Shown: piece after piece, positions 1 through 64,000 of the stretch
How positions within the stretch are numbered: position 1 is the first letter of the stretch
Layout: every line of letters begins with the position of its first letter
Assembly: GCA_028287785.1 (NCBI GenBank)
Contig: JAQBOZ010000028.1
Location: 186,001 to 250,000, forward strand
Origin: Chlorobiota bacterium
Lineage (GTDB): Bacteria > Bacteroidota > Ignavibacteria > OLB7
DNA length: 64,000 nucleotides
Direction of reading: 5' to 3'
The notes under the pieces: generated by a model
Databases searched by the model: none
What the model saw: only the letters and a program-made list of their open reading frames with translations
Told to the model about the DNA's origin: nothing
Program-made: the position numbers and the translations under genes

Positions 1-791
1 ACGGTCACGGTGTCGATCTGCCGGAATGTCATCATCACCTCCTGGGTCGTCGAGGAATCCACCCTGCTCAACACCGCCGTGACAAGGCTGTCGAGCCGCC
101 TCCTCTTGTTCCTCCCCGGCTTCCGTTGCGGGGCACCGCGCCTGACGGTGTCGGAAGCGGAGAGTCGCGACCTCGGGAACGTTATCGCCAGCCCGGTCGG
201 CACCGTCCGGGCAATCCCGGCCGTGGGCGTGATCGTCACCCGAGTCCCATCCTCCGTCCCCACCAGTGCCACCTGCGCCGTCAGATCGCGATCCAGCGGG
301 CCGAAACAGGAGGCGCGATAGCTGTTTCCAAGATCCTCCACCGGATACGCGATAAAGGTTTCCGTGCTCTGATAACGGTGGCACGTGCCGTAGACGATGA
401 CGGGAGCGTCGGCCACGAGATGGACGGCGCGCCGCTCCACCGTATCGCTCGACTCCACCAGCGCGGCCGGATCGATGGGAATCGTGATCATCTCCCCGGC
501 CGGAACGGTGAAGGGGACCCGATGTCCGCTTCCGGCGATCTCGGCGTAGCCCCGTGCCATCACCGCGGAGGTGATCGAAAGGCTGAGACGAAGGGAACTA
601 TCCAGCACAAGGTGGCTGAACTTCCCATTCGAGACGTCGCGATAGCCCCGGAAGTTCCTCTGAAACGTCATCCAGTATTCCCGGCCTCCCTCGATCGAGC
701 GCCGCTCCCGCGGCACATCCGGCTGCGCGCCCGCCCGCGAGCAGAGGAGGAAGAGCAAGGGAAGCAGCAGAACCCGGAGGGATGGAATCAT
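1..791 (-). CDS. Secreted IgGFc-binding-like protein, C-terminus cut by window edge
   Basis: The frame is open from ATG (complement of 789-791) to base 1, so at least 263 residues are present and the C-terminus lies outside the window. Residues 1-23 form a clear signal peptide (MIPSLRVLLLPLLFLLC.. to AGAQ). The next part (EYWMTFQRN, then an AVHLVADAPVIVYG stretch and TRVTITPTA) aligns by eye with the N-terminal half of the secreted protein at 6994-9345. Both look like the IgGFc-binding-like beta domain common in Bacteroidota surface proteins. The last visible part is Arg/Lys rich (KPGRNKRRRLDS), which may be an inserted linker. Ligand and function are unknown. The reading frame was found by translating the minus strand directly. 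Confidence 0.75.
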   Translation of the reverse strand, partial: MIPSLRVLLLPLLFLLCSRAGAQPDVPRERRSIEGGREYWMTFQRNFRGYRDVSNGKFSHLVLDSSLRLSLSITSAVMARGYAEIAGSGHRVPFTVPAGEMITIPIDPAALVESSDTVERRAVHLVADAPVIVYGTCHRYQSTETFIAYPVEDLGNSYRASCFGPLDRDLTAQVALVGTEDGTRVTITPTAGIARTVPTGLAITFPRSRLSASDTVRRGAPQRKPGRNKRRRLDSLVTAVLSRVDSSTTQEVMMTFRQIDTVT

Positions 792-930
792 CAATCGCGC
801 GAATGTTGTGAAGGAGCCCCGTCAACGAACAGCGAAGCAAGTTGACAGCTCGCATCCTCCGATACCATGCGATAATTCATCCCCTGGAAGCCGCCCCCCG
901 CAACGCTTTCAGCCCGGCGGCATCCACGGA

Positions 931-1283
931 TCATCTCCTCCGAAACGTATATCCCCCGGCGTTGCCGTACGCATCATAGGCCGCGTCCTCATACCCGAAA
1001 CCGTAGTTGTAAAGGCCGAACGGCCCCGGACAGGCGACCATGTACGATCCGAAGGGAACCTCCGTGCGACCGATATACCACGTGCCGTCGCCGGCCGGGC
1101 TGAAGAGGGCGCAGTCATGTCCCCGATCCGGCGGGTATGGACATCACGATTCTCCGGGATGAATGGGTCGCGCGGGGCGGCGCAACCGGCTCCGCCTCCC
1201 GTCATAACGACCGAACGCGGCGGAACTCCACCGGAACGGGCCCCGGCAGAGAAAAAATCGCGAGAGAGATCGATGAGAGTCAC
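931..1283 (-). pseudogene. C-terminal remnant of an IgGFc-binding-like protein with a frameshift
   Basis: From about 1120 down to the TGA at 931-933 one frame reads like a genuine protein end (GDGTWYIGRTEVPFGSYM, then PFGLYNYGFGYEDAAYD), the usual closing pattern of IgGFc-like surface proteins. Upstream of a run of four C (about 1117-1120 on the plus strand) that frame soon hits a stop. Protein-like sequence continues in a neighbouring frame (SLEVTLIDLSRDFF, then PRDPFIPENRDVH). One extra base in the run would join the two. No convincing start codon or ribosome site is visible. I read it as a decayed copy upstream of the intact relative at 1-791; a sequencing error in the homopolymer is the alternative. 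The rest of 792-1357 shows nothing else. Confidence 0.42.
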
Positions 1284-1357
1284 TTCCAGCGACGCGGAAA
1301 GGTCGGTTCTGTGACTAGCCGGAGAATGATGAGTGCCTGTTGTACGGGGGCGGGTGA

Positions 1358-1897
1358 TTAACGGACGTAGAGCATCCGGCGCAGTTCATGGATGCGGTTG
1401 GTCTTCAGCTCGTAGATATACATCCCGCTCGACAGCGTGGGAGACGGCAGGAACGATACCACATGGCGTCCCTTGGTCTGGTTCATATCCACAAGCGTCA
1501 CAACCTGATTATAGAAGAAATCGTGAATCCGCAGAAGCACCGGGGAATCCTCGGAGAGGGCGTAGGCGATCGTCGTCGCGGCGCCGGTCGGGCCGAACGG
1601 GTTCGGGTAATTGGGCTCCAGGAAATCGCGATCCCCCGGAACGATCGTGGAGGTATCGGCGGGCCCGCCATCGATCTTGCCCATGAACGTATCGCGCGCC
1701 GCGCCGCCATACTCCCTGAGCAGCCGGCCGTGGCAGCCGCGATCCACCAGCGGATGCAGGATGCCCCCGTCGGGATCGGGAAGGGAGAGCGGATCGATCA
1801 TCTGCGCGCTCGCCAGATGGGAGTAGAGTCCCACCCCGATCACGACAGGCATCAGTGCCCGGCATGACCGGTAGAGCCATTGGAGCTCTCGGATCAT
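1358..1897 (-). CDS. Very small type IX secretion substrate (179 aa)
   Basis: A signal peptide (about residues 1-30, ending LASAQ) is followed by roughly 60 residues without a recognised domain. The rest is almost entirely a Por-secretion/type IX sorting tail: [10 protein letters not shown], then a TTIAYAL strand, LLRIHDFF, and a closing [12 protein letters not shown] plus a basic end. Such tails are normally attached to large secreted proteins, so a protein that is mostly tail is odd. The start ATG (1895-1897) overlaps the TGA of the upstream ABC ATPase gene as ATGA, which implies translational coupling. Its cargo role is unknown. Confidence 0.7.
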
Positions 1898-2922
1898 GCC
1901 CGTGCCTGCTTTAGTGGAGCGCCATTCATTGTCACGCTGCCGGCCGGTATGCTCTCCGGATAGAGGAGGCATCGGGTGACGTGCCCGCTTCCATCGTCCC
2001 CAAGCACCGGGTGGGTGACCTTGCAATCCGCCATGACCTTGGGGCACCGGGGATGAAAATAACAGCCGCTCGGCAGATTCGCCGGGCTTGGCACGTCACC
2101 GGCCAGCACAATCCGCTCGCGACGGCGACGGGGATCGGGAATCGGCACGGCCGAGAGGAGGGCCTGCGTGTAGGGATGCTTCGGGTTGGCGTACAGGTCC
2201 TTGGCATCGGCCAGCTCCACGATCTCCCCAAGGTACATCACCGCAACGCGATCGGAGATATGCTCAACCACCGAAAGGTCGTGGGCGATAAAGAGATAGG
2301 TCAGGGCAAACTCCCGCTGAAGATCCCCCAGGAGGTTGATCACCTGCGACTGGATCGAAACGTCGAGCGCGGAGACCGGCTCATCGCAGACGATAAACTT
2401 GGGCTCCACCGAGAGCGCCCTGGCGATGCCGATACGCTGCCGCTGCCCGCCGGAGAACTCGTGCGGATAACGCCGCGCGTATTCCGGGCGCAGCCCGACG
2501 ATATCGAGCAGCTCCTGCACCCGCTTCTGAACCTCTTCATCGTTCTTGCGGAGCTTGTGAAACTTGATGATCTCGCTCAGCATCCCCCCCACCGTGATGC
2601 GTGGGTTGAGCGATGAATAGGGGTCCTGGAAGATGATCTGCATCTCGCGACGAAGGTGCCGCATCTCGGAAGGCCCCATCGCTGTAACCTCCTTCCCCTC
2701 GAACTTCACAGAGCCGCTGGTCGGCTCGATCAGCCGGAGGATCGATCGCCCCACGGTGGTCTTGCCGCATCCCGACTCCCCCACCAGGCCGAGCGTCTCA
2801 CCCCGCTTGATATCGAGGTTGACCCCGTTGACCGCCTTGACCTGCCCGACGGTCTGGGAGAAGAGGCCCTTCTTGATGGGGAAGAATTTTCTGAGATCAC
2901 GGACTTCGAGCAGATTATCCAT
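1894..2922 (-). CDS. Oligopeptide/dipeptide ABC transporter ATP-binding protein (DppF/OppF type)
   Basis: Cytoplasmic ATPase of a peptide/nickel-type ABC importer, 342 aa, the normal size. Walker [10 protein letters not shown] is at residues 48-56, the Q-loop at about 99, the signature FSGGQRQR at 156-163 and Walker B FIVCDEP at 176-182. The C-terminal oligopeptide-binding-type extension is present ([12 protein letters not shown] and the Cys-containing [11 protein letters not shown]). The long N-terminal FFPIKKGLF segment is typical of the F-type partner rather than DppD. No permease or second ATPase lies in the window. The gene is 54 nt downstream of rsmE on the same strand and overlaps the small type IX substrate gene by 4 nt. 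Confidence 0.93.
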
Positions 2923-2976
2923 TCGCGTACTGATTGTTCAGATGTTCGAGTAAAGAGTGTTCTTCGCGGGACCCCA

Positions 2977-3708
2977 TTATCCCAGGCCGCCGATCAACGC
3001 CAGCGCCACGATCGCGGCCGTCTCCGAACGGAGCCTTGTATCGCCAAGCGATACGATATCGGCCGATGCCTCGCGAGCCGCGCTCACCTCGCGATCGGTA
3101 AATCCTCCCTCCGGGCCGATAAGGACGATCGTGCGCCGGGCACCGGGAGAGGATATCAGAAACCGCGCCAGTGAGTTCTCAGCGGGAGCGCTTTCATGGC
3201 AGAGACAGGCCCGCTCGAACTCCGGCAACCGTTCAAGCAGCCTCGCAAGAGGGGTGGGATCGGCGATGGTCGGAAGAAATGAGCCCTGTGACTGCTTTAA
3301 TGCCGCCACCGCGATGCGAAGCGCGCGATCGTGCTGAAACCGCCCCTCGGCACGCTCGGCCGAAATCGGAATGATCTCGCGCGCTCCAAGCTCGACTCCC
3401 TTTTCAATAGTCCACTCAAGACGGGATTTATCGGCGAGGAGACCGATTCCCAGGGCAATATACGGCCTCCCCTCTCCCACGTCCAAGACTCTGGCGCGAA
3501 CGCGGACAATCACCTCTCCCCGCTCCATTCGCTCCACCGTCGCATCGGTACGCCCGCCGGCGCCATCCAGCAGAAGCACGGGATCGCCGGCCCGCAGCCT
3601 GAGGGCGCGGACGTGACGCGATTCCTCCTCCGGAAGCGCGATGCGATCGTTCGCCTCCCCACCGGATGGGAGATAGAGCGCGGGGATGTTGGATTGAAAT
3701 CTGCCCAT
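2977..3708 (-). CDS. rsmE: 16S rRNA (uracil-1498-N3)-methyltransferase RsmE
   Basis: SPOUT-family methyltransferase that uses S-adenosylmethionine to methylate U1498 of 16S rRNA; 243 aa as usual. The N-terminal PUA-like part contains the SRHVRALRLRAGD motif. The C-terminal trefoil-knot part has the diagnostic LIGPEGGFTDREV and LGDTRLRSETAAIVAL motifs that bind the cofactor. It is the first gene of the minus-strand group running into the peptide ABC ATPase. The 298 bp upstream separate it from the divergent sigma factor gene. Confidence 0.95.
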   Translation of the reverse strand: MGRFQSNIPALYLPSGGEANDRIALPEEESRHVRALRLRAGDPVLLLDGAGGRTDATVERMERGEVIVRVRARVLDVGEGRPYIALGIGLLADKSRLEWTIEKGVELGAREIIPISAERAEGRFQHDRALRIAVAALKQSQGSFLPTIADPTPLARLLERLPEFERACLCHESAPAENSLARFLISSPGARRTIVLIGPEGGFTDREVSAAREASADIVSLGDTRLRSETAAIVALALIGGLG

Positions 3709-4006
3709 GAATCTTCCAGAAACGTCCCCGGAACAACCGCGCCGCCGGGCCGGGGATGCCGGGACGCACGATCGCCGAAAAAAAGCAACATTCGCCTATC
3801 CGACCGAATAGTTGCCCACCGAACTGCACAATCTCGATAGATTCGAAAAATAATCCTCGCCCTTCGGGGCGGGAGCTAACAAAAAAACGGTTGACGTGTT
3901 ACGGTATGGGCGGCCAGATGCCGGTGTGAACATCCGGTTGTGAAGGAACCGTATCGGCCCGCGACCGCATCCCCTTTTCGAACGCTCGTCTTCAATTGCA
4001 TATCAC
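3709..4006. other. Divergent intergenic region between rsmE and the sigma factor gene
   Basis: No gene is seen in these 298 bp. They hold a short hairpin (CGCCC-TTCG-GGGCG, 3858-3871) followed by seven A, and a TTGACG hexamer at about 3891-3896 that could be a -35 element for the sigma factor gene, though no convincing -10 follows. Promoters for both flanking genes presumably lie here. Confidence 0.35.
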
Positions 4007-4585
4007 GTGACGTTATCGGACGTGTTCATACGGCGATCAACTCCGAAGAAGGATCTCACCGACGACGAGTTGATGCAACAAGTCCGGAAAGGGGATAATA
4101 CCGCGTTCCGCACGCTGTACGATCGTTACAAGGCGCAGATGTTCATCTACTGTCTTCGAATGGTCGGCGACCGCGATGCGGCGAAGGACGTGCTGCAGGA
4201 GGTCTTCATCAGGGTCCATACCCATCGCGATCGTTACGAGCCGGGGACGAACTTCGTCGGCTGGGTCCATACGATCGCGCGAAATCTCTGCCTGAATGCG
4301 CGCCGCGATTCAAAGGACCAGACGAGCTTCGACGAAACTGCATCGTATGGTGTGAGCACGAACACCCCGGACCCCGATATCGCGTTGCGGGAGCGGCTGG
4401 CCGGGGAAATCGGAAAGCTCCCTGAAATCTATAGAGAAGTGCTGATCCTTCGGGAATACGAGGGACATTCATATCAGGAGATCGTGAACATCACCGGGCT
4501 TGCGATGTCAACCGTGAAGTTCAGGATCTTCAAGGCGCGGGAAACCCTCCGCGAACGCCTCGCCTGGGGCCTCGACGAGTTGTGA
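4007..4585 (+). CDS. ECF-type RNA polymerase sigma factor (sigma-70 family)
   Basis: 192 aa with the two ECF domains. Region 2 (TAFRTLYDRYKAQMFIYC.., DAAKDVLQEVFIRV, GWVHTIARNLCLN) binds core polymerase and the -10 element. Region 4 (LPEIYREVLILREYEG, YQEIVNITGLAMSTVKFRI) is the helix-turn-helix for the -35 element. The start is a GTG at 4007; another in-frame GTG at 4022 is possible and there is no upstream ATG. It is followed after 36 nt by a membrane protein in the usual position of an anti-sigma factor, and then by a lipoprotein and a secreted protein, so it probably controls a cell-envelope programme that may include its own operon. Confidence 0.92.
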   Translation: MTLSDVFIRRSTPKKDLTDDELMQQVRKGDNTAFRTLYDRYKAQMFIYCLRMVGDRDAAKDVLQEVFIRVHTHRDRYEPGTNFVGWVHTIARNLCLNARRDSKDQTSFDETASYGVSTNTPDPDIALRERLAGEIGKLPEIYREVLILREYEGHSYQEIVNITGLAMSTVKFRIFKARETLRERLAWGLDEL

Positions 4586-4621
4586 AATGTTTATGTGTGA
4601 ATACGTTCAGCCAAGAGAATC

Positions 4622-6136
4622 ATGATGATCAACGATACCATACAGGAGCTGTTCGAGGGATCGCTCGCCGATGAGCAATCCGCCGAGCTGTTTCATGTCC
4701 TCTCGGTGAGTCCCGAACGGCGCGTGGACTTCAACGCCTACATGGCCCTCATGGCGGCAATGCAGCGCGATCGCGCCGCGAACGCCCTTACCTCCGATGA
4801 AGATTCGGAGATCTGGGGAATCCTCGGCGGGCTTGGTGCCGCCACGATTACCACCAGCGCCGGCTCCGCCATCTGGAGCTGGCTGGCAAAGGGAGCCGCG
4901 GTTATCGCGGTCGGCGTGATCGGCTATATCCTCGGAACCACGTTTACATCGAATAAGACGGTCACAGGCGGCAACAGCATCGTCACCTCCGGTTCGAAGA
5001 CTGTCACGCAGGCAACGCCGCCATCGGTTACGCCGAACGCGGGAACGCCGACCAACGCCCGATCGAGCGCGGGAACACCCGCGAACGGGACATCGTCAGC
5101 CGGATCGCGTGCTCCGGGGGCGATATCGGGACCGGCCGTCACATCGCCCGCCCCGATTGCCAGCGCGACCTCAAGCAGCCGCATTGCGACCCCGAAGGTG
5201 CTCTATCGCGATCGCATCGTCTATCGTGATTCCGCTCCGATCACCTCCGCAGCGGACGCCGCGGCCAGGAGATCACTGTTCGCCGGCAACACAAGCTCCA
5301 GAAGCAGCAGCTCCATGAATGGAGGTAACAGCGGGAAGCAGAGCAATGGAAACGGTGGCGACGGCACAACCGCGAACACGACACAGCCGGCAACGCAGAA
5401 CTCCGCGAACGGCAACACGCCCGCGCACAGCACCGCGATCGACAGCACGAACCTGAAGACGAGCGCCTCCGCATCCCCGATCAAACCGGAGGATGCGATG
5501 GCGAACATGAGCGAGAGAAATATCCCGAGCCCGCAGATGATGACAACGGCCCTCCGCCGCAATGGCATCGAGATCGGCCTGAACGAGCGCACCGGCGCGC
5601 AGATCCTGAGGGCGAAGGGAGATGAGGCCGCGCCCATCTTCTCGACGCATCATTTAAATATCAGCTATCACTTCGGCGAGGGACGGTTCGGCCTGGGAGC
5701 GCGGCTTGGCTACGGCACCTTCCCCGTGATGACGCTTTCCTCGTCGATCACGTTCCGTAAGAACACCGACGGCAATATCAAGATTGCCGAAACCCTCTAC
5801 AGTGCCCATCCACAGTTACGCACGCAGGCGTTCACGGAGTTCTTCACGAACTACAGGATACCGTTCGGCAACAGCCTGGCGCTCTGCGCGGAGGCGGCCT
5901 ACGGCACATCGACATCGATCACGAAGGCGGGAGGTGATATCTCCCTTCTCTGGTTCCTCACCGAGCGGGTGGGAGTGCAGATGGGAGGCGGCATCAGCCA
6001 CTACTGGTACTCGCTGGATGACGACGTAACCCTGAAGCTGAACGCGGCAAGCAACGGGACATCGTTCGCGGATAATGTGAAAGCGGGCGCGGGAACGATA
6101 TTCGAACTGCGCTACGGCATGCTCTTCCATTTCTAG
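4622..6136 (+). CDS. Putative anti-sigma-like protein: inner-membrane helix, long linker and C-terminal outer-membrane beta-barrel-like domain
   Basis: 504 aa. Residues 1-75 are a soluble, helix-rich segment with no zinc-binding His/Cys motif. About 82-107 is one hydrophobic helix (WLAKGAAVIAVGVIGYILG). About 108-310 is an Asn/Ser/Thr/Gly/Pro-rich low-complexity linker containing a repeated YRDRIVYRD-like patch. About 330-504 alternates in the way of beta strands (LNISYHFGEGRFGLGARLGY, ISLLWFLTERVGVQMGGGIS) and ends LRYGMLFHF, the terminal aromatic typical of outer-membrane barrels. No separate signal peptide is visible. Position directly after an ECF sigma gene suggests an anti-sigma role for the N-terminus; this is inference, since no anti-sigma motif is recognised. 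The start is ATG 4622 or 4625. Confidence 0.7.
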   Translation: MMINDTIQELFEGSLADEQSAELFHVLSVSPERRVDFNAYMALMAAMQRDRAANALTSDEDSEIWGILGGLGAATITTSAGSAIWSWLAKGAAVIAVGVIGYILGTTFTSNKTVTGGNSIVTSGSKTVTQATPPSVTPNAGTPTNARSSAGTPANGTSSAGSRAPGAISGPAVTSPAPIASATSSSRIATPKVLYRDRIVYRDSAPITSAADAAARRSLFAGNTSSRSSSSMNGGNSGKQSNGNGGDGTTANTTQPATQNSANGNTPAHSTAIDSTNLKTSASASPIKPEDAMANMSERNIPSPQMMTTALRRNGIEIGLNERTGAQILRAKGDEAAPIFSTHHLNISYHFGEGRFGLGARLGYGTFPVMTLSSSITFRKNTDGNIKIAETLYSAHPQLRTQAFTEFFTNYRIPFGNSLALCAEAAYGTSTSITKAGGDISLLWFLTERVGVQMGGGISHYWYSLDDDVTLKLNAASNGTSFADNVKAGAGTIFELRYGMLFHF

Positions 6137-6205
6137 CGGAACCGGCGGAGCGATCGATCAACGACACGAGTAGTCTTAACCTGGCAGCGGAGCAAGAACC
6201 GGATC

Positions 6206-6946
6206 ATGATGAACGCTGATACATATGGAGCGAGCGGCTGGCGGCCGACGGCGCTTGGTCTGGCGGGCATCCTCCTGCTGGCCGGGCTCCTGAGCGCCTG
6301 CAACATCACCGGACCGGAAGATGAGCGCTGGCTCGATGTCTCATCATTCTCCTGGCCCACGGATACTCAGGCCGTAATGCACTACAAAACGGTGAAAGCG
6401 TCCTCTCCATCTCCATCTTCATATACCGTCAACATCAGGCTCGCGGATTCGACGGACAGGAGAAATGCGACGCTCAAGGACAAGCTGACCCGCATCAACC
6501 GCTGGAACCTGGCGGATCAGATCTACATGCTCGACAAGGCGAACTACTCCCACAAGGAGTACTTCATCCCGCTGAAGGATACGCTGATCGCCCTGATGTC
6601 CGAGGTAGGGGCAACCTACGCCCTGGTCGCCCCGCTCGACACGGGTCACACCTGGTACTGCTCTTACGGTGATGACAACAACCCGACACAGCAGGCAAGG
6701 ATCGTCGAGCGCTACTCCTATCGGAAGATCGAGGGAAAAATCTACAAGAATGTGATCGAGGTTAAATACAGCTCCGTGGGGAGTGTCAGCGATACCAGCT
6801 TCTGGGTCTGCTTCTATGCCCAGGGCATCGGGCTGATACAGCGCCTCAAGTATCAGATACCGATCAAATCGGATAATGCGCCCGATACTACGCCGATAGT
6901 GGAAGAGGAAACAGTGTTGACCGAGACGAACATACAACAGAAGTAA
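6206..6946 (+). CDS. Lipoprotein of unknown function
   Basis: 246 aa. The N-terminus is a lipoprotein signal with lipobox LLSAC (Cys about residue 31), preceded by an LGLAGILLLAGLL core. The mature part (WLDVSSFSWPTDTQAVMHY..., HTWYCSYGDDNN, SFWVCFYAQGIGLIQ) has no recognised family. It alternates polar and aromatic residues like a small beta-sandwich and resembles lipoproteins of about 230-250 aa found in Bacteroidota and relatives. It is 69 nt after the barrel-fusion gene and just upstream of the secreted IgGFc-like gene, so it is likely part of the sigma-factor operon and periplasmic or surface anchored. Confidence 0.75.
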   Translation: MMNADTYGASGWRPTALGLAGILLLAGLLSACNITGPEDERWLDVSSFSWPTDTQAVMHYKTVKASSPSPSSYTVNIRLADSTDRRNATLKDKLTRINRWNLADQIYMLDKANYSHKEYFIPLKDTLIALMSEVGATYALVAPLDTGHTWYCSYGDDNNPTQQARIVERYSYRKIEGKIYKNVIEVKYSSVGSVSDTSFWVCFYAQGIGLIQRLKYQIPIKSDNAPDTTPIVEEETVLTETNIQQK

Positions 6947-6993
6947 TCATGACGATGGAACCTCACCCCATCAGGTCCCATGCAAGGAAACTT

Positions 6994-9345
6994 ATGAAGC
7001 TCCAGAGATATATAACGCCCGCGCTCCTTGCGCTTGTCATCGCACTTCCGGCGATCGGCTCGCGGGCATTCGCGCAATCACCCGAGCCCCCCGCCGCGCC
7101 GGCAACCGGCACCGAATACTACGTCTCGTTTCTTCAGAACGAGGATATGGAGCACGGCGTTACGGCGAACAGGTTCATGGGATTGATGATCACGTCATCG
7201 GTCGCCACAACCGGACAGGTGGAGTATCGCGATTCCGCGACCGGCGTGCTGAATGTGAAGCCCTTCTCGGTGATCCCCGGAAAGATCGTGACCATCCCGA
7301 TTCCCCGGACCCTGGAAGCATTCGAGGAGAAGGCGCAGCCGGCGGTGCATGTCACCTCGCGCGATCCCGTCTCCGTCTTCGCCATGAACTCCCGCCTCCA
7401 GTCCGGAGCCGGCTTCGCGGCCATCCCGGTAAGCCTCTGGGGAACGCACTATCTGCCGATGACCATGCCGAACGGGCCGGGATGGCGCGCCGGCGAGTTC
7501 ACGATCGTGGCCGCGTACAACAACACTGTCATTACCATCAACCCGAGCGGAGCAACCCAGTACAAGGAGGCCGGCGCCGATATCGATGTTGTCCTTCAGA
7601 AGGGGGAAACGTTCTTCGTGCAGGGACGGATGAACCGCCCGAACGAGGATCTCAGCGTCTCGGAAATCGTCTCCACGTCGCGACCGATCGGTGTGATCAG
7701 CGGCCATGTGCAGACCCCGATCACCGCCGATCAGGCCGTCTCCTCCCCGCTCTGGACCGGCCATCAGGCGGCAATGGTCCTTACCGACTCCCTCTGGGGA
7801 AAGGAATATTTCAGCGTCCCGTCACGCTCCGGCGGCGACCGGTTCCGTCTGATGCCGGCGTTCGACGGGACCACGGTGACGATCACCCACTTCCCGCCGG
7901 GAGGGGGCATCTCCACAAAGAAAGTGACGCTCGACAGGGGCGATATTCTGGACAGCGCCGCCATCAACGGCCAGGCCATCACCGGCCCGGTTCACTGGTC
8001 GGCAAGCGGGCCGATGATCCTGATGCAGCTCAGGACGAGCGGCGCGTATGGCGATCCCGAGAACAGCCCATCCTCGGTTCCTCTCCCCGCCGCGAATAAC
8101 TTTTCGAGCTATTCCGTCTTCGTGGCGCCGGATCAGATGGGGGGCGATGCGTTCACCTCCCATACGCTGACCGTCATCGGAACCGGCGGAAGCAGCGGCA
8201 CGCCGATGGGCGGGATACGGCTGGATGGCAGGGAGCTTATCGCGATCGACCCCTCGGCCGTGGCGCAGCGGATCGGGAACACCGACTACTACTATGTTGT
8301 GATGCATATCGGCTCCGGCGGGCATATCCTCTCCTCGGACGATGGCACCCTCTTCGCCGGAACGCTTCGCGGATCAAACGGCACGCTGGCGCGCGACGCC
8401 TATGCATGGGCGCTCCCCTACTGGAGCCCCCGCATCGCCTCCGACACCCGCCCGCCGTATGTCATCACCCCCAGCGTCTCCGGCAACAAGCTCACGGCGA
8501 CCATCAGCGACAGCGCGGCATCCTACTTCAGCGGCGTTGCCGGGGTAACGGTGGTGAGAAACCCGAAGTGGCAGATCGACGGGCTGTTCGTGGCGCCGGC
8601 GCAGAGTGAGAATGTATCGGTCACGTTCACCGCCACTGCCGATCCCAGCGGCCCGCTCTGGGTTGCGCTGACCGATCGCGCGGGAAATATCGATACGGTG
8701 AAGATCAGCGACGGGATCTGCTCCCGCCCCGCGTCAGCGGATCGCGACAACATCCGGCTCTCCATGCCGGTGACGGTTGGAGCAAGGGACAGCGTCCTGA
8801 TCACCGCCAACCCGTGCGGCGATTCGGCCCGCGTCGTCTCGGTCGATCCCGGCACCGGAAACGCCGTTCCCTATATCCATGTCGGGTTCGCGCAGACCAC
8901 GCCATTCACCATTCAGGGACATGGAGCCATCCGGCTGGTGGTGACGGTGGACCCGATCGCGCAGAAGGGGAGCTATACCACCACGATCACCGTGACGCTG
9001 GACGGCGGGGTGACAATCGTCCTTCCGCTTCAGATCGAGGTGACACCTCCGGCCGGCGTCGATGCCACGGCGGAGGCGATGGACCTGACGGTCTACCCGA
9101 ATCCCTTTGCCTCGGCCACCACGATCACCGCCGGCAAACCGCTCGGCGGAAACGCCACGGTCACGATCTCCGATCAGCTTGGACGCACCATCCGGGAGAT
9201 CGCCGGAGAACGGCTGGCGGGGAAGACATCGGTCCTCTGGGATGGCCTCGACGGTCGCGGAATTATCGCCCCGACCGGGATCTATTTCATCAGGGTGAGC
9301 GATGGCGGCCATCGGGCGGTTCGGAATGTGACGCTGATCCGGTAG
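6994..9345 (+). CDS. Secreted IgGFc-binding-like protein with type IX sorting / FlgD-like tail
   Basis: 783 aa from ATG 6994, which follows AAGGAA by five bases and directly precedes a signal peptide ending AFAQ. An in-frame ATG at 6949 is the alternative. The N-terminal 430 residues form the IgGFc-binding-like domain (TEYYVSFLQNEDM.., KIVTIPIPRTLE, TVITINPSGATQY, FFVQGRMNRPNEDLSVSEI). Middle parts are beta-rich (Ig-like, FTATADPSGPLWVALTDRAG). The end carries a YPNPFASATTIT to IYFIRVSDGG sorting domain. It should be exported by Sec, carried over the outer membrane by the type IX system and attached to the surface. It is the last gene before the hairpin at 9383. Confidence 0.85.
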   Translation: MKLQRYITPALLALVIALPAIGSRAFAQSPEPPAAPATGTEYYVSFLQNEDMEHGVTANRFMGLMITSSVATTGQVEYRDSATGVLNVKPFSVIPGKIVTIPIPRTLEAFEEKAQPAVHVTSRDPVSVFAMNSRLQSGAGFAAIPVSLWGTHYLPMTMPNGPGWRAGEFTIVAAYNNTVITINPSGATQYKEAGADIDVVLQKGETFFVQGRMNRPNEDLSVSEIVSTSRPIGVISGHVQTPITADQAVSSPLWTGHQAAMVLTDSLWGKEYFSVPSRSGGDRFRLMPAFDGTTVTITHFPPGGGISTKKVTLDRGDILDSAAINGQAITGPVHWSASGPMILMQLRTSGAYGDPENSPSSVPLPAANNFSSYSVFVAPDQMGGDAFTSHTLTVIGTGGSSGTPMGGIRLDGRELIAIDPSAVAQRIGNTDYYYVVMHIGSGGHILSSDDGTLFAGTLRGSNGTLARDAYAWALPYWSPRIASDTRPPYVITPSVSGNKLTATISDSAASYFSGVAGVTVVRNPKWQIDGLFVAPAQSENVSVTFTATADPSGPLWVALTDRAGNIDTVKISDGICSRPASADRDNIRLSMPVTVGARDSVLITANPCGDSARVVSVDPGTGNAVPYIHVGFAQTTPFTIQGHGAIRLVVTVDPIAQKGSYTTTITVTLDGGVTIVLPLQIEVTPPAGVDATAEAMDLTVYPNPFASATTITAGKPLGGNATVTISDQLGRTIREIAGERLAGKTSVLWDGLDGRGIIAPTGIYFIRVSDGGHRAVRNVTLIR

Positions 9346-9382
9346 GTATCGCGCCGGAGAACCGGCACAATCGATGATCATT

Positions 9383-9416
9383 GAGAAGGGCGCCGGAAAA
9401 ACCGGTGCCCTTTCTC
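9383..9416 (+). terminator. Hairpin terminator after the sigma-factor operon
   Basis: Stem GAGAAGGGC-GCCGG pairs with CCGGT-GCCCTTTCTC around an AAAA loop, with one bulged T. It begins 38 nt after the stop of the IgGFc-like gene. No long T tract follows. The remaining bases to 9663 (gap 9346-9663) show nothing else recognisable. Confidence 0.6.
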
Positions 9417-9663
9417 GTTATAAGACTGCTGAAGTATTTCACCGGCCTGTTAATCGCATCGCCATCACTCCATTTCCCGGTTCACCACCGAAACGGTACG
9501 GTTGTTGTAAAAATCCCCCAGAAGGCCTGTAGCCAGCCCGCCCCGGAATATCCCGGACCGGCGGGACGGCTCGTTACAGACCTTCGGAGATATTGAAACC
9601 TTTGAATGATGGGGCGCACGCGGGCAAGATCATATCATCAGCAGGCAATTCTGGAGCACTTGC

Positions 9664-11337
9664 ATGGGGATCTCACTGAAACCGGAACATCTGAGGCGAT
9701 ACAGGGATATCGCAAAATTATTTCTGAAGTACGGTCGGTCCGATCTCGTGAAAAACTCCGGGCTTGAGGATATCCTTGTCGATGAGGAGAAGTCCGAGGG
9801 GACATCCGATCCGAAGGCCGAGGAGCTGGCGCACGATCTGGAGGGGATGGGGCCGATCTTCATCAAGCTGGGGCAGCTGCTTTCCACCCGCGCCGATATC
9901 ATGCCGCTCCCCTATCTCAAGGCGCTCGCGCGCCTGCAGGACAGCCTGGAGCCATTCCCCTACGCGGAAGTCGAGGAGATCATCCAGAGCGAGCTCGGCG
10001 TCCGTATCTCGAAAGCGTTCTCGGAGTTCGATCGCGAGCCGCTTGCCGCCGCGTCGCTGGGACAGGTACACAGAGCGGCGCTTCGCGATGGGCGGAAGGT
10101 GGCGGTGAAGGTGCAGCGGCCGCATATCAGGAAGGAGATCGCTGGCGATCTGGAGGCGATTCAGGAGATCGCGGAGTTTATCGATAACCATACGGAGACG
10201 GGTCGCCGATATCGCTTTACCGAAATCCTGGATGAGTTCCGGAAGAACCTCGTGCGCGAGCTGGACTACCGGCAGGAGGCGCGCAATCTGACCCAGCTTG
10301 GCGAGAACCTGAGCCAGTTCTCCCTTATCGTGGTCCCGCGGCCGGTGGAGGATTACACTACCTCCCGCGTCCTGACGATGGATTATATCCACGGCAGGAA
10401 GATCACGGAGCTTGGCCCGCTGACGCAGCTTGAGATGGATGGCTCGCGGCTGGCCGAGGAGCTGTTCCGCGCCTACCTTCAGCAGATCCTGGTCGATGGC
10501 CTCTTCCACGCCGATCCTCACCCCGGCAACGTCTTCCTGACCGACGACAAGAAGATCGCACTGATCGATCTCGGGATGATCGGAAGGATCGCCCCCACCA
10601 TGCAGGACAGCCTCCTCAGGCTCCTCCTGGCGGTGAGCGAGGGACGGAGCGATGAGGCGGCGAACATCACGATCAGGATGGGGGAGATTACCGGGAGCTT
10701 CAACGAGATCGAGTTCCGCAGACAGGCAGGCTCGCTGGTGACGCAGCAGCAGAACGCCACGTTGCAGGAGATGGAAATCGGCAAGCTGGTGATCGAGGTT
10801 TCGCGCGCATCCACCGAGAACGGCATCCATCTGCCGGCGGAGTTCACGATGCTCGGCAAGACCCTGCTCCATCTCGATGAGGTGGCACGCAGCCTTGACC
10901 CGAAGTTCGACCCGAACGAGTCGATCAGGCGGAATGCCACCGATACGCTTCGGAAGCAGACGCTGAAGAGCATCAAGCCGGGGAATATCTTCACGGCCGC
11001 CATGGAGATGCGCGATTTCGTGGAGCACCTTCCCGGCAAGGTGGACAGGATTCTTGACGCGGTGGTCGGAAACGAGCTCCAGATCAAGGTGGACGCGATC
11101 GACGAGAAGACGCTGATGGATGGCTTCCAGAAGATCGCCAACCGCATCACCGTGGGGCTGGTGGTGGCCGCGCTGATCATCGGCGCGGCGATGCTGATGC
11201 GGGTGGAGACATCGTTCCGTGTCTTCGGCTATCCGGGGCTGGCGATGCTCTGTTTTCTGGCGGCCGCCGGCATCGGGTTCTGGCTGGTGCTCACGGTGCT
11301 GATGAGCGATACACGCGGTAAGACCCGACAACCTTAG
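9664..11337 (+). CDS. AarF/ABC1/UbiB family atypical kinase-like protein
   Basis: 557 aa. The family's KxGQ-type motif is present (FIKLGQLLSTRADIMP, about residues 66-82), then the Ala-rich loop (AAASLGQVHRA), the lysine strand (VAVKVQRP), the catalytic HADPHPGNVF and the metal-binding IALIDLGMIG. Two C-terminal hydrophobic helices (LVVAALIIGAAMLM and LAMLCFLAAAGIGFWL) anchor it in the inner membrane. UbiB relatives support isoprenoid-quinone synthesis or lipid handling through ATPase activity. No quinone genes adjoin, so the exact substrate is open. It stands alone, with a composite repeat following. Confidence 0.93.
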   Translation: MGISLKPEHLRRYRDIAKLFLKYGRSDLVKNSGLEDILVDEEKSEGTSDPKAEELAHDLEGMGPIFIKLGQLLSTRADIMPLPYLKALARLQDSLEPFPYAEVEEIIQSELGVRISKAFSEFDREPLAAASLGQVHRAALRDGRKVAVKVQRPHIRKEIAGDLEAIQEIAEFIDNHTETGRRYRFTEILDEFRKNLVRELDYRQEARNLTQLGENLSQFSLIVVPRPVEDYTTSRVLTMDYIHGRKITELGPLTQLEMDGSRLAEELFRAYLQQILVDGLFHADPHPGNVFLTDDKKIALIDLGMIGRIAPTMQDSLLRLLLAVSEGRSDEAANITIRMGEITGSFNEIEFRRQAGSLVTQQQNATLQEMEIGKLVIEVSRASTENGIHLPAEFTMLGKTLLHLDEVARSLDPKFDPNESIRRNATDTLRKQTLKSIKPGNIFTAAMEMRDFVEHLPGKVDRILDAVVGNELQIKVDAIDEKTLMDGFQKIANRITVGLVVAALIIGAAMLMRVETSFRVFGYPGLAMLCFLAAAGIGFWLVLTVLMSDTRGKTRQP

Positions 11338-11345
11338 GAGCTGCC

Positions 11346-11434
11346 GAACAACGTCATCCGCGGCCCCGGCCTTTGCTCCCAAGCCCCGGAGGGGCGCGAT
11401 CCCTGGTGCGCGGGGCGATGCCCCGCGCACCAGG
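11346..11434. repeat. Composite intergenic palindromic repeat, copy 1 (inverted orientation)
   Basis: Three blocks. 11346-11363 is a reverse copy of the AACGCCG..GAT.ACGT.GTTCAA motif seen at 42884, 42965 and 63432. 11376-11395 is the exact reverse complement of the 20-mer GCCCCTCCGGGGCTTGGGAG at 42852-42871. 11402-11434 is a perfect 15-bp stem, CCTGGTGCGCGGGGC, with loop GAT. The same blocks occur in the same order, on the other strand, at 42817-42907. The structure is REP/BIME-like and might also end transcription after the AarF-like gene. Confidence 0.75.
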
Positions 11435-11546
11435 TCAGCCGGAGATTTGTATTTTCCCCGCTCTTCGAACGGAGTAGGGGACGTTTCAAACATCCCCCTA
11501 CCCGAACGGCATCCGTTCTCTCAATCCAGCAACCTCCTTTTCCGAT

Positions 11547-12320
11547 ATGCCCGAGAACATCATCGTAACCGCCCACGATGGCTTTGTAGCCACTGTGCAG
11601 CTGAACCGTCCCAAGGTGCTGAACGCGCTGAACCTCCAGTTGATGATGGAGCTGGTGGAGGCGCTCGAAACGCTCGATGCCGATCCCGATATCCGCTGCA
11701 TCGTGATCCACGGCAGCGAGCGGGCGTTTGCGGCCGGGGCCGATATCACGGAGATGGCCGGCGCAACGGCCACCGAGATGCTCCGGCGCGATCAGTTTAC
11801 GCGGTGGGACAGAATCCGCCGGGTGAAGACGCCGATCATCGCCGCGGTCTCCGGGGTGGCGCTGGGCGGCGGATGCGAGCTGGTGATGATCTGCGATATG
11901 ATCGTCGCGAGCGAGACGGCGCGGTTCGGACAGCCGGAAATCAACATCGGGGTGATGCCCGGCGCCGGCGGCACCCAGCGCCTGACGCGCGCGGTGGGAA
12001 AGGCCCTGGCGATGGAGATGGTCCTGACCGGACGGATGATCACCGCGGAGGAGGCAAAGGCCGCGGGGCTTATCAACAGGGTTGTGCCGGTGGAGTTCTA
12101 TCTGGAATCCGCCATGAAGCTGGCCCGCGAAGTGGCCGCCCGCCCGCCGATCGCCGCGAAGCTGGCGAAGGAGTCGGTGCTGAAATCGTTCGACACCACC
12201 ATCAACGACGGGCTGGAGTTCGAGCGGAAGAATTTCTATCTCCTCTTCGCGACCGACGACATGAAGGAGGGAATGGCCGCGTTCCTCGAAAAGCGGAAGC
12301 CGGAGTGGAAGGGACAGTAG
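11547..12320 (+). CDS. Enoyl-CoA hydratase (crotonase family)
   Basis: 257 aa cytoplasmic enzyme hydrating trans-2-enoyl-CoA to 3-hydroxyacyl-CoA. Oxyanion-hole segments SERAFAAGADITEM and SGVALGGGCELVMICDM are present. Both catalytic glutamates of canonical hydratases are in place: the Glu of GGGCE and that of GQPEINIGVMPGAGGTQR. The end (FATDDMKEGMAAFLEKRKPEW) matches mitochondrial short-chain hydratase and PaaF-type enzymes closely. It starts a co-directional trio with an isomerase-like paralogue and a 3-hydroxyacyl-CoA dehydrogenase, fitting beta-oxidation or the lower phenylacetate route. Confidence 0.93.
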   Translation: MPENIIVTAHDGFVATVQLNRPKVLNALNLQLMMELVEALETLDADPDIRCIVIHGSERAFAAGADITEMAGATATEMLRRDQFTRWDRIRRVKTPIIAAVSGVALGGGCELVMICDMIVASETARFGQPEINIGVMPGAGGTQRLTRAVGKALAMEMVLTGRMITAEEAKAAGLINRVVPVEFYLESAMKLAREVAARPPIAAKLAKESVLKSFDTTINDGLEFERKNFYLLFATDDMKEGMAAFLEKRKPEWKGQ

Positions 12321-12388
12321 CGCAATCGACGGCAACCGATTTCGACCGATGATATTCCAAGCAATTCATACCTGAATCATACATCCAT

Positions 12389-13174
12389 ATGACCTTCGAA
12401 ACGCTTCTCTATCAGCTTGAATCGGGCGTCCTGACGCTCACGCTGAACCGACCGGAAAGCTACAACGCCTGCAACGAACAGCTTACGACCGATCTGATGG
12501 CCGCGCTCAGGGAGGCCGAAAAGGACCCCGCCGTGCGCGCCATCATTCTGACCGGCGCCGGCAGGGCATTCTGCTCCGGCCAGGACCTGAAGGATGCCCC
12601 CGCTCCCGGAGCCAAGCGCTCGCTGGCCGATTCCCTCCAGCGACGCTACAACCCGATCATCCGCAAGCTGACCACCATCCCGAAGCCGATCATCGCGGCG
12701 CTGAACGGCGTCGCGGCGGGGGCCGGCTGCTCGCTGGCGCTGGCGTGCGATCTCCGCATCGCGGCGGAGGGGGCATCGCTCCTCCAGGCGTTCGTCAATA
12801 TCGGCCTGGTGCCTGATTCTGGCTCATCGTACTTCCTGGCGCGGATGGTCGGCTATTCGCGCGCGTTCGAGATAGCCACGCTCGGCGAGAAGATCCCGGC
12901 AGCGCAGGCGCTGGCGCTTGGCCTGGTCAACAGAGTGGTTCCGGCGGAATCGCTGATGGAGGAGGCGCGTTCGATGGCGACGCGATACGCGGCCGGGCCA
13001 ACCAGGGCATACGGCTACATCAAGAAGATGCTCCACCGCGCCGAGCACACATCGCTGGATGACGCGCTGGACTACGAGGTCTTCATGCAGGAAGCCGCCG
13101 GCCGCACCAGCGATTACGGCGAAGGGGTGAAGGCATTCGTGGAGAAGCGGAAGGCGGCGTTCACGGGGGAGTAA
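12389..13174 (+). CDS. PaaG-like enoyl-CoA hydratase/isomerase
   Basis: 261 aa crotonase-fold protein. The first oxyanion segment is GAGRAFCSGQDLKD and the second is GVAAGAGCSLALACDLRIA. The position of the first hydratase glutamate is Ser (GCS), while FVNIGLVPDSGSSYFLARMVG carries the Asp typical of PaaG, the 1,2-epoxyphenylacetyl-CoA isomerase / enoyl-CoA isomerase. The C-terminus (YGEGVKAFVEKRKAAF) is standard. It lies 68 nt after the hydratase and 28 nt before the dehydrogenase. With no paaABCE or paaK in view, a general enoyl-CoA isomerase role is equally possible. Confidence 0.88.
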   Translation: MTFETLLYQLESGVLTLTLNRPESYNACNEQLTTDLMAALREAEKDPAVRAIILTGAGRAFCSGQDLKDAPAPGAKRSLADSLQRRYNPIIRKLTTIPKPIIAALNGVAAGAGCSLALACDLRIAAEGASLLQAFVNIGLVPDSGSSYFLARMVGYSRAFEIATLGEKIPAAQALALGLVNRVVPAESLMEEARSMATRYAAGPTRAYGYIKKMLHRAEHTSLDDALDYEVFMQEAAGRTSDYGEGVKAFVEKRKAAFTGE

Positions 13175-13202
13175 GAGAGGGTCATTTCAACTTCATTCAT
13201 CA

Positions 13203-14063
13203 ATGACAACTGATTCCACTTCCGGCCCGGCGCTCTTCGGCGTCTGCGGGGCCGGCACAATGGGCTCCGGCATCGCCTACGCCGCGGCGCTCGCCGGCTA
13301 TACGGTTCGGCTGTACGATATCGGCGAGGAGCAGATCCGCCGGGGCGCCGATCAGATCGCGCGATTTCTTCAGGGGAGCATCGACCGGGGAAAGCTGACG
13401 GCGGAGGCGGCGGATGAGATCCGGAGCCGCGTGGCGACAACGCTCGCGCTGGAGGATTTCGCCGGGGCGGAGATCGTCGTGGAGGCGGCAATCGAGCGGC
13501 TCGATCTGAAGCAGGATCTGTTTGGAAGGCTGGAGGCGATCGTGCCGGAGAGCGCCATCCTCGCCAGCAACACATCATCGCTCCCCATCACCGCCATCGG
13601 CGCACGGCTGGCCCATCCGGGGAGGATGGTGGGGATGCACTTCTTCAACCCGGCGCATATCATGAAGCTGGTGGAGGTGATCGAGGGATATCGGACATCG
13701 GCGGAGACGATGGAGCGGACGGCGGAGATCGCGCGGCGGATGGGCAAGACGCCGGTGCGGGCCAGGGACACCCCCGGCTTTATCGTCAACCGTGTGGCGC
13801 GCAATTTCTACGGCGAGGCGTTCAGAATCGTTGGGGAGGGAGCCGCGACGTACGAGCAGGTGGACCGCTGCATGAAGGCGGTCGGGTTCAGGATGGGGCC
13901 GTTCGAGCTGATGGATCTGATCGGCATCGATGTCAACTTCGCGGTAACCGAATCGGTCTACGAGCAGTATTTCAACGAAGCGCGATTCCGTCCGCATCTG
14001 ATTCAGCGGAAGATGGTGGAGTCGGGACTGCTCGGGAAGAAATCGGGAAAGGGATTTTACTAA
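13203..14063 (+). CDS. 3-hydroxyacyl-CoA dehydrogenase (PaaH/Hbd type)
   Basis: 286 aa NAD-dependent dehydrogenase oxidising 3-hydroxyacyl-CoA to 3-ketoacyl-CoA. The Rossmann motif CGAGTMGSGIAYAAALAGY is at the N-terminus. SNTSSLPIT and the catalytic-His segment MHFFNPAHIMKLVEVI follow, then TPGFIVNRV and the C-terminal helical domain ending GLLGKKSGKGFY. It is a single-domain enzyme, not the FadB fusion. It completes the hydratase-isomerase-dehydrogenase trio. A thiolase would be needed next and is not in the window. Confidence 0.94.
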   Translation: MTTDSTSGPALFGVCGAGTMGSGIAYAAALAGYTVRLYDIGEEQIRRGADQIARFLQGSIDRGKLTAEAADEIRSRVATTLALEDFAGAEIVVEAAIERLDLKQDLFGRLEAIVPESAILASNTSSLPITAIGARLAHPGRMVGMHFFNPAHIMKLVEVIEGYRTSAETMERTAEIARRMGKTPVRARDTPGFIVNRVARNFYGEAFRIVGEGAATYEQVDRCMKAVGFRMGPFELMDLIGIDVNFAVTESVYEQYFNEARFRPHLIQRKMVESGLLGKKSGKGFY

Positions 14064-14099
14064 GACGATTGCTCAGTAAGCTATCGATGACTGTGCGTC

Positions 14100-14122
14100 G
14101 GGGCGGGTTTGAAACCCGCCCC
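14100..14122. terminator. GC-rich palindrome between convergent genes
   Basis: Perfect 11-bp arms, GGGGCGGGTTT and AAACCCGCCCC, around one G, extended by further CCCCGCCCC repeats to about 14145. It sits between two convergent stop codons and could end transcription from both sides. The core GTTTGAAAC flanked by G4-N3 and N3-C4 is shared with 33253-33275. Confidence 0.5.
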
Positions 14123-14168
14123 GCCCCGCCCCGACGCGCCCCGACTAACACTATCATCATTCTACGAT

Positions 14169-15083
14169 CTATCTCACTTCCACCGGCCGCACAACCATGA
14201 TGCCGGTGTGCTTGGAAACGCTCGCCAGATAGACGCTCAGCTCATCATCCAGCGTCACCTGCTTCTTGGTGAGCGAAGCGTGGAGGAATCTGAGGAGGCC
14301 GGCATCATCGCGGTAGCAGAGCCCCGTGTGGGAGCAGTCGATACCGTTGATCGTGGTGGTGATGCCGATGATATCGCCGGTCTGGAGCTTCGGCTCGATC
14401 GACTTCACCTTATCCTTGGGCACATAGTACATGGTGCGGCTGTTGATGGACCGCTCCACCTCCGCGATCACCGGCACCAGCTTCGGGTTCGCCTTCAACT
14501 GCTTGTAGGCATCGGGATGGGTGCTCATAAAGTTCACCGGGTTGGTGAACCGGACAGCGCCCGGAAGCTCGCGGGTGATGTTCCGCACCACATGCTTCGC
14601 CTCGTTGTCGTAGAACCAGTCGGAAGTGTAATGGAGGCGCGATGTATAGTCGGTCATCCTGCCGCCGCGATATCGCGTGTAGGTAACCTGCGCCATCAGA
14701 GCGGCGGGGGTTGCATCGCCCCGTTTGATCGACCGGGCCAGCCCCAGGGCGCTCTCGAAGAACGTCACGCAGTCCAGCCCGAGCAGGTTCACCGAGCAGA
14801 CCTCGTGATCATCGAACAGCTCCAGCGTGGAGCCCACATACGGCGTTCCGCGCATCTCCAGGCCGATCTTCCCGATCAGCTCCCCGATCGGCAGCGACTT
14901 CCACTTCCCCTCCTCCGCCAGCTTCGTGATCTTCATAAACGCCGCCTGGCCGGTGAAGTTCTTCGGATCGCTGTCGCGCGGGGCGCGCGCCATGCCGGCT
15001 CCCGGAATCAGCGAGGGGATCGCCAGCGCTCCAAGCGTCACCAGCGACGTTCGTTTCAGGAAATCTCTACGATTCATATCCAT
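14169..15083 (-). CDS. DUF1460 family protein (N-acetylmuramoyl-L-alanine amidase-like)
   Basis: 304 aa from ATG 15083, which follows GGAGAA by about six bases; longer open sequence upstream is probably not translated. The N-terminus MNRRDFLKRTSLVTLGALAIP looks like a Tat signal. DUF1460 proteins are NlpC/P60-like cysteine hydrolases of cell-wall peptides or structurally related amidases. The presumed catalytic Cys is in GLDCVTFFES and the His in DCSHTGLCYR. Near the end, FLHASLTKKQVTLDDELSVYL is typical. It should act in the periplasm on peptidoglycan fragments. The next minus-strand gene upstream is a lipoprotein 67 nt away, possibly co-transcribed. Confidence 0.85.
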   Translation of the reverse strand: MDMNRRDFLKRTSLVTLGALAIPSLIPGAGMARAPRDSDPKNFTGQAAFMKITKLAEEGKWKSLPIGELIGKIGLEMRGTPYVGSTLELFDDHEVCSVNLLGLDCVTFFESALGLARSIKRGDATPAALMAQVTYTRYRGGRMTDYTSRLHYTSDWFYDNEAKHVVRNITRELPGAVRFTNPVNFMSTHPDAYKQLKANPKLVPVIAEVERSINSRTMYYVPKDKVKSIEPKLQTGDIIGITTTINGIDCSHTGLCYRDDAGLLRFLHASLTKKQVTLDDELSVYLASVSKHTGIMVVRPVEVR

Positions 15084-15150
15084 CGGTTCTCCAGGGAGTG
15101 TATTGTTCGAAATCGATTGCAACGGAGGGAGCGGCTCATCGGGCGAACGA

Positions 15151-15957
15151 TCAGTTCGCGATCCGCACGGTGATGACATTGCTTTTCACCAGTTGTTGCG
15201 ACGCCACCAGCACATCGCCGATATCATCCTTCATCCCCACGGTGATCTCCACCGAATCGCGCGCCGCGTTCCACTTCCGCTCCTTGACGGGGAGCGCGTC
15301 CAGATAGTTGAGCGTGGTGTAGGATACATCGTAGCGAAGCCGGAGCGAGTCACCGAGATTGGGATCGCGCTGGTACGACGCCGCGCGAAGCTCCTTGCTC
15401 CGATCGGAATACAGCGTCGGGTTCAACTCGGCCTGAAGATAGTATTCGGGAACCTCGGTAGGCGTGGAGCAGAGCCACCGCCGGGGGATGATCCCGCGAA
15501 GCACTACTTCCTTCCCCTTCGGAAGCCGGAAGAATCTGAGACGGGCGTCCTCCCGCTCCACCAGATCGTTGTACTGGATCTGCCGCGCAACCCGCACCGG
15601 GCCGCCGCTCACGTAGAAGAGCCGCCACGGATAGAGTTTAATGTTCTCCCCGTCAAGCTCGTTGGAAATGGGGATGTAGATATCCCGCGCGCCGTTGTTG
15701 GCAATCTCGATCCCGACCTCGGTCCCGTCCTCGCAACGGGCGGGGACATCCCCTCCGGTCAGCCGCACCACGACGCTATCCCCCGGAACGCTGCTCGCGC
15801 GGAGATTGGTGAAGTTCCAGGTGGAGTACCTGATGGTGCGGCAGCAGACAAACGGGCTCTCCGAGGAGACGGCATAGCTCACCACCTGGGGCGACGGCGT
15901 GCATGCCGATATGATCAGCAGCAGAAGGCACGGAAGGTAACGGGAGGATTTCATCAT
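15151..15957 (-). CDS. Lipoprotein of unknown function
   Basis: 268 aa from ATG 15957 (MMKSSRYLPCLLLLIISAC). The lipobox LIISAC gives Cys at about residue 19. An in-frame upstream start would add an unlikely basic leader. The mature part includes SPFVCCRTIRYSTWNFTNL with adjacent Cys, DLVEREDARLRFFRLPKGKEVVL and a DVSYTTLNYLDALPVKERK segment. It reads as beta-rich with no family I can name. It lies between the DUF1460 gene and the FN3 lipoprotein array on the same strand. Confidence 0.72.
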   Translation of the reverse strand: MMKSSRYLPCLLLLIISACTPSPQVVSYAVSSESPFVCCRTIRYSTWNFTNLRASSVPGDSVVVRLTGGDVPARCEDGTEVGIEIANNGARDIYIPISNELDGENIKLYPWRLFYVSGGPVRVARQIQYNDLVEREDARLRFFRLPKGKEVVLRGIIPRRWLCSTPTEVPEYYLQAELNPTLYSDRSKELRAASYQRDPNLGDSLRLRYDVSYTTLNYLDALPVKERKWNAARDSVEITVGMKDDIGDVLVASQQLVKSNVITVRIAN

Positions 15958-16057
15958 GTGCAAAAATACAAGAAGGATGGAACCACCGGCGTGGCGGCCC
16001 CATCCTTCGACAAACATACTGGTGATAGATCGGCTTCCGAAGCCCGCGAACCGGCTC

Positions 16058-17552
16058 TCAGCGCCGCGTCCGCGCCACCGGCCCGCCGCCGAACGATACG
16101 CCGAATGTCCCGGCGTACGGAAGGTTCGGGGTCGGCTGATAGGAGATCACGATGTCGAGATATCGATTCGGATATGTCCCCTGAAGCAGCGCCCCTCCGG
16201 CGCTCGCGATAAAGACCCGCGCATAGTGATAGCTCCCCTCCACCCCGGTTCTGACGTAGAACCCCATCCCCTGCGAAGCGTTGACCGGCATGGTGAACGC
16301 GCTGACGTTGCCGGACGGAGCGATCTGCTGGTCCAGCGGCGTCGAGCTGTACCATGTATCGATCCCCGCCGCCATGTAGGACATTTTGGAGATATAGACG
16401 GTGGAGTCGAAATCCCCCTCCCCCAGATATCCCGGCAGGCCGAACGCCGGGCCGATATCGAAGGTGGTGGGCGTTCCGGCGGGAACCCAGAGCGCAAGCT
16501 GCACCGAGGCCGGATCTCCGGGGTTCTTCGCCTTTACCCGCCGGGGTCCGCCGAGCGATGAATCGATCGTAAGGCCGCTGCCGTAGGGGGACGACTCCTC
16601 GTACATCCGAAGACTGGTGGTCCCGGAAGGCTCGTTGACATAGCGCGTGGCGGTTGCCCATCGGACCGAGATGGCCGCGGAACGCCCCACGCCCCGCGAC
16701 GCCGCAACCTGGAAGGTGTAGAGCTTCCCGGATTGAAGGTTCCCCACCGTCATCGATGAATCGGTGGTGACGGCGGTCATGCTGTCCGTGACGCCGGCGG
16801 AGCGCCAGATCAGCGTATAGCTGATGGCACCCGTATCGGCGCCGGGAGTCCAGGCAAGGCGGATGGCCGTATCGCTGATCGAGCTGGCGCGAAGATCGGA
16901 CGGCGCGCTCACCTTCAGGCCGTTCCACGTTGCGGTGACGGGGGATGAGAGGAGATCGCCGTTGGCGGCCCTGAGCCAGAAGGTATAGCTGTTGGCCGAG
17001 TTGAGCCCGGGAATGCCGATGGCGCTGGCCGATGACGGGACGGCAACATAGCCGGAATCGCCGCCGGGAATCTTCCATGAGGCAAGATAGCCGGTAAGCA
17101 CCGGATCGGTCGACGCAATCCATGTCAGCCGCGCGGTGGCCGGATCGGTGAACATCGCCAGCAGATTTTTCGGCGGCCCTACCAGACGCCACTGCACCGT
17201 GACCGGCGGCGAGAAGAGCGTATCGCGCCGGGCGGTGAGGGAGAACGTATAGGTTATCCCTGTCTTCAGATTGCTGACACGGAGAGCCGTGGGAGATGCG
17301 GGGAGATCGAGCGAATCGGTCGATCCGCCGGCCGGGCTCCAGACGATGCGATAGCCGGTGATGCCGGCGGAATCGACCGGTGCCGTCCACCGCAGGTCGA
17401 CCGTGGAGTCATTGACGGCGGTGGCATGCAGATCACGTGCGGCGCCGGGCGCCTTCAGCGTTGCGTTGCCGGCGGGATCATCCTTGCATCCGCTGCCGGC
17501 CAGAGCGATGACGCCGGCCAGGATGCCGGTGAACAGATACCTGATCTTCACG
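16058..17552 (-). CDS. FN3-repeat lipoprotein 1 (three FN3 domains plus shared C-terminal domain)
   Basis: About 497 aa. A GTG at 17552 is chosen because GGAGG lies eight bases upstream; the ATG at 17570 has none. The signal ends ALAGSGC, a lipobox variant with Gly at -3. Three fibronectin type III-like repeats follow (DLHATAVNDSTVDLRWTAP.., NLLAMFTDPATARLTW.., DLRASSISDTAIRLAWTPG..), each about 90 residues. The last 200 residues are a conserved domain shared with the next three genes (RMYEESSPYGSGLTID, GFYVRTGVEGSYHYARVFI, LLQGTYPNRY, TPNLPYA). It is likely periplasmic or surface anchored; function unknown. Confidence 0.82.
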
Positions 17553-17837
17553 ATGTAATCCTCCAACATTCTGTAGATGTGTGAGCGTACCGGAGAGCGC
17601 CGGTTGGAATCCGCGGGGAGATCTGGACGGGACGTGCGATAACGTGGCTGGCGTTTGCCCGCAGGCAGGAGAACGCTGCGCGAAGATATGAAAGCGGAAT
17701 GGTTATGCGGCTGTATATCCACCGGTTACTGGTGATACACCGGCATCAGCCCTGGAACCCCGATGGCGACATGGGATGTTACGTCACTGGTTGAAGGATT
17801 TCCGACGGGGAGATCTTCAAGGCTTCCCGCCATGCGA

Positions 17838-18806
17838 TTACGGCTGGAAAGGCGCCCTGGCGTTCGCCGTCGGCTCCCCCCTTCCGGCGGCCCTCGCATA
17901 GGGAAGATTGGGGGTCGGCTGATAGGATATCTCAAGTTCCACAAATCGGTTCGGCGGGTTTCCCTGAAGAAGCACGCCGTTGAGGTTCACGATGAAGACG
18001 CGGGCATAATGATAACTCCCCGCGCGTCCCGTGCGAACATAGAATCCCTGCCCCATGCTGTCCGGCTGAAGCGTCGGAAGCGTGTAGGCCTTCTGATTCC
18101 CATCCGGATCGATCAGCCGGTCGATCGGGCTGAAGGAGTACCAGGCATTGAGGCCGGGAACCGGCTCGGTGGCGCGGGAGATGAAGATCGTGGAGTCCAC
18201 GGCGTACTGCGTCCGGTAGGAACTGAACGCATAGGCCGGCCCTATCTTGAACGTCGAGGTATCCTCCCGGACGGTGTAGAGCGCAAGCTGTACCCGGTCG
18301 GCATCGGAGGAGAGCCTCAGATCCACGTTACGCGGCCCGCCGCGGATGGTATCGATCACAAGGCCGCTCCCCACGTTCGAGCCGGTTTCGTACAGCCTGA
18401 TGGGGTTGGTCGATGCCTCGGTGATATAATGCCGCGCGGTGGCCCAGATCACGGTCCTGGTGGAACCGGGAATCAGCGTGAGGATAGTGCCATCCCTGTA
18501 ATTGCTCGCCGAGAAACCATACGCCTCGCCCGGCCGCAGGCCGCTGACCAGAACGGTTGTATCCGCCTGGAAGACGGTGCCGCTATCGCTCCGCGCGTTT
18601 ATGCCTTCCCAGTGCAGGCCGTAGATCACCCCCGACTCCGTGGCTCCCTTCCACCGCAGTCGCACGGATGTCTCGCTGATCGACGACGCCTCGATCCCCT
18701 CGGATGTTCCGCCAGGATTGCTGGTGGGACTATCCAGATCGTTGACCGAACATCCGGCAATGACAATTCCGAGGGAAAGGATAGCGAGGAGAGTCCTCAA
18801 GACCAT
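17838..18806 (-). CDS. FN3-repeat lipoprotein 2 (one FN3 domain plus shared C-terminal domain)
   Basis: 322 aa from ATG 18806 (MVLRTLLAILSLGIVIAGC), a clean lipoprotein signal with lipobox VIAGC. One FN3-like repeat (IEASSISETSVRLRWKGA to STRTVIWATARHY) is followed by the family domain: PIRLYETGSNVGSGLVID, VQLALYT, AWYSFSPIDRLIDPDGN, GFYVRTGRAGSYHYARVFI, LLQGNPPNRF, TPNLPYA. It is the most divergent copy in the middle (FKIGPAYAFSSYRT in place of the IVEYKNSDNF stretch). Longer in-frame sequence upstream of the start lacks a ribosome site. Function unknown. Confidence 0.82.
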   Translation of the reverse strand: MVLRTLLAILSLGIVIAGCSVNDLDSPTSNPGGTSEGIEASSISETSVRLRWKGATESGVIYGLHWEGINARSDSGTVFQADTTVLVSGLRPGEAYGFSASNYRDGTILTLIPGSTRTVIWATARHYITEASTNPIRLYETGSNVGSGLVIDTIRGGPRNVDLRLSSDADRVQLALYTVREDTSTFKIGPAYAFSSYRTQYAVDSTIFISRATEPVPGLNAWYSFSPIDRLIDPDGNQKAYTLPTLQPDSMGQGFYVRTGRAGSYHYARVFIVNLNGVLLQGNPPNRFVELEISYQPTPNLPYARAAGRGEPTANARAPFQP

Positions 18807-19081
18807 AACGATGATTTCCGCAATGCAAGTCGAACCGCAGTAGATCGGAGGGATGGCCGAGCCCCGTCGTGGTCCGCCGACGGGTACAGATTTATGAACC
18901 ATTCGCCCTTGAATGTAACACCGAACGGGGCCGAATCGCGACCCAATCCCGTTACGTAATGTGAGCAGACGCATCGCCCCCATTCAATACTCTTCGGGAA
19001 GCAACATTCCTTCCTGGGCCCATAAAACGACGGATACCGGAGTGTCCGCCCTGCTCTTCCGTTCAATCGGTGCCGGCGAAT

Positions 19082-20320
19082 CTATCGACGGACCTGCGAA
19101 CCCGCCACGGCCGGCGTGGAATCCCATCCGGGGAACGCCCTGGCATAGGGAATGTTCGCGATGCTCTGATATGATAGCTCCAATTCCACGTATCTGTCGG
19201 GCGCGTTTCCCTGGAGCAGCATGCCGTTGCCGCTCCTGATAAATACACGGACAAAGTGATAATCGCCCGGAGTCCCGGTACGCACGAAGAAACCTCTGCC
19301 AGGAGCGCTCGCCATCGGAATCGTAAAGGCACGGAGGTTCCCGTCGTTGGGAATTCTCTTATCGATGGGACCGGAGACAAGCCACGCATCAAGGCTTGAA
19401 GCGGCATAGATCGAATCGGAGATAAATGTGTTCCGGTCGAAGTTATCGGAGTTCTTGTACTCGACTATGGAATAGCTCGCGCCGATAATGAAGCTGTTGC
19501 CGAGATTGCCGTTCGTATACATCGCCAGTTGCACATTCCCCACCGCGCCATTCCCGGTGCTGATCGTGGCCGGACCTCCTCTGCCGGGATCGAGCACAAG
19601 GCCGCTCCCCCCAACCGCGGATTGCGTTTCATAGAGCCGGATCGGGGTGGTGGTTCCATACCGCGCCGCGCCGGTCCAGACGATCGACGCGGGGACCGAT
19701 ATGACCCCGGCACGAACCGCATGGATGTAGAATACGTAGCTCTCCCCCGCCCTCAGATCGCTGACAGTGATGCTGGAGGATGTCGTGTTGGCGATCGATC
19801 CACTGTCGCCGGAAACAACCGACTTCCATGCCGCCCTGTAGGTAATGGCTCCGGTATCGACCTGGGGAGTCCAGCGCAGGGCAACGGCGGTGGGGGAGAT
19901 CGAGGAGGCCATCAATCCCAGCACCGGCAGTGGGCCAACCAGCGGCACAACCACGGTCGTTCCACCCCATAGAAGCGTCGCCTTCGACGAGAGGAGCGCG
20001 CCGCGCCGGGTTGCAACAGCAAACCCGTAGGGGGTTCCGGGCGTAATGCCGGTGAGGTTGTAACGGGTCGGCACGGCGGAAACATCGGCCGAATCGAGCG
20101 ATGTCGCGCTTGTCCACCAGACTCGATATCCGGTGATATTCGCGCTGTCGGCCGGAGCATCCCACATAAGGCTGGCTGATGTGCTCCCCACGGCTGAGAC
20201 TTGAAGGTTGATGGGAGGAGACGATGGTACGTCGGGCGCGATGATATCGCTCTGACATCCGGCGATAAGGGCAACCGCCGAAGCGAGGAGCATGGTCAGC
20301 ACGATCTTCCTCAATTCCAT
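19082..20320 (-). CDS. FN3-repeat lipoprotein 3 (two FN3 domains plus shared C-terminal domain)
   Basis: 412 aa. The lipoprotein signal MELRKIVLTMLLASAVALIAGC has lipobox LIAGC. Two FN3-like repeats (INLQVSAVGSTSASLMWDAP.., LGLMASSISPTAVALRWTP..) precede the family domain. That domain contains YSIVEYKNSDNFDRNTFISD and IYAASSLDAW, almost identical to the same part of copy 4, then GFFVRTGTPGDYHFVRVFI and LLQGNAPDRYVELELSYQ. The near identity to copy 4 in the centre of the domain suggests recent duplication or gene conversion. Function unknown. Confidence 0.85.
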   Translation of the reverse strand: MELRKIVLTMLLASAVALIAGCQSDIIAPDVPSSPPINLQVSAVGSTSASLMWDAPADSANITGYRVWWTSATSLDSADVSAVPTRYNLTGITPGTPYGFAVATRRGALLSSKATLLWGGTTVVVPLVGPLPVLGLMASSISPTAVALRWTPQVDTGAITYRAAWKSVVSGDSGSIANTTSSSITVSDLRAGESYVFYIHAVRAGVISVPASIVWTGAARYGTTTPIRLYETQSAVGGSGLVLDPGRGGPATISTGNGAVGNVQLAMYTNGNLGNSFIIGASYSIVEYKNSDNFDRNTFISDSIYAASSLDAWLVSGPIDKRIPNDGNLRAFTIPMASAPGRGFFVRTGTPGDYHFVRVFIRSGNGMLLQGNAPDRYVELELSYQSIANIPYARAFPGWDSTPAVAGSQVRR

Positions 20321-20468
20321 AGATACGCTTCCGTGTGATAGTGATCAGGACAATCGCTTCGGTTGCGGCTGGTGCTACCGGCGGGTCAGGCCTTCGCGAC
20401 CGGGCATCGGATGGGACAATCGTCGCCGCCATGACACGGCAACATCGCCGATATCATATCGGAGGGAT

Positions 20469-20501
20469 AAAAAAAAGGCGGAAGCTTCTGCAGCCTCCGC
20501 C
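20469..20501 (-). terminator. Rho-independent terminator after FN3 lipoprotein 4
   Basis: On the minus strand, GGCGGAGGCT pairs with AGCTTCCGCC (one G-U) and is followed by eight T (A run 20469-20476 on the plus strand). It starts 26 nt after the stop of the last array gene at 20527. It would separate copy 4 from copy 3. Confidence 0.88.
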
Positions 20502-20526
20502 CTGATGGGATTATGATACCCCGCTC

Positions 20527-21477
20527 TTAGTTGCTTGCACGATGCGAGGCCGCGACGCCCGGCGTCTCAGGATAACCTGCAACGCGCTTCGCGTACGGAA
20601 GATTCGGCGTGTTCTGATAGGAGATCACGAGATCCACGTAGCGATTCGGGGACGTTCCCTGAAGAAGGGCACCACCGACGTTCTGGATGAAGACACGGGC
20701 ATAATGATAGCTGCCCGAAACGCCGGTGCGGACATAGAAGCCCTCGCCGAGCGTGGTGTTGTCGGCACGCGTGAAGGCGCGCAGGTTGCCATCGGTCGGG
20801 ATGTGGGTGTCGATCGAGCTCGAGCTGTACCATGCGTCCATGCTGGAAGCAGCATAGATGGAGTCGGAGATGAAGGTGTTCTGATCGAAGTTATCGGAGT
20901 TCTTGTACTCCACGATCGAGAAACCGGTTCCGATGATGAAGTTGCTTCCGGTGCCCGTGGTATAAAGTGCGAGCTGAACGCTGCCCGGGTTGCCGGTCTT
21001 CACGCTGACAGCCGCGGGTGAACCGGCGGCATCGATCGTAAAGCCGCTCGGGTTGGAGGATGCGGTCTCATACACACGAAGGCTCGTGGTGCCACCGTAA
21101 CGCTGAGCGCCGGCCCAACGAACCGTGGTGACGGTAGAGGAAACGCCGCTGCGAACAGCATACACGGAGAAGGTATATGCCTTGCCAGAGCTGAGGCCGG
21201 TCGCGGTGTAGGTGGTCGCCGAGGTGGTCGCCGAACCGCTGTCCGCGGCTGCGTCACCAAGCCATGCCACGCGATAGGTGATGGTCCCGCTATCGACGGG
21301 AGCGGTCCACTGAAGTGCAACCGACGTCGGGGTGAGGGAATTAGCACCAACCTTGCTCACGGGCAGGGGAGCATTGCCGGTCGTACCAGGGGTAACAGGA
21401 TTTTCATTACAACCCACGGCGACAAGGCCGAGTGAGACGGCAACGAAGCCGCTCAACAAAAGATTTCCGAGTTTCAT
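20527..21477 (-). CDS. FN3-repeat lipoprotein 4 (one FN3 domain plus shared C-terminal domain)
   Basis: 316 aa from ATG 21477, which follows GGAGAAG closely; the in-frame ATG at 21495 lies upstream of that ribosome site. The signal MKLGNLLLSGFVAVSLGLVAVGC has lipobox VAVGC. A single FN3-like repeat (VGANSLTPTSVALQWTAP to VSSTVTTVRWAGA) leads into the family domain (SLRVYETASSNPSGFTID, FSIVEYKNSDNFDQNTFISD, DAWYSSSSIDTHIPTDGNL, GFYVRTGVSGSYHYARVFI, TPNLPYAKR). It has its own strong terminator and a long AT-rich upstream region, so it may be the most highly expressed copy. Function unknown. Confidence 0.86.
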   Translation of the reverse strand: MKLGNLLLSGFVAVSLGLVAVGCNENPVTPGTTGNAPLPVSKVGANSLTPTSVALQWTAPVDSGTITYRVAWLGDAAADSGSATTSATTYTATGLSSGKAYTFSVYAVRSGVSSTVTTVRWAGAQRYGGTTSLRVYETASSNPSGFTIDAAGSPAAVSVKTGNPGSVQLALYTTGTGSNFIIGTGFSIVEYKNSDNFDQNTFISDSIYAASSMDAWYSSSSIDTHIPTDGNLRAFTRADNTTLGEGFYVRTGVSGSYHYARVFIQNVGGALLQGTSPNRYVDLVISYQNTPNLPYAKRVAGYPETPGVAASHRASN

Positions 21478-21563
21478 TTTCTTCTCCACGTTCATTAGTG
21501 TGTGAGACCTTAACCCCCTCCGGCTCATGCCGTTGGGTGTGTCGGTGTTAATCTATTCAAAAT

Positions 21564-21576
21564 ACGTTATTAACGT
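21564..21576. promoter_or_regulatory. 13-bp palindrome upstream of the FN3 lipoprotein array
   Basis: ACGTTA-T-TAACGT is a perfect inverted repeat in an AT-rich patch 87 bp upstream of the start of FN3 lipoprotein 4. It could be an operator. The rest of 21478-21791 shows only this AT-rich promoter-like stretch. Confidence 0.25.
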
Positions 21577-21791
21577 CTTATCAGCCGATGGGCCTCGTGG
21601 CACCGCAACTGAATTCTGGTTGTTTAGTCCTGCCATCAGGCAATCGGTTTAGCCTGCTCGCAAAAATCGATGAGGACTGTACCGGAAGGATTCGAGGAAT
21701 AGGCTAAGAGTTGTACAAACTCCATGCCGCTTAACGGGGCGGGCGACCGGATGCGCCGCTGCGCGTTGAAGGAGACGCTTCCGGGCCATGC

Positions 21792-22355
21792 TCAGGCGCC
21801 CCGCGGCATCCAGGGATGCTCCTGAACATCGGCGGCCTGATTCACCGCGCGGGCCAGCACGAAAAGGAAATCGCTCAGCCGGTTCAGATACTGCATCGGC
21901 ATCACCCCCACTTCCGGCTCCTCATGGATGAGCATCACCACCGAGCGTTCCCCCCGGCGACATACCGTGCGGGCCAGATGGAGAGCGGCTCCGGCGGGTG
22001 ATCCCCCCGGCAGGATAAAGTTCTTCAACGGGGGCAGCCCCGCCTCAAGCGCGTCAATTGCGCGCTCAAGACACTCTATTTCCGCGACTGTAACACGCGG
22101 AAGAGAATAATTTTTCATCGCCCCCTGCGGGGTCGCAAGATCGGCTCCAAGGATGAAAAGATGCTCCTGAACGGTCGCCAGAAGCCCATCGTGCTCCGGT
22201 GTGAGGCCGGCGGCGCGAGCCACGCCAACAAGGCTGTTAAGCTCATCGACGGTTCCATAGCTCTCGATCCTCACGGAATCCTTCGCCACCCGCCGTCCGC
22301 CAAACAGCCCGGTGGTGCCGTCGTCTCCGGTCTTCGTATAGATCTTGTCGGCCAT
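21792..22355 (-). CDS. Cob(I)alamin adenosyltransferase, PduO type
   Basis: 187 aa. ATP:cob(I)alamin adenosyltransferase making adenosylcobalamin, usually as a trimer of five-helix bundles. The diagnostic N-terminal loop KIYTKTGDDGTTGLFGGRR binds ATP and SYGTVDELNSLVG follows. The C-terminal signature LARTVCRRGERSVV is intact. Full length for the family. No cobalamin-dependent mutase or B12 genes lie next to it and I see no cobalamin riboswitch upstream. It points to use of an adenosylcobalamin enzyme, such as methylmalonyl-CoA mutase or class II ribonucleotide reductase, elsewhere in the genome. Confidence 0.95.
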   Translation of the reverse strand: MADKIYTKTGDDGTTGLFGGRRVAKDSVRIESYGTVDELNSLVGVARAAGLTPEHDGLLATVQEHLFILGADLATPQGAMKNYSLPRVTVAEIECLERAIDALEAGLPPLKNFILPGGSPAGAALHLARTVCRRGERSVVMLIHEEPEVGVMPMQYLNRLSDFLFVLARAVNQAADVQEHPWMPRGA

Positions 22356-22805
22356 GGTTCTGAAAACTCCTGATGGAATGGGCCGCCGGCCCGCTCATCG
22401 AGGCCCCTCCGGGGAGCAGCCATTTCGGACTCCCTCATGGGGTCCGATTTGTTGAAATCGATCCCCCGTTCATTGCCCCAGGCGGAGCAGGGGCTCTTTT
22501 CACCACGTTGCGATCTCCCCACTCTTCATATCTTCACCTGTCGCTTTTCTCCGGAGAGGAAGCCGAATGGCGTGGTCCTGAACGCATCGGAACGGCGCAG
22601 CTCGAAACCGGGCATCGCAAACCATAGGGCGAGCGGAGCAGCGGGCGCGCAAAGATACAATTGTCCCGTTTACGACAAGACCGCGATTCCAACGGAATTC
22701 GATCACATCAGGAAAGAGGTCAACAACGTTCAGCCGCAGTGCCGGGAACAGCCCCCGGATCACTCACCTCAGGCTAGGGGCTGCAAGCATTGGAACAACT
22801 CGATT
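22356..22805. other. Divergent intergenic region, 450 bp
   Basis: Lies between the adenosyltransferase gene (minus) and the phosphodiesterase gene (plus). No gene, riboswitch or repeat is recognised. Frames open here have neither family motifs nor ribosome sites. Confidence 0.4.
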
Positions 22806-23612
22806 ATGCCGTTCAAAAATCTATTGATGGTTGGTGATATCGTCGGAGAGCCGGGGCTTGAGACGCTTCGCAAACACCTCCCCCCGCTTATCGAACAGTA
22901 CGCCGCCGATTTCGTCATCGTCAACGGCGAGAATACCTATGAGGGCAAGGGCCTGCGTCCCGCCGACGCCGACGCCATCTTCAAGAGCGGCGCTCATGTG
23001 ATCACCTCCGGCAACCATGTCTGGGAACGATGGCAGTCCAAGGATGTCCTTATCAACAACAGAAATGTCCTCCGCCCGCTCAACTATCCGCGCGAAAACG
23101 TCGGCTACGGGTATACGGTCTTCACGCTGCCGGATGGCACGAAGATCGGCGTGATCAACCTCCAGGGTCGCACATTCCTTCCGCCGATCGACTGCCCGTT
23201 CCACGCCGCGGACTGGGCCATCGGGCGGATCGAACATGATACGCGCTGCATCGTCGTCGACTTTCACGCCGAGGCCACCGCCGAGAAGATGGCGATGGGA
23301 TGGTATCTGGACGGACGGGTCAGCGCGGTGGTCGGCACCCACACGCATGTGCAGACCAACGACGCCCGCATACTCCCCGGCGGCACCGCCTTCCTCACGG
23401 ATGTCGGCATGACCGGCCCGTACGACTCCGTGATCGGCATGAAGAAGGAGGTGGCAATCCGTCGCTTCCTGACCCAGACGCCCCACAAGTTCGAGATGGG
23501 ACAGGGCGATGGCCGGCTCTCCGCGGCCTTTATCAGAATCGACACGACGACCGGGAAGGCCCATGATATCGAGGCGATATCAGCCCCTGAGTTTGTCCGC
23601 AGCAGAAGCTGA
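22806..23612 (+). CDS. YmdB-like metallophosphoesterase (TIGR00282 family)
   Basis: 268 aa from ATG 22806 (MPFKNLLMVGDIVGEPG); upstream in-frame sequence is not protein-like. Metal ligands are in VGDIVGEPG, FVIVNGENTYEGKGL, ITSGNHVWERW, VVDFHAEATAEK and VVGTHTHVQTND, the standard order of the family. YmdB-type enzymes hydrolyse 2',3'-cyclic nucleotides and act as cytoplasmic regulators; they form dimers or tetramers with two metal ions. FLTDVGMTGPYDSVIGM near the end is also typical. It is 46 nt upstream of the subtilase gene, but the functions are unrelated. Confidence 0.93.
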   Translation: MPFKNLLMVGDIVGEPGLETLRKHLPPLIEQYAADFVIVNGENTYEGKGLRPADADAIFKSGAHVITSGNHVWERWQSKDVLINNRNVLRPLNYPRENVGYGYTVFTLPDGTKIGVINLQGRTFLPPIDCPFHAADWAIGRIEHDTRCIVVDFHAEATAEKMAMGWYLDGRVSAVVGTHTHVQTNDARILPGGTAFLTDVGMTGPYDSVIGMKKEVAIRRFLTQTPHKFEMGQGDGRLSAAFIRIDTTTGKAHDIEAISAPEFVRSRS

Positions 23613-23658
23613 ACCCAGCCGTCACGCGTCCGGCAGCGCGAGGGAATTACTTCAGGAT

Positions 23659-26600
23659 ATGAACAGATCATCAATGATTATGAACAAGCATTACAGACTG
23701 ATCCTGAGCGCGTTCGGAACATCTCTCCTCTTCCTTGCCTCGCGCAGCCCGCTGGCCGCCCAGTCGCCGATCGAGAAGAGCGAGGGGAGAAGCAGCAACG
23801 CCGCCGAACAGGCACGCATCCCCATCGCCAGCGCGAAATATCAGGCGCTTATCACGTATGGCGTGGTTCGCGATCGCGCCAACGGCGAGGAGGCGATCGG
23901 CCACGCTCTCTACGTCAAGGTCCGCCCCGGATACTTCTACAACCCGGCGGCGGAGTTCCCGGCAGTGGCGGCGCGGGCCGGCCTTCCGGTGGCCGCCGCG
24001 TCGCCGATGGCGCTTACCACCATGCAGCCGGACGCAAAAGTCGCCAGCCGCATGCGTGCGATGTCCGCGGGGCAGCAGGAGCGGGCGGCCGTGGCGCAGG
24101 AGGATCTCCGGCGGATCATCGAGGTATACTACTCGCCCGAGCTTACGCCACGCGAGGCGATCGCCCGATTACGGAAGCTCCCCCAGATCGAATATGCCGA
24201 GCCGATCTTCATCGCGCACGCGCTGAGCCCATCGCTTCCAAATGACTCGCTTGTGCTGCAACAGCCCTACCTGGACGCGGTGAAGCTCCCGGAGGCATGG
24301 GAGGTCTGGAAGGGGGATACCAACATGGTGATCGGCATCGTCGATGTCGGCATCGATATGACGCATGAGGATCTGGCCCCGAATATCAAGGAGAATCCCG
24401 GCGAGGCCGGCCCGGACGGCCACGGTGGCCTGAAGCAGAGCAATGGAATCGATGATGACAGGAACGGCGTCGTGGATGACTGGCGCGGCGCCAACCTCCT
24501 CTGGCAACTTGATGATTCCCCCCCCGGTGATACACGCGGGAACTCGCACGGAACCCACGTTGCCGGCTATGCGGCGGCGGCCACGAACAACAAAATCGGG
24601 ATAGCGGGATCGGCATATCGCTGCAAATTCTTCCCCGTGAAGGTCGGCCGCGCCGATGATACCGAGGGACGACTCCTCCAGCCGTACGAGGGGGTGATCT
24701 ACTGCGCGAAGCGCGGGTTTCAGGTGATCAACTGCAGCTTCGGCATGAGCAATTACTCGCAGGCCACGCAGGATATGATCACCGACCTGACGATGACGTA
24801 CGGCTGCGCCATCGTTGCTGCGGCCGGCAACAGCGCCATCTACGACTTCCGTTTCCCGGCGGGATACGATCACGTCCTCGGCGTCGGCGCCATCGAGGTC
24901 GATCCGGCCAGCACATTCAGGACATCGTGGGGCGAACAGGTGGATGTTTCCGCCCCCGGCACCGGCTACACGACCGATATCAACAACACCTACGGCAGCG
25001 GAGGAGCGGCAACGTCGTTCACGTCGCCGGTGGTTGCCGGCGCGCTGGCGCTGGTGCGGAGCAGGTTCCCGGATCTTACCCCCGATCAGGCGGAGGCCCA
25101 TATCAGGCTTACCGCCGACCCCATCCCTCTTCCTCCGGACGTTGCGTACAAGACCAGGCTCACCGGCTACGGCAGGCTGAACGCGTATCGCGCAGTCTCC
25201 ACCGATCCCTTCTCCCATCCCGCCATCGTGATAGATTCCACGTGGCTGGCGGATGAGGCCGGGAACCCCGCCGAACGGATCTCGGTGGGCGGGCATGGAC
25301 AGCTCCACGTCAGGCTCCGGAATCTGCTGGGAAGCGCGACCAACGTGAAGGTGCGCGCCACGCTCTATGTCACCGATGACCGCTACATGGCCGATGACAG
25401 CGCCATCGTCGATATCGCCGACACCATCCTTTCAACCCCCTCCCTCGCATCGGGACAGGTGAAGGTGCTCGATGGCGGAATACCGTTCACCGTCAAGCTC
25501 CCGGCCGGCGACCGGGTCAGAATCCGTTTCGATATCACGGCCGACGACTACACCGATTATCAGTACCGGCGGATTCTGATCTATCTCCCCTACATGACCG
25601 CGCGGACCCCGAAGATCACCATGTCGCTTACCGACAGGGGACGGCTCGGGTTCGAGGATTACCCGATCAACACTGTTGGCGATGGCTTTCAGTACCAGGG
25701 GGTGCCGTTCCTTTATGAAGGGGGGGTGATGATCGCCAGCGACTCCGAGCATCTGCTCAGCAACATCCGCGGCGGCAATGGATCGATGCAGCAGGAGGAC
25801 TTCGCCACCATCGAGTATCCGAATCAGGCCAACCGTTTCACCCTGGGGCTGAGCGACAGCGCGGCCGGGGATCGGAGGATCGGCCTGGAGATGCGGATGC
25901 GGTTCGTGACTGTCGATTCGATACCGAACGCGATCGGCATCGAGCTGCGGACCAGAAACATGAGCAGCAAGCGGATCGATTCGCTGAGGGTGGCGATGTT
26001 CGCGGACTGGGATCTGGACAGCAGCTCCAGCGGACAGGGGCTGGAATACGTGGAGTCCCCCGGCATGCCGGTCACGTTTTACGGAAAGGCCACGTCGCAA
26101 TCGGACTTCTTCCTGATGCACGGCCTGGCCGCTCCCGCGCCGATCCCGATCTTCTATGCAATCGACAACACGCATCCTCCGCTCAGTCTGTACGAGAACT
26201 TCTCCCAGGCCAAGAAATGGCTTACGCTGAGCAACGGCATCGCCAACCGGCAGGTGCCGCCGGTGCCGGACAGCAGCGACATCAGCATTGTGATAGGGCA
26301 TACGATAGCGGGCTTCGCGGCCGGCGCCGAGGACACATCGCTCTTCGTGATCGGCGTCTCGGGGCTGGCGCAGGAGGCACGCGATGCCATGCAGTCGCTG
26401 GCCGGCCGGCAGATCGGGTCACGAGCCGGCGTCGGGATGGAGCCGGGCACGATGATTTCGCTCCTCGGCGTTTCGCAGACGGACGGCGTTGCAACTATTC
26501 ACATTGGACGTGCCTCGGGTGATGCTAGATTGCGCGTCTTCGATATCGCGGGGCGTCAGTTGGCCGACCTTACCAACCGTCTCGCGCGTTCAGGAACCTC

Positions 26601-26703
26601 CACTATCATCTTCGACGGCTCCGCCCTCCCCAGCGGTGTCTACTACGTTCAGCTTGTATCATCCCTTGGAACGGAATCCCGGAGCATCGTGCTGATGCAC
26701 TGA
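23659..26703 (+). CDS. Secreted subtilisin-family serine protease with type IX sorting tail
   Basis: About 1014 aa from ATG 23659 (23674 and 23680 are alternatives); the signal peptide ends PLAAQ. An N-terminal inhibitor-like propeptide (residues about 60-200) precedes the S8 domain. Catalytic Asp is in IGIVDVGIDMTHEDL (about 227), His in NSHGTHVAGYAA (about 295) and Ser in AATSFTSPVVAGALAL (about 453), all intact. A DGHGG..NGIDDDRNGVVDDW calcium-type loop lies between Asp and His. A long beta-rich region follows, and the C-terminus (LRVFDIAGRQLADL to SGVYYVQLVSS) is a type IX sorting domain. It is probably a cell-surface or released protease that degrades external protein. Confidence 0.92.
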   Translation: MNRSSMIMNKHYRLILSAFGTSLLFLASRSPLAAQSPIEKSEGRSSNAAEQARIPIASAKYQALITYGVVRDRANGEEAIGHALYVKVRPGYFYNPAAEFPAVAARAGLPVAAASPMALTTMQPDAKVASRMRAMSAGQQERAAVAQEDLRRIIEVYYSPELTPREAIARLRKLPQIEYAEPIFIAHALSPSLPNDSLVLQQPYLDAVKLPEAWEVWKGDTNMVIGIVDVGIDMTHEDLAPNIKENPGEAGPDGHGGLKQSNGIDDDRNGVVDDWRGANLLWQLDDSPPGDTRGNSHGTHVAGYAAAATNNKIGIAGSAYRCKFFPVKVGRADDTEGRLLQPYEGVIYCAKRGFQVINCSFGMSNYSQATQDMITDLTMTYGCAIVAAAGNSAIYDFRFPAGYDHVLGVGAIEVDPASTFRTSWGEQVDVSAPGTGYTTDINNTYGSGGAATSFTSPVVAGALALVRSRFPDLTPDQAEAHIRLTADPIPLPPDVAYKTRLTGYGRLNAYRAVSTDPFSHPAIVIDSTWLADEAGNPAERISVGGHGQLHVRLRNLLGSATNVKVRATLYVTDDRYMADDSAIVDIADTILSTPSLASGQVKVLDGGIPFTVKLPAGDRVRIRFDITADDYTDYQYRRILIYLPYMTARTPKITMSLTDRGRLGFEDYPINTVGDGFQYQGVPFLYEGGVMIASDSEHLLSNIRGGNGSMQQEDFATIEYPNQANRFTLGLSDSAAGDRRIGLEMRMRFVTVDSIPNAIGIELRTRNMSSKRIDSLRVAMFADWDLDSSSSGQGLEYVESPGMPVTFYGKATSQSDFFLMHGLAAPAPIPIFYAIDNTHPPLSLYENFSQAKKWLTLSNGIANRQVPPVPDSSDISIVIGHTIAGFAAGAEDTSLFVIGVSGLAQEARDAMQSLAGRQIGSRAGVGMEPGTMISLLGVSQTDGVATIHIGRASGDARLRVFDIAGRQLADLTNRLARSGTSTIIFDGSALPSGVYYVQLVSSLGTESRSIVLMH

Positions 26704-26765
26704 TTGGCGCCCGGCGAGGGAACTGATCGGCGCCGCGCATTTCCGGTTCATACAACAGCGGAGCA

Positions 26766-27536
26766 ATGGAGTTTACGAGGCTGGAAATCGAGATCGCCGA
26801 GGGCATCGGCACGATCTGGCTGAACAGGCCGGAGAAGCGGAATGCCCTGGACCGGACGATGGTGGAGGAATTGCGCGCCGCGGTGGAAACGCTCGGCGCC
26901 GATGAAACCGTCAGGGCGATCGTTCTGGGGGGGCGCGGGACCGCGTTCTGCGCCGGCGCCGATCTGGATTACATCCGGCGGATGGCGGAGTTCACCGTCC
27001 TCGACAACATGGATGATTCCGCCGCGCTGGCAGCAACGCTCCGCGCGATCCACGAAGTCCCGAAGCCGACGATCGCCCGCGTCCACGGGCCGGCGCTTGC
27101 CGGCGGATGCGGCCTGGCAACGGTCTGCGATATCGTGGTTGCATCGGAGGAGGCCAGCTTCGGCTACACCGAGGTTCGCATCGGGTTCATACCGGCGATC
27201 GTGATGGCGTTCCTGATCCGGAAGGTCCCGCAGATCCAGGCGCGCGAGCTGGTGCTGAGCGGTCGCGTGATCGATGCCCGCGAGGCACGGGAACGGGGCC
27301 TGGTGACGACCGTGACCGAAGGCGGAATCGAAGGACTTGATGCACATATCCGCTCGGTAACCGATCCCATCGTGGCGGCCAGCGCATCGGCCGTGGCCCT
27401 TACTAAACAGATGCTCACCGCGCTCGACGGCATGCCGCTCGACTCCGCGCTCGATTACGCGGCCCGCATGAACGCCCTCACCCGCATGACGCCCGACTGC
27501 CAGCAGGGAATAGCGAAATTTTTGAAGAAGAGCTAA
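26766..27536 (+). CDS. Enoyl-CoA hydratase/isomerase family protein (methylglutaconyl-CoA hydratase-like)
   Basis: 256 aa crotonase-fold enzyme. Oxyanion motifs are GRGTAFCAGADLDYIRRM and GPALAGGCGLATVCDIVVA. The first hydratase Glu is replaced by Gly (GGCG), while the second is kept in FGYTEVRIGFIPAIVMAFL. That TEVRIGFIPAIV motif is typical of the enoyl-CoA/methylglutaconyl-CoA hydratase group linked to leucine breakdown in Bacteroidota. It stands apart from the trio at 11.5-14 kb and follows the subtilase gene by 62 nt, so it is probably transcribed on its own. Confidence 0.88.
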   Translation: MEFTRLEIEIAEGIGTIWLNRPEKRNALDRTMVEELRAAVETLGADETVRAIVLGGRGTAFCAGADLDYIRRMAEFTVLDNMDDSAALAATLRAIHEVPKPTIARVHGPALAGGCGLATVCDIVVASEEASFGYTEVRIGFIPAIVMAFLIRKVPQIQARELVLSGRVIDAREARERGLVTTVTEGGIEGLDAHIRSVTDPIVAASASAVALTKQMLTALDGMPLDSALDYAARMNALTRMTPDCQQGIAKFLKKS

Positions 27537-27704
27537 ACCCCGGCCTGTTTTTCTTGTTATCTCCTCGCAAATCCCCTTCGCCGGCGACAATCGTTGACCG
27601 GCCCTCCAGGAACATCCCTGGTATTTTTACGACTTGTTCCGCAGGTCCAAGACGCGTTATCCTACTATTCGAAGCATCTCATACCTAAGCGATTGATCAT
27701 TCTC

Positions 27705-28526
27705 ATGAGAACACAACTCGGAACTGGTGCCCGGAGAAATCTGGCGGTGGCTCTTATTGCCCTTGCCACTCTTCCCGCGGCCGTATTTGCACAAACCAAC
27801 CCGCTCAAACTGATCAAGGGAAAGGTCCTGGATTCGAAGACCGGCAAGTTCGTCCCCGGCGGCAAGGTCCTGGTATTTCAGGGATCGGGCACCGAGACGG
27901 TAACCACATCCAAGATCAACCCCAGCACCGGCGCGTTTCAGGTGATCCTCGGCCCGAGCACGACCTATCGTCTCGAAGTCGAGTCGCCGAAATATTACAT
28001 GGGGACATTCACGCTGACCACCCCGGCCGGCGCGAACTATGAGGAGACCATCAAGGACATCCCGGCGGAACCGATCGCCGTGGGAACCGCCCTGTTCACG
28101 GGCCGCCTCTTCGAGCCGGGATCGGCAAAGCTGGGCGATCCCTCCGCGATGGCGAAGGCCGTCGATTTTCTGAAGAAGCAGAAGGGCGTGGTGGTCGCGC
28201 TCTCGGTAACCCCCGATATGATCGCCGTGGCGAAGAAGAAGGCGGCCCCCCCTCCCAAGAAGAAGAAGGGAACGCCCGCGGCGGAGATCGCCCCGGTAAC
28301 GTCGCCGAACTCGATGACGACCGGGGATATGCTGAAGCAGCTTGGCAGCGACCGTGTGACATCGCTCAGGAACTATCTGAAGCAGCAGGGAATCAGCACA
28401 ACCCGCATCACGTTCGACATCCGTCCCGGAATCGAGCTGGCGGCCGCGAAAGGCAAGGGCTATCCCGACAACGTATCGATGAAAGTATCATCGCTCCTGC
28501 AGAGCTTCGAGGGGGATGACGATTAA
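27705..28526 (+). CDS. Secreted protein with carboxypeptidase-regulatory-like and divergent OmpA-like domains
   Basis: 273 aa from ATG 27705 (MRTQLGTGARRN, signal peptide ending AVFAQ). Residues about 30-125 (IKGKVLDSKTGKFVPGGKVLVFQ to YRLEVESPKYY) look like a carboxypeptidase-D regulatory / transthyretin-like beta-sandwich. The second half (FTGRLFEPGSAKL, a LKKQKGVVVALS strand, then DRVTSLRNYLKQQGISTTRI) follows the OmpA peptidoglycan-binding fold. The middle is interrupted by a Lys/Pro-rich loop (KKKAAPPPKKKKGTP) and the usual Asp/Arg diaminopimelate-binding pair is not obvious. It is likely periplasmic and cell-wall associated; peptidoglycan binding is doubtful. Confidence 0.72.
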   Translation: MRTQLGTGARRNLAVALIALATLPAAVFAQTNPLKLIKGKVLDSKTGKFVPGGKVLVFQGSGTETVTTSKINPSTGAFQVILGPSTTYRLEVESPKYYMGTFTLTTPAGANYEETIKDIPAEPIAVGTALFTGRLFEPGSAKLGDPSAMAKAVDFLKKQKGVVVALSVTPDMIAVAKKKAAPPPKKKKGTPAAEIAPVTSPNSMTTGDMLKQLGSDRVTSLRNYLKQQGISTTRITFDIRPGIELAAAKGKGYPDNVSMKVSSLLQSFEGDDD

Positions 28527-28546
28527 ATCCGCATGATCCGCATGCG

Positions 28547-28587
28547 ACGGGGCCGGCCACTTCGATGGACCGGCCCCGTTCTGTTTC
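28547..28587 (+). terminator. Terminator hairpin after the OmpA-like gene
   Basis: ACGGGGCCGG (28547-28556) pairs with CCGGCCCCGT (28570-28579) and is followed by TCTGTTT. It is 20 nt after the stop codon. Confidence 0.75.
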
Positions 28588-28736
28588 CGGCGGCCGGGAA
28601 GGAGCATTCGGCGGCGCATCGGCCACTTTGGAGAAAGGCGATTTAATATTCGTCCGACCGGTGATTGATCCGTGATACTTTCGTAACTTTACCTCCTTTA
28701 AATTATCAACCCGCTCCTTCGGACATACCTACGTCT

Positions 28737-29618
28737 ATGATCATAAGCATGACCGGCTTCGGCCGGAGCGAGATTTCGAGAGACGGAGTAACGATCTCGG
28801 TCGAGCTCCGCAGCGTCAACAATCGTTTCCTTGAAATATCCGCCCGTATGCCGCGCGAGCTGAACGCTCGCGAGAACGACATGCGCGAGATCATCCGCAA
28901 GACGCTCACGCGCGGGAAGATCCATCTCAACATCAATGTCGAGCGTCAGGAAGACGCCTCGAAAGCGATCGACGTCGATCCCGAGGTCGTCAAGACCTAC
29001 AAGGACGCGCTCGAGCTGATCCGGAAGCACGCCAAGATCAAGGAGACCGTGGGACTGGAACACCTCCTTCACTTCAGCGACGAGATCTTCGGCCGGAGCA
29101 ACACCGGCACCGAGGAATCGGATAACTGGGAGCTGGTGGCGGAGTGCGTGGAGGGAGCGGTCCGGGAGATCGACCAGATGCGCCGGAACGAGGGTCGCGA
29201 GCTTGCCCGCGATATCCGCGAGCGGATCAAATCGATCGATGCGATGGTGGATCGCGCCGAGCAGCTTTCCAAGGATAAGATCCCGGCGGAACGCCAGCGC
29301 CTGCGCGAGCGGATCGCCCAGCTCTTCGAGAACGACGAGATCGACGAGCAGCGCCTGGAGTTCGAGATCGTGATGCTCTCCGACAAGCTGGACATCACCG
29401 AGGAGTGCGTCCGCTACAGGAGCCACTCCAAGTACTTCGTCGAAGCGGTGAAAGGGCCGGAGCCGGCCGGGCGCAAGCTCGGGTTCCTCCTCCAGGAGAT
29501 CAACCGCGAGGTGACGACGATCGGCTCGAAGTGCAACGACGCCGAGATCGCCCACATGGTTGTCCGCGCCAAGGAAGAGCTGGAGAAGATCCGCGAGCAG
29601 GTACAGAACATCGAGTAA
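28737..29618 (+). CDS. yicC: YicC family endoribonuclease
   Basis: 293 aa from ATG 28737 (MIISMTGFGRSEISRDG), the family's conserved start. The N-terminal YicC domain has VELRSVNNRFLEISARMPREL and the C-terminal DUF1732 has LDITEECVRYRSHSKYF and AGRKLGFLLQEINREVTTIGSK. YicC proteins are ring-forming endoribonucleases that cut small RNAs and mRNA. It heads the widely conserved yicC-gmk-rpoZ order, with gmk 71 nt downstream, so transcription in one unit is likely. Confidence 0.95.
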   Translation: MIISMTGFGRSEISRDGVTISVELRSVNNRFLEISARMPRELNARENDMREIIRKTLTRGKIHLNINVERQEDASKAIDVDPEVVKTYKDALELIRKHAKIKETVGLEHLLHFSDEIFGRSNTGTEESDNWELVAECVEGAVREIDQMRRNEGRELARDIRERIKSIDAMVDRAEQLSKDKIPAERQRLRERIAQLFENDEIDEQRLEFEIVMLSDKLDITEECVRYRSHSKYFVEAVKGPEPAGRKLGFLLQEINREVTTIGSKCNDAEIAHMVVRAKEELEKIREQVQNIE

Positions 29619-29689
29619 CCGGCCCCTGCGCCGATGGATGGCCCGGCGGCTCAACCTCCGGGCGTCCGGCCGCGCGCAGCCGTGAAAGC

Positions 29690-30295
29690 ATGAACGATCA
29701 GCACGTACCAGTTCCAGAAGATCCCACGATCCCCCGGTCATCCCGGCGGATCATCGTCCTCTCCGCCCCTTCGGGAGCGGGAAAGACCACGATTGCCCAT
29801 CGGCTGCTGGAGGATCATCCCGGGTGGAAGTTCTCCGTATCGGCCACGACCCGCCCACGGCGCCCGAACGAGGTGGACGGTCGCGATTACTACTTCCTGA
29901 CCGTTGAGGAGTTCCGGCGGCGCATCGCGCACGATGATCTGGTGGAATGGGAGGAGATCTACGGCAACCTGTATGGCACGCTCAAAAGCGAGGTGGCCCG
30001 GCAGCTTCTGGCCGATGAGGGATCGCGCGTGATCTTCGATGTCGATGTGAAGGGGGCTCATGCGATCCGCAACGCATTTCCCCATGAGGCGTTTCTGATC
30101 TTCGTGGCGCCGCCATCGTTCGATGAACTGGTCCGCCGCCTCAGAAGCAGACAGACCGAGAGCGATGAATCGATCCAGCGGAGAGTGGAGCGGGCGGAGA
30201 TGGAGATGGGGATGCAGAATGGGTTCGATACGGTGATCGTCAACGATCGGGTGGACCGCGCCGTTGAGGAGATCGAAACGCTCCTCGGGCAATAA
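29690..30295 (+). CDS. gmk: Guanylate kinase
   Basis: 201 aa from ATG 29690; the longer open frame upstream overlaps yicC and is not protein-like. It phosphorylates GMP to GDP with ATP. P-loop LSAPSGAGKTTIAHRLL, GMP-binding SVSATTRPRRPNEVDGRDYYF and FEEI-like VEWEEIYGNLYGTLKSEV are all present. VIFDVDVKGAHAIRNAFP and RRVERAEMEMGMQNGFD complete the family pattern. A short N-terminal extension of about 18 residues precedes the core. It sits between yicC and rpoZ. Confidence 0.95.
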   Translation: MNDQHVPVPEDPTIPRSSRRIIVLSAPSGAGKTTIAHRLLEDHPGWKFSVSATTRPRRPNEVDGRDYYFLTVEEFRRRIAHDDLVEWEEIYGNLYGTLKSEVARQLLADEGSRVIFDVDVKGAHAIRNAFPHEAFLIFVAPPSFDELVRRLRSRQTESDESIQRRVERAEMEMGMQNGFDTVIVNDRVDRAVEEIETLLGQ

Positions 30296-30418
30296 TATAT
30301 GAGGTCGCCTCGTCATTCACCGCTGCCGCGCGTGGTACCGCGCGCCCGGCGAACCGATCATGCGGCCGACCAAGTTTCAGAATATTCGATCCGATAAACT
30401 ACTTAGGAGTGAACCGAT

Positions 30419-30718
30419 ATGCCGATTAGACCGGTCGATTTGAAAAAGGCCACCGGCGATGCATCGAGCATCTACGAGGCGATCGTGGTGATGTCGCGCC
30501 GCGCGCGTCAGATCAACGACGAGTTGAAGGACAGCCTCCATCGCCGTCTGGAGACCGTGGCAAGCCTCAGCGAAGAGGGTGAGGGCGAAGTAACGAACTT
30601 CGACCAGCTCGAGATCAGCCGTGAGTTCGACCGTTTCCCGAAGCCGACCTTCCTGGCGCTCGACGAGATGCTCGATGGCGAGCTTACATTCCGCTATCGC
30701 GAGTCCACCAGCGCCTGA
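30419..30718 (+). CDS. rpoZ: DNA-directed RNA polymerase subunit omega
   Basis: 99 aa with ATG preceded by AGGAGTG. Omega helps assemble and stabilise core RNA polymerase by chaperoning beta-prime. The RpoZ/RPB6 signature reads SSIYEAIVVMSRRARQINDE. It is followed by an acidic stretch and a C-terminal extension (EFDRFPKPTFLALDEMLDGE) of the kind found in Bacteroidota/Chlorobiota omega proteins. It lies third in the yicC-gmk-rpoZ order and ends in a strong terminator. Confidence 0.92.
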   Translation: MPIRPVDLKKATGDASSIYEAIVVMSRRARQINDELKDSLHRRLETVASLSEEGEGEVTNFDQLEISREFDRFPKPTFLALDEMLDGELTFRYRESTSA

Positions 30719-30745
30719 GTTCTCACTCCCGACATGACAGTTCCA

Positions 30746-30783
30746 GATCGGCCCGGAAGCTCCTTCCGGGCCGATCGTCGTTT
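30746..30783 (+). terminator. Rho-independent terminator after rpoZ
   Basis: GATCGGCCCGGAAG (30746-30759) and CTTCCGGGCCGATC (30763-30776) form a perfect 14-bp stem with a CTC loop, followed by GTCGTTT. It is 28 nt after the rpoZ stop codon. Confidence 0.88.
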
Positions 30784-30955
30784 CAGCCACATCCGTGCAA
30801 TCCATGTTTTTCGCGATAGCGGGCTCTTCACTAACCCTGAACGGCACGCATATTGATCTGCTCGTCATCGCTGGCAACAGTCAATAATCGGCACCGTGCC
30901 CGCCCCGGCGGAACAGCACGGATTCAATAAGCTTTTTCTATCAGGAGAACGTACC

Positions 30956-31483
30956 ATGGAGTCAACCAGCTCGGACCACCCACGGATGGTCACAGGAGTT
31001 TTTCGCGATCGCGACAGCGCAGAGCGTGCATATAAGAGCATCCACGATCGTGGATACACCGACAAGGATGTCAACGTCGTGATGAGCGACGACACGCGCA
31101 AGAAGCATTTTTCGACCGGTGAGTCGGAGCTTGGCAACAAGGCAATGGAAGGCGCCGGAGCAGGCGCGGGCATCGGCGGCACGGTTGGTGCCATTGCCGG
31201 TGCTATCGCCGCTATCGGCACCTCGCTCGTGATCCCGGGCCTCGGCCTGGTGGTTGCCGGACCTGTTGCAGCAGCTCTTGCCGGCATGGGCGCCGGTGGT
31301 CTTACCGGTGGTGTGATCGGCGCGCTTGTCGGCTCCGGCATCCCTGAGGAGAGGGCCAAGGTTTATGAGCAGGAAGTGAAGGATGGCGGCATCGTGATGG
31401 GCGTTACCCCGCGTAGCGAGGAAGAGGCCCGTCAGCTCGAAACCGACTGGCGCGACAACAAGGGCGAGCATATCTATTATTGA
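30956..31483 (+). CDS. YflT/general stress protein 17M-like protein with glycine-rich hydrophobic core
   Basis: 175 aa from ATG 30956 (AGGAGA eight bases upstream). The N-terminal 50 residues (MVTGVFRDRDSAERAYKSIHDRGYTDKDVNVV) match the heat-stress YflT / general-stress-protein domain. The centre is a long Gly/Ala-rich membrane-like segment (GAGAGAGIGGTVGAIAGAIAA to MGAGGLTGGVIGALVG). The end (IPEERAKVYEQEVKDGGIVMGVTP) resembles the second half of the same domain. Proteins of this architecture are often stress induced; their biochemical role is unknown. It is flanked by strong terminators on both sides, so it is monocistronic. Confidence 0.82.
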   Translation: MESTSSDHPRMVTGVFRDRDSAERAYKSIHDRGYTDKDVNVVMSDDTRKKHFSTGESELGNKAMEGAGAGAGIGGTVGAIAGAIAAIGTSLVIPGLGLVVAGPVAAALAGMGAGGLTGGVIGALVGSGIPEERAKVYEQEVKDGGIVMGVTPRSEEEARQLETDWRDNKGEHIYY

Positions 31484-31514
31484 TCGGCAGCCCGAACAAA
31501 GTAGTAATCTGATG

Positions 31515-31555
31515 GAAGAACGGGAAGCCCCTGGGCATAGGGCTTCCCGTTCTTC
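31515..31555. terminator. Strong bidirectional terminator hairpin
   Basis: GAAGAACGGGAAGCCC (31515-31530) and its exact reverse complement (31540-31555) form a 16-bp perfect stem with a 9-nt loop. It lies between the stress protein gene (plus) and the convergent ABC ATPase gene (minus). Confidence 0.88.
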
Positions 31556-31566
31556 GTTTCAGGCGT

Positions 31567-31591
31567 GTGCACTGGGCGATGCCCTGTGCAC
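31567..31591. repeat. Palindromic repeat with GGGC-GAT-GCCC head (variant copy)
   Basis: GTGCACTGGGC-GAT-GCCCTGTGCAC forms an 11-bp stem with one mismatch and the same three-base loop and GGGC/GCCC head as the repeats at 11402-11434 and 42817-42841. It abuts the stop codon of the minus-strand ATPase gene. Confidence 0.6.
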
Positions 31592-31596
31592 GCCAT

Positions 31597-32283
31597 TCAA
31601 CGCCGCCGGTCGCTCACGACCCTCCCGTCACGCATCTCCACCGTCCGCCCGGCCTGCGCGGCGATCGCCGGATCGTGCGTCGCCATCACCAGCGTCAGCC
31701 CCTCATCGGCGGCAATGCGACGGAGAAGGTCCAGGACCAGGGTGCCGTTGTGGGAATCCAGATTCCCCGTCGGCTCATCGGCCAGGAGGATTTTCGGCCG
31801 GTTGACCAGGGCACGGGCAATCGCCGTCCGCTGCATCTCGCCGCCGGACAGCTCGCTCGGCTTGTGCGATGCGCGCCCCTCCATGCCGACACCACGCAGC
31901 AGCTCCATCGCCCGCGCCCGGCTCTCGGACTCGCTCTTCCCCGCCAGCTCCGCCGGAAGGGTCACGTTCTCCAGCACCGAAAGGGTCGGCATAAGGTTGA
32001 AGAACTGGAAGACGATGCCGATCAGCTCGCGCCGCAGCATCGTCATCCCCTTGTCCCCTATCGTCCCGATATCCCGTCCCTCCACCATGATCGTCCCGCT
32101 CGTCGGCAGATCGATCCCGCCGATCAGGTTCAGCAATGTGCTCTTGCCGGAGCCGGAGGAGCCGACCAGCGACACCTGTTCCCCCGCCTCGATCATCAGC
32201 GATACGCCGTTCAGAGCGGTCACTCCCTCGGCGGAGGCGGGGCCGTACATCCTCGTAACATCGCGCAGTTCGATCAGCGCCAT
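31597..32283 (-). CDS. ABC transporter ATP-binding protein (LolD/MacB type)
   Basis: 228 aa from ATG 32283, preceded by GGGAGA; upstream in-frame sequence is unlikely. Walker A is VGSSGSGKSTLLNLIGG, the Q-loop FQFFNLMPTLSVLENVTLP, signature ELSGGEMQRTAIARALVN and Walker B ILLADEPTGNLDS. The FNLMPTLSVLENV and PTGNLD motifs mark the LolD/MacB/FtsE-like export group, which works with FtsX-like permeases in lipoprotein release or efflux. No such permease is in the window, so its partner must be encoded elsewhere. It is divergent from the lipoprotein gene at 32446. Confidence 0.92.
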   Translation of the reverse strand: MALIELRDVTRMYGPASAEGVTALNGVSLMIEAGEQVSLVGSSGSGKSTLLNLIGGIDLPTSGTIMVEGRDIGTIGDKGMTMLRRELIGIVFQFFNLMPTLSVLENVTLPAELAGKSESESRARAMELLRGVGMEGRASHKPSELSGGEMQRTAIARALVNRPKILLADEPTGNLDSHNGTLVLDLLRRIAADEGLTLVMATHDPAIAAQAGRTVEMRDGRVVSDRRR

Positions 32284-32445
32284 CAAATCTCCCGGTAAAT
32301 GCCCGCGATCCGGGCGGTTCGATCCCTCATGGTCCATTTCATCCTTTCGCTCTCCAGATCGGCAAATGGTCGTAGATTGAACGTACGGAGGATGTATCGC
32401 GCTCCAAAACCCGCGATCGCTCCCCGCTCGATATCAAGAACACCG

Positions 32446-33192
32446 ATGCACCGACATACGTTCATTACAGATTCCGCGCGAAGATACGGACTTGGGGCCG
32501 TGACGCTCCTGATGGCACTTGCCACGGGATGCGGCGGCACAAAACAGATCACGACATCCGGCCTTGCATCGAACGTGATGGCGCAGCCGCGTGGCACCAT
32601 CGGCATTCTGACCGCGGCTGCCCCCTCGGAGCTTCCCCTGGCGCTTCAGGCGCTCGGCATCCCGTACAAGCGGCTGGCCTCGCAGACGCTGCGCGAGGAC
32701 CTCTTCACCATGCAGATCGTGATGGTGGATGAAGGGGCGCTGGATGATGAGGCGGCCGTCCGCGAATACGCGCGGATACTCGATCATGCAGCGCAGTACG
32801 GGATCATCGTCGTGCTGCTGCATCAGGATTCCAGGACGATGCGGAGAGTGGTGGGAAAGCTGAAGCACAAGGTATACCCGCGCGATGTGGAGTACGGCAT
32901 CAGGCTGACGACCACCAAGGGGGCCGATCCGGTGCTCAACTATCCGAACCCGCTCACGCGCACCAACTACGACTCCATCGGCGGAAGGGTCACGCAGCTT
33001 GTCTCCGGCGGTCGCGATGCGCGCGGCATCATCGCCGCGAACGTCGAAGCCCCCGATTCCTCCGCCGCGATGCTCTGGGAGCCGTTCGAGAAGGGATTTG
33101 TCTGGTACGTCAGCGTCCCGATTACCGCGCACGCGGCGGCCGGGTACGAGGCGGAGCAGAAGTTGATCGCAAACCTCGTCAGCAATCGCTGA
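32446..33192 (+). CDS. Lipoprotein of unknown function, possibly glutamine-amidotransferase-like fold
   Basis: 248 aa from ATG 32446. The signal GLGAVTLLMALATGC gives lipobox LATGC. The mature protein alternates strands and helices (RGTIGILTAAAP.., FTMQIVMVDEGALDDEAAVREY, AQYGIIVVLLHQDSR, GFVWYVSVPITAHAAAGYEAEQK). This recalls class I glutamine-amidotransferase-like folds in which a panel of strands carries no catalytic Cys. No such Cys triad is visible here, so enzymatic activity is unlikely. Function unknown; probably periplasmic, anchored to a membrane. Confidence 0.65.
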   Translation: MHRHTFITDSARRYGLGAVTLLMALATGCGGTKQITTSGLASNVMAQPRGTIGILTAAAPSELPLALQALGIPYKRLASQTLREDLFTMQIVMVDEGALDDEAAVREYARILDHAAQYGIIVVLLHQDSRTMRRVVGKLKHKVYPRDVEYGIRLTTTKGADPVLNYPNPLTRTNYDSIGGRVTQLVSGGRDARGIIAANVEAPDSSAAMLWEPFEKGFVWYVSVPITAHAAAGYEAEQKLIANLVSNR

Positions 33193-33252
33193 CCCCGATC
33201 CGGCACGGATGATGCTGGAAGGATTTCGCCCCGCTCGCGCGATATCCCGAAG

Positions 33253-33275
33253 GGGGTTCGTTTGAAACGAACCCC
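33253..33275. repeat. Palindrome with GTTTGAAAC core
   Basis: GGGGTTCGTTT-G-AAACGAACCCC is a perfect 11-bp inverted repeat around one base. It shares the frame G4-N3-GTTTGAAAC-N3-C4 with 14100-14122. It lies 61 nt after the lipoprotein stop and may act as a terminator. Confidence 0.55.
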
Positions 33276-33360
33276 GACCGACGCGCGAGATGTCCGGAAT
33301 CTCTTATCTTCCGGCTTGCTGAAACAGTGTATCCCCCGTTCAATCAACAGCTAGTGACGT

Positions 33361-34152
33361 ATGGATCTGGAGCTTACAGACAAGACTGCGATCGTGGCCG
33401 CCGCGAGCCACGGCATCGGTAAGGCATGTGCTCTCCGCCTGGCGCGCGAAGGGGCCAATGTTGTGGTCTGCGCCCGTGGAAAGGAGGACCTGGTGAAGAC
33501 CGCCGAGGAGATCTCCGCCTCCACGGGTCGCCGCATCGAATGGGTGCAGGCCGATATCACCAAACCCGATGATATCGAGATGCTGGTTGATGCCACGAGG
33601 ATCGCGTTCGGCGGCGTCGATATCCTCGTCACCAACTGTGGAGGGCCGAAGCGGGGGACATTTATCTCGCTCGAGGATTCCGACTGGCGGACCGCCTACG
33701 ATCTGGTGCTGATGAGCGTGGTCCGGCTGATCCGCGCCGCCGTCCCGCAGATGCGGAACATGCAGTGCGGCAGGATCATCAATATCACATCGATCTGCGT
33801 AAAGCAGCCGATCGAGTACCTGATGCTCTCCAACGCCCTCCGCTCCGCCATCGTCGGCATGGCGAAAACACTCTCCAACGAGCTGGCGCCGTTCGGCATC
33901 CTGGTGAACAATGTGGCCCCCGGCTATACGCTTACCAACCGGATCTACGATCTGGCGATGGATGAGGCAAAGGAGCTGGAGATGTCGCACGAGGAGATCA
34001 TGGCCCGCTACAACGAGGATATCCCCCTCAACAGAATGGCCCGCCCCGAGGAGATCGCCGATGTGGTGGCGTTCCTGGCCTCCTCCCGTTCCAGCTATAT
34101 CACCGGCACCACCATCCCGGTGGACGGCGGCTATTATCAGGGGCTGATGTGA
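33361..34152 (+). CDS. SDR-family protein with altered active site
   Basis: 263 aa with the Rossmann fold of short-chain dehydrogenases. The nucleotide motif reads [12 protein letters not shown], with Ala replacing the first Gly of TGxxxGIG. The NNAG equivalent is VTNCGGPK. In the catalytic region ([20 protein letters not shown]) the YxxxK pair becomes YxxxS-N, so the usual catalytic Lys is missing. The C-terminal [33 protein letters not shown] is normal. The LSN..R variant recurs in a recognisable subgroup of FabG-like proteins, so this is not simple decay. Substrate unknown. Confidence 0.88.
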
Positions 34153-34287
34153 TGCGGGGTGCGGGGATCTGAGAGCCCATGCCGACCGCCCAGGTACATC
34201 CCCGGCGGTCAGGCCCATGCTGTTTTCGGCTCCCGCACGCTTCGATGCGCCGAGCGGCGCTCCTTCCCATAATCGTCAGGCATTGGA

Positions 34288-35484
34288 ATGATCCCCGAAC
34301 TACGACGGCACTTCAACGGCATCTTCACCGAGCGGCGCTATCGGAATTTCCTTGCGCGGCTGGACCATCGATGCCGGACGGAGATCGGTTTTCGCGTGGC
34401 GGAGACCCCCTGCTTCGTGCCGCGCTATATCCAGCGGCAGTGCGAGGAGGCGGCCATCGAGCTTGCCGTTCAGGCGCACAACCCGGACTATCTCCGCCGC
34501 TCCGATGCCACCCTGCGCCCGGAGTATACCGTCGCCAACCAGACCGATCGCTCCACCTTCCTCACCGTCGATTTCGCGATGACCCCCGGCCCGGACGGCA
34601 CATTCATCCCGAAGCTGATCGAGATGCAGGGCTTCCCGTCGCTGATGGGCTTCCAGCTCTGTTTCGCGGAGCTGATGCAGGAGCACTACGCCCTGCCGCC
34701 GGAGCTGCGGACCATCAACGGCGGCTACTCCCGTTCGGAATATCTCGACATCCTCCATCGCGCCATCGTGGCCGATGAGGACCCGGAGAACGTTGTCCTG
34801 CTGGAGCTGGACCCGTGGAACCAGAAGACCGTTCCGGACTTCCACGCAACCGCCGATCTGCTCGGCATCGCCGTTGCCGATATCCGCGACGTGCGGAAGA
34901 TCGGCGCAAAGCTCCACTATCCACGCCCCGATGGAACGCTGGTCCCGATCAACCGCATCTACAACCGCGCGATCGTCGATGAGCTTCAGCGACGGAAGAT
35001 CGAGATCCCCTTCAACTGGCACGATGATCTCGATGTGGCCTGGGCCGGCCACCCCAACTGGTACTTCCGCATCAGCAAGTTCACGCTCCCCTTCCTCGAT
35101 CATCCCACCGTCCCGAAGGCAACGTTCCTCCACGAGATACGGGAGCTGCCGGATGATCTCCAGAACTACGTCCTGAAGCCGCTCTACTCCTTTGCCGGCG
35201 TCGGCGTTGTGGTGGGGCCCACGCGGGAGGAGATCGAGAGGATTCCGATGGAGGAGCGGGATGGATATCTTCTTCAGGAGCGGATCGACTATGCCGACGC
35301 CATCCAGACGCCGGTCGGCGGAACCAAGGCGGAAATACGATTCATGCTGATCTGGCTCCCCGGCGAGCCGAAGCCGCGCCCGGTGATGGGCCTGGTCCGG
35401 ATGGGACGGGGAGTGATGATGGGGGTCGATTTCAACCGGAGCAACACCTGGATCGGGGCGGGATGCAATCTGTTCGAGGGGTGA
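34288..35484 (+). CDS. Conserved protein, possible ATP-grasp fold
   Basis: 398 aa, soluble, no signal. It is not a family I can name. The C-terminal third (NYVLKPLYSFAGVGVVVGP, YLLQERIDYADAI, KAEIRFMLIWLPG, then MGLVRMGRGVMMGVDFN) has the spacing of ATP-grasp enzymes. A Lys sits before a Gly-rich loop, a Gln-Glu hinge follows, and basic and acidic residues come on later strands. The N-terminal part (FIPKLIEMQGFPSLMGFQ, VVLLELDPWNQKTVPDF) resembles the pre-ATP-grasp half of glutathionylspermidine-synthase-like proteins. A ligase joining an amine or amino acid to a carboxylate is a guess. Confidence 0.6.
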   Translation: MIPELRRHFNGIFTERRYRNFLARLDHRCRTEIGFRVAETPCFVPRYIQRQCEEAAIELAVQAHNPDYLRRSDATLRPEYTVANQTDRSTFLTVDFAMTPGPDGTFIPKLIEMQGFPSLMGFQLCFAELMQEHYALPPELRTINGGYSRSEYLDILHRAIVADEDPENVVLLELDPWNQKTVPDFHATADLLGIAVADIRDVRKIGAKLHYPRPDGTLVPINRIYNRAIVDELQRRKIEIPFNWHDDLDVAWAGHPNWYFRISKFTLPFLDHPTVPKATFLHEIRELPDDLQNYVLKPLYSFAGVGVVVGPTREEIERIPMEERDGYLLQERIDYADAIQTPVGGTKAEIRFMLIWLPGEPKPRPVMGLVRMGRGVMMGVDFNRSNTWIGAGCNLFEG

Positions 35485-35546
35485 TGACCGGAGATTTCCT
35501 GTTGGGGGATTCGTCAATTTCCCCTCCTTTTCCTATTTCCGACGCA

Positions 35547-36002
35547 ATGACCGCTGAGAACCCCGATACGCCGGACGCCCCCCGCCGCAACGCCATCACC
35601 ATCCTCCTCTGGAGCGCGCTCGCGACCATTGCCGCGCCGGTTGTCTATGTCGCCGGCAGGTTTATCAGGCCCCCCGCAGGCGGGCCGGCAACCGCCGTCG
35701 CCGGGACCGAGGCGGAGCTGGGAGCAACCCCCGCGCATATCCTCAAGGTGGGAAGCGCCGATGCCATCGTCATGCGCGACCCGAAGGGAGCGCTCTACGC
35801 ACTGAACCTCCGCTGCACCCACGCCGGCTGCAACGTCCACTGGAACCCCGCGAACGGCGGGTTTGCCTGCCCATGTCACGGAGGCCGGTTCGACCGGAAC
35901 GGCCAGGTGGTCAAGGGGCCGCCGCGCATGCCGCTCCGGCGGATGACCGTGACGCTGGACAACGGCGTCGTGATCGTCTCCGACAAACCTTCCGCCGAAT
36001 GA
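35547..36002 (+). CDS. Rieske 2Fe-2S protein of a cytochrome bc/b6f-type complex
   Basis: 151 aa from ATG 35547. One N-terminal helix (ITILLWSALATIAAPVVYVAG, about 17-37) anchors it in the inner membrane. Cluster ligands are C90 and H92 (CTHAGC) and C108 and H111 (CPCHGG), with C95 and C110 for the disulfide. It transfers electrons from quinol to a cytochrome c or similar carrier. Its TGA overlaps the ATG of the cytochrome b gene as ATGA, so the two are translationally coupled. No cytochrome c1/f gene follows. Confidence 0.92.
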   Translation: MTAENPDTPDAPRRNAITILLWSALATIAAPVVYVAGRFIRPPAGGPATAVAGTEAELGATPAHILKVGSADAIVMRDPKGALYALNLRCTHAGCNVHWNPANGGFACPCHGGRFDRNGQVVKGPPRMPLRRMTVTLDNGVVIVSDKPSAE

Positions 36003-37501
36003 TTCCATCCCCATCCAATCGGCCGCAGCCCGAGCCGGAAAACCCCGGATCGGGACCGCGTGAGGGGCATCATCCTCTCATGGAGCTGCGCGGGTGGCTG
36101 GCGCGGAAGCATGTTCCGGAGCATCGTCATTCGCTCTGGTACTACTTCGGCGGGCTGACCCTCTTCCTTCTGGCGCTGATGGTTGCCAGCGGCCTTCTCC
36201 TGACGCTCTACTACGAGCCGAGCGCCGCCCCCGCCGTCACCTCCGATGGAACGCCCCTGGCGGCCGCGCGCGTGCTGAAGGGGCTGGACTGGGGGGAACA
36301 TCACTATGTGGCGGGCGATGTGATAGCGCTGCCGCTGAACGCCCGCACCGGTGAGATCATCGTTCCGGCCGGGATGAAGGGGGCGGTGGAGACGGTGAAG
36401 GATGGGATCACCGGCGGCGTGATACGGCCAAGCGCCGCGTGGGTGAGCGTCGAGGGGACGATCATGCGCGATGTCGAGTTCGGGCCGCTGGTCCGGTCGG
36501 TGCATGTCTACTCGGCAAACCTGCTGATTGCGACGCTGCTGATCCATATGTTCAGCGCCTTTTTCCTCCGCGCCTACCGGCGCCCGCGCGGGCTGATGTG
36601 GGTTACCGGCTTTATCCTTCTGGGGCTGATCCTCGGCTTTGCGTTTACCGGCTATCTCCTCCCCTGGAACACCCTTGCCTATTTCGCCACGCGCATCGGC
36701 GTAAGCCTGCCGGAATCCTCGATGCCGGGGATCGGGCCGGCCGCCGCAAACGCGCTCCGGGGGGGAACGGACGTGGGCGACGCCACGCTGACGCGGATGT
36801 ATTCCGCGCACGTCGTGGCCCTTCCGATGGCTGCCATCCTGTTTGTGATTCTCCATCTCCTCTTCCTTCAGATATTCGGGCTCTCCATCCCGATCGGCGC
36901 GCGGCGGCGCGGCGGGAGGGGACTGGCCGCATCGCTCGGCGGGATCGCGGCGGCGGTGCTGATTGCATGGCCCATCGCGATGGGGACGTTCGATCCGCTC
37001 GCCCCCCCGGTGCTTGCGGCATTCGTGGTCCTTCCGGTGGTCATCGCCTATCTTCTCAGCGGGATGGCCGCGCCGGCGGTGGAGAGCCCCGACGGAACAT
37101 CACTGGGATCGATCCCCTTCTATTCCAATTTCATCTACCGCGATCTGCTCTGCTGGCTTGTGGCCTTCGGCATCATCGTCACCCTCGCGATCGCCGTTCC
37201 GTGGCGCGGGCAGAACCCCGGCTCCATGCCGGTCGATCTGACAAGGCCGCTCGCGACGCCGCCGGGAATCCACCCGGAATGGTACTTCATGTTCGCGTTC
37301 CAACTGCTCCGCGCGGTCCCCGGAACGCTTGCGGTGATCTGCCTGATCCTGCTGGGCGCCGGGATTCTGGCCGTTCCCCTGCTCGACCGCCGCGCGGCGC
37401 GTGGTGAGCGGAGCACCGCGATGACGGTGCTGGGGATCGCAGTCGCGGTGGGGCTGGCGGGGTTGACGGTCTGGGGCTATCTATCGCTGGCAACCGGATA
37501 A
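35999..37501 (+). CDS. Cytochrome b subunit of a quinol-oxidising complex, with large loop insertion
   Basis: 500 aa inner-membrane protein. Haem-ligand His pairs are H169/H183 and H271/H286. The 14-residue spacing in the second pair is that of cytochrome b6 rather than mitochondrial b. A subunit-IV-like C-terminal half with HPEWYFMFAFQLLR (the PEWY quinone motif) is fused on, as in bacterial cytochrome b. The first helix (about 50-71) is followed by roughly 75 extra residues (about 76-150, including HHYVAGDVIALPLNARTG) before VEGTIMRDVEFGPLVRSVH, where ordinary cytochromes b have a short loop. That insert should face the periplasm. It is translationally coupled to the Rieske gene. Confidence 0.92.
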   Translation: MIPSPSNRPQPEPENPGSGPREGHHPLMELRGWLARKHVPEHRHSLWYYFGGLTLFLLALMVASGLLLTLYYEPSAAPAVTSDGTPLAAARVLKGLDWGEHHYVAGDVIALPLNARTGEIIVPAGMKGAVETVKDGITGGVIRPSAAWVSVEGTIMRDVEFGPLVRSVHVYSANLLIATLLIHMFSAFFLRAYRRPRGLMWVTGFILLGLILGFAFTGYLLPWNTLAYFATRIGVSLPESSMPGIGPAAANALRGGTDVGDATLTRMYSAHVVALPMAAILFVILHLLFLQIFGLSIPIGARRRGGRGLAASLGGIAAAVLIAWPIAMGTFDPLAPPVLAAFVVLPVVIAYLLSGMAAPAVESPDGTSLGSIPFYSNFIYRDLLCWLVAFGIIVTLAIAVPWRGQNPGSMPVDLTRPLATPPGIHPEWYFMFAFQLLRAVPGTLAVICLILLGAGILAVPLLDRRAARGERSTAMTVLGIAVAVGLAGLTVWGYLSLATG

Positions 37502-37683
37502 GGGGATGGCAGCCGTCACATTTGCCGACGGCCGCCGTAGGGTCGGGGCCGGAAGGGGAACGCATCGTGGTTCCACCCGGTTATCATCGGGGTCCTCGAA
37601 GAATTCAACCAATGTCCCGGCGCGGGCACGGTTCAGATGCCGGCGGCCCGTACCGCAACGAATGTTAATGGAGATCATCGACA

Positions 37684-38799
37684 GTGGAGAAAACAGCAGC
37701 GGATGGGGAAAAGCGCCCATCGAAGGGATCGAAATGGAAGCGGCGGACATTTCTCGGCGCGCTTGGAGCGGTCGGGGTATTCGGCGGAGCAGTTACCTCC
37801 TTCGGCTATAAGTTTTCGGTCGCGCCGTATCGCGGGCCTGTCTCCGATCACTTCAACGGCGAGAAGTTCTTCAACCCCGGCGGCGAGGGTCCGCATGGCC
37901 TTGTCGATCTGATGAAATGGATTCTCAACCGGGATATCGGCCCGTGGAAGGAATTCACCGACGCGCCGCCGGGAGCGCCGCCGCCGAAGCGGGTGGCAAA
38001 GGGGGATCTCCGCGTCACCTTCGTCAACCACTCCTCCGTGCTGATTCAGATGGACGGAATAAACATCCTGACCGATCCCGTCTGGTCTGAACGGATCAGC
38101 CCCGTCTCCTTCACCGGGCCCAGACGGCATCGCCCCGTCGGCATCCGTTTCCAGGATCTGCCGCCGATCGATATCATCCTTCTCTCCCACAATCATTACG
38201 ATCATCTGGACGCCCCCACGATGACGCGGCTGGCGGCAACGCACAGGCCGCGCGTCTATACGGCGCTCGGCAACAGCGCCTTTCTGAACACGATCGATGT
38301 TCCGAACGCCACCGACATGGACTGGTGGGACGCGATCGATCTGGGCGGGGGGATGCGCCTGACCTGCATGCCGGCGCGGCATTTCTCCAACCGGGGAACG
38401 TTCGACCGCGATACGACGCTCTGGTGCGGGTTCATGCTGGAAGGCCCGGCCGGACAGGTCTACTTTGCCGGCGACAGCGGCACGGGGCCGCACTTCGAGG
38501 AGATCGGCAGGCGATTTCCATCGATACGGCTTGCGCTTCTGCCCATCGGCGCCTACCGTCCCCGCTGGTTCATGTCCCCCGTCCACATGGGGCCCGATGA
38601 CGCGGTTCGCGTCCATCGGACGCTGAAGGCATCGCGGAGCATGGGGATTCACTTCGGCACATTTGCCCAGGCCGACGATGGCGAGACGGAACCGGTGGAG
38701 CTGATGAACGCGACGCTCGATACGCTCGGCATCCCGCGCGACCGATTCAGGGCGCTGGAGAATGGCGAGGGCTGGGACGTTCCGCCGTTCTCCGCCTGA
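37684..38799 (+). CDS. Metallo-beta-lactamase-fold hydrolase (NAPE-PLD/UlaG-like)
   Basis: 371 aa from GTG 37684. The N-terminus (KWKRRTFLGALGAVGVFGGAV) looks like a Tat-type or membrane-anchor signal. The core has VTFVNHSSVLIQMDGINILTD, the metal site LSHNHYDHLD, CMPARHFSNRG, YFAGDSGTGPHF and a final GIHFGTF, the pattern of the beta-lactamase-like group that includes NAPE phospholipase D. It probably cleaves a phosphodiester or ester in the envelope. The substrate is unknown. It has no close operon partner, with 182 nt separating it from cytochrome b. Confidence 0.88.
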   Translation: MEKTAADGEKRPSKGSKWKRRTFLGALGAVGVFGGAVTSFGYKFSVAPYRGPVSDHFNGEKFFNPGGEGPHGLVDLMKWILNRDIGPWKEFTDAPPGAPPPKRVAKGDLRVTFVNHSSVLIQMDGINILTDPVWSERISPVSFTGPRRHRPVGIRFQDLPPIDIILLSHNHYDHLDAPTMTRLAATHRPRVYTALGNSAFLNTIDVPNATDMDWWDAIDLGGGMRLTCMPARHFSNRGTFDRDTTLWCGFMLEGPAGQVYFAGDSGTGPHFEEIGRRFPSIRLALLPIGAYRPRWFMSPVHMGPDDAVRVHRTLKASRSMGIHFGTFAQADDGETEPVELMNATLDTLGIPRDRFRALENGEGWDVPPFSA

Positions 38800-38891
38800 C
38801 GCCAATGGTGGCGGCAGCTCCGCCGCATGCTCGCCGCTCATTCCGATGCCGGCACTGTCCGGCCGATCGTCAACAATTCTGGAGAGATAGC

Positions 38892-39431
38892 ATGGCAACG
38901 CCAGCAACCATATGTGAACGCTTTGAGCGGGTCGCCACGGTCTGGATCAACGCGCTCGACCGCTACACGCCGGACCAGCTCACCGCCACGCCGGCGGATG
39001 GCGGATGGTCGATGGGCCAGCTCTACAACCATCTGATTCAGACCGCGCTACACATGCAGTTCAGGGAGATCGATGCATGCCTGAACGGAACCGGAACCAC
39101 CGAAGGGAGCAAGACATTTCCGGGTCGGCTGGCATTTGCTCTTGGGAGCATTCCACCGATAAGGATCAAGGTGCCGCCATCGCGCGAGTACACTCCCGAG
39201 CAGAGATCGGACGTCGATGGGCTGAAGCGGGAGATGCGCGGGCTGATCGACCAGATGCGTCTGGTGGCGGGAAAGCTGGAGAAGGCGGGCGCCGCGGCCG
39301 GAAAAGCCAGACGGAAACATCAGGCGCTGGGGATGTTGAACGCAACCGAGTGGTACAGGCTGGTGGAGATGCACCACCGGCATCATCTCCGGCAGAAGCG
39401 ACGGCTGGACGCGTTCCTGGGGTTGAAGTAG
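38892..39431 (+). CDS. DinB-family four-helix-bundle protein
   Basis: 179 aa from ATG 38892, with GGAGAG six to eight bases upstream; upstream in-frame codons are not needed. DinB/YfiT-like proteins are metal-binding helical bundles, some acting as thiol transferases. Metal-binding His candidates are in MGQLYNHLIQTALHM and VEMHHRHHLRQKRRLD. The central helix (KREMRGLIDQMRLVAGKLEKAG) is long and charged. It is preceded 92 nt by the MBL-fold gene and followed by the DUF1223 gene. Substrate unknown. Confidence 0.85.
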   Translation: MATPATICERFERVATVWINALDRYTPDQLTATPADGGWSMGQLYNHLIQTALHMQFREIDACLNGTGTTEGSKTFPGRLAFALGSIPPIRIKVPPSREYTPEQRSDVDGLKREMRGLIDQMRLVAGKLEKAGAAAGKARRKHQALGMLNATEWYRLVEMHHRHHLRQKRRLDAFLGLK

Positions 39432-39479
39432 CGCCCACGGTCTCACCGATATATCGCTGGACAATTTCATGGGGAGCGG

Positions 39480-40292
39480 ATGATGGCCGGACGTGGATCG
39501 ATCCTTCTGATGGCGCTGGCCCTCGGCGCCTGTGCCGGACGCGCAACGCCGGCCGATATGCCCAGGCTATCGCCCGATGCTCCGCCGATCGTGAAAACGG
39601 GCGCGGCGGCCGCCGCGCCGGTCGCCGTGGTTGAGCTATTTACCTCGGAGGGCTGTTCCAGCTGCCCCCCGGCCGACAGGCTTCTCAGCGCCATCACCGA
39701 TGAAGCGCGGCAGGATGGCAGAAGGATTTTTCCGCTCTCCTTCCACGTCGATTACTGGAACAAGCTGGGCTGGCGCGATCCCTTCAGCGATGCCGCCTAC
39801 AGCAGCCGCCAGAACGACTACGTGCGCGCGCTCGGCATTGATGGGGCCTACACGCCGCAGATGATCGTCAACGGGCGCGCGGAGTTCATCGGCTCCGACG
39901 CAACCACGGCCCGCGCAAGGATCGCCGATGCGCTGGCGATGCCGGTGGAGGCGGAGATCAGGCTGAATGCCACGCTGGACACGGCGGCGAAAACCGTGAC
40001 GGTTCGCTATGAAGTGACCGGAGCGCGCCCCGGAGAGGCGCTGAATCTGGCGTTGACCGAGCGGGATCTGAACGTGGAGGTGGCACGCGGCGAGAACGGC
40101 GGGCGGAAGCTCCATCACGACAATGTGGTCCGCGCATTTGCCACAATCCGGATCGGGGAGGATGGGCATGGCACCGCGATGCTGCCGGCCGGCGCGCTGG
40201 AACAGCCCGGAAAGAGCGCGGTGGTTGCCTACGTGCAGAACCCGGAGACGATGCGGATCACCGGAGGCGGGATGACAGGGCTGGCGAAATAA
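39480..40292 (+). CDS. DUF1223 thioredoxin-fold lipoprotein
   Basis: 270 aa. The signal MMAGRGSILLMALALGAC fits a lipobox (ALGAC). The DUF1223 domain starts with VAVVELFTSEGCSSCPPADRLL, whose CSSC pair sits where thioredoxin has its redox cysteines. FHVDYWNKLGWRDPFSDAAYSSRQNDY and YTPQMIVNGRAEFIGS are the family hallmarks. The C-terminal half is a beta-sandwich. Role unknown, presumably a periplasmic redox protein. The ribosome site GGGGAGCGG precedes two consecutive ATG codons. Confidence 0.9.
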   Translation: MMAGRGSILLMALALGACAGRATPADMPRLSPDAPPIVKTGAAAAAPVAVVELFTSEGCSSCPPADRLLSAITDEARQDGRRIFPLSFHVDYWNKLGWRDPFSDAAYSSRQNDYVRALGIDGAYTPQMIVNGRAEFIGSDATTARARIADALAMPVEAEIRLNATLDTAAKTVTVRYEVTGARPGEALNLALTERDLNVEVARGENGGRKLHHDNVVRAFATIRIGEDGHGTAMLPAGALEQPGKSAVVAYVQNPETMRITGGGMTGLAK

Positions 40293-40334
40293 CGGCCCGC
40301 CCGGTGTGGAATATATCGCCCGGCGCCGACGATC

Positions 40335-41243
40335 TCAGAAATGAATTCCATACCAGACGAGCCCCGGATAGATTCTGACGGCGGGGGCGGGGAGATGATA
40401 GAAATTCAGATTGTGCCTGATGAATTTCCAGAACGCGCCGTCGCCGGGGAGCGCTTCCAGATTCCAGTCGAGCGATAGATAGAACTCGTGATTGCCGCCG
40501 CCGAGATGATCCAGGTTCCGGACGCTGTGGCCGATTGCCACGTTGAAGAGCGCCGGTATATCATCCCGCAGGCTCTCCGGCAACAACCCATGCACATCGA
40601 TGCTGAGCCAGTGATAGGCGCTCTCGTAATCGTCGATGATGGCGTGGTATTGGCCGGCACGGTAGCTCTCGGAAGGATAAAAGGACATCTTGAAATTGAA
40701 GTGGCGGAGAGCCGGAAGGTAATGCTGCGCCACCGGGTATGCCGCGCCGAGAATATCGGCGGTAAAATCGCCCCAACTGAAGCCCCACTCCTTCGAGAAC
40801 CCATCTCTGACCTCGATATAGGTCTGGTAGGCAAGCCCCATCCCCGATGCCAGCCAGAGGCTGGTTGTGGTATCGACATCGCTCCAGATCAACTCCTGGC
40901 GGCAGATATCGGACGCCAGGTAGGGAAAGAAGAAATGCCCAAGCTTGTCGGCGCCGAGAGCATAGCTCCAGTCATGATCCCACTCGAAATGGAACGGGCT
41001 TCGCGTCCCCTTCCACCAGAGATGTGAAAGCACCGCATGCCCGTAGATAAACCCTCCCGCGGTGATGCCGCCGATCACCGCCAGCTTCACGGCATCCGGT
41101 CGCACCGTGTCCGGCGGGGCTGAAGTTCCCTCCGTTCCCGTGTTCGCGGCGGTTTGCGCGCCGAGACGGGACACCGCCAGCAGCGCAATCATCAGGATCA
41201 GACACGGATGGAGCATGCTCATATCGCCTGTGGAATATTCCAT
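40335..41243 (-). CDS. DUF2279 family protein, copy 1
   Basis: 302 aa from ATG 41243 (GGAGG about six bases upstream), with signal peptide to SRLGAQ. The domain has WDHDWSYALGADKLGHFFFPYLASDICR, GMGLAYQTYIEVRDGFSKEWGFSWGDF and LGAAYPVAQHY, and ends HLPAPAVRIYPGLVWYGIHF with a terminal aromatic. The same family is found again at 60995-62200. The aligned features DKxGHxF, QTxxEVxDGF, GFxWxD and HLPAPAxxxxP are shared. DUF2279 proteins are predicted outer-membrane or periplasmic lipoprotein-like; no biochemical function is known. Confidence 0.85.
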   Translation of the reverse strand: MEYSTGDMSMLHPCLILMIALLAVSRLGAQTAANTGTEGTSAPPDTVRPDAVKLAVIGGITAGGFIYGHAVLSHLWWKGTRSPFHFEWDHDWSYALGADKLGHFFFPYLASDICRQELIWSDVDTTTSLWLASGMGLAYQTYIEVRDGFSKEWGFSWGDFTADILGAAYPVAQHYLPALRHFNFKMSFYPSESYRAGQYHAIIDDYESAYHWLSIDVHGLLPESLRDDIPALFNVAIGHSVRNLDHLGGGNHEFYLSLDWNLEALPGDGAFWKFIRHNLNFYHLPAPAVRIYPGLVWYGIHF

Positions 41244-41448
41244 CGCCCGCCTCCGACCGTTCCGGCCGGCATGGGGCGCGTCGTATGCAGGGAAGATCAT
41301 CAAGAAGGCGATGGTGTGACACGGCGACGACTGCGGGATGGAATGGTGATGACGCGGAACGGGGCAATACGATCGATCAACGGCGGGGCGCCGTCAATTC
41401 CACACGTTCGGGGACTGCTCCCGGTTATCCCACGCCACCACGACAGGC

Positions 41449-42006
41449 TCATGGGCTGATATGGAGCGCCGGACCGTTCATCGCCTGATGGATATATCCC
41501 GCTCCCCCCGGAGAATGACGCTTTACGATTTCCGATTCCACGGGATAATATCGGGCGCTGTCGGCGATGTAGATCGAATCGATGAACGCGGCGGCGGTGA
41601 AATCGTACGGGCCGGCGGCCTCGCCGGAAAATCTTGGATGGGGCATGATATCCCAACGCTGTTCGAACGGCTGGTTCGCCGTAAACTCCGCGGGAATATA
41701 TTTCATATCCGATGTTCCGAACATCGTGATGGTATCGGCCACGGGCCACGCAAGTATCCAGCCGCCCCAGTTCACCTCCGCCTCCCCCTTCAACCCGATC
41801 ACTCCCTTTGCGGTAACGGTTGGAAGGCAGCGCATGGTGATTGTGGTGATATGGTCGATCGCCAGAGTTTCCGGCACCGCGGAGAGCGTCACCTCGGAAT
41901 TTTTGAACGCGGGCGCGGGGTCCGGCACCGCGTTGACGACGGAATTCCCGCACGCGGCGGAGGTGAGCATTATCGCAATGGAGCAGATCAACGTGAGGGA
42001 TTTCAT
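41449..42006 (-). CDS. Small lipoprotein of unknown function
   Basis: 185 aa from ATG 42006 (MKSLTLICSIAIMLTSAAC), with lipobox TSAAC. The mature region has SEVTLSAVPETLAIDHITTIT, GWILAWPVADTITMFGTSD and FTAAAFIDSIYIADSARYYPV, a beta-rich pattern without a known family. Longer in-frame sequence upstream lacks a ribosome site. The stop is 205 nt upstream, in the minus direction, of the DUF2279 gene start, so co-transcription is uncertain. Confidence 0.65.
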   Translation of the reverse strand: MKSLTLICSIAIMLTSAACGNSVVNAVPDPAPAFKNSEVTLSAVPETLAIDHITTITMRCLPTVTAKGVIGLKGEAEVNWGGWILAWPVADTITMFGTSDMKYIPAEFTANQPFEQRWDIMPHPRFSGEAAGPYDFTAAAFIDSIYIADSARYYPVESEIVKRHSPGGAGYIHQAMNGPALHISP

Positions 42007-42424
42007 AATTCGAATACTATGAACGAACAATGGAATACGCTGGAAAAGCCTCGGCCCGCGGGCAATTCCATTATCGGATCTATCATGGAGAAGGGTTGCC
42101 GGAGCCGATCGCTGGCTCACTGGAAAAGTGGATGAACTTACGCCGCGCGATGACAACCGCGCAAGCTGGATCGGGCGGGCTGGTTTACAGAAATCGTGCG
42201 GAAGAAAGGGTGATATTCTTTTCGGGGGTCCGGCGATTATTTCGGTGATGGCGTAGTTCATCGCGGGCTGACGATATGCCGCACAATTCCCGGCATTATT
42301 CATCATGATATTCATGACGATATCACGTTGAATAACGCGGCGATGTTTTTATGCGTGACGAAACTGTGGGAGATGTGGATGGTGCCGTAATGCCGGCGGA
42401 GGCTGTGGGTGGCGTTTTCCCGGT

Positions 42425-42453
42425 GGGAGCCGGCTCGCCCTGAGCCGGCTCCC
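42425..42453. other. Perfect 12-bp hairpin
   Basis: GGGAGCCGGCTC and GAGCCGGCTCCC enclose GCCCT, with no T tract on either side. It lies about 420 bp upstream of the small lipoprotein gene (minus) and is not tied to a gene end. Confidence 0.5.
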
Positions 42454-42706
42454 GTACCGTGATTATAATGTTACCAGGAATGCGTAGATAACAGGGGTCG
42501 CTATAATCCGACATTATCCGCTGGCAATTCCTGGTAACAACTGCCGGACCGCATCATCCCCTGAGGTCCTAGGGAATAAGCGATGTCGAGATCCGGCCGG
42601 TAGCAATTTGTTGTCAACCTTGTCAAATTCACCCGAGCGGCGATGCCCTAATCGATCTCGTTGAACTTTTACGAATGCAACTTACGGTGGTCGCGATGGC
42701 CTATCG

Positions 42707-42725
42707 CTACGTATTAAATACTTAG
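42707..42725. repeat. 7-5-7 inverted repeat CTACGTA-N5-TACKTAG, copy 1
   Basis: CTACGTA-TTAAA-TACTTAG. It has 16 of 19 positions identical to 43657-43675, and both share similar bases after it (..GGC.GCGGG). Together the two bracket about 930 bp without genes. A third copy lies upstream of the LuxR-type regulator at 45497-45515. Confidence 0.6.
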
Positions 42726-42767
42726 ACGGCGGCGGGCACTTATCCACGCGTTCCTTGCTGACAGGCT

Positions 42768-42800
42768 GTTGAATTACCTCCGGCGCTCGGATCGTTCAAC
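42768..42800. repeat. 33-bp dispersed repeat with GTTGAA/GTTCAAC ends, copy 1
   Basis: Begins GTTGAA and ends GTTCAAC, with a central TCCGGCGCTC identical to the copy at 63196-63228. 26 of 33 bases agree and both are exactly 33 bp. It sits 16 bp from the composite palindromic repeat. Confidence 0.55.
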
Positions 42801-42816
42801 GGCCATTAGATACAGC

Positions 42817-42871
42817 GTGCGCGGGGCGATGCCCCGCGCACCAGAGATTACGCCCCTCCGGGGCTTGGGAG
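42817..42871. repeat. Composite intergenic palindromic repeat, copy 2
   Basis: GTGCGCGGGGC-GAT-GCCCCGCGCAC (42817-42841), then after ten bases GCCCCTCCGGGGCTTGGGAG (42852-42871). This is the inverse-strand counterpart of 11376-11434, with a 20-base block identical. The following AACGCCG..GTTCAA motif also matches. Confidence 0.75.
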
Positions 42872-42872
42872 T

Positions 42873-43030
42873 GTTCTTCCGCTAACGCCGTGGATAACGT
42901 CGTTCAACCGTCTGATAATGACAGCCATGCGGGAAGCCGCACCGCAAATCAGCGTTCTTCCGCTAACGCCGTGGATAACGTCGTTCAACCGTCTGATAAT
43001 GGCAGCCATGCGGAAAGCCGCACCGCAAAT
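42873..43030. repeat. Two tandem copies of an 81-bp repeat
   Basis: Copies start at 42873 and 42954 (GTTCTTCCGCTAACGCCGTG) and end with ACCGCAAAT, differing at about two positions over 77 bases. Each contains the AACGCCG..GAT.ACGT.GTTCAA motif (42884-42908 and 42965-42989) that recurs at 11346-11363 (reverse) and 63432-63456. Confidence 0.85.
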
Positions 43031-43656
43031 TGCGGCTGATATCTCAGGGGCAACCTCATATGCGGAGGCTATAACGGAATGGCCCTGAAGGAGGCCCGCC
43101 GGGAATCAGCCGATTCAGGTTCGATATGAGAGGAGGAACGGCAACCGGAGAGATCGTGGAGGCGGGGGTGATGGATGCGGGGCCGGGGCAATATACCGAG
43201 GAGGATGCCTGCCGCGCTGAGCGCATTGCAGGCACCCTCCTTCGGCGGGGTCCGTCGCTGTGGTACAGGTGTGTTCGGTCGTTGATACTTCCCTGCGTTC
43301 CGAAGCCGGTTATCACCGGCCCGGTGGTTGTTTCAACATTGGTGCTTCCGGAGCGATCTGGAGGCTGAGCGAGGGACCCGCGCATCCTGCATCGAGATGG
43401 ATTCGGGCATTACCGCCCCGGTTGCTTGTTCGTCTGTTGCATAGTTCGGTGCCCATGTGGGCACCAGCCAGAGGGTGAAGCGATCGGTAGTTTCCGGCGA
43501 AACAGAGGCGTTCCGGCATCCGGTGCCCCGAGTTCAGACGATCTTCGTCAAAAAATCGCCGTTTCGAGGCAGGCAGTGGATGAGGTCGGCTGGTATCGTT
43601 TCCTGCAGATTCCGTCTTTCACAGATGCAATTTCGCATGGAAAGGGCATATTCCCA

Positions 43657-43675
43657 CTACGTAGAAACTACTTAG
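43657..43675. repeat. 7-5-7 inverted repeat CTACGTA-N5-TACKTAG, copy 2
   Basis: CTACGTA-GAAAC-TACTTAG, 36 bp beyond the stop codon of the TPR-LuxR gene. The right half with its flanks (AAACTACTTAGGA) also occurs as a half-site just before rpoZ (about 30400-30413), where it overlaps the ribosome site. Confidence 0.6.
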
Positions 43676-43710
43676 GATGGCCGCGGGAGGGCTATTGTCC
43701 ATATCGGACA

Positions 43711-45414
43711 TCAGAGCGCGGCAAGGAAGGTTGAAAGGCTGGTGCCGGAGGTAATCCCCAGCTTCCTGCGGATGTTGTACCGGTGGACCTCGATGGTCCG
43801 AACCGATGTGTAGAGGAGGTTGGCGATATCCTTGGTGGAGAGATTGATCTTCGTCAGCGAGCAGATCTTCTGCTCGGTCGGGGTGAGCGTGGGGAACCGT
43901 TCGGAGAGGATTCTGATGAAGTCATGGTGAACCGTGTCGAGCTGCTGCTCGAAGATCTTCCAGTTGTCATCGGCCCCGCGGCTGTTATCGATATCCTGCA
44001 TGATCCGGTCCACGAGCTGGCTGCTGGAGTCCTTCTTGATCTCCGGGAGCTGTTTGATCTGCGACTTCAGAGTATCGAGCAGCTCGTTCTTCTGAACCAG
44101 ATTCAGCGCCATCGCCGTCACCTCGTTCTGCTTGCTCTGCATCTCCGACTCAAGCTGCGCGGCCTTCAGGCGATAGATCTCCCGCTCCCGCTCCGCCTTC
44201 TCCATATCAAACCGCACCTGAAGCTCGGCGATCGATTTCTGCTTCTCCTGCCCCGCCAGCTCATGCCTGATCTGCGCGAAGAGCTTGTAATGATGAAGCG
44301 CGAGCGGCGGATTTCCCAGCTCCTCGTGGATGTGCGAGAGCGCCTCGTGCAACTGATACTGCAATCGCGGCTCGTCGATCTCCTGTGCAATCCTCAGCGC
44401 CTGCTCGCAGACAATCAGCGCATCGTTGTAGGCGCCGGTCTGCTGGTAGAGATTCCCGATGCTGAGCAGCACGGAGACATGGAGATGATGATCGTCCACC
44501 CCCTCCAGCGCATGCAGCGCGCGTCCCTGGCATTCGAGCGCGACATCGAACTCGCCGATCTGCTCGTAGATCTTGCCGATGCTGGCGAGCGTAGCGGCAA
44601 AATTGGACTGGTCCTCCAGCGCCTCGTAGATGGTGAGCGCGGTGAGTGAATATTCCAGCGCGATCTCCAGCTCCCCCCGCGAATAATGCACGCTTCCAAG
44701 GTTGGTGAGCGCCTTCACCTCCTGATAGCGATTGCCGGACCGACGGAAATACTCCAGGCCGCGGGTGAAATAATCGAACGCCGCATCGTAATCGCCGGTC
44801 AGCCCATACAGCCTCCCAACGGTGGAGAGCGCCACGCCGATGCCGTCCACATCGTTCATCTCCTCCTGAATCACAAGGCAGCGGAGGAAATAATGGAGCG
44901 CCTTGGCATAATCCCCGAGGCCGGAATAGGCATTGCCGAACGCCTCCAGCACCTTCGCCTCGGCCTCGCGCGATTCCGTTCCGGAGCAGCGATCGAGCGC
45001 CATCTGATACCACGAAAGCGCCTGCCGCACATCGCCGAGTTCCCCCTCCACATTGCCGATCGCCAGCGCCACCATCGCGGTTTCCCACCGGCGATCGGCC
45101 GAGAGAAAGAGATTGTACGCCTCGCGGAAATCGGCCCGCGCCATATCGTGATTGGAGAGGGCCAGATTGCAGAGCCCGCGGTGATAGAGCGCATCAGCCA
45201 TCGCGGGCACATCGTCGGCAATCATCGCCAGGCGGTATGCTTCATCGGCCAGGCCGATGGAGTAGGCGGGATCGCGCTCATACACCTCCAGGATAAACGA
45301 TCGAAGAATCGCGAGTTTCTCCGAGGAGTCCCGAACGATGGTCAATCGTTTCTCGAACTGCGCCGCATGGCTGTCTGCATCGAATCGTGCCGAAATCATT
45401 TTTTCACTGATCAC
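43711..45414 (-). CDS. TPR-repeat transcriptional regulator with C-terminal LuxR-type helix-turn-helix
   Basis: 567 aa from GTG 45414 (ATG 45399 is equally possible). Residues about 60-380 hold seven to eight TPR repeats of the 40-residue type (LTNLGSVHYSRGELEIALEYSL, AATLASIGKIYEQIGEFDVAL). About 380-450 is a coiled coil (QEKQKSIAELQVRFDMEKAE..). The last 70 residues are a LuxR/GerE helix-turn-helix (LTPTEQKICSLTKINLSTKDIANLLYTSVRTIEVHRYNIRRKLGI). This TPR-coil-HTH build without a kinase or receiver domain is common in Bacteroidota. No membrane helix is seen. A 19-bp inverted repeat lies 83 nt upstream and related copies lie downstream, so autoregulation is plausible. Confidence 0.93.
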   Translation of the reverse strand: MISEKMISARFDADSHAAQFEKRLTIVRDSSEKLAILRSFILEVYERDPAYSIGLADEAYRLAMIADDVPAMADALYHRGLCNLALSNHDMARADFREAYNLFLSADRRWETAMVALAIGNVEGELGDVRQALSWYQMALDRCSGTESREAEAKVLEAFGNAYSGLGDYAKALHYFLRCLVIQEEMNDVDGIGVALSTVGRLYGLTGDYDAAFDYFTRGLEYFRRSGNRYQEVKALTNLGSVHYSRGELEIALEYSLTALTIYEALEDQSNFAATLASIGKIYEQIGEFDVALECQGRALHALEGVDDHHLHVSVLLSIGNLYQQTGAYNDALIVCEQALRIAQEIDEPRLQYQLHEALSHIHEELGNPPLALHHYKLFAQIRHELAGQEKQKSIAELQVRFDMEKAEREREIYRLKAAQLESEMQSKQNEVTAMALNLVQKNELLDTLKSQIKQLPEIKKDSSSQLVDRIMQDIDNSRGADDNWKIFEQQLDTVHHDFIRILSERFPTLTPTEQKICSLTKINLSTKDIANLLYTSVRTIEVHRYNIRRKLGITSGTSLSTFLAAL

Positions 45415-45917
45415 TGTATGGGATATCCGAACGATTTGTTTTTACGGAATCTTACCCCGATTTTATCAACGCTTTTACTGCTCATCACCGTGCCGTCTAC
45501 GTATTTGTTACGTAGCGATGTTGTGGATTCCGCGCCGTAGGTTGCACATAACTTCTCGCGATCAACTTTCTCGCCTCTTCATTCATGCGGGAGATCATCA
45601 TCCGGTTATCGATGCAGGATCGATTCCGCCCACGCGTGTCGCGTCGGTTCAGTCCCGCGGAGATGATGGGAGATACAGTTCTCCTTATCGTACATCCATG
45701 CCCAGGTCGCCGAGCGATCGGCGGGCACGGACTGTTCCACACCTTCCATCCCGATGGTCGCGAATCCCGGACGGTACTCATGCAACAGCGGAACGCAGCG
45801 GAAACCCGATTTCAGGGCTCCTCAATGTACGCACGAAAGAGTTACAGGACGGCGATCGACTCCCGATTATCGATTGCCGGTTTACTTCCGTTCATCAATT
45901 CAACCACGGGAATAACC
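45415..45917. other. Divergent intergenic region, 503 bp
   Basis: Between the regulator (minus) and the small lipoprotein gene (plus). Apart from the inverted repeat at 45497-45515 and a T-rich patch near 45400-45470, I see no gene or RNA. Confidence 0.4.
45497..45515. promoter_or_regulatory. Inverted repeat CTACGTA-N5-TACGTAG upstream of the TPR-LuxR regulator
   Basis: CTACGTA-TTTGT-TACGTAG, perfect 7-bp arms with a 5-bp spacer, 83 nt upstream of the regulator start. Its size and symmetry suit a dimeric helix-turn-helix protein. Two imperfect copies lie at 42707 and 43657. Binding by this regulator is inferred from proximity only. Confidence 0.5.
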
Positions 45918-46439
45918 ATGGAACGTATACGAACCGTACGTGTACTCTCGATTTTTTCACTCGCGTTTCTCTTCCTCGCCGTTGGCTGCAAGAAAAAGCC
46001 GGATGCCGACCATCCCGCAGGCGACAGCGTTAAAGCAAAAGCGGAAGCGCCGCTCACCACCGCGCTTCCCAATACCTGGAAATGGGTTAACGGGCAGATT
46101 AAATATACCGTCCTCCCGAGTAACAGCGGAGGAACCGGAGTCGCCGAACGCGGAAACTGGGCCTCGATGGTCACGATTGCCGGCTCGGCCACCGATACGA
46201 TCGAGAACTGCCATATGGGGGGAGTCAAGGATATCCCCATGCCCGCCGGCATCTACATGATCACGCCGAAATTCCACAACGGCTCCTGCCCGGCGATACC
46301 GGATTCGTTGTTCACGGGGCCAACGAGCGTCGATACGGTCTCAGGGCACTACATTCTCAAGTTCAGGTCGGCCGACACGAATAATGTCAGCATCGATATC
46401 AGCTTGATCGATATTATCCCCACCACGGAGCATCCATAA
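45918..46439 (+). CDS. Small lipoprotein of unknown function
   Basis: 173 aa from ATG 45918 (MERIRTVRVLSIFSLAFLFLAVGC), with lipobox LAVGC followed by KKK. The mature part (WKWVNGQIKYTVLPSNSGGTG, WASMVTIAGSATDTIENCHMG, IPMPAGIYMITPKFHNGSC, ILKFRSADTNNVSIDISL) is beta-rich with two cysteines. No known family. It ends at a strong terminator and probably forms a single-gene unit. Confidence 0.72.
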   Translation: MERIRTVRVLSIFSLAFLFLAVGCKKKPDADHPAGDSVKAKAEAPLTTALPNTWKWVNGQIKYTVLPSNSGGTGVAERGNWASMVTIAGSATDTIENCHMGGVKDIPMPAGIYMITPKFHNGSCPAIPDSLFTGPTSVDTVSGHYILKFRSADTNNVSIDISLIDIIPTTEHP

Positions 46440-46500
46440 CAGGTCTCCGCATTCATCGGGATTATCGAGCGATCAAAACCGCAGATTTCAGGTATCCACG

Positions 46501-46530
46501 GACAGGCATTGCCGCAAGGCAATGCCTGTC
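46501..46530. terminator. Bidirectional Rho-independent terminator
   Basis: GACAGGCATTGCC and GGCAATGCCTGTC enclose a GCAA tetraloop: a perfect 13-bp stem followed by TCATTTT on the plus strand. It lies between the small lipoprotein (plus) and the convergent NTPase gene (minus). Confidence 0.88.
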
Positions 46531-46562
46531 TCATTTTACGATTCGGATGGTTATAGCAATCA

Positions 46563-48923
46563 TTATACAACCTGATTAAGCAGTTTTTTTTCAGCCTCCA
46601 CCATTTCCTTGCTGACATTCATTCTGCAGAGGAGATCAAGATATCGCGATGTAGCTCTGATGGACTCGGGATTATTCACACCGAGAATTTTCGCCTTTAT
46701 CATGGCGATCCTTAAATAAAGCGGTTTGGCCCGCTCATAATCACCCTTGGCAGCCAGCAATTCAGCAAGGTTATGCTGCATATTGATGACATTTAAATGC
46801 TCGGGGCCATAAACTTTTTCAGATATGGCCAGGCCCTCTCTGAACATGATTTCAGCCGCATCGAAATCGTTCTGCGCGCGAAGGAGAGAACCGATATTGA
46901 TAAGAGCTTTTCCCGTCTCCGGGTGATCCGCCCCCAGCATCTTCCTGTTGATCGCCAGCGCACGCCGATAACAGACCTCGGCAAGATCGTTTTTTCCGGC
47001 CATTTTCAGCACGACGCCGAGATTCCCAAGATTGGTGGCCACTTTGGGATGTTCCGCCCCGAAAGCCTTCTCATTTATCGCCAACGCCCTTTCGAAGAGC
47101 AGAACCGCATCATCGAGCCGTTCCTTCGCCTTATAGATTGTCCCCAGATTGTTGAGCGCCTGGGTAGTCGCCTGGCTGTTAGCCCCATGCACGCGCTCAT
47201 TGATCGCGATAAGCCTGAGGAAGAGGGCTTCGGCTTCGTCGTACTCCTCTTTCAGGTACAGCATCGCTCCCAGCGTATTCATGGAGGCCAGTGTCAGCGG
47301 GCTTTCAATACCGAACTGCTTTTCCCGAACCTCCATCGCTTTCCGGGCAAATGGCTCGGCCCGATCCATGTTTCGCTTGTAGTAATACAGGCTGGCAAGG
47401 TTTTCCATCGTCTCGATGGTTGCGGCGTGCTCAAGGCCCAGCGACCGTCTACGGATAAAAAGAGCCTGTCGTAATACAAGCTCGGCGCCTTCGTAGCGCC
47501 CGCTGGCAATCAGGAAGGCGCCCAGGCGATCCAGCACCTCACCGATGTTCAGAGGCTCCTCCTCCACCCGCCGGTATTCCTTCACCTCCCTTGCATATTC
47601 CTCCCCCATGTTCCACCGGTCCCCCAGCGAGAGCCAGTAGCCCAGAAGCTGGTATTTGCTCTCCTCGTTGGAGAGCGCCATGAACATGGAGATGTCCGTG
47701 ATGCATTCCTTCAGCTTCGGCCATGTGGAGGCACGCTGGAGCTGCCAGGGCTGCTCGTCGGCGCGACGGGGGGAGATGGGCTGCGAGCCGAAATATTTCG
47801 CTATCCGGAGGTGGACCTTCTCGGCGGAATTGCCGCGCCCGGTCAGATAGCGCTGGCGAACGCTCTGCCGGAGATGATCGTGGAAAAATGTCAGCAGGCC
47901 ATCGCGACGCATCAGATGGTATTCGAGCGCTTCGAGGAGCTGGGAGAGGCCCTCCCGGCGCGCGCCTGTAAGATCCTGAAGTTCTCCTTCGCTCAGGCCA
48001 CGACGCGAGGCCCAGATCAACCTGAGAACGCTCCGCACAAGGTCGGGGCCGTAGTCCCCCTCCAGCCGCTCCAGCACGCGCTGGAAGAGATCGTCAAGAT
48101 TCTTGGCCGCCAGATAATGATCGATCCGCTCGTTCAGCTTCTCGTACGACCCGTACCTCCTCAGCTCCTCCAGCCGCGTGCGGAGGAAGAGGGGATTGGA
48201 GCTTGTGGAGTGACCGGAAATTCTGCGGAGCTGCTCGCTGCTGAACCGCATGGCGTGCGCTCCCATCAACTGCTTCACCACCGCACGCCGCTCCTGCAAC
48301 GTCAGCGGCATCACCCGCAGCTCGGGCCATCCCCGCTCCCGAAGCCCGTCGGCAATGGGCCCGTCCAGCAGGGAAAGAATCAGGCGGACGCGCGGCTGGA
48401 TATAATCTGAAAGCCACCTGGTGGAGAGCTGATAATTGTCGAGCTGGTTCAGCGCATCGATCACCAGCACCAGCTTCTCCTGCTGCACGCGCGCCAGCCA
48501 GAATGGAAGCTCCTGCTCGATCTGCGCGGCGCTCGTCGGAATCTCATCGGCAAGGTTGTAGCGCTCGCGGATCTCCACCATGATCCGGCGGAGAATCGAG
48601 AGATGATCGGTTCCAAACGATGTGGCGCCGATGTAGTAGGTGATGATGAACGCGTCGGGATTCTCCAGCCGATACCGTTCGCTCCAGTAGGCAAGGAGCG
48701 AACTTTTTCCGGCGCCGGAGTCCCCCGTGACAATCAGCGGCGGCCCATCGCCGACGACATGTTCATCGAGCCGTTCAAGATAGGACGGAACCTCCACGTA
48801 TGCTCTGCGCCTGGATGCCGCAAATGCCTCGTGCGCGCGACGCTCCAGTTCAAGCGGAGTCGGCACCCCACCCTTCTCATCGGTCCCGTCCGGCACCCGG
48901 CCTACGTCGTAATCGGTCGTCAT
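46563..48923 (-). CDS. STAND-type NTPase with C-terminal TPR (kinesin-light-chain-like) repeats
   Basis: 786 aa from ATG 48923; the frame stays open to 49064 but the added N-terminus is not protein-like. P-loop GDSGAGKSS is at 67-75 and Walker B LVLVIDALNQLD at 151-162, preceded by a RRAYVEVPSYLERLD linker typical of NACHT/TEP1-like NTPases. A helical arm with winged-helix features (RLIWASRRGLSEGELQDLTG) follows. From about 490 there are seven or more 42-residue repeats (ATIETMENLASLYYYKRNMD, KVATNLGNLGVVLKMAGKND). No effector domain (TIR, nuclease, protease) is seen at either end. A signalling or defence sensor is plausible; its partner is not evident. Confidence 0.85.
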   Translation of the reverse strand: MTTDYDVGRVPDGTDEKGGVPTPLELERRAHEAFAASRRRAYVEVPSYLERLDEHVVGDGPPLIVTGDSGAGKSSLLAYWSERYRLENPDAFIITYYIGATSFGTDHLSILRRIMVEIRERYNLADEIPTSAAQIEQELPFWLARVQQEKLVLVIDALNQLDNYQLSTRWLSDYIQPRVRLILSLLDGPIADGLRERGWPELRVMPLTLQERRAVVKQLMGAHAMRFSSEQLRRISGHSTSSNPLFLRTRLEELRRYGSYEKLNERIDHYLAAKNLDDLFQRVLERLEGDYGPDLVRSVLRLIWASRRGLSEGELQDLTGARREGLSQLLEALEYHLMRRDGLLTFFHDHLRQSVRQRYLTGRGNSAEKVHLRIAKYFGSQPISPRRADEQPWQLQRASTWPKLKECITDISMFMALSNEESKYQLLGYWLSLGDRWNMGEEYAREVKEYRRVEEEPLNIGEVLDRLGAFLIASGRYEGAELVLRQALFIRRRSLGLEHAATIETMENLASLYYYKRNMDRAEPFARKAMEVREKQFGIESPLTLASMNTLGAMLYLKEEYDEAEALFLRLIAINERVHGANSQATTQALNNLGTIYKAKERLDDAVLLFERALAINEKAFGAEHPKVATNLGNLGVVLKMAGKNDLAEVCYRRALAINRKMLGADHPETGKALINIGSLLRAQNDFDAAEIMFREGLAISEKVYGPEHLNVINMQHNLAELLAAKGDYERAKPLYLRIAMIKAKILGVNNPESIRATSRYLDLLCRMNVSKEMVEAEKKLLNQVV

Positions 48924-49148
48924 GCAATGGATTCCAGTAGTTGCTGTAATCAACGGTCCGCCAGGCATCGGCGCGGTCCGGAATATCGGAGCAATGTCCT
49001 TTGGGAGACTGGGAGAGGCCGGAGCTGCGGCGCACTGTTTCGTGCCTCGCATCCGATCGGCCAAAGATAGCAGGGATTGCGGGAACCGACCAAGGTGATA
49101 TCCACCGGATCGGATTTCAGCGGGCGGGCTCGGCTGGCGGAAACAAGA

Positions 49149-49181
49149 AGCCCCGGAGCGGAGATGGCTCCCCCCGGGGCT
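49149..49181 (-). terminator. Terminator hairpin after the large Ig-like gene
   Basis: On the minus strand AGCCCCGG and CCGGGGCT form the stem, with additional GGGGAG..CTCC pairing inside, followed by TCTTGTTT. It lies about 36-68 nt after the stop codon. Confidence 0.75.
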
Positions 49182-49216
49182 CGATATCCTGCGCCAGCCG
49201 CGAGCCGGTTGGGCGA

Positions 49217-52200
49217 CTATTCCTTCACGATCTTCCGGCTTACCTTCCGGGCACCGATCGTGATCTCCACGATATAGACTCCCGACGGAATATCCCGCAC
49301 ATCGATCTCCTTCCTGTAGGCTCCGCTGACCCTTCCCTCATCGAGCGCGCGAATCAGTTTTCCATTCAGGTCGGTCAACGTCAGCCGCACGGTGGTGGGG
49401 GCCGCGATGGCCGCCTCCACGGTGAACAGACCGTTGTTCGGGTTTGGCCGGACCGCCATGCTCAGCACACCAGCCTCGCCATCGACCGACGCGGGATGCC
49501 AGTTGACCGGGAACGGAGAGGAGGTAGCGGAGCAGCCGTTGGAATCGGTAAACATCACCGTGTAATTGCCATCGGAGCGGACAAGCAGCTTCCTGCCGGT
49601 TGCCCGCGGAAGCAGCACATTATCCAGCCGCCAGGTGAAGGTCCCCGTGCCGGCGGTCGCGAGCAACGAATCGGTGTCCGGCACGTTGCCAATCGTGGGC
49701 GTCGCGGGAAGCGGATGCACTGTAATGTTGATGGGGTCGGACCTGGAGCTGGTGCAGCCGCCGCTATCGGTCACCGAGACGGAGTAGGGGCCGGCCTTGT
49801 CGACAACAATCTGCCGGGTGTGTTCGCCGCTGGACCAGTCGTAGAAGGCATATCCCTCCGGCGCGGAGAGTGTGAGCCTGTCGCCCTGACAGATGCTGAC
49901 GTTACCATCCGCCGTAACGGTGGGTTTCGCCAGGTTGTTCTGGATGGTGATGGGAAGCGATGTGGGGACCGAGGAACATCCCGTGGTGATCCGCGTGGCG
50001 ACCAGCTCCACCCTGCCGGTACCGATCCCTCCCCACTTCACGAAGATCGTCTTTGTCCCCTGTCCCGATGTGATCGCGCCTCCGGTCACGTTCCATTGAA
50101 CGTTCTCGGTGGGGACATTCCCTGCTGAATAGCTCGCTGAACTCTGCGGGCAGACACTTGGCGGCCCCTGCACGATCGGCAATGGGCGCGGATTGACGGT
50201 GATATAGCTGCTGTCGGAAGCCTTTACGCATCCCTTGCTGTTGGTGACGGCCACGGCATAGGCTCCTCCCTTCCGCACCGCGATCTGGCGCGTGGTATCA
50301 CCGTTGGACCAGCGGTAGCTGGTAAAACCATCGTTCGCGGTGAGGAGGATGCTGTCCCCCTCGCAGATCACCGACCCATGATTCGAGGTCACAACCGGCT
50401 CCGGAAGCGGGTTCACCGTGACGGTGATGGTATCGGCGGAGGTGCACCCTCTCGCATCGGTCACGAGCAGATGATAGGTCGTGGTGATCACCGGCGAGGC
50501 AATCGGATGCGGATCGAGCGGGGAGTTGAGCCCCGCGGCGGGGGACCAGAGATAGACATACGGAGCAAGCCCCTGCGTGGCCGGGTTCGGTCCGCCGAGC
50601 GTGATGCTCTTTCCGGCGCAGATCTCGACATCGGTGCCGGCGGCGGCAACGGGGTTCGGGTTGATCACAACAGGATAGGAAGGCGTGGTAACCGCGCATC
50701 CGGTGGCAAGGATCGTCTCGGTAAGCTGGACGCTGCCGGGCGCGCTGTTCCCCCAGGCGACATCGATACGGTTGGTATTGGTGGGGCCGACAATCGTTCC
50801 CCCCATCACCAGCCAGTCGTACTTCCGTCCGTTGGCGAAATTGGTGAGATATGGCTTCGTCCCATTGGCGCAGACCACCGGATCGCCGGTGATCACCGGG
50901 TTGGGAAGCGGGTTCACCGTCACGGTCACATTGACCCCCACGAGAGTCCCACAGGCATCGGTGACATCGGCATGATATGCCGTTGTAAGGGTGGGGGTGG
51001 CGGTGCTGCTTGCCTGGCCCGGCGCGGCAAGACCGGCGGTTGGAGTCCAGCTTACGTTGTATGGCGGGGTGCCGCCGGAGATGGTGACGCTCACAGTGGC
51101 AGCGTTGCCGGCGCAGACCGCCGTATCGTGGCCCGGCGTCACAACCAGCGTGCTGCTTGGCCCGATGATCTCCCCGATCCATGTGCTCCAGCTTGTCGCG
51201 CCGTTGGCGTACTCGGCGGAGGCCCAGACAGTGCCGGCGGGATCAACGCCGATGCCGGAGTAATCGCCCCACCTGTTCCTGGTGGTGCTGGCGTTATAAC
51301 AGAGCGTGCCGGACTTCACCAGCAGGGTCGTGGGATCGTTCCACGGGTCCACCACCATGTGGAACTCCGGGAACTGAGTGCTGCCGGTCTTGGTGAAGCC
51401 GATGAACATCCTGCCGCACGGATCGACCGTCGCGTTCGGATAGATATAGTGCATGCCGCTCGAGCCGAACGTGAAGTCCTGCGACGCCACGGCGGTCGTG
51501 GTGTTGATCTTCAGAATCCTGAGCGATCCAACCGATCCGCTCCCCCAGTTGTGCGACTCGGTAAAGGCGGTGTAAAGGGTTCCACCGGACCAGACGGCAT
51601 CCTGCGTGCGATTGTCGCCGGCATCCAGGTTTGTACATCCCCCCTGCTGCACCGATGTCGGAGGAGGGAGATACGATCCCACGGTGGTGCGCCCGGTTGC
51701 TCCCTGCCGCGCGAGCGTCGGCGCGGGGGCAAGAGGATTGGTGATCTTCCAGAGGGTGACGAAGTTGGCACCCGCCGGCTTTGTGTTCACCAGATACTCG
51801 CCGCCGGCGGTGCCGTATGTCTGAACCGGCTTTACCGTGAAGACCGTGGAGTTGTCGGCGTTCTTCATGTTGACGAAATCGAACCAGGTCACCGGCCCGC
51901 CCGCATACACCACCGATTTGTCGAGGATGCGGATCTTCGAATAGACAAAGGCATTGCCGGCAAACGTGTACTGGTTGCCGGTGAGATAGATGGCCTGATC
52001 GTCGAAGCCGAGGCCGGGGTAATCGGTCCAGTTGTTGGTCGGCGTTGCGCCGTCGAGCTTGGAATCGAGCTTGTAGACCCACCACTGGGCGGTGGGATCG
52101 GCGGTCTTCGACGCGGCCACCAGGAAGAACGCGGTCTGCGTCGGCGTGTCAAACGTCATCTCAAGAACCACGAAGCGCTGGGCAACGGGATCGTAGAACA

Positions 52201-52741
52201 CCTTCGGGTCGTAGATAAAGCTGGGAGGCGTCACGCTGGCGAAGAAGGTCGCCAGCCCTTGGTTCAGCAGGGTTGTCCCGTTCTTGTTCAGCACGCGGAT
52301 GGTGGAGTTGACCACCTGCACGATATGATTGGCGCTGACGGCCATCGAGGGATCGGGAGGATAGGGGCCACCGGTGCTGCTGCCGCCGAAGTTCCTGCCG
52401 AGCGTGGGCGCGGCAAGGATCTGCCGCCGGTCGCGCTTCCGTGCGTCGGTCATATCGCGAAGCGGCGTGCCCCCCGCTTCGCCCGGACGGAGCGCCTTCA
52501 CGCGAGCCCAGATCCGCGCCCATTCTTCCGGCGACGTATCATCGGCAAGCATCACATCGGCATCCCTCTCCCCTATCTCCGACTCCACATGCCGCCGCTC
52601 TCTCGGGAGCTTTGATAGATCGACCGTAGCCGGGCGAACCGCCACGATGGACCGTTCCCCACGCACCTGCGCGCGCGCGGGAAGGGCCACCAGCAGGGCA
52701 ACCGCTGAAAACATCGAAAGCAGGTAATAACGAGTACGCAC
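49217..52741 (-). CDS. Large secreted protein: propeller-like N-terminal half, Ig/PKD-like repeats, type IX sorting tail
   Basis: 1174 aa from GTG 52741, chosen because GGAGG lies upstream and the signal peptide (YYLLSMFSAVALLVALPARAQ) follows at once. Residues about 110-570 (GRNFGGSSTGGPYPPDPSMAV.., FYDPVAQRFVVLEMTF, NNWTDYPGLGFDDQAIYLTG) resemble a sialidase/propeller-like region. About 580-1080 holds Ig/PKD-like units with repeated VTVNPLPxPVIT and ICxGDSITL motifs (CAGKSITLGG, CEGDSILLTA, CQGDRLTLSA). The end (VRPNPNNGLFTVEAAI to SGVYIVEITIGARK) is a type IX sorting domain. It is probably a surface adhesin or structural protein. Confidence 0.88.
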   Translation of the reverse strand: MRTRYYLLSMFSAVALLVALPARAQVRGERSIVAVRPATVDLSKLPRERRHVESEIGERDADVMLADDTSPEEWARIWARVKALRPGEAGGTPLRDMTDARKRDRRQILAAPTLGRNFGGSSTGGPYPPDPSMAVSANHIVQVVNSTIRVLNKNGTTLLNQGLATFFASVTPPSFIYDPKVFYDPVAQRFVVLEMTFDTPTQTAFFLVAASKTADPTAQWWVYKLDSKLDGATPTNNWTDYPGLGFDDQAIYLTGNQYTFAGNAFVYSKIRILDKSVVYAGGPVTWFDFVNMKNADNSTVFTVKPVQTYGTAGGEYLVNTKPAGANFVTLWKITNPLAPAPTLARQGATGRTTVGSYLPPPTSVQQGGCTNLDAGDNRTQDAVWSGGTLYTAFTESHNWGSGSVGSLRILKINTTTAVASQDFTFGSSGMHYIYPNATVDPCGRMFIGFTKTGSTQFPEFHMVVDPWNDPTTLLVKSGTLCYNASTTRNRWGDYSGIGVDPAGTVWASAEYANGATSWSTWIGEIIGPSSTLVVTPGHDTAVCAGNAATVSVTISGGTPPYNVSWTPTAGLAAPGQASSTATPTLTTAYHADVTDACGTLVGVNVTVTVNPLPNPVITGDPVVCANGTKPYLTNFANGRKYDWLVMGGTIVGPTNTNRIDVAWGNSAPGSVQLTETILATGCAVTTPSYPVVINPNPVAAAGTDVEICAGKSITLGGPNPATQGLAPYVYLWSPAAGLNSPLDPHPIASPVITTTYHLLVTDARGCTSADTITVTVNPLPEPVVTSNHGSVICEGDSILLTANDGFTSYRWSNGDTTRQIAVRKGGAYAVAVTNSKGCVKASDSSYITVNPRPLPIVQGPPSVCPQSSASYSAGNVPTENVQWNVTGGAITSGQGTKTIFVKWGGIGTGRVELVATRITTGCSSVPTSLPITIQNNLAKPTVTADGNVSICQGDRLTLSAPEGYAFYDWSSGEHTRQIVVDKAGPYSVSVTDSGGCTSSRSDPINITVHPLPATPTIGNVPDTDSLLATAGTGTFTWRLDNVLLPRATGRKLLVRSDGNYTVMFTDSNGCSATSSPFPVNWHPASVDGEAGVLSMAVRPNPNNGLFTVEAAIAAPTTVRLTLTDLNGKLIRALDEGRVSGAYRKEIDVRDIPSGVYIVEITIGARKVSRKIVKE

Positions 52742-53292
52742 GTCGGCTCGCCTCCTTACAGGGGAATCAGAGATGTTGGGAGATGTGATCCATGGACCTC
52801 CGGATCGCAGGAACACAAAATACTATATCGGTCCATATGCGCGAAAAGGCCGGCTGGCTCCGCATTCCGGGGTCGGCCGCAACTCCGGCGCGACGGGGCA
52901 TGTGGAGATCGCACGCCGGGGAGGAGACACTCGGAAACGGAGATGTCCACCGGCAGGTTCAGGCCATTTCATGAATCTGGCGTTCGGAGAAATTCGGTTG
53001 GGCCGGGATGAGCGCCCAGGGAAAGCCGCGACGACCGGCGCGATGGGAGGAGGCCGGCTTGAATCGGGTTCATAAGATAGGGAGAATCGGATTGCCCGCC
53101 ACACCATAAAGCGGGGTCGGCGCCACGGGGTTCCTCCCGCCGGGCGCCCGTTCACGCGCGGCGGATTCCGGGGGAACGGCTCCCCCGGTTTATGAAACCA
53201 TCGGTGGATGATATGACTATATCGCCCATGACATCGCCGGCGATATCATCCGCGCCGGTCCGGCACCGGGGGAGAGATAGAGATATCTCCCC
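52742..53292. other. Intergenic region, 551 bp
   Basis: Upstream of the large Ig-like gene and downstream of the deoxyhypusine-synthase-like gene, both on the minus strand. It holds a second GC hairpin (CCGGGGGA and TCCCCCGG, 53168-53188). No convincing gene is seen; frames of about 100 codons have no motif. Confidence 0.4.
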
Positions 53293-53293
53293 C
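53268..53293 (-). terminator. Hairpin abutting the stop of the deoxyhypusine-synthase-like gene
   Basis: GGGGGAGA and TCTCCCCC pair across a 10-nt loop, immediately beyond the TAG at 53293-53295. A second GC hairpin lies at 53168-53188. Confidence 0.5.
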
Positions 53294-54321
53294 TACTTTA
53301 TGCCGAGCCGTTCGAACAGCCCGGTGGTCAGCAGCGGCAGGGCTATCGTGGCATCGCACTGCACCTCGGCGGTGATGGCGTTCTCCGTGTACTTCCCCCA
53401 CGACACCGACTCCGAGATGGTGCAGCCGCTGAGCCCTCCCCAGGCGGGGGAATCGGTGAAGATCCTGATGGTCCTGTCGTAGCCGTGGCGTTCGGTGGCG
53501 CCGGTCATGTCGAGCAGCGGCCAGGCCTGCTGCGCCCAGTTGCGTGGAACGCCGCCGCCAACGATGATCGTCCCGCCGCGCTCCTTCGCCAGCAGGCTGT
53601 GGGCAAAGACATTCACATCCGCCAGCTCATCCAGCACGATCCGCCAGTTGTTGCGGAGGTTGTACTTCACCAGGTTGAGCGCGAACTCGCTGTCGGTGGT
53701 GGCGCCGCAGAAGATCGGCACGTCGTGGCGGGCGGCGGCGGCCAGCACACCGCGCTTTCCCATGGCGGCCAGGGCGCTTCCGACCAGCCGGAACAGCTCC
53801 TGCGGACGGATCAGCCACGGCTGCATGGGATCGATCTCATGCTCGGCGAAATAGCGCTTCAGAATCGCCTCGAGCAGCATCTCCCCCTCATGATATCCCT
53901 CTTCCGGGAGGAACGTATCGTAGATCCTGTTGATATGATGCTCGTACAGCTCGGCATCGTCCACGCTTACCGCCCCCACGTAATGCCCCTGGTTCTGGGC
54001 GTCGGCGTGGTTCACCATCGAGTGGCTGATGTTGGCGCCGGTGGAGACAAGCGCGTGGATGATCCCGTGCTCGATCAACTGCGTGACGGTCTCCTCCATC
54101 CCCCCCGGCACCATGGCGCCGGCCAGGGTCATCACCACCATGCAATCCTCATCGCGCACCATGTTCTCCAGCACATCCAGGCAGCGGGAGAGCGCGCGAC
54201 CCTGAAAGGAGCAGCCGCCAAGCCGCCTGAGGAGATCATCGATCCCGGTGATATCGCGCGGCGATATCGGATCGATCTTCTTCTGGAGATATTCCTCCTT
54301 GCTGTACTTCACTTCTCTCAT
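53293..54321 (-). CDS. Deoxyhypusine-synthase-like protein
   Basis: 342 aa from ATG 54321, with AGGAA seven bases upstream. The family transfers an aminobutyl group from spermidine. NAD-binding segments GGCSFQGRALSRC, TLAGAMVPGGMEE and STGANISHSMVNH are present. FCGATTDSEFALNL, TIIVGGGVPRNWAQQ and the catalytic-Lys region CTISESVSWGKYTENA follow, so the active-site Lys is retained. Bacteria lack the eIF5A target, so these homologues probably make homospermidine or other polyamines. Arginine decarboxylase lies just upstream on the same strand, which supports a polyamine role. Confidence 0.9.
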   Translation of the reverse strand: MREVKYSKEEYLQKKIDPISPRDITGIDDLLRRLGGCSFQGRALSRCLDVLENMVRDEDCMVVMTLAGAMVPGGMEETVTQLIEHGIIHALVSTGANISHSMVNHADAQNQGHYVGAVSVDDAELYEHHINRIYDTFLPEEGYHEGEMLLEAILKRYFAEHEIDPMQPWLIRPQELFRLVGSALAAMGKRGVLAAAARHDVPIFCGATTDSEFALNLVKYNLRNNWRIVLDELADVNVFAHSLLAKERGGTIIVGGGVPRNWAQQAWPLLDMTGATERHGYDRTIRIFTDSPAWGGLSGCTISESVSWGKYTENAITAEVQCDATIALPLLTTGLFERLGIK

Positions 54322-54368
54322 GATGATTTCCTGTGAGTTCCTGTGTTCAATGCGCGGAGATCCGGCGA

Positions 54369-54659
54369 TCAATCCCGCAGCTTCCAGAGCCCTTCGATGT
54401 AAATGGCGACGATTGTATCGCCACCCGCAATCGCCATGGTCGCGGTGCGAAAGAGCATCCGGAGAGGATGGTAGCCGTTGGTCGGGGTGATCGGGTTGAA
54501 GGTGTTTCCATGCCCCTGAAAGATATTCCAGGCCACCTGGAGATAGAAACAGGTGTCGTCGGCCGGGAAGTTCGCCGGCCGGAGATGCGCGGGGATCATC
54601 ATCAGGAGGAACCAACAGAGGGCGCGGATCGATGCGGGAACGGCATGGTTACGATCCAT
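54369..54659 (-). pseudogene. Truncated fragment of a membrane glycosyltransferase-like gene
   Basis: About 96 codons from ATG 54659 to TGA 54369. The stretch ADDTCFYLQVAWNIFQGHG followed by TFNPITPTNGYHPLRML is the hallmark of large polytopic PMT/GT39-like membrane proteins, where DD..YFYLQIA.NI..GHG and TNGYHPLWM form the first periplasmic loop. One helix (ALCWFLLMMIPAHL) precedes it. Intact relatives are several hundred residues with about ten helices, so this is an N-terminal remnant. There is no ribosome site. It lies between speA and the deoxyhypusine-synthase-like gene. Confidence 0.6.
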
Positions 54660-54737
54660 CAGCATATCGGCGCCATCATGGTGACAACCCATCCGCACGG
54701 GGAGCGCGCTGCTCCCCGGCGCAATCCGTTCAGTCTC

Positions 54738-56798
54738 TCAGCTCTCCTCGCCCCCCTTCTTCCTCTCCATGTTTCTCGCCCGCTCGTTATCGCGCCAGAA
54801 GTTGTAGTACGTGTACTCCTCAAGCCCCCTGGCGTACCGCTCGGTGAAGGCAACACCCTGCGTGGGGCGGAGCTTCTTGGATTTGACCCGCTGGCGGATC
54901 AGGGAATCCATCCGCTTTTTCAGATCGCTCGGGAAATACTGCACCAGCGAAAGCGCCTCGATCACCGTGGTGCCGGGGATATATTTTTCGATATAGAAAT
55001 TCCCATCCTCCTCCTCGTCGGCGTAGACATGAACCTCGTTGACGCGACCGAACAGGTTGTGCATATCGCCGAGGATATCCTGATAGGCTCCCATCAGGAA
55101 GAAGCCGAGGTAATAGTTGTCGTCGTTGGTGGGATGCAGCTCCAGAAAGGAGCGCTCGCCATCGTCGCCGATGAACTGATCGACCTTGCCGTCGGAATCG
55201 CAGGTGATATCAACCAGCGTCCCGCGCCGCGTCGGCTCCTCGTTCAGGCGATGGATCGGCATCACCGGAAAAAGCTGATCGATTGCCCAGTGGTCCAGCA
55301 TGCTCTGGAAGACCGAGAAATCGCACAGGTACTGATCCACGAGCTGCTCCTCCACATGATACAGATCGGTCGGGAGCGATTCCGGATCGAGCTGCGTCAT
55401 CGCCTTGTAGAGCCCCTGCATCAGCGCCCAGTAGAGCTGCTCGGTTTTCCCCTTGTCCTCCAGCGACAGATAGCCGAGCGAGAAGAGAAGCTCCGCCTCC
55501 CGCCGTTTCTCCACCGCGTCGTGATAGCTTTCCAGATAGCGCGCCTTCCGCTGTCCCGGCCCTCGGCTGGCGCCGTTGGACGCCCCCTCCAGGCTCACAA
55601 GCAGATCGTACAGCTCGCGCACCACCGGCTCATCCGCCTCGGTCACGGTCGGCAGCTCATCGGCGACGCTCTTCTTGGTGGCGCTCAGCACGCCCACCAC
55701 CAGCACGGAGTGATGCGCGGTAAGCGCGCGTCCGCTCTCGGAGACGATGATCGGATGGGGAACCCCCTCGATATCGCAGATCTCCTTGATGGTGTAGACC
55801 ACGCCGTTCACATATTCCTGAAGCGTGTAGTTGATGCTCTGCTGAAGCCCCGCCTCGGGGGAATCGTAGTTGATGCCAAGCCCGCCGCCGACGTCGATAT
55901 ACTTCACCCCGAGCCCCATCTTCACCAGCTTCGCGTAGACGCGCGTGGCCTCGCGGACGGCGGACTTCAGGGCGATGATATCGGTGATCTGGGAGCCGAT
56001 GTGGAAGTGGACAAGCTCGAACGCGTTGATCTGATCGCGCTCCCGCAGGACGCTGATCAGCTTGAGGATATCGGGGATGGAGATGCCGAACTTCGAGACA
56101 TCGCCACCGGATTCCGCCCAGCGGCCGGTGCCGGATGTGGCAAGGCGGACGCGGACGCCGAACTTGGGATCGAGCCCCATCTGATCCGCCTCGGCTATCA
56201 GATCCTCGAACTCCTTATACTTCTCGAGGATCGGAAGGACGTTCTTGCCAAGCTGCTGCCCCATCAGCATGGAGCGGATCATCGTGGCGTCCTTGTAGCC
56301 GTTGCAGATCAGGAGCATGCTGTCCCGCTCCAGATGTGGAAGCGTGGCGAACAGCTCCGCCTTGGAGCCGCACTCCAGACCGAAATTGTACGGCTCTCCC
56401 GCCTCCATGATCTCCAGCACCACCTCGTGGAGCTGGTTCACCTTCACCGGATACACCCCCTGATACACCCCCTTGTACTCGAACTCATCGATGGCGCGAC
56501 GGAAGCTCTCGTTCAGCTCCACCACGCGACGGCGGAGCAGATCCTGAAAGCGGATAAGCACCGGAAGCTGGATTCCACGACGTTTGATCTCCTCGACCAC
56601 CTCGTAGATATCGATCTCGGTGTCCGCGTCGTACAGAGGGCGCACCGAGACATGTCCGCCCTCGTTGACGTTGAAGTAGGGAAAGCCCCATTTATCCAGG
56701 TTGTACAGGGACTTTGCGTCGTCGACGCCCCAGCCCGAAGGCTCCGGCTCGACGGAAGGAATGCTTGCGGTCTGGGATTCGATGGGATCGACGTTCAT
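54738..56798 (-). CDS. speA: Biosynthetic arginine decarboxylase SpeA
   Basis: 686 aa PLP enzyme making agmatine from arginine, the first step of polyamine synthesis. The PLP-binding Lys is in GVYPVKVNQLHEVV. VHFHIGSQITDI, KYIDVGGGLGINYD and IIVSESGRALTAHHSV form the alanine-racemase-like barrel, and the C-terminal domain has FSVFQSMLDHWAIDQLFPVMPIHRLNE. Length and N-terminal layout match the family (about 630-680 aa). The likely partner is the deoxyhypusine-synthase-like gene downstream, interrupted by the truncated fragment. No agmatinase or agmatine deiminase is in the window. Confidence 0.96.
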   Translation of the reverse strand: MNVDPIESQTASIPSVEPEPSGWGVDDAKSLYNLDKWGFPYFNVNEGGHVSVRPLYDADTEIDIYEVVEEIKRRGIQLPVLIRFQDLLRRRVVELNESFRRAIDEFEYKGVYQGVYPVKVNQLHEVVLEIMEAGEPYNFGLECGSKAELFATLPHLERDSMLLICNGYKDATMIRSMLMGQQLGKNVLPILEKYKEFEDLIAEADQMGLDPKFGVRVRLATSGTGRWAESGGDVSKFGISIPDILKLISVLRERDQINAFELVHFHIGSQITDIIALKSAVREATRVYAKLVKMGLGVKYIDVGGGLGINYDSPEAGLQQSINYTLQEYVNGVVYTIKEICDIEGVPHPIIVSESGRALTAHHSVLVVGVLSATKKSVADELPTVTEADEPVVRELYDLLVSLEGASNGASRGPGQRKARYLESYHDAVEKRREAELLFSLGYLSLEDKGKTEQLYWALMQGLYKAMTQLDPESLPTDLYHVEEQLVDQYLCDFSVFQSMLDHWAIDQLFPVMPIHRLNEEPTRRGTLVDITCDSDGKVDQFIGDDGERSFLELHPTNDDNYYLGFFLMGAYQDILGDMHNLFGRVNEVHVYADEEEDGNFYIEKYIPGTTVIEALSLVQYFPSDLKKRMDSLIRQRVKSKKLRPTQGVAFTERYARGLEEYTYYNFWRDNERARNMERKKGGEES

Positions 56799-56913
56799 GT
56801 ATCCTGACTACTCGTAGAGGCAACGGACGTGAAGGATGGATCGGAATATCGCCGGCGCGCGGCGCACCCGTAGGGAGAGAATCGGATAAAGATACGAGGA
56901 ACTGGTAAATGAG

Positions 56914-56949
56914 AAGGGCGGCGCCATCGTGAAGATGACATCCGCCCTT
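56914..56949 (-). terminator. Terminator hairpin after the peroxiredoxin gene
   Basis: On the minus strand AAGGGCGG and CCGCCCTT pair across a 20-nt loop that can form a further small stem, followed by CTCATTT. It starts 47 nt after the stop. Confidence 0.65.
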
Positions 56950-56995
56950 GTCGCGATTGTGCCGGCCGATGCAGATACGCCGTAAACCCAGTGGC

Positions 56996-57571
56996 TTACG
57001 CCTCGGTCTCGGCGGGAGCGTTGGAGAGTGTGGACTCCCCCTTCTGCCAGTTGCAGGGGCAGAGCTCGCCGGTCTGCAGAGCCTCCAGGACGCGCCGGGT
57101 CTCGGCAATCGAGCGACCCACATCCTCATTATGCACCACCATGTACTGAAGCACGCCATCCGGGTCGATGATGAACGTTCCGCGGAGAGCGTAGCCGGTC
57201 TCCTCCTTCAGAACTCCGTACGCACGGGCGACAGCCTTGGTGTTGTCGGCGAGGAGCATGAACGGAAGATCCTTCAGCTTCTCCTCCTGACGGCGCCATG
57301 CAAGGTGCGAGTGCTTGGAGTCGGTGGAGACGCCGATCACCTCGGCATCCAGATCGCGGAAATCCTCATAGGCCCTGCCGAACTCGGCGATCTCCGTCGG
57401 GCAGACGAAGGTGAAGTCCAGCGGGTAGAAGAAGAGCACAACCCACTTGCCGGCGAAATCGCCAAGGGCGATATCCTTGAACGCATTGTCCGGGTTGAGA
57501 CCGCCGGAAATGCCGCCGACCACCGCCGTACCCTTGAAGTCAGGAGCGTGATTGCCAACCATTACTGCCAT
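56996..57571 (-). CDS. 2-Cys peroxiredoxin (AhpC/Prx1 type)
   Basis: 191 aa from ATG 57571, with GGAG nine bases upstream; an in-frame GTG at 57586 contains that ribosome site. It reduces hydrogen peroxide and organic peroxides. The peroxidatic Cys is in FYPLDFTFVCPTEIAEF and the resolving Cys in TGELCPCNWQKG. VSTDSKHSHLAWRR and ALRGTFIIDPDGVLQYM are family motifs. The next gene upstream on the same strand is an AhpD-like protein, a common companion for peroxide defence, though 184 nt separate them. Confidence 0.95.
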   Translation of the reverse strand: MAVMVGNHAPDFKGTAVVGGISGGLNPDNAFKDIALGDFAGKWVVLFFYPLDFTFVCPTEIAEFGRAYEDFRDLDAEVIGVSTDSKHSHLAWRRQEEKLKDLPFMLLADNTKAVARAYGVLKEETGYALRGTFIIDPDGVLQYMVVHNEDVGRSIAETRRVLEALQTGELCPCNWQKGESTLSNAPAETEA

Positions 57572-57755
57572 GAATCTGTTCTCCACAAGAAGTGTAAAAG
57601 TTATATGGAATATGTTGAAGTCGTTACAAGCGCATCATCCCAGCCCCTGGAACGGTTCGGGAGGGCCTGAAGGTAGCGGTTACCGATCTTCGGATCAATC
57701 GGCCCGGTTGTTACTTTTTGTTGGCACAGGGAGTTATCCGCCGCGACGGTGTGGG

Positions 57756-58394
57756 TCAGTCCACTTTGGAGAACGTGGCGACGCCGGAGATGAGCGCCCC
57801 CACCCTGAGCGCCTCCTCGATCTGCGGAACGGTGGCCCCAAGCTCGCGGCACTTCGCCAGATGCCCCTTCACGCAGTACGGGCAGTCATTCACCGTCGAG
57901 ACGATCGCGCAGATCATCTCCACCTGGAACACCGTCAGCACGGCGGGGCGGAGGAAAACGCTCAGCTTGTAGCCGGGCTTGAAGTCCTCGTAACCGGGGC
58001 CGGCCAGATGCTGGAACTTGTAGAAGACATTATAGCTGGCGATGGAACCTGCCACCGAGAGCGCCTCCGCTATCTGATCGTCCGACACGCCATCCTTCTG
58101 CGCCTCGTGTGCCCGCGCCTGGACCATATGCGGGCCACCGCTGACCGCCGCGATCGCCACGGCGATCAGATGCTTCGTCTTCAGATCGAGCTCCCCATCC
58201 ACCATATTCTTCTTCAGGTTGTAGAGGGTATCGTTGAGGAAATTCTGGTTGAGCGCGAGGGTGTGATAGGCCTGCGGGATCTCGCCGAGCTTTTCCTGGA
58301 CCCGCGTGAGAAGTTCGGTAACGCGCGTTTCATCGCGCGTGGTCTGCAATCGTTTGCTGAGGGACATGAGAGCTGCCTTGTTGATATCATGCAT
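57756..58394 (-). CDS. Carboxymuconolactone decarboxylase / AhpD-like protein
   Basis: 212 aa, all-helical, two tandem CMD-like halves. The first half (LKTKHLIAVAIAAVSGGPHMVQARAH) lacks the redox cysteines. The second has STVNDCPYCVKGHLAKCREL with the CxxC...H motif of alkylhydroperoxidase D-type enzymes. EALRVGALISGVATFSKVD ends it. The first in-frame ATG gives MHDINKAALMSLSKRL; the internal ATG at 58367 is an alternative. It is probably a thiol peroxidase or reductant for the neighbouring peroxiredoxin. Confidence 0.88.
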   Translation of the reverse strand: MHDINKAALMSLSKRLQTTRDETRVTELLTRVQEKLGEIPQAYHTLALNQNFLNDTLYNLKKNMVDGELDLKTKHLIAVAIAAVSGGPHMVQARAHEAQKDGVSDDQIAEALSVAGSIASYNVFYKFQHLAGPGYEDFKPGYKLSVFLRPAVLTVFQVEMICAIVSTVNDCPYCVKGHLAKCRELGATVPQIEEALRVGALISGVATFSKVD

Positions 58395-58698
58395 GACGTA
58401 TTGAGGGCCGCTCCCCGGCGTGGGAAGCCGGCGCGGGCCGGGCTGATTGACGCGCCCGAAATTTCATAATTGCCGCCGGAGCGGGTTTCGGTATGTAACA
58501 CCGGGATGGCCCCGGACGTTGCAAACCGAATCATTTCGGAAAGATAATCCTTCGCGCGATCCCGATTCCCCGAATATCGGCGCGGATCGTGGCGCAATTC
58601 CTGCGAACCAAAATCCGGTTTGTCGTCCCCTCCGGAATTCCCGGAGACCGCGGTGCCCGCTCCCGGCGTCCGGTCAAATCATTTCTCTATCTTGAGCC

Positions 58699-60864
58699 AT
58701 GATCACTCTGGTTCTCGCATTCCATAATCACCAGCCGGTGGGAAATTTCGGCTGGGTGATCGAAGAGGCATATCAAAAATCGTATCGCCCGCTGATGGAG
58801 ATCATGGCGGCGCATCCCTCCATCCGTTTCGCGCAGCATTACACCGGCATCCTCCTGGACTGGTTCCGCGAGCACCATCCCGAGTTTATCGAGATGATCC
58901 GGGCGGGCGTCGGCGATCAGCGGATCGAGCTGCTCTCCGGCGGCTACTACGAGCCTATCCTGGCGATGCTCCCGGAGCGCGACAGGATAGCGCAGATCGA
59001 GAAGCTGAACCGACGGATCACCGCCGAGTTCGGGGTCGCGCCGGCCGGCATGTGGCTCGCCGAACGGGTCTGGGAGCCATCCCTCCCCTCCACGCTCAAC
59101 CGTGCCGGGCTCCGCTATACCATCCTGGATGATACCCATTTCAAATCGGCCGGGCTTCGCGATGACGACCTGAGAGGCTACTTTCTCACCGAGGATCAGG
59201 GGAAACCGCTCGCCGTCCTCCCCATCGATAAACAGCTCCGCTATACCATGCCGTTCGAGGCGCCGGAGGCCACCATCGCCTACCTGAAGGAGCTGGACCG
59301 CGACGGTGAGGACCGCGTGGTCGTCTTCGCCGACGATGGCGAGAAGTTCGGCGTCTGGCCCGAAACCTATCACACGGTGTACGAACAGGGGTGGCTGGAG
59401 ACCTTCTGCGGGCTGATCGAGAAGAACGCCGCGTGGCTCCGTACAGTTCCCCCCGGCCAGGTGGTGGCGACGATGAAGCCGGCGGGCCGTCTCTACCTGC
59501 CGACCGCCTCCTATGCCGAGATGCTCCACTGGGCGCTGCCGACCGCCGGCGCGTTCAGCGAGTACGATGCGTTCGAGCATATCCTGAAGGATCAGCATCT
59601 CCTGGATGAATATGGCTCGTTCGTCCGCGGCGGGTTCTGGCGGAACTTCCTGGTGAAATACCCGGAGGCGAACGCGATGCAGAAGAAGATGCTCCGCGTC
59701 TCCGAACGGGCCGCCCGCCTCCGCGCCGACAGCCTTACCGGAAACGTCGGCAACGAGCAGTTGACGGCGTACGACCACCTGATGGCCGGGCAATGCAACT
59801 GCCCCTACTGGCATGGCGTCTTCGGCGGGCTCTACCTCTCGAACATCCGCGCGGCCATCTATCATGAGCTGATCACCGCGGAGCGGGAACTCGATGAGAT
59901 CGAGGCGCCCACCCCTGCCCGGATGGAGCTTGTGGATTACGATCTGGATGGATTCGATGAGCTGATCTACGAAAGCAGCATCATCAATCTCTATATGGCC
60001 CCCGCCCGCGGCGGTGCCATTTTCGAATTTGATTACAAACCGGTCGGCTATAATTTGACCGATCTGCTCCAGCGACGCGAGGAAGGATACCACGCGCGCC
60101 TGCGGGAGATGCCGGCGACAGATGCCGCGAAGCCGGAGACGGCCGCCGGCACCGGTTCCGACACGGGGGCCAAGAGCATCCACGATATCGTGAAGGTGAA
60201 GGAAGCGGGGCTGGAAAAGGCGCTGGTGTACGATACCTACCGCCGAGGGATGCTGATCGACCACTTCTACGATGGCGAGGTCACCGCCGAGGGGCTCCGA
60301 CTGGGGTCGCTGACGGAGCTGGGCGATTTCATCGATGCCCCGTACCGGATATCGTGGAGCACGGCCGCCGCCATCACCACGGTGCTCTTCCGGCGCGACG
60401 GGCTTCTGGGAGGAACCCGGCCGGTCAGCATCGAAAAAGCTGTTTCGATTCCGGAGGGTTCTGCTGATATTCAGATCTCCTATACCGTCCGCTCGACCGA
60501 TGGCGCCCCCCTGCCGGGACGATTCGGCATCGAGATGGCCTATACCCTCTCCGCCGGAACCGAGCCGGACAGGTACTATACGGTGGACGGCGTGAAGACC
60601 ACGGAAAACGGGGGACGGCTCAACGGCACGGGCGAAACGATAGGGGGGAGTTATGGGCTTGTGGATGAATGGCTCGGCATTGAGATTCGCGTCGATCTGG
60701 AACGTCCCGCCGTGCTGCTCCGCGCCCCGATCGAGACAGTATCGCTCTCCGAAGATGGTTTTGAACGTAATTATCAGGGCTCGATCGTCGTCCCCGTCTG
60801 GGATCTGGAGGGGGCGTCAGAGTGGAGCATATCGCTGAGACATCGCATCATCTCGCTGCGATAG
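58699..60864 (+). CDS. GH57 alpha-amylase / 4-alpha-glucanotransferase-like protein
   Basis: 721 aa, no signal peptide, so cytoplasmic. It opens with the GH57 motif LVLAFHNHQPVGNFGWV. The catalytic Glu is in GMWLAERVWEPSLP and the acid/base Asp in VVFADDGEKFGVWPETY, both positions intact. DUF1925/DUF1926-type C-terminal beta domains follow (VDYDLDGFDELIYESSIINLY, LIDHFYDGEVTAEGLRLGSL, IEMAYTLSAG). The layout matches thermococcal 4-alpha-glucanotransferase and bacterial relatives acting on glycogen or maltodextrin. It probably serves glycogen turnover. The DUF2279 gene follows 130 nt later. Confidence 0.93.
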   Translation: MITLVLAFHNHQPVGNFGWVIEEAYQKSYRPLMEIMAAHPSIRFAQHYTGILLDWFREHHPEFIEMIRAGVGDQRIELLSGGYYEPILAMLPERDRIAQIEKLNRRITAEFGVAPAGMWLAERVWEPSLPSTLNRAGLRYTILDDTHFKSAGLRDDDLRGYFLTEDQGKPLAVLPIDKQLRYTMPFEAPEATIAYLKELDRDGEDRVVVFADDGEKFGVWPETYHTVYEQGWLETFCGLIEKNAAWLRTVPPGQVVATMKPAGRLYLPTASYAEMLHWALPTAGAFSEYDAFEHILKDQHLLDEYGSFVRGGFWRNFLVKYPEANAMQKKMLRVSERAARLRADSLTGNVGNEQLTAYDHLMAGQCNCPYWHGVFGGLYLSNIRAAIYHELITAERELDEIEAPTPARMELVDYDLDGFDELIYESSIINLYMAPARGGAIFEFDYKPVGYNLTDLLQRREEGYHARLREMPATDAAKPETAAGTGSDTGAKSIHDIVKVKEAGLEKALVYDTYRRGMLIDHFYDGEVTAEGLRLGSLTELGDFIDAPYRISWSTAAAITTVLFRRDGLLGGTRPVSIEKAVSIPEGSADIQISYTVRSTDGAPLPGRFGIEMAYTLSAGTEPDRYYTVDGVKTTENGGRLNGTGETIGGSYGLVDEWLGIEIRVDLERPAVLLRAPIETVSLSEDGFERNYQGSIVVPVWDLEGASEWSISLRHRIISLR

Positions 60865-60994
60865 GAAGCCGGATGGCGGGGAGTGACGATGCGGAGACGT
60901 GGCCCGGCGTATGACCCCGGAACGTTGGGGAGAACGATCTCGGCAGGGATCCGGACAGGTCGATACGAACAATACGGCAATAGAAATTTCTTCG

Positions 60995-62200
60995 ATGAAC
61001 CATTTGATCACGTCAGCCAGGCAGTTCTCCCTTGGCATCATCACGGGCATGCTCCTGCTGATGGCGGCAACGGCGATGGCCGGCCAGGTATCCCCGGCGG
61101 CAATCCCCGGCGCCGATGCGGGGCAGACCGGCGGCCACGACTCCGCCGGCGTGACAAAGACCGATACCCTTCCGGCGGCAGGTTCGCCGGGGGATACGTT
61201 GACAACGCGCGCCACGATCCCCGATTCGACCCGCCCACCGCTTCCCGACTCGTCGATCGTCGGACGCGTCGGCCCTGGTCCGTCGCAGTCCCCTGAGACC
61301 CCATCGCTCAACGATGTTCTGACCGATCATCCCCGCCTGTCGCAGGAGGAGTATACGTTTGCCGGGCACACCCGGTATACCATGAACGGAAAGCTCCCGT
61401 ACCGGCAGACCAATATCCAGCCGGGGACAATGGCGGCATTCGGCGGGGCGCTGCTGGCGCTGGCGACCACCATCACCTGGTACCAGCAGGCGTGGTATCC
61501 GGACAGCACTCTTCAGCATTTTCATTTCCTGGTGGACTGGAGATATGCCAAGGAGTTCGACAAGGTGGGGCATGCGTTCGGCGGGTGGATGTCGGCGTAT
61601 TGCAGCCACGAGGCGTTTATCGCATCGGGGCTTTCGAAGGATGACGCGGCCATCTGGGGAGCCGCCGGAGGGCTCTTCTTTCAGACGTTCATGGAGGTGC
61701 AGGATGGCTTCCATTCCTGGGGATTCGACTGGACCGATGAGCTTGGGAACGTTATCGGCGCGGGCTACTTCTACGCGCAGTTGAAGGTCCCCTTCCTCCA
61801 GAACTTCGACCCGAAATGGTCGGTGGGCCCCACCGGTCGCGATTCCGCCCGGAACGCCGCGCAGATCCGCTCCCGTCTGATCGTGGATGACTACGACAGG
61901 CAGGAGATGTGGCTTTCGGTCAAGGTCCACAACCTCCTCCCGGAAAACCTCCAGCCCTACTGGCCGAAATGGCTTCAACTGGCCGTGGGCGCCGGCGCGC
62001 GCGATGTGGAATTGCAGGGCTACACTCCGTACCGTGTGCTTCACTTATCGCTCGACTACAACCTCGTGGAGATGCTCCCCGATCTGGGGCCGTTCGGCAA
62101 CTGGCTTATTCAGGGGATCAACGCGTTTCATCTCCCGGCACCAGCCCTTCAGTTGTGGCCGAAGGTGAAGTTCGAGCTCATTTACCCTTTCCATCTGTGA
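60995..62200 (+). CDS. DUF2279 family protein, copy 2, with Pro/Thr-rich N-terminus
   Basis: 401 aa from ATG 60995 (MNHLITSARQFSLGIITGMLL, signal peptide to AMAGQ). Residues about 30-115 are low-complexity (Asp/Pro/Thr/Ser), absent from copy 1. The domain has FDKVGHAFGGWMSAYCSHEA, LFFQTFMEVQDGFHSWGFDWTD and NAFHLPAPALQLWPKVKFEL, and ends YPFHL. The shared features with 40335-41243 make the two clear paralogues. Terminal aromatics in both suggest outer-membrane barrel character. Function unknown. Confidence 0.85.
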   Translation: MNHLITSARQFSLGIITGMLLLMAATAMAGQVSPAAIPGADAGQTGGHDSAGVTKTDTLPAAGSPGDTLTTRATIPDSTRPPLPDSSIVGRVGPGPSQSPETPSLNDVLTDHPRLSQEEYTFAGHTRYTMNGKLPYRQTNIQPGTMAAFGGALLALATTITWYQQAWYPDSTLQHFHFLVDWRYAKEFDKVGHAFGGWMSAYCSHEAFIASGLSKDDAAIWGAAGGLFFQTFMEVQDGFHSWGFDWTDELGNVIGAGYFYAQLKVPFLQNFDPKWSVGPTGRDSARNAAQIRSRLIVDDYDRQEMWLSVKVHNLLPENLQPYWPKWLQLAVGAGARDVELQGYTPYRVLHLSLDYNLVEMLPDLGPFGNWLIQGINAFHLPAPALQLWPKVKFELIYPFHL

Positions 62201-62235
62201 GAGAATCCGACGCCGCCGATACCGGCACCGTGAGC

Positions 62236-63033
62236 ATGAAGTCCGCAGCCACCGCCTCCCCGCGCGGACCGGGCCGGGCGGTCATAGATGTCGATCCCAT
62301 CATCAGCATCGTGATTCCCGCGTTGAACGAGGAGAAGCTGATCGAGCAGACGCTCCGGGTCTTCTCGCCGGAACTGCGGGCGCGCCACGGCATCGAGCTG
62401 ATCGTGAGCGATGGGGGAAGTCGCGACCGGACGGTGGAGATAGCCCGCGAACATGCAGATATCGTGGTGGAACATCGGGAGGAACGGCGGCAGACGATCA
62501 GCGAGGGACGCAACAGGGGGGCGGAGGTGGCGACGGGGACGCTGCTGGTCTTTATCTGCGCCGACACGATCCCGCGCGATCCCGAGAAATTCATGCAGGG
62601 GCTGGCGCGGTTCGCCAGGAGCGCCCCCGGCAGCGGAAAAATCGCGGCCATTGCCTGCCCGGTGGAGATCGCCCCGGAAGAGCGGCGCACCAGCGATCTC
62701 CTCTTTCATGCCTTCTTCAACAACTACGTCCGCCTCCTCAACCTTGTCGGCATCGGCATGGGACGCGGGGAGTGCCAGGTCATCCGTCGCGAGTCATTCC
62801 TCGCCGTCGGCGGGTACGATTCCGCGATGGTGGCCGGCGAGGATTTCGATCTCTATTCCCGCCTCGCCAGGATAGGCCGCATCGGGCACAGCAACGATCT
62901 CCGCGTCTACGAATCCCCCCGCCGCTTCCGGCGCTACGGCTATCTCAGGGTGCTTGCCTCCTGGACCACCAACGGCCTGGCGGTGATGCTCCTGCATCGC
63001 TCGGTTTCCAAGGAATGGGAGGAGATCCGCTGA
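62236..63033 (+). CDS. GT2 family glycosyltransferase
   Basis: 265 aa from ATG 62236; the in-frame GTG at 62197 overlapping the previous stop is possible. GT-A fold: ISIVIPALNEEKLIEQTLRVF, then GIELIVSDGGSRDRTVEIA (nucleotide-sugar site), QTISEGRNRGAEVATG and LLVFICADTIPRD (the D-x-D-like position is CAD). ECQVIRRESFLAVGGYDSAMVAGEDFDLYSRL matches the acceptor region. One hydrophobic segment near the C-terminus may associate with the membrane. It probably acts in surface glycan assembly. Confidence 0.9.
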   Translation: MKSAATASPRGPGRAVIDVDPIISIVIPALNEEKLIEQTLRVFSPELRARHGIELIVSDGGSRDRTVEIAREHADIVVEHREERRQTISEGRNRGAEVATGTLLVFICADTIPRDPEKFMQGLARFARSAPGSGKIAAIACPVEIAPEERRTSDLLFHAFFNNYVRLLNLVGIGMGRGECQVIRRESFLAVGGYDSAMVAGEDFDLYSRLARIGRIGHSNDLRVYESPRRFRRYGYLRVLASWTTNGLAVMLLHRSVSKEWEEIR

Positions 63034-63195
63034 TCCCCCCGTCCCGATCCCGTAACCACCGGCCCCGCCGGCATGGTGTTCAACATCCCACCCAGTCAGA
63101 TTCCACCCCATTCATGGCGTGCCCATGACCGATGTTCCACTCGCCGACGGGGCCGCAATCGCAACGATGCCGCTCCTTCGCCGGGTCAGCAGGGT

Positions 63196-63228
63196 GTTGA
63201 ACTGCTTCCGGCGCTCAGCCTGTTCAAC
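63196..63228. repeat. 33-bp dispersed repeat with GTTGAA/GTTCAAC ends, copy 2
   Basis: Begins GTTGAA and ends GTTCAAC with central TCCGGCGCTC. 26 of 33 bases agree with 42768-42800 at equal length. Confidence 0.55.
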
Positions 63229-63247
63229 AACGAATGGGGGGATGGTA

Positions 63248-63317
63248 CGCTCCGATGGAGCTTGAGCGGGAACGGGGACATCGTTGCTACAACCGGCGCG
63301 CTCCGATGGAGCTTGAG
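63248..63317. repeat. Direct repeat of a 19-mer containing a GCTCC-GAT-GGAGC hairpin
   Basis: CGCTCCGATGGAGCTTGAG occurs at 63248-63266 and 63299-63317, 51 bp apart. Each copy can fold as GCTCC-GAT-GGAGC, with the same GAT loop as the larger palindromic repeats. Confidence 0.7.
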
Positions 63318-63431
63318 GAGTGGTAAAGGGATCGATGATCGTTCGGGGGGACGGGTTCGACATGAGTCACTACCGAACCTGAGCAAGCGAGGCGTCCTTC
63401 CCGGACGCGCAATGAACGAACGGTGAAGGAC

Positions 63432-63456
63432 AACGCCGCAGATGACGTTGTTCAAG
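63432..63456. repeat. Copy of the AACGCCG..GAT.ACGT.GTTCAA repeat motif
   Basis: AACGCCGCAGATGACGTTG followed by TTCAAG. It agrees at most positions with 42884-42908 and 42965-42989 and, in reverse, with 11346-11363. Confidence 0.6.
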
Positions 63457-63659
63457 GGCCTGTTAGAGATATCTTGAAGTTTCTGACAAAATCGGCCATC
63501 GATCCGTTCTTTCGGGAACCCGGCAGGAAGCCCGCCGGAGCTATTCCCTCGAAGGGCCGCCTTTAACCGGCCGACGGCCCGTTCTGTTGGGAGCTTTTAG
63601 TAAATTGGCCGAATGGCGCCCCCCGAGCGCTCCGTCCCCGGTACATTTCAGGTATACTC

Positions 63660-64000
63660 ATGATGAATGTTCTTACGCGTCTCCCTCTCCTTTCGGCTCC
63701 TCTGGGGGCCCTTTCGCTGATGCTCGCATTGTCGTCCTGCGCGGTCGATACCACCTCTCCGACCACGGTCGGATCGGGGAATCTTTTCGACGCGACGATC
63801 CGCGGAAGCAGAATCTCGTTCGATCCGGAGAGCCTTGCGCTTCCGCCGTCGTACGATGCATCGGCGCACCGCGGCACGTTCACCGGCACGGTTGTCGGCG
63901 ACACGACCCGCACGCTGGTGGTGGCGTTTACGTACGATATCGATAACGCGAGCCTTCCGAAAACCCTCACCGGCTCCGATGTCTCGATCACCTATGCGGA
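63660..64000 (+). CDS. Lipoprotein, C-terminus cut by window edge
   Basis: The frame is open from ATG 63660 (AGG eight bases upstream) to the window end, 113 codons. The signal (LLSAPLGALSLMLALSSC) fits lipobox LSSC, Cys about residue 27. The visible mature part (VDTTSPTTVGSGNLFDATIRG, then LPPSYDASAHRGTFTGTVVG and VVAFTYDIDNASLPKTLTG) is beta-rich, with no family recognised. The frame was read directly because it has no stop inside the window. Confidence 0.75.
   Translation, partial: MMNVLTRLPLLSAPLGALSLMLALSSCAVDTTSPTTVGSGNLFDATIRGSRISFDPESLALPPSYDASAHRGTFTGTVVGDTTRTLVVAFTYDIDNASLPKTLTGSDVSITYA

Follow-up and report, generated by a model that had tools for sequence, protein, structure and literature searches.

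An ECF sigma factor operon and its relatives

The window, that is the whole stretch of 64,000 nt analysed here, corresponds to positions 186001–250000 of a draft Chlorobiota genome of 4.75 Mb and carries four consecutive genes on its forward strand. The first (4007–4585) starts with GTG and encodes a protein of 192 residues that was identified as an ECF sigma factor by the presence of both sigma2 and sigma4 regions in Pfam searches (Sigma70_r2, 3.9e-16; Sigma70_r4_2, 8.6e-14). The gene under study (4622–6136), located 36 nt 3′ of it, encodes a predicted dual-membrane anti-sigma factor of 504 residues and is followed by genes for a predicted lipoprotein (6206–6946; lipobox LLSAC, no Pfam family) and for a 798-residue surface protein (6949–9345) matching IgGFc_binding (2.9e-37) and TIGR04183 (4.8e-8), the type A sorting tail of the type IX secretion system (T9SS). 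The open reading frame of the 504-residue protein, its coordinates, the ECF neighbour, the hydrophobic helix, the low-complexity linker and the LRYGMLFHF terminus, all noted in a preliminary description of this DNA, were found again in our analysis.

The order sigma factor, anti-sigma factor, lipoprotein and T9SS-type surface protein is kept in five of five genomes, namely the source genome and those of four orthologous loci; in all four of the latter, the lipoprotein gene directly adjoins the anti-sigma gene and the surface protein gene is present. Sequence identity across the five genomes is about 28–36% for the anti-sigma factor and the lipoprotein. In a genome scan, the close named relatives proved to be metagenome-assembled genomes recorded under Chlorobiota or Bacteroidetes, apart from one recorded under Armatimonadetes, and a scan seeded with the five-sequence alignment returned only the four known relatives. 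The entry labelled Armatimonadetes (JADZEY010000127.1) groups with Chlorobiota metagenome-assembled genomes of the same family, and its assembly label is likely wrong.

A search for homologues, proposed in the preliminary description as a check on whether the helix-linker-barrel layout always follows an ECF gene, yielded 30 loci, all from the same class. An ECF sigma gene adjoined the family gene in every one of them (30/30), and the full layout was found in 26, the remaining four encoding barrel-less paralogues of about 200 residues that share the same N-terminal domain and likewise follow ECF genes. Since a clade of barrel-bearing members to the exclusion of barrel-less ones was rejected on the sigma factor tree (p = 0.03), barrels were lost or gained within the family. 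The source genome has 32 ECF matches, about nine of which are accompanied by a long (420–632 residues), single-helix partner of this kind. When 395 genomes were sampled across the phylum, 59 were positive, including 42 from the same class; matches outside that class were mostly N-domains in short anti-sigma-like frames (152–255 residues), with two of 360–380 residues. We also observed, at locus L163 (G098:C18:240200-243200; 663–2051, forward strand), a protein beside an ECF gene that seems to combine an anti-sigma region with a helix, a CarboxypepD_reg_2 domain and a TonB C-terminal domain, and which would represent another envelope-spanning fusion next to a sigma gene.

Domain layout of the 504-residue protein

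Residues 1–77 (4622–4852, forward strand) form a class I-type anti-sigma domain with four predicted helices and the motif LHxLSVSPExR. By itself, the 504-residue protein matched no family in Pfam or NCBIfam, and its class I relationship comes via the family profile and the other family members. Compared with 177,635 PDB sequences, the N-domain family profile matched RseA (1or7, 0.006), RsrA (5frf, 0.0066) and MucA (6in7, 0.6); designed 4D2 helical repeats, which came up as the top PDB rows, were ignored as chance matches to an SPELR-like motif. Pfam analysis of 25 family N-domains revealed RseA_N in seven (best 2.4e-5) and zf-HC2 in eight (1.4e-5), and NCBIfam anti-sigma models matched 7 of 22 family members (best 1.9e-7). 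The full-length family profile, searched against the PDB, returned two weak matches only, to Tri1 and DotF. AlphaFold2 placed helices at residues 3–12, 16–29, 31–52 and 58–68 with low confidence (pLDDT about 50–60, mean 51), and a Foldseek search with this low-confidence model gave one meaningless match and nothing useful. Class I anti-sigma domains (ASDI) consist of four N-terminal helices followed by a membrane helix (PMC7406223). Membership of the N-domain in the class I superfamily (RseA/RsrA/MucA) is supported at the level of sequence profiles.

That the 504-residue protein alone belongs to no Pfam or NCBIfam family would also suit an outer-membrane protein that is not an anti-sigma factor at all, but is equipped with an unusually long signal anchor and lies beside the sigma gene by chance. 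We consider this explanation highly improbable given the ECF neighbour at all 30 loci, the homology of the N-domain both to the short, anti-sigma-like proteins that accompany other ECF genes and to RseA/RsrA, and the conservation of this domain, which is unlike that of a signal peptide. Rather than a signal peptide that is removed, an outcome that the preliminary description had named as refuting its reading, the homologues keep a conserved domain of at least 70 residues.

The predicted anti-sigma domain is followed by an inner-membrane helix at residues 78–107 (4853–4942, forward strand), delineated by hydropathy and by an AlphaFold2 helix with the same limits. A single crossing is likely but unproven because the hydrophobic region is long and rich in Ala and Gly (about 65–107), and a second Ala/Gly-rich hydrophobic stretch is present in some homologues. 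By the positive-inside rule, a cytoplasmic N-terminus is favoured only weakly (13 of 31 members, against 7 of 31 for the opposite orientation); for the 504-residue protein, we infer an N-in topology. Residues 108–313 (4943–5560, forward strand) correspond to a predicted disordered periplasmic linker, variable in the family alignment, modelled by AlphaFold2 as disordered between about residues 108 and 305, and with pLDDT values of about 25–40 over most of its length, whose composition (calculated over residues 108–310) is rich in S, A, T, G, N and P, with 12% charged residues.

The C-terminal part, residues 314–504 (5561–6136, forward strand; ending MLFHF), is predicted to fold as an eight-stranded outer-membrane beta-barrel. 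With a five-sequence input, AlphaFold2 built eight long strands between residues 315 and 503, with pLDDT values mostly of 80–87, and the top 50 PDB rows returned by Foldseek were outer-membrane beta-barrels or channels, among which the eight-stranded OmpA domain, NspA, Ail and OprF-N. Beta-type hydrophobic alternation was marked in residues 310–504 (z = 2.4), while the N-domain and the linker gave −0.4 and −0.8, respectively, and F is the last residue in 28 of the 31 full-length members of the family. These predictions give good support to the barrel proposed in the preliminary description; the soluble domain that would have spoken against it was not what the models returned.

A conserved promoter element and the predicted regulon

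About 105 nt before the start of the sigma gene lies a predicted ECF-type promoter, CTAACA-N14-GTGTTA (3876–3901, forward strand; −35 TAAC, −10 GTGTT). The element CTAACA-N14/15-GTGTTA is found ahead of the sigma gene both in the source genome and at all four orthologous loci (5/5), and occurs once in the window versus 0 in 100 shuffles. In a wider set of 44 family upstream regions, TAAC-N15-17-TGTT was found in ten, against 0.5 expected and two for the reversed control, a count that overstates independence because the ten include several closely related sequences. A palindromic operator, CTAACA...TGTTAG, was considered and rejected: the upstream regions of paralogues have the non-palindromic TGTAACTT/TGTAACC...GTGTT, consistent with an ECF promoter. 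Autoregulation of the sigma operon is predicted on this basis.

Over the five genomes, the promoter pattern occurred 38 times versus 10 for the control. In the source genome alone, it had three matches, as did the reversed control, so that the candidate regulon rests on conservation across genomes. Each of the three source-genome sites lies ahead of a gene or operon encoding T9SS-tailed proteins, and a gene for a secreted, T9SS-tailed protein of 1453 residues (L242:830-5191, G000:C28) has the same ECF-like site upstream in five of five genomes. The source genome further encodes SprA, the T9SS translocon. In light of these T9SS-type predicted targets and of SprA, the system therefore likely serves to adjust the expression of a surface-protein regulon to the state of the outer membrane. 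In three genomes (L215, L222 and L230), an ECF-like site is followed by a gene whose product, identified by eye, resembles FAD-dependent amine oxidases or UGM; it is possibly a polysaccharide gene belonging to the regulon.

Proposed mechanism and comparison with known systems

The 504-residue protein very probably holds the sigma factor in the cytoplasm, spans the inner membrane and ends in a small outer-membrane barrel. In our proposal, residues 1–77 would sequester the sigma factor, residues 78–107 would pass through the inner membrane, the flexible linker of about 200 residues would span the periplasm, and residues 314–504 would be seated in the outer membrane as an eight-stranded barrel. 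The trigger would arise at the outer membrane, whether because the barrel fails to assemble or is damaged, because the tether is pulled, or because the lipoprotein or surface protein encoded in the same operon binds; the hold on the sigma factor would then be loosened, either directly or once the linker has been cut, and the released sigma factor would transcribe its own operon and a small T9SS-type set of genes from CTAACA-N14/15-GTGTTA sites. Taken as a whole, a dual-membrane anti-sigma factor that frees its sigma factor upon a change at the outer membrane, the sigma factor then driving its own operon and T9SS-type surface proteins, is the best explanation of the data and one we hold to be likely. 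The main inference of the preliminary description, namely that the protein spans both membranes and acts as anti-sigma factor on the neighbouring ECF sigma factor, is thus well supported by the predicted barrel, the class I N-domain, the sigma adjacency across the family and the Dma precedent described below; its reading of the sequence was right. Its further suggestion, that the signal reaches the sigma factor without a proteolytic cascade, gained no support, the source genome having an RseP-type protease.

A rival model differs from this one in the release step only. Here, the protein would be a conventional, RseA-like anti-sigma factor subject to regulated proteolysis, with the barrel serving only to localize the protein or to mark faulty outer-membrane assembly: a misfolded barrel or exposed linker would lead to a cut in the periplasm, after which RseP would cut the helix and free the sigma factor. 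The relationship of the N-domain to RseA and MucA, and the length and disorder of the linker, agree with such a scheme, as does the presence of an RseP-family protease in the source genome (303 bits); matches to RseP were, however, found in 14 of 14 control genomes, and because RseP homologues are near-universal, its presence is weak evidence. In the family alignment, the linker showed no cleavage motif that is conserved, which argues against regulated proteolysis. We put the likelihood of this scheme only a little short of even.

The proposed dual-membrane architecture is itself known. The layout is not unprecedented, since proteins of this design were published in 2022–2024, those of gut Bacteroides in 2024 (PMC13088901, PMC9308784). 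Dma proteins, for dual membrane-spanning anti-sigma, have the same layout in Bacteroides thetaiotaomicron; Dma1 and Dma2 act through cognate sigma factors (PMC13088901), and Bacteroides Dma proteins repress theirs (PMC13088901, PMC9308784); the family is further characterized by sigma factors of group ECF21 and by a change in vesiculation or in an envelope regulon upon loss. A barrel-bearing anti-sigma factor of Phocaeicola vulgatus (M0N98_03760), published earlier, belongs to a pair that responds to envelope-damaging toxins (PMC9308784). As in those systems, an ECF gene is followed here by a gene for a predicted anti-sigma region, a single helix, a long disordered tether and a C-terminal outer-membrane barrel, and several copies occur per genome. 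In contrast, about 45 residues precede the helix in the named Bacteroides proteins versus about 80–100 in the Chlorobiota family, and the operon partners are a lipoprotein and a T9SS-type surface protein here, whereas DUF4943 or NigD-like genes lie beside the Bacteroides Dma type.

For sequence comparison, a Dma-type set was collected from genomes of another class, mostly of one order, and tied to named Bacteroides finegoldii, Parabacteroides distasonis and Phocaeicola massiliensis proteins. B. thetaiotaomicron Dma1 and Dma2 were represented by B. finegoldii loci that match the described Dma neighbourhoods, both B. finegoldii genes adjoining NigD-like or DUF4943 genes. Two B. finegoldii 'plasmids' (NZ_OY725958.1 and NZ_OY725915.1) carry genes of chromosomal type (rlmH, nadC and Dma-type loci) and are probably circularized chromosome fragments. 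NCBIfam NF058625 (PG0214-type), tried as a route to Dma sigma genes, was discarded as the partners were barrel-less, anti-sigma-like proteins of about 130–280 residues. Comparison of the N-domains of the Chlorobiota family with Bacteroides, Parabacteroides and Phocaeicola members by hhalign gave at most 2.3%, versus 75–99.8% for sub-families compared with their own kin within each family, and phmmer found 0 matches between the two families. Having no detected sequence relationship to Bacteroides Dma, the 504-residue protein was not filed in the Dma sequence family. Comparison of the barrels was uninformative because some Chlorobiota sub-families also miss each other.

A device with a single origin, in which the Chlorobiota protein would be a true homologue of Bacteroides Dma with an N-domain diverged beyond recognition, has appreciable standing but falls below an even chance. 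The two families share gene order and layout, their N-domains align weakly but repeatedly over a short stretch of the LWxxhE type, and union of the two sigma groups is not rejected on the sigma factor tree (AU p = 0.26). On that same tree, however, each of the two groups is a supported clade of its own (100/99 and 96/92), and both the undetectable N-domain similarity and the different number of residues before the helix speak against common descent. The recurring sub-threshold alignments pair the helix-4 region of the Chlorobiota family, VPxxAExxLWxxVxxIL, with the short Bacteroides N-terminus, VPxxxWxxIExxLP, which might represent a sigma2-binding helix alone. What seems new is a second sequence lineage of the Dma layout, built on a class I (RseA-like) anti-sigma domain. 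We advance only tentatively, and with more doubt than conviction, the further idea that, on at least two occasions in the Bacteroidota/Chlorobiota group, the joining of unrelated anti-sigma domains to outer-membrane barrels gave rise to dual-membrane anti-sigma factors, and that one branch of the lineage found here became a feedback sensor of the T9SS-secreted surface, with its lipoprotein and surface-protein partners in the same autoregulated operon.

The predicted two-membrane layout thus extends beyond one Bacteroides family: a different class of the phylum has a distinct, RseA-related family that is widespread there and reaches about nine copies in a single genome. This makes the outer-membrane tether testable as a general device for reading the envelope, and the conserved operon partners provide candidate signals, which are still missing in the Bacteroides work. 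The conserved operon points towards the type IX-secreted surface.

Other envelope-signalling systems share parts of this design. RseA and MucA have a profile-related N-domain followed by one membrane helix and are encoded next to an ECF gene, but carry an RseB-binding periplasmic domain where the present protein has a long disordered tether and a predicted outer-membrane barrel. In FecR/FecA/TonB signalling, as proposed here, the ECF sigma factor receives its signal from an outer-membrane barrel; the present protein differs in combining a predicted barrel of eight strands and the anti-sigma region in one polypeptide, in which no plug, TonB features or FecR domain were seen by Pfam or in the AlphaFold2 model, and the sigma/anti-sigma operon has no TonB receptor gene. 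The PorA-PorXY-SigP circuit of Porphyromonas gingivalis (PMC7712824) similarly links an ECF sigma factor to surface proteins with T9SS tails. There, a two-component system joins the surface to the sigma factor, and the predicted targets of the system described here are T9SS-type cargo rather than machinery.

Follow-up and report, generated by a model that had tools for sequence, protein, structure and literature searches.

The HmuY family (PF14064) provides the closest described systems for the proteins reported here. The HmuY fold is an all-beta 'right hand', the HmuY gene adjoins a TonB-dependent receptor gene in hmuYR, and an axial His/Met pair ligates the haem iron in most members. HmuY of P. 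gingivalis (3h8t) and BfrB, also called HmuY-Bf-2 (8b6a), are lipoproteins, as are the proteins of this study. A second point of comparison is DUF4466 (PF14725), represented by a structure from P. merdae (4ei0). In PMC12106395, the B. fragilis protein BfrB is placed in the HmuY family and is described as binding haem probably without iron coordination and preferring metal-free porphyrin; two of its tyrosines are important, and BfrC binds neither haem nor porphyrin.

We analysed a stretch of 64,000 nucleotides of a Chlorobiota bacterium genome (contig JAQBOZ010000028.1, hereafter the window). A sequence-only reading had described in it four consecutive lipoprotein genes on the minus strand, with 3, 1, 2 and 1 FN3 repeats and a common, unrecognised C-terminal domain. 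The layout is confirmed from the open reading frames (16058-17722, 17838-18983, 19082-20320 and 20527-21528, all on the minus strand) and from the Pfam fn3 (PF00041) stretches, which number 3, 1, 2 and 1 in copies 1 to 4, being the single stretch of copy 2 marginally below the cut-off of 25 with 24.7 bits. The starts that give an N-terminal lipobox lie at about 17569, 18806, 20320 and 21477, in the same order. Copies are numbered along the plus strand, so that copies 1, 2, 3 and 4 correspond to g4, g3, g2 and g1 (Table 1), and g1 (20527-21477) is the first transcribed of the four genes. The intergenic gaps within the array are of about 206, 275 and 268 bp, and no long similarity was found among the regions upstream of g1 to g4. 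Judged by the predicted hairpin at its 3' side, g1 looks like a separate transcription unit; the hairpins 3' of g1 and g4 weigh little as evidence, since six such sites occur in the scanned stretch and 5.6 are expected by shuffling.

Table 1. Features of the lipoprotein array and its flanks (window coordinates)
Feature	Coordinates	Strand	Remark
AmiA-like gene (PF07313), other flank	14169..15179	-	there in 2 of 4 relatives examined
Lipoprotein gene without Pfam match, other flank	15151..15957	-	47% orthologue in same-genus genome
Terminator-like hairpin 3' of g4, 16 pairs, T-rich tail	15972..16008	-	prediction only
Copy 1 (g4): lipoprotein, 3 FN3 + head	16058..17569	-	
g4 head	16103..16651	-	
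Copy 2 (g3): lipoprotein, 1 weak FN3 + head	17838..18806	-	
g3 head	17892..18437	-	
Copy 3 (g2): lipoprotein, 2 FN3 + head	19082..20320	-	
g2 head	19127..19669	-	
Terminator-like hairpin 3' of g1, 12 pairs, T-rich tail	20475..20503	-	prediction only
Copy 4 (g1): lipoprotein, 1 FN3 + head	20527..21477	-	
g1 head, modelled by itself	20572..21108	-	pLDDT 89.5, pTM 0.88
g1 FN3	21127..21363	-	
Cobalamin adenosyltransferase gene	21792..22355	-	flank conserved in all five order genomes and at distant locus L045

The shared end, given earlier as roughly 200 residues, is real and spans about 180 residues in all four proteins (the head), and the motifs GFYVRTG, SYHYARVFI, LLQG..PNRY and TPNLPYA that had been noticed in it are found in the head alignment. 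Pairwise BLASTP among the four proteins gives 40-54% identity (E 5e-59 to 7e-99), and the heads of the other three copies are 57, 45 and 52% identical to that of copy 4. The similarity extends beyond FN3, because a profile made from the four heads alone matches exactly these four places in their own 4.75 Mb genome. By sequence the head remains without a named family, as had been supposed: with E allowed up to 10, Pfam returned no row and PHROGs just two chance-level rows (0.21 and 0.22) for the heads of the window, and NCBIfam gave rows for one of the four proteins alone, in its FN3 part and far under the cut-offs. Comparison of the head with PDB sequences returned nothing useful, a profile of 50 heads was likewise without match, and the portion of the literature covered on Kapabacteria/Ignavibacteria lipoproteins, FN3, HmuY and DUF4466 yielded no paper naming the family.

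The comparison with relatives indicates that the array expanded in place. All five genomes of the order carry the head, and the other four have one syntenic copy each, which argues for a change from one to four copies at this site. A genome of the same genus (G001) has, in this order, the genes for subtilase, YmdB and cobalamin adenosyltransferase, a single head gene, the orthologue of the lipoprotein gene at 15151-15957 and the AmiA-like gene, followed by genes matching window positions 13203-14063, 12389-13174 and 11547-12320; this is the window's gene order with one head gene replacing four. The side with the subtilase, YmdB and the adenosyltransferase is kept in 4/4 relatives of the order and the opposite side in 2/4. 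Phylogenetically, the four copies group with the same-genus copy in a single clade (96/96) that is internally unresolved; copy 4 has the shortest branch. It is likely the parental copy, since the conserved flank lies right beside it and the copy of each relative matches it best. The idea of a locally expanding family with variable stalk and fixed head is thus well founded, given the single syntenic head in each of the other order genomes. A link to cobalamin through the adenosyltransferase neighbour was also considered and not retained; the neighbourhood is treated as old synteny, and no riboswitch or other Rfam match was found within the window.

The modules of the stalk are ordinary FN3 and uninformative about the head. 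Pfam fn3 (E up to 0.1) is matched in 47/47 members of a family alignment (A4), and a lipobox Cys is present in the same 47 rows, the four window copies included, with an acidic residue at +2 or +3 after the Cys in 42 of them. In Bacteroidota, acidic residues near the lipidated Cys are linked to surface export. In this sense, the lipobox and its acidic neighbours suggest that these are outer-membrane, perhaps surface, lipoproteins. The head-proximal FN3 modules of the array are 33-50% identical to one another, and their identity to the added N-terminal modules is mostly lower; the tree of FN3 modules had no useful branch support. We infer that the extra modules were inserted between the lipid anchor and the FN3 nearest the head.

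The middle of the head is its most variable part among the other copies, but copies 3 and 4 share 28 of 30 residues there (93%) versus about 51% identity over the remainder of the head. The same 30 columns are 23-47% identical in other pairs, the near-identical G003 and G004 copies left aside. The near identity of copies 3 and 4 noticed at the outset therefore holds, and gene conversion had been offered as a way to account for it. A recent event finds no support in codon identity: positions with the same amino acid use identical codons in 16/28 cases in the middle segment and in 33/81 elsewhere (Fisher p 0.19), and recent conversion is disfavoured because synonymous differences between g1 and g2 are plentiful within the segment. 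A possible explanation may be an old conversion or a common constraint.

The head is not something particular to this locus. Of 391 class genomes, 120 carry a match, and these cover 60 of 190 genera; the named relatives are MAGs called Kapaibacterium/Kapabacteria, Ignavibacteria and Chloroherpeton, among others. In a phylum-wide draw it was found in 36/395 genomes, all of them the own genome, the same family or the same class, whereas Pfam HmuY occurs in 129/385 genomes of a comparable draw, other classes included; HmuY proper (Pfam) was absent from searches of the window's own genome. A first contig scan for loci gave none and a second one, with relatives, gave 47. The majority of members are lipoproteins about 290-340 residues long, which leaves space for one FN3. 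Tandem pairs also occur, for example at L039, L040 and L042; the gene is single-copy in most genomes of the class, and the gene order around the head is frequently conserved.

Regarding the fold, AlphaFold2 modelled g1 with a pLDDT of 83.8 (47 sequences), and the head was modelled separately, with 50 sequences, because FN3 filled the list of the full-length fold search. A Foldseek search of the head model against the PDB stayed in the noise (best E 0.03). VIA-align 2, run on Foldseek's top 1000 candidates only, placed first the DUF4466 structure 4ei0_B (Z 11.7, rmsd 3.3, 142 aligned, model 1-167), where the head corresponds to the second half of the chain (172-333), and second the BfrB structure 8b6a_B, which is all-beta and of similar length and to which the head aligns end to end (rmsd 3.8, 132 aligned, model 1-174) with a Z of 7.9 that lies within the typical range of the tool for unmatched models; the third row drops to Z 4.3. 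On that candidate list, 3h8t and other HmuY structures are missing, and no carbohydrate-binding module appears among the best rows. The structures 8b6a and 3h8t are kin by sequence, since one HmuY-family protein of the class finds both. Pfam gave no DUF4466 row for the four window proteins (E up to 1) or for their heads (E up to 10), and the DUF4466 model was matched in 0/99 class genomes in a search where no control gave a signal.

Sequence comparisons point to HmuY at one hairpin, of the type V-R-T-x-x-G-x-Y-A-K, that the head shares with that family. Pfam HmuY matches one of 47 members (L059), at E 4.4e-4 and 20.8 bits over the full length and at 8.3e-5 and 23.2 bits for the head alone, where the match falls at the penultimate hairpin; the gathering threshold of 27 bits is reached by no member. 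In hhalign, the head against HmuY gave P values of 3.6e-4 and 2.4e-4 over 21-24 columns, and 8.5e-4 with ten HmuY sequences (control 0.2), in matches that span hardly beyond the hairpin of L059, with probabilities of 24-44%. Rank tests of HmuY scores for heads against other ORFs were significant, but they weigh little because the rows are homologous and not independent. With a similar profile, one of about 1000 shuffled heads reached 8.3 bits, a score that a single real head exceeded (13.6). Taken with the models, these results make it probable that the head has an HmuY-like fold, which is supported rather than proven. The domain does lack a family name by sequence, as the sequence-only reading held, but its fold is probably not wholly new, since its model aligns with HmuY/DUF4466 structures.

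The window family differs from HmuY in adding an FN3 stalk and in scoring under the Pfam cut-off; the ten large neighbours that were scanned include no TonB receptor. Neither His nor Met is conserved across 50 heads, the highest columns reaching 18% His and 14% Met, compared with one column of 80% His in 10 HmuY proteins of the class; several Tyr are conserved. In being without a conserved iron-ligating His or Met the heads resemble BfrB, as the latter is described in PMC12106395. Haem is unlikely to be held by an axial His or Met pair, and a porphyrin or another flat ligand held without metal coordination, in the manner of BfrB, is possible by analogy. Capture of some ligand by the head is the most likely mechanism, and we put it forward tentatively, at somewhat less than even odds.

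Three other explanations have to be weighed. That the head represents a separate fold, resembling HmuY and DUF4466 through a chance arrangement of beta strands, would agree with the negative Foldseek search and with the weak support from sequence. It is doubtful, however, as the two top structural rows, both for Bacteroidota proteins, align over the full domain and score far above the third, and the independent Pfam match points to the same HmuY family. The sequence-only reading had instead proposed adhesins or glycan-binding lipoproteins, in which a head that binds sugars or surfaces would be held out on FN3 stalks, with adhesion tuned by the number of copies and the length of the stalk. The lipid anchor, the stalk of variable length and the local duplication are what such a role would predict, yet the structural comparison favours the HmuY/DUF4466 kind, with no carbohydrate-binding module in the best rows among Foldseek's candidates. 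Moreover, the gene is mostly single-copy with neighbours often conserved across the class, unlike a fast-changing adhesin, so that a housekeeping or nutrient role is no worse a fit than a variable adhesin. We consider adhesion unlikely.

The remaining explanation concerns a gene for a small secreted protein that weakly resembles DUF6488 and an OB-type model. For 28 of the 45 non-window heads called, this gene follows directly on the 3' side in the same orientation, at gaps of 9-64 bp except one of 329. The lipoprotein and this OB-like partner might form a complex in the envelope that binds no small molecule, the partner having been lost or replaced in the window's order. Besides its adjacency to the heads, the partner gene is present in 66/391 class genomes; however, it was found in 0/5 genomes of the window's order, where the lipoprotein gene persists and has even been multiplied. 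Such a complex is about as improbable as the adhesin. The partner may act alongside the lipoprotein elsewhere in the class, and it does not seem needed in the window's species.

The reading that we prefer, with a probability of about 0.5, is that of four paralogous outer-membrane lipoproteins, each with a lipid anchor, a spacer of one to three FN3 modules and a divergent HmuY/DUF4466-like ligand-binding head, which went from one to four copies in place; their architecture, distribution, synteny and copy number are as observed, and the HmuY-like nature of the head is probable. The ancestral gene would have encoded one FN3 and one head beside the cobalamin adenosyltransferase gene. Duplication in place gave four copies in the window's species, and two of them would have gained their extra FN3 between the anchor and the head-proximal module. 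Ligand capture by the head would take place either in the periplasm or at the cell surface, and the four genes may have diverged in the variable middle segment, which, by position only, overlaps the pocket-forming part of HmuY. A broader proposal, a long shot at present, is a class-wide branch of HmuY-like receptors with FN3 stalks and no adjoining TonB receptor, forming here a panel of four that would differ in ligand preference and reach and, in many relatives, a two-gene unit whose secreted OB-like partner would pass the ligand on.

The array constitutes a clean case of a lipoprotein with variable stalk multiplied from one to four copies in place, and its unnamed lipoprotein family occurs in roughly one in three of the genera sampled from a class that has been little studied. 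The likely fold would provide testable ligands for this family. Furthermore, if the link to HmuY is true, proteins of the HmuY kind would extend past the known haem systems to environmental bacteria.

The lipoprotein carrying the probably HmuY-like head and a small OB-like protein constitute a conserved two-gene arrangement in many Kapabacteria/Ignavibacteria (among loci L036-L082, in other genomes of the class Ignavibacteria). Where the pair occurs, the small secreted OB-like protein (alignment A5) is encoded by the gene that immediately follows the head gene on its 3' side, and no confident Pfam family could be assigned to this protein. The partner gene is itself present as a duplicate at L066, L070 and L072.

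The genes flanking the four head genes of the window (Table) are also found in other genomes. The order cobalamin adenosyltransferase-head gene is common to the order to which the window belongs and to L045, a distant Ignavibacteria locus, and the subtilase is kept at the head-gene locus in all four relatives from that order. For the lipoprotein on the other flank, the same-genus genome encodes an orthologue (47%).

Table. Features around the head genes and elsewhere in the window
Feature	Position	Remark
Lipoprotein	15151-15957	without any Pfam match
Cobalamin adenosyltransferase	21792-22355	directly upstream of head gene
Subtilase	23509-26703	weak type IX sorting-tail match
Tandem repeat	42873-43030	two near-identical 81-bp copies, 97% matches

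A Pfam HmuY search of a phylum-wide genome draw found several frames of 360-480 aa, each with two HmuY matches. Also, as judged by eye from their sequences, the proteins of L089, L095 and L096, from the class to which the window belongs, appear to contain two HmuY-like domains per chain.
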